Positions 1 to 29,206 of a stretch of DNA of 29,206 bases are shown piece by piece. The DNA lies in the IMG/VR virus record IMGVR_UViG_3300030419_008190, positions 1 to 29,206 of that record; one strand, given 5' to 3'. The notes beneath the pieces were generated by a model. It was given only the letters and a program-made list of their open reading frames with translations, searched no databases and was not told the DNA's origin. The position numbers and the translations under genes are program-made. This DNA is from a virus. The number at the start of each line of letters is the position of its first letter. The first letter of the stretch is position 1.

Positions 1-327
1 ATGGATAATTCAGTTCATTACATCATAGAGGGGATATTAGCTGCGGGAGGCTTTATGGTAGGCTTTATTTTGAAAAGAGCATATCAAAGCATAGATGACT
101 TATGGAAAAAACACGACGAGATGACTCAAAGGTTAACCAACATGGCAATCGACTTACCAAAAAATTACGTGACTAAAAATGATTTAACACATGCTATAGA
201 TATTATACATGATAGATTTGATAAATTAGAATTAAAGCTAGAAAAAATGTATGGCGCTAGTTTTAAAACCAATTATCCATCTGACTATGGCCAGCCTCAT
301 GGATACATTAAGAGAAAAGATGAGTAA
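1..327 (+). CDS. Small membrane protein with C-terminal helical tail
   Basis: The frame opens with ATG at the first base and runs to TAA (108 residues). Because it begins exactly at the window edge, a longer N-terminus cannot be excluded. Residues about 7-27 form one hydrophobic segment (IIEGILAAGGFMVGFIL) followed by KR, so the protein is probably anchored with a cytoplasmic C-terminus. The rest is charged and helical. The stretch LPKNYVTKNDLTHAID followed by a heptad-like helix (FDKLELKLEKM) resembles small phage membrane proteins with an LPxxYVxxxEL linker and coiled coil, some of which lie in lysis regions. That resemblance is from memory and no lysis gene is seen next to it, so function is left open. 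The stop overlaps the start of the next small gene. Confidence 0.6.
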   Translation: MDNSVHYIIEGILAAGGFMVGFILKRAYQSIDDLWKKHDEMTQRLTNMAIDLPKNYVTKNDLTHAIDIIHDRFDKLELKLEKMYGASFKTNYPSDYGQPHGYIKRKDE

Positions 328-433
328 ATGCTCTAAATGTAAAAAAGACTTCCCAGAAACGAAATTAAATTGGATCGTAATAAATAAGATAGCAAAACTA
401 GTTTGCGATAAATGTAAGAAAGCAGTTACCTAG
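320..433 (+). CDS. 37-residue zinc-ribbon protein
   Basis: The ATG at 320 lies inside the last codons of the preceding gene, with a purine-rich stretch (AAGAGAAAAG) just upstream. A longer open frame begins at 251 but would overlap the preceding gene heavily, so the internal ATG is preferred. The 37-residue product has two CxxC pairs (CSKC and CDKC) about 25 residues apart, which is the pattern of a single zinc ribbon, and is otherwise lysine-rich. No enzyme signature is present. A role in nucleic-acid or protein binding would be a guess. Its TAG (431-433) overlaps the 3' end of the opposite-strand thermonuclease gene by 8 bases, so the two transcripts converge with no room for a terminator. 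Confidence 0.5.
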   Translation: MSKCSKCKKDFPETKLNWIVINKIAKLVCDKCKKAVT

Positions 434-785
434 ACCCACCATCATAAGCTGTAGCATGCCCTTCTGACACAAGCATGTCATTGAAAGAGAGTTCGCTCAC
501 TTCAGGATTATAGAGTACCCCTAGGAGTCTTCCGTATTTACCTCTCTTGTCCATAAAGGTTCTAACTAGGAATCGCCCTCTACCTTCGCGTATAAGCTCT
601 TTTAATCGAGCTTTGGCTGCGAGACCCCTCTTTTTTTCTTTTTTGTCTCTAGTGCGGCTTTCTGGCGCATTAATGCCTAATAACCTGATTCTTTGGTGAG
701 TAAAAACAGAGAAACCACAATCAATTAGGGCATCGACCGTGTCTCCATCTACGACTTTGGTGACTTTGGCTTTGTATTCGTACAT
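426..785 (-). CDS. Staphylococcal nuclease-like (thermonuclease family) protein
   Basis: 119 residues, the size of a single SNase OB-fold domain. The family motifs are in order: VVDGDTVDA near residues 11-19 (metal-ligand Asp15), RIRLLGINAPES at 32-43 (Arg34 and Glu42 matching catalytic Arg35 and Glu43 of the Staphylococcus enzyme) and YGRLLGVLY at 84-92 (Arg86 matching Arg87). The position equivalent to Asp40 is Asn39. The C-terminal YDGGSR is typical of phage members. No signal peptide is visible, so it probably acts inside the cell or in the virion, cutting DNA or RNA in a Ca2+-dependent way as the family does. Its start overlaps the end of the upstream MscS-like gene by 37 bases, so the two are probably cotranscribed. 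Nuclease activity is inferred from the conserved residues. Confidence 0.88.
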   Translation of the reverse strand: MYEYKAKVTKVVDGDTVDALIDCGFSVFTHQRIRLLGINAPESRTRDKKEKKRGLAAKARLKELIREGRGRFLVRTFMDKRGKYGRLLGVLYNPEVSELSFNDMLVSEGHATAYDGGSR

Positions 786-1195
786 GATTCTTTTTCTGAT
801 AGATCGGGAACTTCGCTCATTTTTTTAATTAATTGGTTTTGTTTTTCGTATCCCGGTTCTCCCGCTTTGTAAAGATATGCAAATCCGCCGTTTTTAGGCA
901 AAGATTTCTCGACAACAAGCATTTTTAGCCTGTCATTGGGCACAACCATCTTAGTTCCGCGATCCGTCATGTAGAAAATAGTCTTGAAACAGCCAACCCG
1001 GACTATACGCGCCTGTCTGCCGGAAATGTACAAAATGTCGTCATTCTGGAAGTCCTTACCCATGAAGACCATAAAGCCTTCTGCCGCCTTTTGTATCCCG
1101 TCTTTCAGGAAGAAAGTTAGAAACCCAGCTAGAACAAACCAGCCATAAGTGCCGATGATATGTTCTGCAGCTTCTTTAAATGCTTCATTTTCCAT
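749..1195 (-). CDS. Minimal MscS-like mechanosensitive channel protein
   Basis: 148 residues. Residues about 13-30 form a hydrophobic helix (YGWFVLAGFLTFFL). It is followed by an amphipathic segment (DGIQKAAEGFMVFMGKDF) that matches the second half of the MscS pore helix running into the beta domain. Residues 49-100 then match the MscS beta domain: FQNDDILYISG, a T-x-F-x-T-x-x-G strand pair, and VVPNDRL, the VPN.+ signature. The TM1-TM2 region and the cytosolic alpha/beta cage of host MscS are absent. The C-terminal 40 residues are polar. Family knowledge says the pore helix and beta domain form the heptameric channel. Whether this short form opens a pore, modifies host channels or has another use cannot be told. 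It starts in the divergent region shared with phoH, with an AGTGTAA element upstream. Confidence 0.72.
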   Translation of the reverse strand: MENEAFKEAAEHIIGTYGWFVLAGFLTFFLKDGIQKAAEGFMVFMGKDFQNDDILYISGRQARIVRVGCFKTIFYMTDRGTKMVVPNDRLKMLVVEKSLPKNGGFAYLYKAGEPGYEKQNQLIKKMSEVPDLSEKESCTNTKPKSPKS

Positions 1196-1205
1196 TTTAA
1201 TTTCT

Positions 1206-1219
1206 CAAATAATTACACT
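1206..1219 (-). promoter_or_regulatory. AGTGTAATTATTTG element upstream of the MscS-like gene
   Basis: Read on the minus strand, AGTGTAATTATTTG ends 10 bases before the ATG at 1195. The identical 14-mer occurs on the minus strand at 27229-27242, again directly before a gene. The AGTGTAA core recurs at other gene junctions in the orientation of the downstream gene. It is a candidate phage promoter core; no -35 hexamer is seen. Confidence 0.45.
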
Positions 1220-1229
1220 GTTTAAAAAG

Positions 1230-1240
1230 AGTGTATATAT
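1230..1240 (+). promoter_or_regulatory. AGTGTATATAT element upstream of phoH
   Basis: AGTGTATATAT lies 5 bases before the ATG at 1246, divergent from the minus-strand copy at 1206-1219. The 50-base gap between the two genes therefore holds two back-to-back copies of the same kind of element, as expected of a divergent promoter region. The start codon is so close that little or no leader would be transcribed if this is a -10-like site. Confidence 0.4.
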
Positions 1241-1245
1241 ATTTA

Positions 1246-2010
1246 ATGCCTAAAGTAACTTTTTGCTTTGAGGATCTGGAATTTGACGGTAAAGCGTCAA
1301 AGGTTAAAATTCACCAGAGAGAGACTATTAAACCTAAGGATAAATTCCAGATAGAAAATCTAAAGTGGACTGAAAAACAAAAGCAGTTTATTGAATTAGC
1401 TCTAAATAAAGAGACTCAAGTTCTTCTAACTGATGGTCCTGCGGGAACATCAAAGACTCTTTTGGCGACTTATTGCGCTCTCCATCTGCTTAATCAACAA
1501 AAAGTTTCTGATATAATATATATGCGTTCTGCTGTGGAGAGTTCTGAAGCTAGGCTAGGATTCTTACCGGGAGACGCAGAAGAGAAACTTCAATATTATA
1601 ACTTGCCATTCATGGACAAGCTGGACGAGTTAATATCTCCCACTTCCCTGAAAAACCTACAAAAAGATAAAAGAATATCTTGTCATCCTGTTAATTTCGC
1701 TAGAGGTATGAGTTGGAATGCTAAATGTATTATATTTGACGAATGCCAAAACTCTTCATTAAAGGAAATAATTACTGTTTTAACTAGAATGGGTCAATTT
1801 TCTAAAATATTTCTTTTAGCTGACCCTACTCAAACTGATCTTAAAAATGGTAATAGAGGAGGATTTAAGAAAATATACGACTTACTAAATGATGAAAAAT
1901 CTAAAGAAATGGGAATCAATACTTTTAAGTTTGGCCACGAAGATGTAGTTAGATCAGAATTAGTAAAATATCTAAGCGAAAGATTTTCTGAGATGGCTTC
2001 TATATCATAA
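1246..2010 (+). CDS. phoH: PhoH-like P-loop ATPase
   Basis: 254 residues from the ATG at 1246. A GTG 15 bases upstream is less likely because it lies in the promoter-like element. The PhoH core is clear: Walker A GPAGTSKT near residues 64-71, Walker B IIFDECQNSS, and the ADPTQTD sensor motif. The length fits the single-domain phage/bacterial PhoH family, a superfamily 1 helicase-like ATPase. No PIN or KH domain is attached. PhoH is common in marine and other lytic phages. Its role is uncertain, with links to phosphate stress and RNA metabolism discussed in the literature. It is the first gene of the plus-strand block and is followed by an 87-base gap with two promoter-like elements, so it may be expressed separately from the sigma-factor gene cluster. 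Confidence 0.9.
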   Translation: MPKVTFCFEDLEFDGKASKVKIHQRETIKPKDKFQIENLKWTEKQKQFIELALNKETQVLLTDGPAGTSKTLLATYCALHLLNQQKVSDIIYMRSAVESSEARLGFLPGDAEEKLQYYNLPFMDKLDELISPTSLKNLQKDKRISCHPVNFARGMSWNAKCIIFDECQNSSLKEIITVLTRMGQFSKIFLLADPTQTDLKNGNRGGFKKIYDLLNDEKSKEMGINTFKFGHEDVVRSELVKYLSERFSEMASIS

Positions 2011-2021
2011 GAAGGATTTTA

Positions 2022-2030
2022 AGTGTAATT
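2022..2030 (+). promoter_or_regulatory. AGTGTAATT element, first copy in the phoH-zinc ribbon gap
   Basis: AGTGTAATT follows the phoH stop by 11 bases in the 87-base gap before the next gene. A second copy lies 46 bases further on. A 10-base perfect palindrome (GTTACGTAAC, 2041-2050) sits between the two copies and could be a protein-binding site. Confidence 0.35.
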
Positions 2031-2067
2031 CAATAAGCGAGTTACGTAACATTTATTAGAAATAGTA

Positions 2068-2076
2068 AGTGTAACT
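2068..2076 (+). promoter_or_regulatory. AGTGTAACT element before the zinc ribbon-sigma operon
   Basis: TAAGTGTAACT ends about 20 bases before the ATG at 2098. The same 11 bases precede the fibre gene at 12597-12607. It is followed by an AT-rich run (GGATAAAATATATTAAG) that contains a weak AAG ribosome-binding stretch. It is a candidate promoter for the zinc ribbon, sigma factor and downstream late genes. Confidence 0.42.
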
Positions 2077-2097
2077 GGATAAAATATATTAAGAAAC

Positions 2098-2511
2098 ATG
2101 AAAGCTTATTGTCAAAAATGTGGACACGGTACAAGCTACACGTCCCAAAAGCCAAAGTTCTGTTCCTTCTGTGGGGACTCGTTCTCTGGTGACTTAGCGA
2201 GGGTGAGTAAAGCTGCTGCAACAAATATTGCTACTCCGGCGAAAACCACGGTTGACAAGCCTAAATTAGAATATGAGTTGTCCACGGAAGATTCCGGAAG
2301 TGATTTCGAAGGGATGGAAGGGTTAGCTTATGAAGTGGAACGTTCTAGCGCAAGAAAAATAACATTCGAACAAATAGCAGGAACATCTGATCCAAGTACC
2401 CCAATAGTTGACAGGCCTAAAGCTTACACTCGTAAGAGAGTTTCTAAAAAGCAGGTCCTAGAAGATTTTAAAAGGGAAGCTGGCCAATCGAGAGAGTCTG
2501 AATCTATCTAA
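2098..2511 (+). CDS. Zinc-ribbon protein upstream of the sigma factor
   Basis: 137 residues. The N-terminus has the treble-clef or zinc-ribbon pattern CQKCG at 5-9 and CSFCG at 22-26. The remaining residues are low in hydrophobics and rich in Ser, Glu, Thr and Lys, so probably disordered, and the C-terminus is basic then acidic. No enzymatic motif is seen. The stop codon is followed immediately by the ATG of the sigma-factor gene, so the two are translated together. This arrangement suggests, by inference only, a partner or modulator of the sigma factor or host RNA polymerase. An unrelated zinc-ribbon adaptor is equally possible. Confidence 0.7.
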   Translation: MKAYCQKCGHGTSYTSQKPKFCSFCGDSFSGDLARVSKAAATNIATPAKTTVDKPKLEYELSTEDSGSDFEGMEGLAYEVERSSARKITFEQIAGTSDPSTPIVDRPKAYTRKRVSKKQVLEDFKREAGQSRESESI

Positions 2512-3192
2512 ATGCCTAAGGCAAAAGAACAGCCCAAGTTCGAAGATAAGATAGAGGAAATTGACAGGGAAATCCAAAAAAGGAAAAGTAAATGGAAGCT
2601 CTCTGTACTATCTTGGATGGACTATGATGACGTAGCTCAAATATTGAGGCTACATATTTATAAAAAATGGGAGATGTACGACTCCCAAAAACCTCTTGGT
2701 CCTTGGTTAAATAGAATAATTTCCAATCAAATTAAAAATCTAATACGCAATAACTATGGGAATTATTGTAGACCATGTTTGAAATGCGCAGCGGCTCAAT
2801 CTTATGACTTATGCGCAATATACGAGAAGCAAGGACCCCCATGTCCAATATATATAAATTGGGTTAAAGGTAAAAAAAATGCCCATGATACAAAATTACC
2901 AGTTTCAATAGAGAACCACCAATCAGAAGTACATAGTAAATTCTATGAACAAGAAATAACTCATTCGATAGAAAATTTTAACGAAGCTTTAAAAAAAGTT
3001 TTAAAACCTATGGAATGGGAAGTCTATAAACATCTTTATATAGATTTAGAGTCCGAAGAAGATTTAGCTAAGAAAATGAATTTCAAAACTAATGAAAAAA
3101 ACAGGACTCCCGGATACAAACAAATAAATAACATAGTCAAAAAAATTGTTGAGAAATCCAAAAAGATGTTAAACGAAGGTGTTGATCTATAA
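2512..3192 (+). CDS. Phage RNA polymerase sigma factor (sigma-70 family, late-type)
   Basis: 226 residues. Residues about 30-82 match sigma region 2: MDYDDVAQILRLHIYKKW, then YDSQKPLGPWLNRIISNQIK and NLIRNNYGNY, the core-binding and -10-recognition helices. A cysteine-rich insert follows (Cys86, 89, 92, 101, 111), as in related phage sigma factors, and probably binds zinc. Residues about 150-215 form a second helical domain resembling region 4, with an EEDLAKKMNF helix-turn-helix start and a basic recognition segment. Region 1 and most of region 3 are missing, so this is an alternative factor like those that drive phage late transcription. It lies at the head of the late-gene block, which supports that role. 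Its target could be the AGTGTAA element seen at several gene junctions, but this is inference. Confidence 0.8.
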   Translation: MPKAKEQPKFEDKIEEIDREIQKRKSKWKLSVLSWMDYDDVAQILRLHIYKKWEMYDSQKPLGPWLNRIISNQIKNLIRNNYGNYCRPCLKCAAAQSYDLCAIYEKQGPPCPIYINWVKGKKNAHDTKLPVSIENHQSEVHSKFYEQEITHSIENFNEALKKVLKPMEWEVYKHLYIDLESEEDLAKKMNFKTNEKNRTPGYKQINNIVKKIVEKSKKMLNEGVDL

Positions 3193-3198
3193 ATAAAT

Positions 3199-4290
3199 AT
3201 GGAAGAACTAGTACTCAGTCAAGCTCAACAGCAAAGCATATTAAAAAGTTGGAATGACGCGGCGAAAGAAAATCAGCCGCCTCCCTCATTATCGGACTTA
3301 ATAAAATCAGCTTTCCCGAATATCGAAAATGCAGATGGAAGAACTAAAGAGGGTAGAGCGGTTAGAGCTTTCCTTAACTCTAGGAAACTTAAGGCCAGAA
3401 CGTCTAGAGATCCAGAAAGAGAGTTAGTCATCTCAGAAGAACAAAAAGAGTTTATTAAAAATAATGCTCAGATGATGAAAGCTGCGGACATGGCTAAAGT
3501 TTTATTTAATAACCCTAGCTTAACTCATCTAAGTTTAGAATCCAGAAAGATACAGGAATACGCTAACACATTAGAGACATCTGAAGTATACTCGGAAGAA
3601 GAAATAGCTCCAAGAGATTTTAAACCTCCAAAAAGATTCGATACCGCTATAGCAAGAATCAATAAGTATGTTATGAATGGAGTGGATAAGGAGAAAATCT
3701 CTCTTGCTCAAAAAAAATCTATAAATAGCCTAATAGAGTATATGCATACTTTCAGATTCACTCATCAAATTAATAACTACGAAACTGTAACAGAAAGAGA
3801 GCTTTTTGAAAGTAGTTTTGTTAGATATACATGGGATAAGGCCGACTTAACTCAAGAGGAAGTTGACCAGTATATAGTCCTGTCCACAGAAGTCGTAATA
3901 GCATCAAACATTCAAAATAGAATTAATACCCTACAGGAACATCTGGATGAGTCCGCTACCGATACCGAGGGGAGAAGAATCTCTATGAGTCTTGTCGAAT
4001 CGATTAGCACATGTACAGCTGAATATAATCAATGTGTTAACCGACAACAAAAACTCCTTAATGATTTAAAAGAAAAAAGAAGTGCTAGGTTAAGTAAACA
4101 AATAAAAGAGCATGCTTCTATTTTAAATTTAGTGGAAATGTGGAAAGACGAAGAGAATAGAAAGAAGATGATTCACTTAGCGGAGATGAGGAAAAAAGCT
4201 ATCAAAGAAGAAGTTGACAGACTTACCGACATGGACGAAATCAAAGCTAGGATCATGGGATTAAGCGAAGAAGAGGCTATAGATGGTTAA
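3199..4290 (+). CDS. Unknown helical protein; possible terminase small subunit
   Basis: 363 residues, not recognised. It is almost entirely charged helix with two small domains. The N-terminal 75 residues (LSDLIKSAFPN, then RTKEGRAVRAFLNSR) look like a helix-turn-helix. Residues about 80-125 (ISEEQKEFIKNNAQMMKAADMAKVLFNNPSLT) look like a second winged-helix-like unit. The middle and C-terminus are predicted long helices with coiled-coil character (EYNQCVNRQQKLLNDLKEK; EMRKKAIKEEVDRL). DNA-binding N-terminus plus an oligomerising helical body, two genes before the terminase large subunit, is what a small terminase could look like. The protein is longer than most small terminases, so this is only a candidate assignment. 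It ends with an 8-base overlap into the nuclease gene. Confidence 0.55.
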   Translation: MEELVLSQAQQQSILKSWNDAAKENQPPPSLSDLIKSAFPNIENADGRTKEGRAVRAFLNSRKLKARTSRDPERELVISEEQKEFIKNNAQMMKAADMAKVLFNNPSLTHLSLESRKIQEYANTLETSEVYSEEEIAPRDFKPPKRFDTAIARINKYVMNGVDKEKISLAQKKSINSLIEYMHTFRFTHQINNYETVTERELFESSFVRYTWDKADLTQEEVDQYIVLSTEVVIASNIQNRINTLQEHLDESATDTEGRRISMSLVESISTCTAEYNQCVNRQQKLLNDLKEKRSARLSKQIKEHASILNLVEMWKDEENRKKMIHLAEMRKKAIKEEVDRLTDMDEIKARIMGLSEEEAIDG

Positions 4291-5221
4291 GTGTAAAATC
4301 TGTGAAAAAGAATTTGATGATGACTCTGGCTTGCATAGGCATCTAAGAGCTCATTCTATAAGAATGGTCGAGTATTATCAAACTCATTTTCCTAGATACG
4401 ATTTGCACACAGGAGATATAATTAAATTTAAAAATAAAGCTCAATACTTCTCTTCCGATTTCAATTCTAGAATACATCTTAAACACTGGCTTAAGAGTCA
4501 ACCAACGGATAAAGCTAAAAAATATTGTGATCAAATACTTTTAGACAGAAAAGAAAAAAAGAAAATAGAGTACGCTCCTACTCAAGTTGAGCTAAGGACT
4601 ATCATGAGTCCACCTGTTCAATATTGTGAGGTTTTATATGGCGATTACTATAAGCATTGTAAAGACGAGTTAAATTTAAAAACAAAATATATAAAAATCT
4701 CTGGAGATGCTTTTAAAAAATCTAAAGAATTTAATGAACCAATTGTATACTTAGACACAAGGGAGCAGCTTCCTCTAAAATTTAAAAACTGTTCTATTAG
4801 GGTAAAGACTTTACCTTTTGGAGACTATTGTTTTTTTGATAATTCTCATACAGCAAACTGTTATATAGAAAGAAAATCTATAAAAGACTTTATTGGAACT
4901 CTAAGCGGAGGGTTCGAAAGGTTTGAAAAAGAAATAAAACGAGCTGAAGAAAGTCAAAGCAGCCTAATAGTTTTAGTAGAGAGGAGCTTAAACGAATGTA
5001 TAGCATTTAGAAAACTTCCATACGTCAGTAAAAAAATTAAAGCTACTCCAGAATTTATATTCTCTAATGTTAGAACTTTAATTCAAAAGTATCCTAATGT
5101 TCAGTTTTTATTTGTAAACGGTAGGGAGGAATCGGTCAGAGTAATCGAAAAAATATTTTTTAATGGAGACGAGCATAAAAAATATGATCTTCAATTAGCT
5201 TATGACTTAAAAATTCTATGA
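4283..5221 (+). CDS. C2H2 zinc finger-ERCC4 (XPF-type) nuclease fusion
   Basis: 312 residues. Residues 4-24 are a classical C2H2 finger, Cys4-x2-Cys7-x12-His20-x3-His24. A linker of about 130 residues follows. Residues 153-290 form an ERCC4/XPF-type nuclease domain: VYLDTREQLP (Asp158, Arg160, Glu161), FGDY (Gly180-Asp181) and IERKSIKDF, which is the family signature GD-Xn-ERK-X3-D with Glu196, Arg197, Lys198 and Asp202. All active-site residues are present. No helicase domain and no helix-hairpin-helix pair is visible. Family members cut branched DNA, so roles in resolving replication intermediates before packaging, or in terminase-associated cleavage, are possible. The position directly upstream of the terminase supports a packaging or late-DNA role by inference. 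The TGA stop overlaps the next ATG (ATGA). Confidence 0.85.
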   Translation: MVKCKICEKEFDDDSGLHRHLRAHSIRMVEYYQTHFPRYDLHTGDIIKFKNKAQYFSSDFNSRIHLKHWLKSQPTDKAKKYCDQILLDRKEKKKIEYAPTQVELRTIMSPPVQYCEVLYGDYYKHCKDELNLKTKYIKISGDAFKKSKEFNEPIVYLDTREQLPLKFKNCSIRVKTLPFGDYCFFDNSHTANCYIERKSIKDFIGTLSGGFERFEKEIKRAEESQSSLIVLVERSLNECIAFRKLPYVSKKIKATPEFIFSNVRTLIQKYPNVQFLFVNGREESVRVIEKIFFNGDEHKKYDLQLAYDLKIL

Positions 5222-5304
5222 AAGATGATGATTACATTTGTCTATCGAAGTTCGAAGTTGCCGTAGTGATTCTTTTTGTACTCCTTATAGCTTATTTAGA
5301 TTAA
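5218..5304 (+). CDS. 28-residue single-helix membrane microprotein
   Basis: A short open frame fills the gap between the nuclease and the terminase exactly. Its ATG overlaps the nuclease stop (ATGA) and its TAA ends one base before the terminase ATG. The product starts with an acidic MKDDD, then has a hydrophobic run (FEVAVVILFVLLIAYL) long enough to cross the membrane, and ends in D. Translational coupling on both sides and the uniform hydrophobic run argue for a real gene. The reading frame is only 29 codons, so chance cannot be excluded. Function is unknown. Single-pass phage microproteins include holin-like and antiholin-like products, but nothing specific points there. Confidence 0.5.
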   Translation: MKDDDYICLSKFEVAVVILFVLLIAYLD

Positions 5305-5305
5305 T

Positions 5306-7138
5306 ATGTGGTATTGTCCCGATAAATATAAAAAGAATGTCGACAAAGTAAACGAAAGTTTATTGGAGATCCAAGGGGAGTTAGAGGACAAGCAGGCTAA
5401 AATAAGCTTAGCGAAATTTCTTAGAAACAATCTATCTTTTACGGTAGAGCTTTTATGCGGAATAAAGCTGGCTCCATTTCAAGAAGTAACTTTGAGGGGA
5501 ATGCTAAATCGCAACTTTTCTATGTGCGTCTGGGGGCGTGGATGTGGCAAGTCTTTTATAGGAGCCATCTTCTGCATTGTGCAATGTATATTCGAACCAA
5601 ATACAAAAATTATTATAGCAGGACCTACATTCAGAACAGCCAGATTCATATTTAATAATATAGAAAAAATAGTTGAAAGCAAAGACGGTCAACTTCTCGC
5701 TCAAGCTTTTGAAATAAAAAATAAGTCAAAAAGAAATGATCAGTTTGAGTGGAGAATAAATGGAGGCACTATAACAGCGATACCATTAAGCGGAGAAAAG
5801 ATACGTGGTTTTCGAGCAAACATTTTGGTGTTAGACGAGTTCTTGCTACTCCCCGAAGAAACTATTAAGACGGTTCTTATGCCATTCTTAGTAGCCCCTC
5901 AAAATATGGCGGAGAGGCTTAAAGTCAGAGAGATGGAAGATAAACTGATTAAGCAAGGAGTAATGGAGGAAAAAGACAGAATGGAATTTGAAAATACTAC
6001 AAAAATGGTAGCTCTCTCTTCCGCTAGCTTCACATTCGAAAATTTATATAAAACTTATCAAGAATGGTTATCTAATATTCAAGATCAAAAATCAGAAACA
6101 GACATTCAATACTTCGTGTCTCAATTAAGTTATGAAGCTCTGCCAGAAGACATGATCGACAGAACTGTTATAGAAGAAGCCGCCAATGGAGGCTCTTCTC
6201 ATTCGTCTTTCCAAAGGGAGTATTGCGCTCAGTTTACAGATGGAAGCGATAGTTATTTCAGCGCAAAAAAGATGCATGAATGTACTATTCCTGACGGAGA
6301 GTCTCCGACCACTTTAATAGCTGGTAATCCAGATAAAAAATATATTTTAGCTATTGACCCCAGCTTCAGTAACAGTCCTAGCTCAGATTATTTTGCAATG
6401 TCTGTGATGGAACTAAACGAAGAGAAAGAGCAGTCTGTATTAGTTCATGGATATGCTGTCGCAGGAGGGGATTTGAAAGATCATATAGAATACTTAAGTT
6501 ATCTTTTAAAGTCCTTCAATATCGTGTTTGCTACTATAGACAACGCTGGGTCTCAATTTATCGACAGTGCAAATGAATCAAAACACTTCCAAGATAACCC
6601 TCTTAGTTTTTTCGAATTTAACTCTGAGAAAGAAGGCGTAGAGTATCTAACTCAATTAAGAAAAATAAAAAATGAAGTTAATGTATCCTCGGGGAAGATA
6701 TTTTATAGGCAACTCTTTACTAGTCCGTTTCTAAGAAATGCAAATGAATATTTACAATCTTGCATAGACCACAAAAAAATTTGGTTTGCTTCGAGAACAA
6801 CTGCTAACGAGGCAGCGTTTAATAAAGCAGTTTCTGCTAAAATCAATATAAAGTTAACCAAGCACGAATCTGTTTTAGACTTAATAGAGTTTCAAGATTC
6901 GTTAATATACGGGACAAAGAAGCAATGTGCTTTAATAGAAGTTAAGAGTACCGCTATGGGAAACCAGAGTTTCGATCTACCTCAACATTTAAAAAGGTCT
7001 ACCTCCGCTAACAAAGCCAGAAAAGATAATTATACTACTTTAATGTTAGGCGCATGGGCCGCCAAGTGCTACTTCGACATGACAAATGCAAAGGAGGAAA
7101 AAGTAACTCAAACTTTTTCTCCAATAATGCTACAATAA
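5306..7138 (+). CDS. terL: Terminase large subunit
   Basis: 610 residues, the usual size. The packaging ATPase domain shows Walker A WGRGCGKS at 76-83, Walker B ILVLDEF with Asp177-Glu178, and the coupling motif region VALSSASF. The C-terminal RNase H-like nuclease has YILAIDPSF (Asp351), a following Asp361, FATIDNAG (Asp412) and a late acidic cluster (DLIEFQDSLIYG). It drives ATP-dependent DNA translocation through the portal and cuts the concatemer. It is the most reliable marker that this is a tailed phage. The start follows the microprotein stop by one base with no clear Shine-Dalgarno, so translation is probably coupled. An FtsZ-like gene follows instead of the usual portal or protease gene. 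Confidence 0.96.
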   Translation: MWYCPDKYKKNVDKVNESLLEIQGELEDKQAKISLAKFLRNNLSFTVELLCGIKLAPFQEVTLRGMLNRNFSMCVWGRGCGKSFIGAIFCIVQCIFEPNTKIIIAGPTFRTARFIFNNIEKIVESKDGQLLAQAFEIKNKSKRNDQFEWRINGGTITAIPLSGEKIRGFRANILVLDEFLLLPEETIKTVLMPFLVAPQNMAERLKVREMEDKLIKQGVMEEKDRMEFENTTKMVALSSASFTFENLYKTYQEWLSNIQDQKSETDIQYFVSQLSYEALPEDMIDRTVIEEAANGGSSHSSFQREYCAQFTDGSDSYFSAKKMHECTIPDGESPTTLIAGNPDKKYILAIDPSFSNSPSSDYFAMSVMELNEEKEQSVLVHGYAVAGGDLKDHIEYLSYLLKSFNIVFATIDNAGSQFIDSANESKHFQDNPLSFFEFNSEKEGVEYLTQLRKIKNEVNVSSGKIFYRQLFTSPFLRNANEYLQSCIDHKKIWFASRTTANEAAFNKAVSAKINIKLTKHESVLDLIEFQDSLIYGTKKQCALIEVKSTAMGNQSFDLPQHLKRSTSANKARKDNYTTLMLGAWAAKCYFDMTNAKEEKVTQTFSPIMLQ

Positions 7139-7150
7139 AGTGTATATATT
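7139..7150 (+). promoter_or_regulatory. AGTGTATATATT element after terL
   Basis: The element begins directly at the terL stop codon (TAA at 7136-7138) and precedes the FtsZ-like gene. It is close to the copy before phoH (AGTGTATATAT). The 164 bases between the terL stop and the ATG at 7303 form the largest unassigned stretch on the plus strand and include an in-frame, lysine-rich open extension of the FtsZ-like gene. Confidence 0.38.
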
Positions 7151-7302
7151 CTAGAATAATTTTAGATATAGTGCCAAATACAGACTATAATCAATACGTT
7201 TCGAGAAATAAATTAATAAAAGAAGCAAGCAACTTCTCTTTAAGAACATTTCAACAAGCGCAAAAAGACCTTAAAAAAGCAAAACTTAAAGAACTTAAAA
7301 AA

Positions 7303-8568
7303 ATGTCAGACGAAAATGTACAGCCTGTAGATGTCGGGGATGTTCCCACCCCCGGAGAAGCCCCCGCTGCCCCTGCAGCGCCTGCCCCAGAGCCAACACC
7401 AGCAGCTCCTGAATCAAATTCAGTAGAAGAGCCAGTTATTGAACCAACTGAAGCTTCTCAAGACAGCTTTGTAGATGAATACGCTGTAGATGTCCCGGAT
7501 ATTCCTATTCCGGATGAGGAGCCAGATTCTAATACTATAGAGGATGAGTTTGAGGGAGCTTATAAATTTGCTGTTGTTGGAGTAGGGCAAGGAGGCTCCA
7601 GAATCGCACAAACCTTTTGGAGTCTTGGCTATAGGAGAGTAGCTATAATCAACACCGCAAAACAAGATTTAGACCCTATCGATATGCCAACAGAAAACAA
7701 GCTTTTGGTCGGTGGAGACGGAGCAGGAAAGAAACCTGAAGTAGCGGAAGAGATATTCAATGCTCATAGAGAAGACATCTTAGACTTCTTGAAGAGAACG
7801 TTCGGGGACGAATTTGATAGAGTTTTAGTATGTGCTGGAGCAGGTGGTGGAACAGGAGCAGGAGGATGTAGTGTCGTTATAGAAATAGCTCATGACCTAT
7901 GTGAAAGCTTAGGAGTTGAAACTAGGGGAGAGGGAAGCATTGCTAAGGTTGGAGCGATTGTAGCTTTGCCAAGCAAAGCCGAAGGTAACAGAGTCGCTTC
8001 TAATACTAAGAGAACTATGCAAAAGGTTCTAGAGCTAAAGGACCTTGGAGCCTTAACGCCATTAGTGTTATTGGACAACGAGAGGATTAAGCAGATATAT
8101 CCTAAACTTCCTGTTAGAAAATTCTGGGGAACATCCAATAATAGCGTTTGCGCTCTGTTCCACTTGTTTAACAGGATATCAGCGCAGGAATCAGTATATA
8201 CTTCATTTGATAAAGCTGACTTAGAGACCGTATTTGCTTCTGGTATTATCACATTTGGAGCTACCCCTCTCAGAAAATGGGCTCAGCCGACAGATGTTAG
8301 TCAGGCGATTAGAGATAACTTAAAAAAGACTATTTTAGCTGACCTAGATCCATCTTCTGGGGATATTGCGTCTTGCGTCGTGATTGGTAATCAGGACGTA
8401 TTAGACGAACTGCCTCAGGAAAACTTAGAATATGGGTTTGAGCAGTTGACTAGAATTTTAGGAGAAGGTTCTACCGTCCATAGAGGTGTATATAGCGGCA
8501 ACAAGCCGGGCATGATAATCTATACCGCTATAGGAGGGTTAAACGCTCCTAAAGGATTTTCAGATTAA
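7303..8568 (+). CDS. FtsZ/tubulin-family GTPase
   Basis: 421 residues from ATG 7303. The frame stays open upstream to a GTG at 7171, which would add 44 lysine-rich residues; neither start has a clear Shine-Dalgarno. The first 85 residues are acidic and Pro/Ala-rich, so probably flexible. The GTPase core follows: T1 loop VGVGQGGSR at 92-100, INT at 116-118, T3-like GGDGAGKKPEVAEE at 137-150 (as GLGAGxNPExG in FtsZ), the G-box GGGTGAGG at 181-188, and the T7 loop SFDKADLETVF at 301-311. Asp303 and Asp306 match the catalytic NxDxxD Asps of FtsZ. All loops needed for GTP binding and polymerisation-dependent hydrolysis are therefore kept. Phage tubulins are known (PhuZ, TubZ), but this one looks closer to FtsZ. 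It lies between terminase and portal, suggesting a link to capsid or packaging, or interference with host division; this is inference. Confidence 0.85.
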   Translation: MSDENVQPVDVGDVPTPGEAPAAPAAPAPEPTPAAPESNSVEEPVIEPTEASQDSFVDEYAVDVPDIPIPDEEPDSNTIEDEFEGAYKFAVVGVGQGGSRIAQTFWSLGYRRVAIINTAKQDLDPIDMPTENKLLVGGDGAGKKPEVAEEIFNAHREDILDFLKRTFGDEFDRVLVCAGAGGGTGAGGCSVVIEIAHDLCESLGVETRGEGSIAKVGAIVALPSKAEGNRVASNTKRTMQKVLELKDLGALTPLVLLDNERIKQIYPKLPVRKFWGTSNNSVCALFHLFNRISAQESVYTSFDKADLETVFASGIITFGATPLRKWAQPTDVSQAIRDNLKKTILADLDPSSGDIASCVVIGNQDVLDELPQENLEYGFEQLTRILGEGSTVHRGVYSGNKPGMIIYTAIGGLNAPKGFSD

Positions 8569-8581
8569 AAGGTAATACAAA

Positions 8582-10543
8582 ATGGCAGCAAAAAATAAAA
8601 ACGAGCAAATTTTAGGGGAGCCGCTAATGGCCTCCTATACCGATGGAGGCAAAGCTAAACCTCTAAGAGTTTCTACGGCGAGGCAAACTCAGACAAGGAG
8701 AAACAAATCTTCCGTAATAGATAGATCTGATCGATTTGTGAATATTGAGGAAGGGCTAGTCCCTTATCAGTATTCTAAAGGAGTAAAGAACCTGTCTAAT
8801 ATTGACGTTAGAGATGCAGTTATTCTTTGCCAGAAAGCTTACTATAATTTTTCTGTATTTAGAAATACTGTAGATTTGATGACAGAGTTTTCTACTAGCT
8901 CTTTGTATTTTAGCGGAGGTAGTAAAAAGTCTAGATCTTTCTTTACCGCTTTATTTAAAAAAATAAATATAGATAATTTAATAGATCAATTCTTTAGAGA
9001 ATATTATAGGTCAGGAAATGTATTTATATATAGATATGATGCAGATTTAGAATCTGAAGATATATCTAAAATTACTCAAGTATATGGCCTGCAATCAAAA
9101 GCTAGCGTTAAGATACCTGCAAGATATGTAATTTTAAATCCAGCGGACATTCAAATCGGAGGAAACATATCTTTTGTTGCTGGCAAATTTTATAAAGTAT
9201 TAACCGACTACGAATTAGAGAGATTAAAAAATCCAAGAACAGAAGAAGATCAACAGGTATACGACTCTCTTTCCCCAGAAGCTAAAGAAGCTATTAATAA
9301 AAAAGGTAATCATATTGTTTATTTGAATTTAGATTCAGATAGAATATTTCCAGTATTTTATAAAAAACAAGATTACGAACCATTTTCTGTTCCGATGGGT
9401 TATCCAGTTCTAGAAGATATAAATTTTAAAGCTGAATTAAAGAAAATGGATATGGCTCTAACAAGGACAATACAACAAGCTATCCTGTTAGTCACAATGG
9501 GAGCTCCGCCAGATAAAGGAGGAATAAGTCAGAGAAACCTAGAGGCTATGCAGACTTTGTTTGATAACGAGTCTATAGGCAGAGTTTTGATATCGGACTA
9601 TACGACTGAAGCTAAATTTGTAATTCCTGACATAGCAGGGATACTTGATCCTAAAAAATATGCTGTAGTAGAAGACGATATTCGGATGGGCCTTAATAAT
9701 GTTTTAGTTGGCTCAGAAAAATTCGCCAATACGAGTATAAAAGTTCAAGTTTTCATAGAGAGGTTAAAGGGAGCAAGGCAAGCCTTCTTAAATGACTTTT
9801 TGATCCCAGAAATAAGAAGAGTGTCTCAAGCCTTAGGTTTTAAGAGTTACCCTGATCCAAGCTTTCATGATATCGACTTAAAAGACGATTCAACTTACGC
9901 TAGGATATATAACAGATTAATAGAACTAGGTATATTAACACCTGAAGAAGGAATAGAAGCGTTAAGTACTGGTAGGCTTCCGACTCCAACTGAATCTATG
10001 GAGTCTCAAGAGGACTACAGAGAATTGAGAGACAAAGGGTTCTACGAACCTATAATGGGAGGACCTCATTCAAATTCTCCAAACGAAGAGAACCAAGAGG
10101 TGGTAGATAAAGAGACGGAAGAGGCCCCCAAGAAGAAAAAGCCTGACAATTCTGGAATGGTTGGTAGGCCTCCCGGGACAACAGGAATCCCGCAGCAGAG
10201 CAAAAAGGTCAGCCCAATAGGTGCTACTTTTAGTTTAACTAAAATTCAAGAAAACTTGGCGAGCTCCGAAAAGCTTCTCAAAGAAGTCGAAGGAGCGCTT
10301 AGGAAGAAACACGGGTTGAGAAAAATGTCCAGAAAGCAGAAAGAAGTCGCTCAAGAAATCTCTAATATCATTGTAGCGAACGAAAACCCGCAAAACTGGA
10401 GCTCTAAAGTAGAGAGTTATATAGAACATCCGAAAGATACCAATCCGGAAAGAATTAAAGAGATCGACTCTATAGCTTGTGAACATAGCGTAGATTACTT
10501 TTTAGCTAGCATACTCTACTTAAGTAAAAATGAGCAACAGTAG
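8582..10543 (+). CDS. Portal protein
   Basis: 653 residues. The N-terminal 420 residues fit a phage portal: SNIDVRDAVILCQKAYYNFSVFRNTVDLMTEF near 75-105, an RSGNVFIYRY strand pair, a KIPARYVILNPADIQIGG wing segment, then TRTIQQAILLVTMGAPP and a stem/crown-like helix rich in basic residues. Such proteins form the dodecameric ring through which DNA enters the head. The C-terminal 170 residues are an addition: an acidic and lysine-rich linker with GRPPGT, often seen in portal tails, then a separate helical segment (LTKIQENLASSEKLLKEVEGAL). Position two genes after terL supports the call. A weak AAAGG lies 9 bases before the ATG. The gene overlaps the next one by 14 bases. No capsid protease or major capsid gene follows in this window. 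Confidence 0.82.
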   Translation: MAAKNKNEQILGEPLMASYTDGGKAKPLRVSTARQTQTRRNKSSVIDRSDRFVNIEEGLVPYQYSKGVKNLSNIDVRDAVILCQKAYYNFSVFRNTVDLMTEFSTSSLYFSGGSKKSRSFFTALFKKINIDNLIDQFFREYYRSGNVFIYRYDADLESEDISKITQVYGLQSKASVKIPARYVILNPADIQIGGNISFVAGKFYKVLTDYELERLKNPRTEEDQQVYDSLSPEAKEAINKKGNHIVYLNLDSDRIFPVFYKKQDYEPFSVPMGYPVLEDINFKAELKKMDMALTRTIQQAILLVTMGAPPDKGGISQRNLEAMQTLFDNESIGRVLISDYTTEAKFVIPDIAGILDPKKYAVVEDDIRMGLNNVLVGSEKFANTSIKVQVFIERLKGARQAFLNDFLIPEIRRVSQALGFKSYPDPSFHDIDLKDDSTYARIYNRLIELGILTPEEGIEALSTGRLPTPTESMESQEDYRELRDKGFYEPIMGGPHSNSPNEENQEVVDKETEEAPKKKKPDNSGMVGRPPGTTGIPQQSKKVSPIGATFSLTKIQENLASSEKLLKEVEGALRKKHGLRKMSRKQKEVAQEISNIIVANENPQNWSSKVESYIEHPKDTNPERIKEIDSIACEHSVDYFLASILYLSKNEQQ

Positions 10544-12599
10544 TGTCAGGAATGTTGTTAGGTATAATTGCCAATCTCTGTTTTTAGGTCCATCGCCAGA
10601 AACAGGTTATCATTTCATTAGTTATACTGGAGAGCTCAACAACGACTCTTCTGAATTAATAAAAAATCACAATCTACTCAAAGAGATAACTAGAGTACAA
10701 GATTTTGGATATTCTATTTCTTTTAATAGAACTGATATAACTCAATTAGGAATTAAAGGGCTGCTGGCTAGGCCTAATATAAACTACCCGCAAGTAGAAT
10801 TAAATTTTAGTTATTTGCCCAACGGTCTAAGAAACGAGGCTAGGTTGGGCTTCCATGTTAATTACGGTCAATTCGAATACCCTCATACCGGGAAAGCTTT
10901 TTATAAAAAAAATGATCAAGTATGTTTGTTATCAGGTTTTGATACAAGAAGCTTAGCTTATGTTGATTATACTGGAGTTGGGAACGTATGGCCTGAAGTT
11001 GGAACGTCTGCTGGCGGCAGTGGCGCTATGGCCGGAGCAGACAGATTCTGGCCACCGTACATATATAGAGATAGAAGAAATATATACGCTATAATAACAG
11101 ACGGAGACAGCGGGGATCAAGATGCTCACCAAAAACCATTAAGAGAGATTTTTAACGTCGATGATACCGTACAACAGATTGACCCCAACAGCGCGAGTCA
11201 TAATTTAATATCTTTCGGGGACTGCTACTTATCTAGATATAGCGTAACCGCTCAAGTTGGCGATGTGATGAGGGCTAACGTTGCTTATGTAGCTGAGAAT
11301 GTCGAATTCCATAGCGGTGCAAGTGGAAAATGCATACCAGCTTTAAACTTAAAGACAGGGTCAACATTCGTAGACGTTGCTGCTGATGGTTTTATAGCAA
11401 GGCCAGAGGCTACAAGCTCTGCATATACATATTTCAAAAATACTCAAAATGGAAACCCTCTATATTTTCCTCCGGGAAACTATACGTTATCTCATTACTC
11501 GGGATCTTATTTTGCTTACGACTCAGGAGACTCACGCTTTAACAACTTCGGCGGAAGCGGAGATAATGTTGGAATAGATGTTAGGTTCACTAATGCAAGC
11601 GAATTTGGATATGTTGACTCGGTATATAAAGATGTCTCTCAGTCTGCTGGCCATTCTAAAACAATTATTTCAGGAATGGGTCACGCATTGAGTGGCTACA
11701 ACTCTGGCAATCTCCCCTCAGATACTACCATTGTCCACGGAGGGGGTAAGATAGGGGTGAGGGTTTCAGATTTAAACAGAGGAGCAACTCCTGTTCCTAC
11801 TGGTTTTGAAGGAGCCAGCGCAACTGGCCCGTATACTTTAGGGGATGGTATACTCGCATACAAGCTCACTGCGCCAGATGATATATGTACAAGAATGGTG
11901 ACGCCTTTGGAATTTCCAGATGAAGGACCGACAGCGTTTAGACAAGGGGACTTAACCATGAAAGTTCCTAATGACATAAGTGGAATGGGTGTCGACTTTG
12001 ACGACGCTCATATTCAATCCTTCACGATAGACTTAGACTTAAACAGGGACATGATGGATTCACTGTCTTACAAGCATCCTGTTTACAGGGGAGTTAATTT
12101 TCCGGTATTTGCTAATTTGAATTTTATAACTATTGTAAAAGACTCTACTACTGGGAGTCTGTGTGACACAATGAAGAGAAATGATAACTATGATTTTCAG
12201 ATTAAGGTAAAAAATTCATGCGACGTTAACTTTTCTTCGAAAGGCTCTGTTGTAACAGGAATGGCTAACCCACATCAAGCAGGGACATTACCTCTTCATC
12301 AAGATTTAGATAATATTGTATATGAATTTAAAAAAGCTAAATTCTTGGGGGCGAACTTCACTTCTTCTATAGGAGGATTTAAGCGAGGAGATTTTAATTT
12401 TGCAGTAGAAATTGATCCAGATGACTTATCTAAAGGATTATTTATAAGCGGATTATTGAATGTAGAGAAAATAGAAGACTTCTTTCTAATGGAAGGAAAT
12501 AGCTCGGGAGGAGATCAAAATGGAGGATTTTTACAGAGAGAAGGAGGAAATGCTCAAGATAAATCTCTATTAGTAACGAATTTAAATCCACTATATTAA
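10530..12599 (+). CDS. Tail-tube-like structural protein with duplicated fold
   Basis: 689 residues. Residues 56-96 (VQDFGYSISFNRTDITQLG, then PQVELNFSYL) and 232-260 (CYLSRYSVTAQVGDV, then ANVAYVAENVEF) resemble the two beta-sheet halves of phage tail-tube subunits. A second copy occurs at 495-535 (IQSFTIDLDLNRDMMDSLS, then FPVFANLNFITIV) and 605-633 (FLGANFTSSIGGFKRGDF, then NFAVEIDP). The two copies flank about 230 residues rich in Gly, Ser, Asp and Tyr, which look like a surface-exposed insert. One polypeptide would thus supply two tube-fold units, as in trimeric rather than hexameric tail tubes. Virion location is inferred from the neighbours (portal before, fibre after). Capsid or baseplate roles remain possible because no other tail gene is visible. 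The start overlaps the portal gene by 14 bases. Confidence 0.55.
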   Translation: MSNSSVRNVVRYNCQSLFLGPSPETGYHFISYTGELNNDSSELIKNHNLLKEITRVQDFGYSISFNRTDITQLGIKGLLARPNINYPQVELNFSYLPNGLRNEARLGFHVNYGQFEYPHTGKAFYKKNDQVCLLSGFDTRSLAYVDYTGVGNVWPEVGTSAGGSGAMAGADRFWPPYIYRDRRNIYAIITDGDSGDQDAHQKPLREIFNVDDTVQQIDPNSASHNLISFGDCYLSRYSVTAQVGDVMRANVAYVAENVEFHSGASGKCIPALNLKTGSTFVDVAADGFIARPEATSSAYTYFKNTQNGNPLYFPPGNYTLSHYSGSYFAYDSGDSRFNNFGGSGDNVGIDVRFTNASEFGYVDSVYKDVSQSAGHSKTIISGMGHALSGYNSGNLPSDTTIVHGGGKIGVRVSDLNRGATPVPTGFEGASATGPYTLGDGILAYKLTAPDDICTRMVTPLEFPDEGPTAFRQGDLTMKVPNDISGMGVDFDDAHIQSFTIDLDLNRDMMDSLSYKHPVYRGVNFPVFANLNFITIVKDSTTGSLCDTMKRNDNYDFQIKVKNSCDVNFSSKGSVVTGMANPHQAGTLPLHQDLDNIVYEFKKAKFLGANFTSSIGGFKRGDFNFAVEIDPDDLSKGLFISGLLNVEKIEDFFLMEGNSSGGDQNGGFLQREGGNAQDKSLLVTNLNPLY

Positions 12600-12607
12600 G
12601 TGTAACT
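12599..12607 (+). promoter_or_regulatory. AGTGTAACT element before the fibre gene
   Basis: TTAAGTGTAACT begins within the stop codon of the tail-tube-like gene and ends 16 bases before the fibre ATG. TAAGTGTAACT is shared exactly with the element at 2066-2076. It would allow separate late expression of the fibre. Confidence 0.42.
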
Positions 12608-12610
12608 ATA

Positions 12611-12620
12611 AAGGAAAAGG
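12611..12620 (+). promoter_or_regulatory. Strong ribosome-binding site of the fibre gene
   Basis: AAGGAAAAGG, two AAGG-type cores in a row, ends 3 bases before the ATG at 12624, with the first core 8 bases away. It is the best Shine-Dalgarno in the plus-strand block, where most starts rely on overlap or have no clear site. Confidence 0.55.
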
Positions 12621-12623
12621 TAA

Positions 12624-14627
12624 ATGGCTAACAAAAAAATATCTCAGTTAGATCGAGTAACGACTCATACGTCAGACGATCTGGTAGCGGTAGTAAACAA
12701 TGGGTTTACTCAAAAAACTACTCTGTACGATCTTGACAGGTGGTTCCTTGGGAGCAGCTGTGACGGGGACATTTTCGTAAGTGGTAATCTGATAGCCGGA
12801 TGCATAAACACAGGAGCGGGAAGCAATTATAGTATTCTAGGTGGAAAACACAACAGAGTATCCGGTGATTTCTCTTCAATAGGAGCAGGGGAAAATAATT
12901 TAATATCAGGGCACGCATACGATGTAAGTCACGCTGATGCAGACTATAACTTTATTGGCGGTGGAGCAAATAACACATTACAAGGAAGAAAGTCATTTAT
13001 TGGAGCGGGAGATAACAACGAAATTTTTCCCGGGGCCTTAAGAAGTACTATTACAGCAGGAACGGCTAATAAAATAAGAACCGACTCTGATACCTCATTT
13101 ATAGGAGCTGGAAATGCTAACATAATAGGAGGAGGGGATAGCAATACAATAGCAGGTGGAGGTAATCATTTAATATCTGGAGCTGGAAACTTCATAGGAG
13201 GAGGGGACAGTAATACAATTAAAGCCCAAGACGCTAACAGCTTTCTATATGGCTTTATTGGTGGAGGGTATAGCAACTTATTGTCTGGCGACGGAAGTGA
13301 TTACTCTTCTATCGTAGGCGGATATGATAACACCTTAGTAGAGTCGTCCTATTCAACAATACTCAACGGAAACCAAAACTCTTTATATAACGGAGATGGT
13401 ACAACAGTAGGCGGCTATCAAAATACTGTTACTGGAGACTACAATGTGGTATTTGGATACGAAAATAATGTTTCGGGCTCTAGGAATTTTGTTTTCGGAA
13501 GGAATGTCCAATTAGAGCCAAGTGGATCAGACTCTCAAAACGGGCAAGTTGTTTTCGGGGACTCCAGCTCAGCACCAACGAAAACTTTTGGCAACAAGTC
13601 CATGACTCTAGACTTCGAAAGTGGTGTTCATATTTCGGAGGGTCAATTGCATGTGCATGATATGCGGGGAGAGTCCGCCATCTTAACTAACGACAAATAT
13701 CTTGCCTATAATGTTGAAGAAGGGGTTATATATACGATTAACACAAACTTGGCTTCTGGAGGCGGAGGAGGCAGCGGCCCGACTGGCCCAACAGGAGCTC
13801 AAGGCCCTCAAGGGTCTTCAGGAACTTCAGGAGCAGTAGGACCCACTGGGGCTACAGGCCCGCAAGGAGCTACAGGACCTCAAGGGGCGACTGGGCCTCA
13901 AGGAAATACAGGTAATACAGGCCCTCAAGGAAATACAGGTCCTAGCGGAACTTCAGGAACCTCAGGAACTTCTGGTTCTTCAGGTTCCTCTGGAACTTCA
14001 GGGACATCTGGCGCAGGAATAAACTTTACGTCGATAGCAAATCAAGCTGTCTTATATGAGAAAGACGATGCTGTTCTAGGAGACGCTGAACTCAAGTTCG
14101 CCCCGTCAGACGAATCTCCTTATGGACTTATCCTTGATGGAGCTAGGATAGTTTTGGGTGATGAAAATTCATTAACAGCTGATGGCAGTGCTTATGACAG
14201 TTCTAGTGACGCCTTGAACCTCAACGCAAGAACAATGAATCAGTACTCTTTGAGAGTTGATTCGAATGGTGCTGCCGGTGGAGATATTTATATAAATATT
14301 CAAAATATGGATGTTGGTCAAAGCTTTTTGTTGACTCTATATAATGAAGATGGAGCTTCAGGAATCGGAATGGATTTATTCCTTCAATTTGATGGAACAG
14401 ATATTGCCAGTATGGATGCTTCGGCCACTACTATGTTTTTAAGCAAGTGTAAGCCACATGCTACCCAGAGGACATTTGCAGAGCCAGCAAGAATTAGTGG
14501 TAAAGCTTTGCATAGGCTAGAGTTCCAGAAGATTCAACTAAGCGCTTCTAAGACCGCGATACTATGGAACGAAGATGTATTCGGAGAAGTAGGAGCGGGG
14601 GCCTATCCTAACACACTAAGCGTATAG
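12624..14627 (+). CDS. Tail fibre / adhesin with glycine-rich repeats and collagen-like stalk
   Basis: 667 residues. Residues 1-42 ([20 protein letters not shown], then TTLYDL) are the short N-terminal module often found at the start of phage fibre proteins, probably for virion attachment. Residues 70-292 hold about 14 degenerate repeats of the type (S/F)-hIGGGxxNxI, as in the beta-roll heads of trimeric adhesins. Residues 385-463 form a Gly-X-Y stalk: collagen-type GPT, GPQ and GAT triplets, then GTS and GSS triplets. Residues 464-667 form a C-terminal domain that may be the receptor-binding tip. The product should be a trimeric fibre. No chaperone or tail-fibre assembly gene follows. The threonine-rich triplets could be sites for sugar addition, and two glycosyltransferases are encoded nearby, but no link is shown. 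Confidence 0.8.
12831..13500 (+). repeat. Degenerate IGGGxxN coding repeats in the fibre
   Basis: About 14 imperfect copies of a unit encoding (S/F)-hIGGGxxNxI occur, for example [26 protein letters not shown] and [13 protein letters not shown]. Near-identical DNA stretches such as AGGAGGGGA(T/C)AG(C/T)AATACAAT at 13130-13150 and 13196-13218 show recent duplication of at least one unit. Unit length varies from about 13 to 25 residues. Confidence 0.6.
13776..14012 (+). repeat. Collagen-like Gly-X-Y coding repeat
   Basis: About 26 consecutive triplets with Gly in every first position. The first half is [12 protein letters not shown] (collagen-like) and the second half is GTS/GSS. The DNA carries short direct repeats such as ACAGGCCCTCAAGGAAATAC, so the number of units may vary between related phages. 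Confidence 0.85.
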
Positions 14628-14629
14628 CA

Positions 14630-14641
14630 GATTAATTAATC
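14630..14641. other. 12-base AT-rich palindrome at the convergent junction
   Basis: GATTAATTAATC is a perfect palindrome. It sits between the fibre stop (14625-14627) and the end of the opposite-strand gene (14636-14638 is that gene's stop). It has no GC stem, so it is not a typical intrinsic terminator. The two blocks converge with only 8 bases between stops and no other terminator-like hairpin was seen. Confidence 0.35.
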
Positions 14642-14788
14642 GTAACTATCAAGTTCTTCTTCGATTTGGATTTTGACTTCATCCTTGTCTAGAAGTTCTT
14701 TGAACTTTTTGATCACAGCAGTCTTAGCTTCTTTTAGGGAAGGAGCTTCAACCTCTACTTCGCTTTTTATTCTGGCGGAATAAATCAT
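14636..14788 (-). CDS. 50-residue charged protein of unknown function
   Basis: ATG at 14788, four bases after the stop of the preceding gene. A longer frame to 14929 exists but would overlap that gene almost fully, so it is rejected. The product (MIYSARIKSEVEVEAPSLKE at the N-terminus) shows a beta strand, a short helix (EAKTAVIKKFKELLD) and a final strand ending in acidic residues. This beta-alpha-beta outline and the phrase SLKEAKTAVIKKF resemble small phage proteins that have only DUF names. No function is suggested. It is the last gene of the minus-strand block. Confidence 0.6.
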   Translation of the reverse strand: MIYSARIKSEVEVEAPSLKEAKTAVIKKFKELLDKDEVKIQIEEELDSYD

Positions 14789-14792
14789 AAAA

Positions 14793-15050
14793 TTATTTGA
14801 TGCGTCGACGTAAAAGAAGGGGGTCAAAATTATCGTTACTATCGTAAGCAAAGGGTTCCCATCCCTTAGGAATATTTTTGGTATTGGATGTTTTAAACTC
14901 CCATTGCTGATTTGCATCCCAAGGAACAATTTCGAGCTTTTTCAACAAATCAACAGTTGGTTCTTTTGAGGCTCCTGTTCCAAGCACTATGGTAGTGGTT
15001 AATAACGCCCCAATTGCGAATGACTTCCACTCAAGTAGTTTCATAATCAT
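14793..15050 (-). CDS. Small secreted or membrane-anchored protein
   Basis: 85 residues from ATG 15050, which overlaps the upstream TGA (ATGA). A second ATG two codons on (MKLLEW) is an equally good start. Residues about 8-27 are hydrophobic after one Lys (FAIGALLTTTIVLGTGA), as in a signal peptide or an N-terminal anchor. There is no lipobox cysteine. The mature part has WEFKTSNTKNIPKGWEPFAY, a pattern known from short proteins of DUF4177 type, and a basic LLLRRRIK C-terminus. Function is unknown. An exported or envelope-associated product is suggested by the leader. Confidence 0.62.
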   Translation of the reverse strand: MIMKLLEWKSFAIGALLTTTIVLGTGASKEPTVDLLKKLEIVPWDANQQWEFKTSNTKNIPKGWEPFAYDSNDNFDPLLLRRRIK

Positions 15051-15793
15051 TTCTTATTCTGAAGTCTTTGTAAGAGTTCAAAAATCTTTGGCCCGGGAAT
15101 ATCTTTTAAAGACTCAATAGAGTCTGCTCCATCGAACCCTTCTTTGATCAACTTATTTTTCAAAGCTCCAAATGTAACAGATTTAGCGTTCATAACTTTA
15201 CTTAAAAGAGATACAGGGTCGCTAGGGTCAAAAGACTCTGATGATGCGGAAGCTGCTGGACTGCCCATACATATTTCATCCGAAGCGACAACGTTAATCT
15301 TAAGGAAGTTTCTAACGCATCTTACAAAAGCTCTGTTTTCAGCTATAGGACCTAAATAGTTCCTTGCGAAATTTGTAGTGTTATGAGGAGCGGCATCCCC
15401 AATAGCGGAGAACTCTATTTCCTTGCCTTCTGTTTCGTAGTTAGGAATCCACTTGATAGAACAAGTGGCTACAACATAATCTGACGAAGGGGAAACGACT
15501 GAATAGTTAACAGAGGTAAAACCTCTTATCTGTGCCAGCTCTTTTATCCCTCCCAGAAGAATAAGCAGGTCTTTATCATCTAGAGTAGAGATATCAGTTT
15601 CTTTTGTTCTTTGTTTATTAGGAACAAGATATTCTGTTTTGACCATTTTTCTCCAGTTAATTGTTCCATCTTCATGGTATTTGTATTCGACTCCGTCGCT
15701 ACAAAGAAGACCATAATCGTTCCTCTCCCCTAAGTTGGAAAAAGGAGGGACACAGCTTTCCTGAGATTTCGTAGACTTTTTCTTAACCGCCAT
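15047..15793 (-). CDS. Candidate ssDNA-annealing (Rad52-like) recombination protein
   Basis: 248 residues. The middle part has an alternation seen in phage single-strand annealing proteins: a strand-rich core (SVVSPSSDYVVATCSIKWIP, then KEIEFSAIGDAA) followed by a helix with the ENRAFVRCVRNFLKI pattern, comparable to the [AE]-x-RA-x-x-RAxR helix of Rad52/Sak-type and related families. The N-terminus contains a Cys/Trp-rich start module (PPFSNLGERNDYGLLCSDG) and the C-terminus a small helical domain with an IPGPKIFELLQRL helix-hairpin-helix-like segment, possibly for DNA binding. The call rests on pattern and context (RecA-like recombinase, nucleases and a ssDNA-binding candidate in the same block). 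It starts at a leaderless promoter, so it is a separate transcription unit. Confidence 0.45.
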   Translation of the reverse strand: MAVKKKSTKSQESCVPPFSNLGERNDYGLLCSDGVEYKYHEDGTINWRKMVKTEYLVPNKQRTKETDISTLDDKDLLILLGGIKELAQIRGFTSVNYSVVSPSSDYVVATCSIKWIPNYETEGKEIEFSAIGDAAPHNTTNFARNYLGPIAENRAFVRCVRNFLKINVVASDEICMGSPAASASSESFDPSDPVSLLSKVMNAKSVTFGALKNKLIKEGFDGADSIESLKDIPGPKIFELLQRLQNKK

Positions 15794-15799
15794 ATGCTA

Positions 15800-15827
15800 A
15801 GTATATCAAATTAGGTAAGAAAGTCAA
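15800..15827 (-). promoter_or_regulatory. Sigma-70-type promoter, leaderless, before the annealing-protein gene
   Basis: On the minus strand TTGACT (15827-15822) is followed after 16 bases by TATACT (15805-15800), with TGA before the hexamer giving an extended -10. The hexamer ends 6 bases before the ATG at 15793, so transcription should start at the A of the ATG. The -35 contains the TGA stop of the upstream gene. The same arrangement occurs at 19551-19578. Confidence 0.72.
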
Positions 15828-17029
15828 GTCTTTCTCAATATCCAGAAATTTGAAATATCTCTCCAAAAGAAATCATTATCTTCTGCTTTAAGGACGATTT
15901 GCTTGATTGGGTCGTTAGGGTGCTCTTTGGCTAAAGATTCGCTGTCCATTTTTCTAACGCTAGCTAAAAAACCGGGATAAAGCTTATCTTCGTTTTGTAA
16001 TATTTTATTAGAAACATAATATAAGTCTTCAATTTTTAGGTTTTTGTTTGAATCAGAGTTCTTTAGGTTTTCAAAACAAAATCTTTTTTTCAGCAATACT
16101 GTACCATAGTCCATATAAGCTAATTTATAATCTTTAATTTTTTCTTCATCATAGGTAAACAATGCCGTTTTAATACCTAGTTGTTTGATTGTATTAATAA
16201 ACTGAGGATCATTATTGTCATCTATAATATAAGTAATTTTAGTTATTTTATGTTTAAAATTTTGTAAAATATTAATAGGAATAATTTTATTTGTTATAAT
16301 ATGACATTTATTTAAATTAAGTTGAGAAACAATATTCATCTCATTGTAAAAATAATCTACTCTCAAGTTTATTGCTTCTTGACTATTTAAACGAAATGAA
16401 GCATTAGGTATGCTATCAATTTCGATCCTAGTCATATCATTACCTAGAAAAACAGTTTCATATGGAAACTCGAATGGTATATCTAAAAAGTTTAAAATTG
16501 CTTTAGCAATCTCTTCAGGTTTAGCTTGATTGATTCTCTTTATTTGTTCTGGAGTATAAAGAGATGGCTTCATGTCTAAATCTGTTTCTACTACTTTTAA
16601 ATTTTTAGGACTAGAGAAAAAAGGTTTAGAGTTTCCGCTAAATAGAACAGAAGGGACAAAAACTGTTTTCTTATCGTAAAGTCCCGATATTTGAGCACTA
16701 AAAGAGTCAACGCAAACATGCAATTTAGAATGGTAAACTAGGTAAGCTTTTTGGCGGAAAGTGGTACCGCAGCATTCTCTATCTACCCCATGAATTATAT
16801 TTGAATTTTCAGTTTTAGAAACTTGTACTATTTTTATTCCATAAGGAGCCAAAAAAGGTTTGATTATTTTTACAACAGCATTAAAAAAATCGTAAGACTT
16901 TTCGTTTACTAAGTCTCCATTATCTATTGTAATATAGTTTTTAAATTCCAGAGGAATATAAACTTGTTGTATATTAGGCTTATCTATTTTGCAGCCGCAA
17001 TTTAAAGCTAAGTTTTCTAAGAGGTGCAT
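15824..17029 (-). CDS. Glycosyltransferase family 9-like protein (C-terminal part of a GT9 fold)
   Basis: 401 residues. Residues about 95-130 (AYLVYHSKLHVCVDSFSAQI, then GLYDKKTVFVPS) match the nucleotide-sugar-binding C-domain of heptosyltransferase-like GT9 proteins: the H-x-D-S motif, the SxxxHxAxAx helix and the strand after it. The N-terminal Rossmann domain expected of GT9 is missing; a matching domain lies at the end of the preceding gene. Residues about 180-400 form another low-similarity region (VYNIVSQLNLNKCHI, then KITKITYIIDDNNDPQF) that could be a second sugar- or protein-binding domain. It starts inside the upstream gene (13-base overlap, -1 frame relative to it). Role is sugar transfer by inference. 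Targets could be host envelope, virion protein or DNA. Confidence 0.6.
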   Translation of the reverse strand: MHLLENLALNCGCKIDKPNIQQVYIPLEFKNYITIDNGDLVNEKSYDFFNAVVKIIKPFLAPYGIKIVQVSKTENSNIIHGVDRECCGTTFRQKAYLVYHSKLHVCVDSFSAQISGLYDKKTVFVPSVLFSGNSKPFFSSPKNLKVVETDLDMKPSLYTPEQIKRINQAKPEEIAKAILNFLDIPFEFPYETVFLGNDMTRIEIDSIPNASFRLNSQEAINLRVDYFYNEMNIVSQLNLNKCHIITNKIIPINILQNFKHKITKITYIIDDNNDPQFINTIKQLGIKTALFTYDEEKIKDYKLAYMDYGTVLLKKRFCFENLKNSDSNKNLKIEDLYYVSNKILQNEDKLYPGFLASVRKMDSESLAKEHPNDPIKQIVLKAEDNDFFWRDISNFWILRKT

Positions 17030-18969
17030 AAGTCAAATTCTATAATGTCTTTATCATTATGGGTATAGTTCATAGAACTTAGAATTCCTTCTCCCGGAAA
17101 GAAGGCTATTTCAAAAAAACCTTTATGCAATAAAAATCCTTCTAAATTTCTAGAGTTCATATCTGCAATATAAGGAATAGTTTTATGAATATAGGGGTTA
17201 CCATCTAAAATATCAAAATAACGTGGATCACAAATATAATAAATGTGATAGTCAGGATAAAGCTTCCGCAACGAAGGTAATAAAGATGTGGATAGAAAGA
17301 TTTCTTGAGAATCTCTAGGTAAAACAAAAGCGATTCTTCTCCCTTCGTCATCTTTATCTAGAAGGTCCTCAAAAGGCTGTTTCTTTTTGCTTTCGTTTTC
17401 ATTTAGAGTTTGAAGTGCTGTTTTCCTGAAGAAATTTTCTATCTCTTTTCTAGGAACCTTCGCTTCTGTCATCTGAGTAGTCCAGTATTGATGGCCTTCG
17501 TAAGTTTGGTCAACGTCTCTATCTAGTATATATTTATACAATGACATTAGCCACTCAGAATCGTTTTCATTAATAGGGATTAGGGCATTAGGATTAGCCT
17601 TTCTTTCTCTGGAAAAATTAAAATCGTAATCTGTTTCTTCGCAAGAATCTAAAAACTCCTCAACTTTCTTCCCAACGCTTTCTACAGAAAAATTGTCAAT
17701 AACCCATTTTCTAGCTTTTGCGCCATACTCTTCTCGCACATTAGGCTTCATATTGAACACTTTAAGAAGCTGATGCTGGATAGAAGATGGATCAGTAGAG
17801 GCTTTTCTAAATTGGGTGCCATGTTCCCTGTATTCATGCCAGTCTAAGGCTAATGATGCTGCCTCTGGCTCACACATCTCTTCTCCGCAGCTATAGCTGG
17901 TCACTAAAGTAATTAGCTCTGCGAGCTTGGCCTCTTGGATTGGCATTTCCTGACCTCCGCTCGTGAAGGGATGACAATAGACATCCATCAAATTATAGAT
18001 ATGGTTTAAATGTTCTTCTGTTACCCCGTTGTTAAAATTAGCAGTGATTAAGCTTTTTTCAGATTTGCAGTATGGACAATCTTTACCTTCTCCTGAAAAC
18101 GAATGAACCATGTAATTTTTGCATTTTTTACAAACGTAAGTACAAAGGATTTCTTTCATGTCCACATTGTACTCTTTTGCAAGTTCGGGAATGTTCCAAC
18201 CTTCTGAGAAATGAGTATGTAAAAGCAAATAGGTCTTTTGCTTGCTATCAATTCTTTCTTTAAATTTTTTATACCCTTCTATTAAATTTGGAATGGATTT
18301 TCTTAATTGATTCCTAAAAACAAAACCTACAACAAAAGCGTCTTCTTCAATGTTGAACATCTTTCTCAGAGACGCTCTTTCTTTATCTGGTAGCTTCCGA
18401 AAAGAGTCGGTTTCAAAACACCCATGCATTGTTTCTACATTTTTCACTCCTTTCCTTTTCATCTCTTTTTCAGCGAAGTTGCTCCAAACCCAAAAATTAC
18501 GCGACCCTTTAGCGGCTTTGTATGCTGTAGGAAGTATGGGTAGAGAATCCAGAGTAGTCCAAATAACCGAACTTATTCTTCTATACCATTCTTTTTTAAC
18601 GGAATAGTCTACCCCCCAAATATCTTGAACCCCCATATAAACATCAGGCTTCTCTTGAGCTATAATGTCGTCAAGGGTTTGAGACCCGTACCCAGCCATC
18701 CTCCCTTTTTCTGGATTCTGATTGAGCTTCATTTGTTCTTCTGGATTATTAGTGACAGCTCCTATAGATTTCCAAGGAGTCGCTTCTAACATGGGGTCTC
18801 CCATGACGCTAGAGCAACAGACTTGCACTAAATCGTATTTCCCGGTTTTATATAAATAAGAGAGAAGGGCTTTAGCATTTCTGCCAAAGCCCGTCTTAAC
18901 TAATGATGAATCAGAGTGGTATAAAACCTTTTTCTTACTACCAGATTTCTTCGTCGTCTTCGTCGGCAT
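17017..18969 (-). CDS. GT4-type glycosyltransferase with zinc ribbon and C-terminal GT9-like N-domain
   Basis: 650 residues from ATG 18969. An upstream in-frame ATG at 19047 would overlap the previous gene more and has no better site. Residues about 14-430 are a GT-B fold of GT4 type: VLYHSDSSLVKTGFGRNAKA loop, then VGFVFRNQLRKSIPNLIEGY, and the C-domain loop SGGQEMPIQEAKLAEL with the conserved E-x7-E-like arrangement. A zinc ribbon is inserted (Cys280, 283, 298, 301, as CKKC and CPYC). After about 100 residues, residues 543-604 (RRIAFVLPRDSQEIFLSTSL, then DYHIYYICDP) look like the N-terminal Rossmann domain of GT9 heptosyltransferases. The matching C-domain is in the next gene. The start overlaps the ssDNA-binding candidate by 32 bases. 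Confidence 0.75.
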   Translation of the reverse strand: MPTKTTKKSGSKKKVLYHSDSSLVKTGFGRNAKALLSYLYKTGKYDLVQVCCSSVMGDPMLEATPWKSIGAVTNNPEEQMKLNQNPEKGRMAGYGSQTLDDIIAQEKPDVYMGVQDIWGVDYSVKKEWYRRISSVIWTTLDSLPILPTAYKAAKGSRNFWVWSNFAEKEMKRKGVKNVETMHGCFETDSFRKLPDKERASLRKMFNIEEDAFVVGFVFRNQLRKSIPNLIEGYKKFKERIDSKQKTYLLLHTHFSEGWNIPELAKEYNVDMKEILCTYVCKKCKNYMVHSFSGEGKDCPYCKSEKSLITANFNNGVTEEHLNHIYNLMDVYCHPFTSGGQEMPIQEAKLAELITLVTSYSCGEEMCEPEAASLALDWHEYREHGTQFRKASTDPSSIQHQLLKVFNMKPNVREEYGAKARKWVIDNFSVESVGKKVEEFLDSCEETDYDFNFSRERKANPNALIPINENDSEWLMSLYKYILDRDVDQTYEGHQYWTTQMTEAKVPRKEIENFFRKTALQTLNENESKKKQPFEDLLDKDDEGRRIAFVLPRDSQEIFLSTSLLPSLRKLYPDYHIYYICDPRYFDILDGNPYIHKTIPYIADMNSRNLEGFLLHKGFFEIAFFPGEGILSSMNYTHNDKDIIEFDLCTS

Positions 18970-19543
18970 TGTTAGTTTCAGGTTCCGCTTGAGGAGCCTT
19001 TTGCTCCTTGTTGCCAGAATATTGGTTAGCTTTATTTGCTGAACCATTATCTTCTCTTGCTTTAAGTTTTTCTAAATTTTCTTTGATCAAATTGTCAAAA
19101 TGTTTACTAAGACATTTGCTGAGAAACTCTCTAATCATAACCAAATCCCCAGCATTAAAACCAACTAGGATCTGAGTTTTATCGGTTGAGTCCTCCTTTG
19201 ATTCCCTCATCGCGGAGAAACTTAAGCCTCGAAATTCATTATCGCTTGTGAAGCCCGGTTTAAAGCTGAATTTAACGATTTGATTTGGGGAACTATGATA
19301 ACCTGAGCATTCACAACGTCTTTCTGCGGAGTTCATAATCTCAGCGACTTCTGTTGGACTCAGCTTGATAAATAGCTTAGCCTTAGGGTTGTTAAAATTT
19401 TCCTTAAACGAGCCATTTTTGGTTTTATCATTCCAAGAATGCTGTTTAATCATTGAAATAAAAACCGTATTTTCCTTAGTGCTCCAGCTGAATGAACACG
19501 CCGCGCCTGAATTTTTCTTGTTTGGCTTATAGAAACTAACCAT
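18938..19543 (-). CDS. Probable single-stranded DNA-binding protein
   Basis: 201 residues. The first 145 residues form a beta-rich domain (ACSFSWSTKENTVFISMIKQ, then AKLFIKLSPTEVAEIM, then SFSAMRESKEDSTDKTQILVGF) with aromatic and basic residues spaced as in phage whirly/PC4-like or OB-type ssDNA binders. The last 50 residues are Gln, Asn, Lys and Gly-rich, then end in DEDDEEIW. A flexible linker ending in an acidic, aromatic-tipped tail is the standard partner-binding tail of bacterial and phage SSBs (DDDIPF type). Placed directly after the Pol III genes, it is the best SSB candidate in this replisome, but the core fold is not proven. It has its own leaderless promoter. Confidence 0.55.
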   Translation of the reverse strand: MVSFYKPNKKNSGAACSFSWSTKENTVFISMIKQHSWNDKTKNGSFKENFNNPKAKLFIKLSPTEVAEIMNSAERRCECSGYHSSPNQIVKFSFKPGFTSDNEFRGLSFSAMRESKEDSTDKTQILVGFNAGDLVMIREFLSKCLSKHFDNLIKENLEKLKAREDNGSANKANQYSGNKEQKAPQAEPETNNADEDDEEIW

Positions 19544-19550
19544 GAAATGA

Positions 19551-19578
19551 AATATATCAGTATTTTTTTGGAAGTCAA
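19551..19578 (-). promoter_or_regulatory. Sigma-70-type promoter, leaderless, before the ssDNA-binding gene
   Basis: TTGACT (19578-19573), 16 bases, then TATATT (19556-19551) with TGA just before it (extended -10). The hexamer ends 7 bases before the ATG at 19543. It matches the promoter at 15800-15827 in -35, spacing and TGATATA(C/T)T. It lies in the 42-base gap after the polymerase gene. Confidence 0.7.
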
Positions 19579-19585
19579 GAGGAAA

Positions 19586-22111
19586 TTAAGCTCTTAGATC
19601 GGCTAATTTCATATAAATATTCCAATTTTGGATAACTATGTAATCTGCGAATATGCAGTCTTCTTTGGTCAACCCTTTTACCATCACTATGCTTCCCTTT
19701 TCTGGAATCTCGCCATTATTAAGGTCTCTGCATCCGGTTTGAATTTTATCGCTAAAGATCAAGACGGTAAATTCGCCTGATTCGTCATCTAGATTAAGCC
19801 TTAAATAGTCGTTTCCGTTCTTAGACTTGCTAAGCCTGCTCTCTGTAACAGTGGCGACCATTTTAGCCTTAACGTTCACACCCAAAGCTTGCATCTCTGC
19901 AATATTCACAATGCCCGGGTCTTTAGTCATAAATATGTCTTTAAGAGACTTGCCATAAGTATAACCAAGTAAATTATTTTCATAATACCAGTTAGCAAAC
20001 TCTTCGTTCTTTCTATTCTGCCTGTATATACCTTCGTATGGCTTTTGTTTTTTAAGTATAGTTTCGAATCTAGACTCCTTAATAACCAGCTTGCCTTTTT
20101 CGTCTTTGTGAGTCTTTAGCTGTTTAAGTATTTTGATCAAATCGTATTCATAGTCTTCCTTGAGCTTATGACACCATTTTTTCTCTCTTTGAGTTAAGAT
20201 GCTCCATATTTGAGCTTCTAGAACGGTCCGTGTTCTTGAGTTCTTAAATCCATCTAAAGCTCCTGCTTGGATAAGGCAGGAAAGTATCCCTAATCCTATA
20301 CCGCAGTCTGAAGCAGATTGAAATATCTCGAACTTATTTGTGAATTCTGTTCTAAAATCATTTAACTTTTCAATCGACTTATCTGAAATGCCCTTAATAG
20401 ATAAAAGGCCAAATCTAATGTTTTCACCTTCAATACTAAAATCCATTTTAGATTTAATTAAATGAGGTCTTAGTAACTTTATATTAAAATAATCTAACTC
20501 TTTTTGAATTTTAGTTATTTCTGCTATTGGGTCAGGCTCAAATCTAGTCATCTTTAATAAAGCTAGAAAGAACTCTTTAGGATATTTAAATTTAAGGTAG
20601 GCGGTTATCGCTGATAATGCTGCATATGAAATTGAATGAGACTTGTTAAAAGAGTAGTTCGCAGAGTCCTCTAATACGCTCCAGAGAACTTTACCTATTT
20701 CAGTATCTAATTTATTGTCTTTAATTTTTTGGGAAATCTTCTTTTTCCATTCCCTAACCTCTTTCACCTTCTTTTTGCCAACTATTCGTCTCAGAATTTC
20801 AGCCTCATCTAGAGTGAAGCCGATCTTGTGAGCCATTTGCATCATCTGTTCTTGATAAAGGCAAACCCCTCCTGTAGTAGACAAGATATCATCAAAGAAA
20901 GGATGTATAGGCTCATAAACATCATTATTTGTAAAGTTAGCGTACTGGTCGACGAAAGCCAAAGCTCCCGGCCTACCCAGAGCTAAGACAGCGCTTAGTT
21001 CTTCTAAGTTCTTAGGTCTAACTTTTTGGCATACCTTAAAGTTTGTATCAGCCTCTATTTGGAATACTCCATGCTTAGCTTTCAAGTCGTAGAAGTGCTG
21101 GTATATTTCTGGATTCGTAAAATCTATATCATATATCGAGATTCCGACCTGTTTGCAGATGTCGTCTACGACAGAGACGCTTCTAAGCCCTAAAGCGTCG
21201 AGCTTGACATTAAAGAGGGAAACCCAGTTCATGTCATACGATGAGACTGTAGATTTATCAGAAGAGAGCTCCGTAGGGCAGCTTTTATCCATCTCTGAAT
21301 AAGACAAGAGTATTCCCGAAGCATGAACCCCCCTATTCTTTATTAGGTTTCTGAGTTTAAGGGCGATTTTGTAAGCCTCATCATTTTCTTCGCACCATTC
21401 CCTAAAGTTATCTACTTCCTCATAGGTTTCTTCGATATCTTTTACTATTCCAAAAACCTTGGGAATCATACTAGATACAGCGTTCATCTCTACTTCTGTT
21501 TTTGCGGCTACGATCTTGCCGCATTCTTTGATTAGAAGTTTTCCACTTAGAGTATTAAGCGTTAATATCTTTGAGGTTTTTCCTTTGAACTTTTCTTCTA
21601 GATATCCTAGAACCTCAGATCTTTTGTAGTAGCAAATGTCGATATCTACATCGCACATTAACTCTCCATCTAGATAGGTTACTCCATCTACGATTTGTTT
21701 CTTAGCTCTAATTTTAGATACAAATCTTTCGAAGAATAAATTATACTTTATTGGGTCTAATCCTGTAACTCCTATAAGATATAAAACTATACTACCCGCA
21801 GCTGAACCACGTCCTAGGCCAGTGGGAACATCGCTTTTTTTACAGAAGTTTACAACATCCCAAATCAATAATATATAATCCGTAAATCCAAGTTCATTCA
21901 AAGTATCTAATTCGTATTTGATCCTTTCGATGTACTTATCTGGTTCAGAAGCAGATATTTCGCCTCTCTTGAGCTTCTCTTCATACCCATCGTAACATAA
22001 CTTAACTAAAAAATCGAAATTAGAAGATACTGTCTTGTCCTCAATTTCAAACGAGGGCAACCTGACCCCATGTAAGGGCAAATCTATTTTTTTAAATTCT
22101 GAAAGTTTCAA
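19586..22111 (-). CDS. dnaE: DNA polymerase III alpha subunit, polymerase part (no PHP domain)
   Basis: 841 residues, shorter than bacterial DnaE (about 1,160) because the N-terminal PHP domain is absent and encoded two genes upstream. The polymerase motifs are intact: GLGRGSAAGS at 98-107, CDVDIDI with Asp154, Asp156 and Asp158 (catalytic pair), KLDALGLRSVS with Asp305 (third catalytic Asp), the GVFQIEADTNFKV motif and the fingers segment ANYSFNKSHSISYAALSAIT. A C-terminal OB domain follows near 755-820 (GNDYLRLNLDDESGEFTVLI). The protein should replicate the phage genome as a C-family polymerase together with the exonuclease and PHP pieces encoded upstream. The ATG overlaps the exonuclease TGA (ATGA). 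C-family polymerases are less usual in phages than A or B family. Confidence 0.93.
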   Translation of the reverse strand: MKLSEFKKIDLPLHGVRLPSFEIEDKTVSSNFDFLVKLCYDGYEEKLKRGEISASEPDKYIERIKYELDTLNELGFTDYILLIWDVVNFCKKSDVPTGLGRGSAAGSIVLYLIGVTGLDPIKYNLFFERFVSKIRAKKQIVDGVTYLDGELMCDVDIDICYYKRSEVLGYLEEKFKGKTSKILTLNTLSGKLLIKECGKIVAAKTEVEMNAVSSMIPKVFGIVKDIEETYEEVDNFREWCEENDEAYKIALKLRNLIKNRGVHASGILLSYSEMDKSCPTELSSDKSTVSSYDMNWVSLFNVKLDALGLRSVSVVDDICKQVGISIYDIDFTNPEIYQHFYDLKAKHGVFQIEADTNFKVCQKVRPKNLEELSAVLALGRPGALAFVDQYANFTNNDVYEPIHPFFDDILSTTGGVCLYQEQMMQMAHKIGFTLDEAEILRRIVGKKKVKEVREWKKKISQKIKDNKLDTEIGKVLWSVLEDSANYSFNKSHSISYAALSAITAYLKFKYPKEFFLALLKMTRFEPDPIAEITKIQKELDYFNIKLLRPHLIKSKMDFSIEGENIRFGLLSIKGISDKSIEKLNDFRTEFTNKFEIFQSASDCGIGLGILSCLIQAGALDGFKNSRTRTVLEAQIWSILTQREKKWCHKLKEDYEYDLIKILKQLKTHKDEKGKLVIKESRFETILKKQKPYEGIYRQNRKNEEFANWYYENNLLGYTYGKSLKDIFMTKDPGIVNIAEMQALGVNVKAKMVATVTESRLSKSKNGNDYLRLNLDDESGEFTVLIFSDKIQTGCRDLNNGEIPEKGSIVMVKGLTKEDCIFADYIVIQNWNIYMKLADLRA

Positions 22112-22749
22112 ATTTCAATCCTCCATTTTAGTTGATTCCAGATCAACATATTAAGCTCTAAATCTTTTAAAGCGTCATGCAAATTTTCGTAATCAAACTC
22201 TATCTTGAATTCTTTACCTAGGGAAGTTTGGTTGGTTCTGATTCCTCTAGCTCTTCTATAATGCATTTTGTGCTGAAACTCTACTAAGCTTTTCCCCTCA
22301 GGCAAAGGCTCATTAAGCTTGTAGGCTTTAGCGATACAGTTGGTATCAATAAACTTTTCTACTAGATGATCCCAACTTTTATTCTGCAAATGGTACCACT
22401 CCTTGATCAAGTGAACGTCGAATCCAATAATGTTATGGCCAATTATATTGTCTGCGTCATCTAACCACTCAGACAATTGAGCAAAAGCGTCACGAGAAGA
22501 GACAGCTCTCGACATGACTTTATTTTTATTAAACTTTGTTATCCGAGCAGCATCAGCGCTTATATCTAAATTGGTTTCTGACCACCAATCTACATAGATA
22601 TCCCTCTTATCAATAATCTTGTCTTTCTCCGTCTTTATCATCGCGACCTGCCAAGGACGATTGTGTTGGAAGTTTAAACAAAGATTAAAAGTCTCTAAAT
22701 CAATAAAGACGTTCTTCTTATCTTGAAACCTTATTAAATGCTCATCCAT
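22108..22749 (-). CDS. DnaQ-like proofreading 3'-5' exonuclease (DEDDh)
   Basis: 213 residues from ATG 22749. That start has an AGGATCAGGA purine run upstream and overlaps the previous gene by only 8 bases; the longer frame from 22782 adds 11 basic residues. Exo I is FIDLETFNL (Asp17, Glu19), Exo II is IIGHNIIGFDVHLI (Asp111), and Exo III is ENLHDALKDLELN (His191, Asp196). These are the five DEDDh residues of DnaQ, PolC-exo and related nucleases. The stop overlaps the polymerase start, so exonuclease and polymerase are translated together. It is the proofreader of the split Pol III core. Domain order in the operon, PHP then exonuclease then polymerase, is that of PolC. Confidence 0.9.
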   Translation of the reverse strand: MDEHLIRFQDKKNVFIDLETFNLCLNFQHNRPWQVAMIKTEKDKIIDKRDIYVDWWSETNLDISADAARITKFNKNKVMSRAVSSRDAFAQLSEWLDDADNIIGHNIIGFDVHLIKEWYHLQNKSWDHLVEKFIDTNCIAKAYKLNEPLPEGKSLVEFQHKMHYRRARGIRTNQTSLGKEFKIEFDYENLHDALKDLELNMLIWNQLKWRIEI

Positions 22750-23494
22750 TTTCCTGATCCTTTCCTTCTTCCCAAGACTCAAAAGAAAACTTATCAGAGC
22801 TCATATATAGAAGCTCTGGCTTATCTAAAGTGCTGCGGTTGTTGATGCATCTAAACGTAAGGTAAGATTTAAAATCGGAGTTTTTATAGTAGTAAATGCT
22901 TTTTACTTTTTGCGTTTTCTCTTTCAAGGAAAGCACTTTTTCTTTAGTTATATGGTCTAGAATCAAATTGTTATCTTCTAAAAAATAAGTTGGCTTGGTG
23001 AAGTTGAACTTAGGGTAACAAATATTGTTCGTAAAAGAATTGTTATAAATATAAGAATCGTAAAAAGGGATGCATAACTGTAGATCATCACCCCACTCTT
23101 TTTCTAGGCTTTTATAATCTGTTCTAGGGTAATAGTAAAAACCATCTTTTGCGGCAGTCGAATATAATCTAATTAATTTCTCATAACCTTTAGAGTTTTT
23201 CATAAAGACTATAACTTTTGATTCAGATAATCTAGATTCTTCATCTTTTTTGGATAGGTCATCGCATACAGTAACTCTTAAGCCAAAAATGAAATTAATT
23301 TTATGTTTAGTGAAATTCGTATAAGCCTCAAGAAACCCTCCCATACCGTCTTCTACCAATAAAGGTTTTTTTATTTTATGATTTAAGCAAATAGAAATAA
23401 TTGAGTCTGGGCTTGTCGACTCTAATTCGTCTTTGTCTTCTAGCGTTAAAATACTTCTTCCAACGCTATAGTGAGATTTAAAAATAGGTAACAT
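22742..23494 (-). CDS. Stand-alone PHP-domain remnant of DnaE
   Basis: 250 residues. The order of motifs follows the N-terminal PHP domain of DnaE: FKSHYSVGRSIL near residue 5 (DnaE HLHVHSxYSLLDG), then LLVEDGMGGFLEAYTNF (DnaE ITDHGNMxGxxEF), HKINFIFGLRV (GIKPIIGxE) and a C-terminal KPELLYMSSDKFSFESWEEG, which fits the YLKSxEEM joint that leads into the palm. Most metal-binding His and Asp residues are replaced, so the domain is probably structural and not catalytic. It ends where DnaE's polymerase part begins in the gene after the exonuclease. It is therefore the missing first module of the 841-residue polymerase. It overlaps the exonuclease start by 8 bases. Confidence 0.72.
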   Translation of the reverse strand: MLPIFKSHYSVGRSILTLEDKDELESTSPDSIISICLNHKIKKPLLVEDGMGGFLEAYTNFTKHKINFIFGLRVTVCDDLSKKDEESRLSESKVIVFMKNSKGYEKLIRLYSTAAKDGFYYYPRTDYKSLEKEWGDDLQLCIPFYDSYIYNNSFTNNICYPKFNFTKPTYFLEDNNLILDHITKEKVLSLKEKTQKVKSIYYYKNSDFKSYLTFRCINNRSTLDKPELLYMSSDKFSFESWEEGKDQENG

Positions 23495-23495
23495 T

Positions 23496-24542
23496 CTAAA
23501 AAAAGATATCGAAATCTTTATCCGAGTTTTCCGTGCTAACGCTTTTATGGCACGGGCAACCGGCGTAATTCCTCTTTTCGACCGCTTGACCTTCTTCGGC
23601 AGAAGGTAAATCGGCTAACTCAAGAGACGATTTCAATATATCACCAGATTCCTCTTCGGTCAAGACATAATATTCGAAAGGGAACTTGTAGGCGCAATGC
23701 CACATTGGATTTCCGTCTTTCTTTAGTTGACCGGGATGCTTGGCAAAACCGCACATTAATGGGCCTTTGAACCCTTCTCCTCTTTTAGGATGAGGCTGGT
23801 GGGCTGCAAAATTGTTTTTAGCTTCTTGTTCTGTGAAATTGTTTATTAATTTATAAACTTCAGCTAAGTAATACTCAAGCCCAAGGAGCTCCTCATCCGA
23901 GAACTCTACAGTTTGAGAAGCGGCTCTAGCGAACTTTAAAAAAAGGAACTCTACCAAACTCTTAGCTTTCTTATTCTTCTTTTTATTTGCTAGCGAATAT
24001 ATCATTGCCTGCAAATTCGTTTCTAATTCCTTTTCTGTAAATTTACTTTTAGAACTCTTGTAGTCTACAATTTTAAATTTGTTATTTTTAAATTCGATAG
24101 ATTTATCTATATATCCTAATACTCTATATTCTGGATCTTTATTTTCTAATAAAAACTCTTCTTCCCCTTTGATGCTCTTATGTCCTTGACCGAAAAAGTC
24201 ATAGTTAAAAGCATTAACTATCATTTTATCCATTAAGTCCATATGTTCAGAGTCTAAAAGATCAAAACCATGCTTTTCCCCTAAAGCCTTAGCATGCTTT
24301 TTGACTAGTCTGTATACAGACGGGCAGGCTTTTATTGTGCCAGCTAAGACTATCTCATCATAATGCTTCATCCTCATTTTATTGAGGATCATTTCCAAGA
24401 CTAAGTGACATATAGTGCCTCTTAATGCCCCTGTATTAGTCTTGTCAGGCAATTTTAGATGATACTTAGCCCAATATAGCCAAGAACAGCCTTGCAGGGT
24501 TTTAATTCTAGAAGCGGAGAGGGTTTTACTTTTTTTAGGCAT
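23496..24542 (-). CDS. Cas4/RecB-like PD-(D/E)XK exonuclease
   Basis: 348 residues. LSASRIKTLQGCSWLYWAKYHL at the start (Cys19) and GTICHLVLE (His46) are the N-terminal motifs of RecB/Cas4-type nucleases. The active site is GYIDKS (Asp146) with IVDYKS (Asp160, Lys162), then Gln178 and Tyr182 in QAMIY. C-terminal cysteines (Cys264, Cys283, then Cys329 and Cys331) with HCAYKFPFEYY suggest a metal or iron-sulfur site as in Cas4/AddB, but the spacing is not standard. The last residues, DKDFDIFF, are an acidic, aromatic-tipped tail like an SSB or clamp-binding tip. The likely role is end resection or recombination in phage replication. It sits one base before the PHP gene and three bases after the primase. 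Confidence 0.88.
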   Translation of the reverse strand: MPKKSKTLSASRIKTLQGCSWLYWAKYHLKLPDKTNTGALRGTICHLVLEMILNKMRMKHYDEIVLAGTIKACPSVYRLVKKHAKALGEKHGFDLLDSEHMDLMDKMIVNAFNYDFFGQGHKSIKGEEEFLLENKDPEYRVLGYIDKSIEFKNNKFKIVDYKSSKSKFTEKELETNLQAMIYSLANKKKNKKAKSLVEFLFLKFARAASQTVEFSDEELLGLEYYLAEVYKLINNFTEQEAKNNFAAHQPHPKRGEGFKGPLMCGFAKHPGQLKKDGNPMWHCAYKFPFEYYVLTEEESGDILKSSLELADLPSAEEGQAVEKRNYAGCPCHKSVSTENSDKDFDIFF

Positions 24543-24545
24543 AGT

Positions 24546-25445
24546 TTAACGAGTTTCAAAAAACTCTTGGATTTCCTTAGTGCTCATTTCTCCAAAATCG
24601 TTTTTAGGAGGTAGAAAGACTTTCGATTGATTAAAAGAAAAGTATTTATCTAGTCTTTTTTTCAGTTTAGTGGCAGCTTTATTACCTGCTTGACTTTCGT
24701 CATTATTTAAAGATATTTTTATTTCAGTAGGGTTTAGCTTTATTAACGTATTTAAAACAGATATACTGGCATCTAAACCGAAAAGAACTATAGTATTTTT
24801 TACCCCCGCATTCCAAAGAGAAAGCATATCTCCGACGCTTTCAATTAGTATAACTTTCTTTAGTTTAACTAAAATATCATGATTGAATTGTAGAGGGTAA
24901 ATCCAATTTGACTTTATCCCAATATGTTTCCATTTTACTCTTGTGTCTTCTGGAGCAAAAGTTCTTCCTGTGATTCCTATTAGTTGCTGATGTTTATTAA
25001 ACACGGGGAAAACATATCTATTTTTCATTTTCCCATTTAAAGATATTCCCCCTTGAAAAACGTTAATTGTTTCCGGGCTAATACCTCTGTTTACCCAATA
25101 AGAATGGTCTTTTATAAGATGGTCTAACTGCTCTTTTTTGAAAATCTTAACTTTATCCTTTGAGTCAGGAGACCTTTTTATCGTAGTTATGGGCGATGAC
25201 AGATTCTTATCTGCTAAGATTTTTTTAGCTTCGTTAGAGTTGATGTTTAAAGTAACTTTTACTAACTCCTCTAACCTACCACCTATCCTCTCTTTAAAAT
25301 CGTACCATCTTCCGTCTGACTTGCTTATACAAAGAGAGCTATTATTGTCTCCACCTCTATAGACAGCATTAGTGCGGTACTCGTTGCCCCTGTCTAAAAG
25401 GTTTGTGTATCCTAAGTCGGTTAATATCTTTTCGAGGTCTTGCAT
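24546..25445 (-). CDS. DnaG-type primase with degenerate zinc domain
   Basis: 299 residues. The Toprim domain is clear: VILIESVGDMLSL with Glu202, LNNDESQAGNKAA with Asp249 (the first Asp of the usual DxD is Asn247), and PKNDFGEM. The RNA-polymerase-like N-domain is seen in YVFPVFNKHQQLIGITGR. The N-terminal 60 residues have the outline of the zinc-binding domain (SSLCISKSDGRWYDF, then GGRLEEL) but without the zinc cysteines and histidine, so template recognition may be unusual. It is half the length of bacterial DnaG and lacks a C-terminal helicase-binding domain. The ATG overlaps the helicase stop (TAATG), so helicase and primase are produced together. Confidence 0.85.
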   Translation of the reverse strand: MQDLEKILTDLGYTNLLDRGNEYRTNAVYRGGDNNSSLCISKSDGRWYDFKERIGGRLEELVKVTLNINSNEAKKILADKNLSSPITTIKRSPDSKDKVKIFKKEQLDHLIKDHSYWVNRGISPETINVFQGGISLNGKMKNRYVFPVFNKHQQLIGITGRTFAPEDTRVKWKHIGIKSNWIYPLQFNHDILVKLKKVILIESVGDMLSLWNAGVKNTIVLFGLDASISVLNTLIKLNPTEIKISLNNDESQAGNKAATKLKKRLDKYFSFNQSKVFLPPKNDFGEMSTKEIQEFFETR

Positions 25446-26941
25446 TATTCTAACAGCTCTTCCACTTCGTTATTTTCTTGTCCTACTTGTTCGTGATCAT
25501 TCGGAATAGCGTTATTAACGACATCTCTAAGCGATCCTCTGTCAGTAAGGTTAAAGTTCTCTACGTTGAAGTTCAAGTAGTTTATTGCCCAAGGCCCGTC
25601 AGAACCGTCCTCATTCCTTCGTCTGACTAAGTCTTGATGGCCTGTAGCGTCTCTTCCTTGATATCTTGTTTTTAAAGGTATTAGCTTATGAGTTCCGTAA
25701 GCTTGGCCATCTTGAGCCATCTCATCTTGAGTCTTCCTTCTGAATATAGCCACAAAACTTGCAAACCACTGCAATCTATCGGAGAGGGATATAGCGGAGC
25801 TATCATCTGTAACGTCGTTACCCCTTCTGCCTTGGTTTTCTCCAGATCTATTTAATTGAACTGCGGTAAAAATAGGAGATTTGGTTTCTTCTGATACTCT
25901 TTTGAGTTTGTCTACCTTGTCTCCTATGGCTTGATGCTCGGCCCAATTCTGCCCCATCTTTTCTCCAGTTAGTTTAACATAGTCGTAGCATATTAGACAC
26001 TTCTTTTCTCTGCCTACTTTAGAAAGATGCCATCTTCTTATAATTGAAGCTATTTGATCTACATTTTTATTAGCTACATGCTTATGATAGTATGGCCTGT
26101 TTTTAATAGTGCTCCAAGCTGCCCTAACTTTAGAAACCATATCCTCATTTCTCCTCCAATTACCTGTTTCAATATACCACAAAGGAACCCCCGTCATATT
26201 TGAAACCATTCTTAACTGAATTTCCAAAGTGCTCATTTCTGTATCGAGTATTAAACAAGGAGTATCGTTCCTTAACATAGTCTTATAAGCTATGTCATTT
26301 AAGAAAGTCGTCTTACCTTGACCCGGTCGAGAAGCTATGGCGTATAGGTTTGCTCCCCTAAGCCCTCCAAACATTGTGTTGAAAGTTGTATAAGGGGTCA
26401 ACAGCCCTGTATCATTATTTGGATTCTCTCCTAAGTCCTCAACTATCTCTTGCATGTCCTCAAAAAGATTTTTTGGGGCATCTTCTATATCATAGAGAGA
26501 TATGTTATCGTTATAAATTCTGTCTGCTTCGGCAACTATTTCATCTATTTGCTTATCTCCATTCTTTTTAACGAATGTAGACAAGTTGTTAGCGGATTCT
26601 ATAATCTCTCGCCGGATTCTCAGCTTAACTAATTCCTGAGCGGCATTTAAGGAAGCTTTTTCTGTAGCAGAAATATAAGAAATGTTTTCTATATAGTTGT
26701 GGATATCAATTTCCCCAACAAAAGATATACCCATATTATGAATTTTATGGGCTATGATAGTCTTGTCGACTTTATCGTCTTTAATACGAAGGTCCCTAAT
26801 TACGTTATAAATTACATAATTCTTGCTTTCGAAAAAATCATTTTCGGTTATGACGTGATCTATTTCCGAAAATAAATTCGGAAACTTCATTAATCCACTT
26901 AAAACTAGTCGCTCTACCGGGAGCGAATATGTATCAGACAT
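25445..26941 (-). CDS. dnaB: Replicative DNA helicase (DnaB-like)
   Basis: 498 residues, usual DnaB size. The N-terminal helical domain is recognised by LPVERLVLSGLMKFPNLF and ITENDFFESKNYVIYNVI. The RecA-like motor has Walker A SRPGQGKT at 204-211, a segment like motif H1a (TPCLILDTEMSTLEI), Walker B CLICYDYVKL, an SAISLSDRLQW region and the RYQGRDATGH arginine-finger region. It unwinds the duplex at the phage fork as a hexamer. A loader gene is not seen. The overlap with the primase and the 4-base gap from the acidic protein before it show one operon. Confidence 0.93.
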   Translation of the reverse strand: MSDTYSLPVERLVLSGLMKFPNLFSEIDHVITENDFFESKNYVIYNVIRDLRIKDDKVDKTIIAHKIHNMGISFVGEIDIHNYIENISYISATEKASLNAAQELVKLRIRREIIESANNLSTFVKKNGDKQIDEIVAEADRIYNDNISLYDIEDAPKNLFEDMQEIVEDLGENPNNDTGLLTPYTTFNTMFGGLRGANLYAIASRPGQGKTTFLNDIAYKTMLRNDTPCLILDTEMSTLEIQLRMVSNMTGVPLWYIETGNWRRNEDMVSKVRAAWSTIKNRPYYHKHVANKNVDQIASIIRRWHLSKVGREKKCLICYDYVKLTGEKMGQNWAEHQAIGDKVDKLKRVSEETKSPIFTAVQLNRSGENQGRRGNDVTDDSSAISLSDRLQWFASFVAIFRRKTQDEMAQDGQAYGTHKLIPLKTRYQGRDATGHQDLVRRRNEDGSDGPWAINYLNFNVENFNLTDRGSLRDVVNNAIPNDHEQVGQENNEVEELLE

Positions 26942-26945
26942 TACT

Positions 26946-27227
26946 TTACTCTTCTACGTCGTCTCTCCAAGACTCTTCTTCGGGAGGCTCATCCTCGCTA
27001 AATGATTCTTGAATCGATCCCATTGCTATTTCTTCATGTTGAATTTTACAAGCTTTAATGTAGCCTTCAGCATGAGAGATCAATGCTAATGTATGCATAT
27101 CTGAGTCAGAAGTGAAATAAACTTCGGGCGTCCCATTGGAGTTATAATTGAACAGCAGAAAACCTCCGTTAGAGCACTCGTTGATTTGATCCAACAGAGA
27201 CTTTGGGAATTTGAACTTTTCACTCAT
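26946..27227 (-). CDS. Small acidic protein of unknown function
   Basis: 93 residues, not recognised. The N-terminal 65 residues look folded (FPKSLLDQINECSNGGFLLF, then TPEVYFTSDSDMHTLAL). The last 20 residues are strongly acidic (DEPPEEESWRDDVEE) and unlikely to be structured. Position between the nuclease and the helicase suggests a replication accessory factor, and the tail could bind basic partners or mimic DNA. Only context supports this. The AGTGTAATTATTTG element overlaps the upstream stop codon and ends just before its ATG, so it could be expressed at a separate time. Confidence 0.65.
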   Translation of the reverse strand: MSEKFKFPKSLLDQINECSNGGFLLFNYNSNGTPEVYFTSDSDMHTLALISHAEGYIKACKIQHEEIAMGSIQESFSEDEPPEEESWRDDVEE

Positions 27228-27228
27228 A

Positions 27229-27242
27229 CAAATAATTACACT
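27229..27242 (-). promoter_or_regulatory. AGTGTAATTATTTG element before the small acidic gene
   Basis: Identical 14 bases to the element at 1206-1219. It includes the upstream gene's TAA stop and is followed by T and the ATG at 27227. If TGTAAT acts as a -10-like box, the transcript would start at or near the ATG, as at the two sigma-70-type promoters of this strand. Confidence 0.4.
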
Positions 27243-27655
27243 ATAAACACATTGAACTTATCTTCTAAAAAGTCGATAGATAATTGATCTACGTCTTTTT
27301 CCTCTAATTCTACTAACTTTATATCATTTAATTCAAGCCATTCCGTTTTTTCCCAATCCCTTTTCATTGATTGAAAAAACTTAATTCTTGAGTTTGAATG
27401 AAAAAATTTATTAAATTTAAAATGCTGCTGGCCATGAACTTCTATTGCTATCTTTTTAGTGAAGTTAATCAAGTCTACCCTAAGCCTAGTCCCGTAAACT
27501 GGGAACTCTTCGTAGACTACATGGCTCTTCCAGTATTCTTTAAAAAATTGTTTCGCTCTAAATTGTACCTTAGAAGCTGACTTGTCGTCCCACTTAATTC
27601 TATGTTTTTGTACATTTTTGTTAACTAGGCGACCATTTACGTTCAAGAGTCTCAT
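27236..27655 (-). CDS. Vsr/PD-(D/E)XK-type endonuclease
   Basis: 139 residues. The central part has the sequence of a small restriction-like nuclease fold: VVYEEFPVYGTRLRVDLINF (Glu49 or Glu50, Asp61), then KKIAIEVHGQQHF (Glu72, His74, His78) and KRDWEKTEWLELNDIKLVELE, where K-x-x-W and the last strand follow the pattern of Vsr-like and homing-type nucleases. Together with the ATGA overlap with the RecA-like gene, this makes a Holliday-junction or mismatch-type nuclease plausible in phage recombination. A mobile-element nuclease is less likely because it is coupled to its neighbours. The exact activity is not known. Confidence 0.72.
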   Translation of the reverse strand: MRLLNVNGRLVNKNVQKHRIKWDDKSASKVQFRAKQFFKEYWKSHVVYEEFPVYGTRLRVDLINFTKKIAIEVHGQQHFKFNKFFHSNSRIKFFQSMKRDWEKTEWLELNDIKLVELEEKDVDQLSIDFLEDKFNVFIV

Positions 27656-28812
27656 TCGTCAATTTCATTTTGGATTGAAGACAAAAGGTTCTTGAACATT
27701 TCTAAAAGAATATTTACGACTTCTGGGTTATTCTCCAGATATTCAAACAACTTATTTTCTCCGTGTATCTTTTCGGGGAAATCTATGCCGTTTTCTGTCA
27801 TTTTATTAATCAAGTCTTGAGAAGCGGTATACCAAGCTCCGCCTTTTTTAACGAAGCCCCAAGAGACCATTTGGTCTGTTACTTCTTTTTCCAGCCATAT
27901 ACTACTCCTGTTTTTTCTTCCTCTTTTAACTGGGTACTGTAGAGTATAGTCTGTCATTTCGTTAGGAGACTTTTTAACTTTTACTCTAACCCAGTGGCCT
28001 AATATTTTATTAGTATCTTTATTAGCTGGCTCTTTCTCTTTTTCTTTAATTAAATCTTTCTGCCAAGGCCTTTCGAATTCAAGAATCCAGTTTGCGAAAT
28101 GAAGCAAAGCGTTCCCTCCGGTAGCGGAAGTAGTCGTTTGCGTTATTTTTCCTTGGATTTCAATCTTAGCTCTCACTTGACTAATAAATACAGCCATGTG
28201 GCCTCTTCTTGCAAGTTGGTTTGCTACTTTTTTCAAAAAGACCGATGCGATCGTCGCTCCACTTGCTACTTGGTCAGCTTTGTCGAAAGGAGTGTCTTGG
28301 CTTTTTAAAGTTATTAGGCCATCAACTGAATCAATTATAAAAAGATACTTAACGTCTTCATGGTTGCTGACGACCAGCTTCTTCATTAACTCAAAAACAG
28401 TCTCGTAAATATTTGATTCGAAGACAAAACAATTGCCATTCTTCCATTCGCTTGGGTCGTTAACAAAATCAACTCCACATCTCTGCTTCATTTCTGGAGA
28501 CAACCGGCCTTCTGCTTTGACAAGCATAGCCCTACTATTGGGGACAGAAGATAGAAAATTTCTGCAAACTTCAAGCGCCTCAGAAGTTTTGCCTCCTTCG
28601 TTAATCCCACAGAACCTATGTAAGCCCGGGCCAAGTCCTCCTCCAGTAGCGATGTCTAGCATTAGACTTCCTGTCGAGACTTTGTAATCTACCTCTTCTT
28701 CGAAGTTGTGATGCTTATCTGCGTTTTCTTTATCATTTAAGAAATCTGAAAGAACTCTATTTATTGTAGCTCCTGATGATTCTTCTTTTTCAGCTTTAGG
28801 CCTTCTTCCCAT
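27652..28812 (-). CDS. RecA/UvsX-like recombinase
   Basis: 386 residues, close to RecA and UvsX. Walker A is FCGINEGGKTSEAL (GINEGGKT 69-76), the catalytic Glu region KAEGRLSP follows at 99-106, Walker B is YLFIIDSVDGL (Asp161), and the L2 DNA-binding region TTTSATGGNALLHFA at 226-240 is close to RecA's TTGGNAL. The C-terminal 130 residues (WVKVKVKKSPNE-like strand, then SIWLEKEVTDQMVSWGFVKK) are a RecA-type C-domain. It would coat ssDNA and drive strand invasion for recombination-dependent replication. The gene starts within the upstream gene and ends with an ATGA overlap to the nuclease gene. Confidence 0.9.
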   Translation of the reverse strand: MGRRPKAEKEESSGATINRVLSDFLNDKENADKHHNFEEEVDYKVSTGSLMLDIATGGGLGPGLHRFCGINEGGKTSEALEVCRNFLSSVPNSRAMLVKAEGRLSPEMKQRCGVDFVNDPSEWKNGNCFVFESNIYETVFELMKKLVVSNHEDVKYLFIIDSVDGLITLKSQDTPFDKADQVASGATIASVFLKKVANQLARRGHMAVFISQVRAKIEIQGKITQTTTSATGGNALLHFANWILEFERPWQKDLIKEKEKEPANKDTNKILGHWVRVKVKKSPNEMTDYTLQYPVKRGRKNRSSIWLEKEVTDQMVSWGFVKKGGAWYTASQDLINKMTENGIDFPEKIHGENKLFEYLENNPEVVNILLEMFKNLLSSIQNEIDE

Positions 28813-29206
28813 AATCTTTTTTTAAAAAATTTAAAATGCTTGTTGGTTTCGAGACTTTCTCGTCATTGAGAGACTCTCCTACCTTTTCGTCTTCCAGAAG
28901 ATATCGCTTGGGTTGGGGAAAGTCAAATAAAAAGGTCTTGTACTCTATCCTTTTTTCGGAAAGGAATTTCTTACCCTTGTCCCCAAGAAACCATATTAAA
29001 GACTTCAAATATTTACCTTTTTGAGCTTTTTGCTTAAGAAAAACCCAGAATTTTATATCTGGGTCCTTTTCAAGGATGGTTTTTGCAAATTTGATTTGCA
29101 GCTTCCAGAAGTTTTGAACCTCTTTACTTCGAGCAGGTTTAAGTGAATAGGGATCGACAAACGCAGATACTAGATACTGACAATGTTTGTGTTCTGGCTT
29201 AGCCAT
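28796..29206 (-). CDS. Unknown protein upstream of the recombinase
   Basis: 136 residues, not recognised. The frame begins with ATG exactly at the window's last base; a longer N-terminus is not visible. The sequence is basic with aromatic residues (VQNFWKLQIKFAKTILEKD, then IKFWVFLKQKAQKGKYLKSL) and ends in a charged tail (SKPTSILNFLKKDYGKKA). It has no enzyme motif. It overlaps the recombinase start by 17 bases, so it belongs to the replication operon, and a DNA-binding accessory function is possible but only by context. Confidence 0.6.
   Translation of the reverse strand: MAKPEHKHCQYLVSAFVDPYSLKPARSKEVQNFWKLQIKFAKTILEKDPDIKFWVFLKQKAQKGKYLKSLIWFLGDKGKKFLSEKRIEYKTFLFDFPQPKRYLLEDEKVGESLNDEKVSKPTSILNFLKKDYGKKA

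Follow-up and report, generated by a model that had tools for sequence, protein, structure and literature searches.

In chimalliviruses, PhuZ filaments centre the phage nucleus and bring procapsids for packaging (PMC8314001; PMC13282480). TubZ partitions plasmids, and the TubZ of the plasmid prophage c-st segregates its genome (PMC7950403). Among jumbo phages, two FtsZ/tubulin representatives have been recognised and tubulin has been tied to the multi-subunit RNA polymerase (RNAP) and the phage nucleus, while the survey's group 3.2, exemplified by phages G and c-st, has a Pol III-type polymerase together with FtsZ/TubZ-like proteins (PMC7824862). Here we analyse a tubulin-family gene in an IMG/VR phage fragment of 29,206 bp (the window) from an uncultured marine phage, i.e., a virus of bacteria. 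As the first-pass annotation had it, the gene lies between those for the large terminase subunit (TerL) and the portal (Table 1). No study of this phage tubulin family was found in the literature, where it may nevertheless have been described before.

Table 1. Positions in the window of the tubulin gene, its parts and the neighbouring or compared genes
Feature	Position	Strand	Evidence
Terminase large subunit (TerL), upstream neighbour	5306..7138	+	Pfam Terminase_6N 1e-12; PHROG terminase 9e-24
Phage tubulin gene (FtsZ/TubZ superfamily)	7171..8568	+	PF00091 8.5e-16; alignments; AF2 and Foldseek
N-terminal extension VPNTDYNQY...LKK, lineage-conserved	7171..7302	+	dN/dS 0.06 against L002
Acidic Pro/Ala-rich tail, length-variable	7303..7482	+	Alignments; selection analysis
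Degenerate motif copy VDVGDVPTP in the tail	about 7327-7353	+	Direct repeat with 7475-7505
Family-specific motif VDVPDIPIP	7486..7512	+	Pattern in 47/65 relatives
T1 loop GVGQGGSR	7579..7602	+	65-sequence alignment; loop comparison
T3 loop GAGKKPEVAEE	7720..7752	+	65-sequence alignment; loop comparison
T4 signature GGGTGAGG	7843..7866	+	65-sequence alignment; loop comparison
T7 catalytic aspartates D..D (347/350 from the GTG)	8209..8220	+	Invariant in 65/65
Portal, downstream neighbour	8582..10543	+	Weak PHROG portal match 5e-4; solid synteny
DnaB helicase and p93, adjacent (empty site; tubulin between them in sister phages)	25445..27227	-	Locus comparison

Gene, GTP-binding loops and predicted fold

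The frame stops at 8568 and starts with a GTG at 7171, giving a protein of 465 amino acids; an alternative internal ATG at 7303 (MSDENV...) looks like the start codons of many relatives. All six complete representatives of the lineage with the terL-ftsZ-portal order keep the GTG, 30–33 nt behind the stop codon of TerL, and the partial L022 has the GTG as well. Because this spacing is conserved and the first 44 residues are under constraint (Table 1), 7171 is a reasonable start of the gene. The core of the protein has a dN/dS of 0.008 at a dS of 1.38 against a relative of 95% identity, indicating extreme purifying selection, and the frame is therefore a functional gene rather than a product of chance.

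The protein matches PF00091 (Tubulin) with 59 bits (cut-off 33). In an alignment of 65 diverse sequences with identities down to 27%, the residues of T1, T3, T4 and T7 are invariant or nearly so, and both T7 aspartates (codons 8209–8211 and 8218–8220) are kept in every member. The G-box and the T3 loop that the first-pass annotation had read here are present, and so are the two aspartates that it named Asp303 and Asp306, but these numbers count from the ATG at 7303 instead of the start at 7171 from which that annotation set out.

An early AF2 model from six sequences was too poor (pLDDT 57) and was replaced by a model from the 65-sequence alignment (pLDDT 89.7, pTM 0.90), for which the top Foldseek match was TubZ (TM 0.79, E = 6.5e-23), while CetZ reached TM 0.70–0.74 (CetZ2, 0.74) and FtsZ 0.64–0.70. 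Among viral structures (BFVD), the best match was an uncultured Caudovirales 'FtsZ', A0A6J5RW92 (TM 0.85, 28% identity), and a named PhuZ (Noxifer) gave a TM of only 0.53. PF00091, the model and Foldseek together reveal the Rossmann GTPase domain with GGGTG(T/A/S)G, the H7 core helix and the C-terminal activation domain that mark the tubulin/FtsZ superfamily, a fold which the protein is thus predicted to have. The earlier expectation of a tubulin-fold GTPase that polymerises gains support from the model and the conserved GTP loops. Because of the predicted fold and the invariant GTP residues, it is very likely that the protein forms a GTP-driven head-to-tail polymer, with GTPase activity and polymerisation expected from the superfamily.

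Family assignment and distribution

The likeness of the window protein to FtsZ extends to the fold, the T4 GGGTG, the T3 GAG..PEV and the T7 DxxD, and database labels of the 'FtsZ' type would fit the recent capture of a host ftsZ gene. However, the first-pass reading of an FtsZ T1 loop, and of a protein closer to FtsZ than TubZ and PhuZ are, found no support in the loops, the profiles or the tree. TubZ and CetZ have GxGQ or GxGM in T1 and FtsZ has GGGG, whereas the window protein has G-V-G-Q-G-G-S-R; its T2 is NTAKQDL and its T6 LDN, as opposed to NTDAQ and IPN in FtsZ, and the H7 of the phage family has Asn where FtsZ has Asp. A single-sequence search of the PDB returned TubZ (1.5e-11) and Aquifex FtsZ (2.5e-11), and profile comparison placed the protein nearer to the type formed by proteins of Bacillus pumilus, phage G and Alicyclobacillus (3.3e-43) and to TubZ (3.9e-38) than to FtsZ (4.9e-25). 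The FtsZ equivalog model gave the window protein 70.2 bits against a curated cut-off of 295.2, and tested members of the phage family scored 53–79 bits.

PhuZ formed a long separate branch (length 6.4). In the tree computed without this very long branch, in which the deep branches are long, the phage rows and plasmid TubZ split from FtsZ and CetZ with a support of 99/94, and the window protein stood outside the 16-row clade of bacterial and archaeal FtsZ, which has a long stem. The phage clade of 41 rows was supported at 100/97, and at a weak 87/43 when five sequences of the jumbo-contig type were included (46 rows). Forcing the phage rows together with FtsZ was marginally rejected by the AU test (p = 0.046). 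The equivalog score, the profiles, the tree and the loop residues thus show that the window protein does not belong to FtsZ. It is best treated as a separate phage lineage on the side of TubZ, the third among phage tubulins next to PhuZ and the phage/plasmid TubZ. The gene is phage-owned, and we give next to no credence to a recent host capture, which is disfavoured by the tree, the profile scores and the near absence of the family from a genome collection, where a scan gave three matches only, namely two contigs binned in metagenome-assembled genomes (MAGs) and an archaeal CetZ/FtsZ locus.

Over three successive scans of IMG/VR the number of matching stretches rose from 6 to 27 and then to 467, and 80 of them were kept. 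Since the relatives were gathered through degenerate patterns, these counts are lower bounds, and the records may be fragments. The family thus has at least 467 matches in IMG/VR, in contigs of uncultured, mostly marine phages, and the single match among cultured phages was the distant gp138 of phage G (27% identity over 59%). Exactly one tubulin-family gene was present in each of 15 records of 76–372 kb, as well as in each of 12 records of 17–372 kb that partly overlap with them. The TerL of the window matches at least 599 IMG/VR contigs, pointing to an abundant uncultured phage group, and had no near relative among the cultured phages of INPHARED. A 14.5-kb contig of this group (L118, CAJQGZ010000084.1) is binned in a MAG of a bacterium that itself encodes an ordinary FtsZ; this lead is too weak to name a host. 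One tubulin gene of the family (L110:857-2023) is in two pieces, through either a sequencing error or inactivation.

Gene position in related phages

The terL-tubulin-portal order is confined to a small clade comprising the window, L002, L004, L007, L008 and L047, with L003 and L022 partial. The junction between terL and portal is tight (18–36 nt) in 65 of 67 relatives of the window TerL, and in sister phages, which are otherwise largely collinear, the tubulin gene occupies other places. It follows the portal gene in 23 loci, 21 of which have a spacing of -4 to 9 nt. In 16 loci it lies between p93 or p139 and DnaB, with gaps of 3–5 nt for the p93 type and at most 64 nt for the p139 type; in eight its neighbours are SSB and a glycosyltransferase-like gene, and in L186, L188 and L230 it follows p689. 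About 25 further loci fall into a category 'other', as their neighbours were not nameable from the window proteins. A 144-kb relative (L056/L235, one contig) combines a terL-portal junction of 20 nt with a tubulin gene beside DnaB, and in the window p93 and DnaB are adjacent. Parsimony on four gene contexts requires three moves, one of them into the packaging position. Given the tight terL-portal junctions and the other contexts in sister phages, the gene has been relocated to its place between terL and portal in this lineage only, and this place does not mark a role specific to packaging. The synteny that the first-pass annotation proposed to check occurs within one small clade only, and its argument from the position among the packaging genes is weakened by these other contexts. 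Wherever its neighbours can be named, the tubulin gene sits in operons of core lytic genes.

The tight coupling to the portal gene in the best-sampled clade might alternatively suggest a structural or assembly GTPase bound to the capsid or portal, which would act without long filaments. We see little prospect for this explanation, as sister clades keep the gene in a replication operon and the polymer-interface loop T7 is invariant. By comparison, a TubZ-type partition function, in which a filament would segregate a plasmid-like prophage or pseudolysogen genome to daughter cells via a DNA-bound adaptor, has a precedent in c-st TubZ (PMC7950403), and the closest cellular relatives of the family are the plasmid TubZ types and phage G gp138. 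However, no small TubR-like gene is conserved beside the tubulin gene across its contexts, no iteron array was found near it, and the gene sits in head and replication operons. The lack of TubR and iterons speaks against a TubZ partition module, and we consider this function rather unlikely.

Several other genes were noted along the way. The Pol III alpha of the window is split into overlapping genes (19586-23494, minus strand) for a PHP protein (22742-23494), an RNase T-type exonuclease (22108-22782) and a PHP-less DnaE (19586-22111), and in one relative (L053:3318-5905) DnaE is in two pieces, reflecting a sequencing error or inactivation. A fibre-like protein (12624-14627, plus strand) has beta-roll repeats, which match the ice-binding model PF21300, and behind them collagen-like repeats. 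A small sigma-70 region 2 protein (2512-3192, plus strand), encoded between a zinc-ribbon-like protein and p363 and conserved across the phage group, may redirect the host RNA polymerase. An ankyrin-repeat protein, the C-terminal half of which resembles class III nucleotide cyclases by eye, is encoded in three relatives (L005:4397-5950, L006:4807-6360 and L007:948-2537), one of which also has an ammonium transporter-like gene (L006 12877-14091).

Terminal tails, proposed function and comparison with known tubulins

The acidic Pro/Ala-rich N-terminus reported before the core is indeed present, following the lineage-conserved extension. The family-specific motif of the tail, (D/E)x(LIVM)PDIP(MIL)P (PDIPxP), lies about 26–32 residues before T1 in 47 of 65 relatives. 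Most of the others carry degenerate forms, whereas the jumbo-contig sub-clade has none, and the motif did not occur in any further ORF of the loci. From its pattern of conservation it looks like a docking motif. At the other end, the protein of the window lineage stops about 10 residues past the last strand, the model ending in strand 344–353, so that neither a helix H11 with a C-terminal tail of the TubZ/PhuZ type nor the linker and peptide of FtsZ was seen in this lineage by sequence and model; judging by sequence, longer C-termini occur only in other sub-clades.

The D-I/V-P core of PDIPxP recalls, by eye, the C-terminal peptide of FtsZ, and this resemblance, along with the superfamily kinship, could point to interference with host division, whereby the phage protein would co-polymerise with or poison host FtsZ, or compete for FtsZ partners via its DIP-containing tail motif. 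Yet the interface loops are TubZ/CetZ-like rather than FtsZ-like, a poison would have no need of the T7 aspartates that every member keeps, and the motif lies 30 residues from the core and not at the tip. We therefore regard interference as distinctly improbable. Mimicry of the FtsZ peptide by the tail is kept as a weak idea, since only the D-I-P core is common and its place is wrong.

Taken together, we think it fairly probable that the tubulin of the window belongs to the phage itself, hydrolyses GTP and forms filaments, and that these serve positioning or transport in a PhuZ-like manner without a phage nucleus; the positioning or transport role suggested by the first-pass annotation is thus still the leading guess. 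Subunits would polymerise head to tail, the T7 aspartates of each completing the GTPase site of the next, and during lytic growth the dynamic filament would position replicating phage DNA or move procapsids or packaging complexes in the infected cell. As its conservation suggests, the acidic PDIPxP tail may bind the adaptor, a task that falls to C-terminal tails in TubZ, PhuZ and FtsZ. The cargo, the adaptor role and the cellular function are what we infer, with the delivery of procapsids by PhuZ (PMC8314001; PMC13282480) as a precedent for filament transport. Lytic positioning or transport is favoured over partition because of the placement in core operons, the single copy, the strong constraint and the absence of TubR and iterons. 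Against this explanation, the gene shifts between head and replication modules, pointing to no single cargo, the chimallin-like shell that is the cargo of PhuZ was not found in the large carriers with the phiKZ query (0/15), PhuZ is only a distant fold match, and no adaptor gene was seen to accompany the tubulin gene across loci.

More tentatively, and with some doubt, large phages without a nucleus might build a tubulin spindle that recruits capsids or portal/packaging complexes through the N-terminal PDIPxP tail and not through one at the C-terminus, which would constitute a third, widespread phage cytoskeleton. If so, filament-based traffic of capsids and genomes would not be tied to a nucleus-forming lifestyle.

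PhuZ carriers encode chimallin and a multi-subunit RNAP, whereas chimallin of phiKZ was detected in none of the 15 large carriers examined here (with phiKZ as a positive control, and with one query, which a divergent shell could escape) and RNAP beta in one of the 15, given that records may be fragments. The carriers thus resemble phages that have a tubulin but no phage nucleus, and the family departs from the reported link between tubulin, RNAP and nucleus, being mostly without the polymerase or a detectable shell protein. The one exception for RNAP beta, a 200.9-kb contig (L074), has a beta-type gene (PF00562, 1e-54) at record positions 41838-42851; the tubulin gene of this contig, at 36143, is some 5 kb away. 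The DNA polymerase of the window phage is of the Pol III type, as in group 3.2 of the jumbo phage survey (PMC7824862).

Compared with the described families, the window protein has its best PDB match in TubZ (RepX/TubZ of Bacillus, PDB 4ei7 and 2xka; 9.9e-33 by profile), with which it shares the side of the tree and the GxGQ/GxGM and DN loop residues, but it is only about 20% identical, its model is without the long C-terminal helix and tail, the phage family forms its own clade, and TubR/tubC are absent beside the gene. The best profile-profile match, the type of the B. pumilus plasmid tubulin-like protein, phage G gp138 and an Alicyclobacillus plasmid, is a separate clade with long branches in which the PDIPxP motif was not seen. 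CetZ resembles the family in its GxGQAGGR and NTAxxDL loops and the DN of T6, but is archaeal and chromosomal and groups with FtsZ in the tree. A0A6J5RW92, for which no study was found in the literature, is labelled 'FtsZ cell division GTPase' in the database and by structure probably belongs to the same family. Kinship with PhuZ, sought by sequence and fold with phiKZ gp39 as the reference, proved very remote, and the window protein has no C-terminal tail able to form the acidic knuckle of PhuZ. What the two share is that both are phage-encoded tubulin homologues of large phages. The occurrence of the present family in hundreds of uncultured phage contigs suggests that more phages build a cytoskeleton inside the bacteria they infect than the few examined so far would lead one to expect and, if filaments form, viral tubulin transport would be a general phage strategy rather than the speciality of one family.
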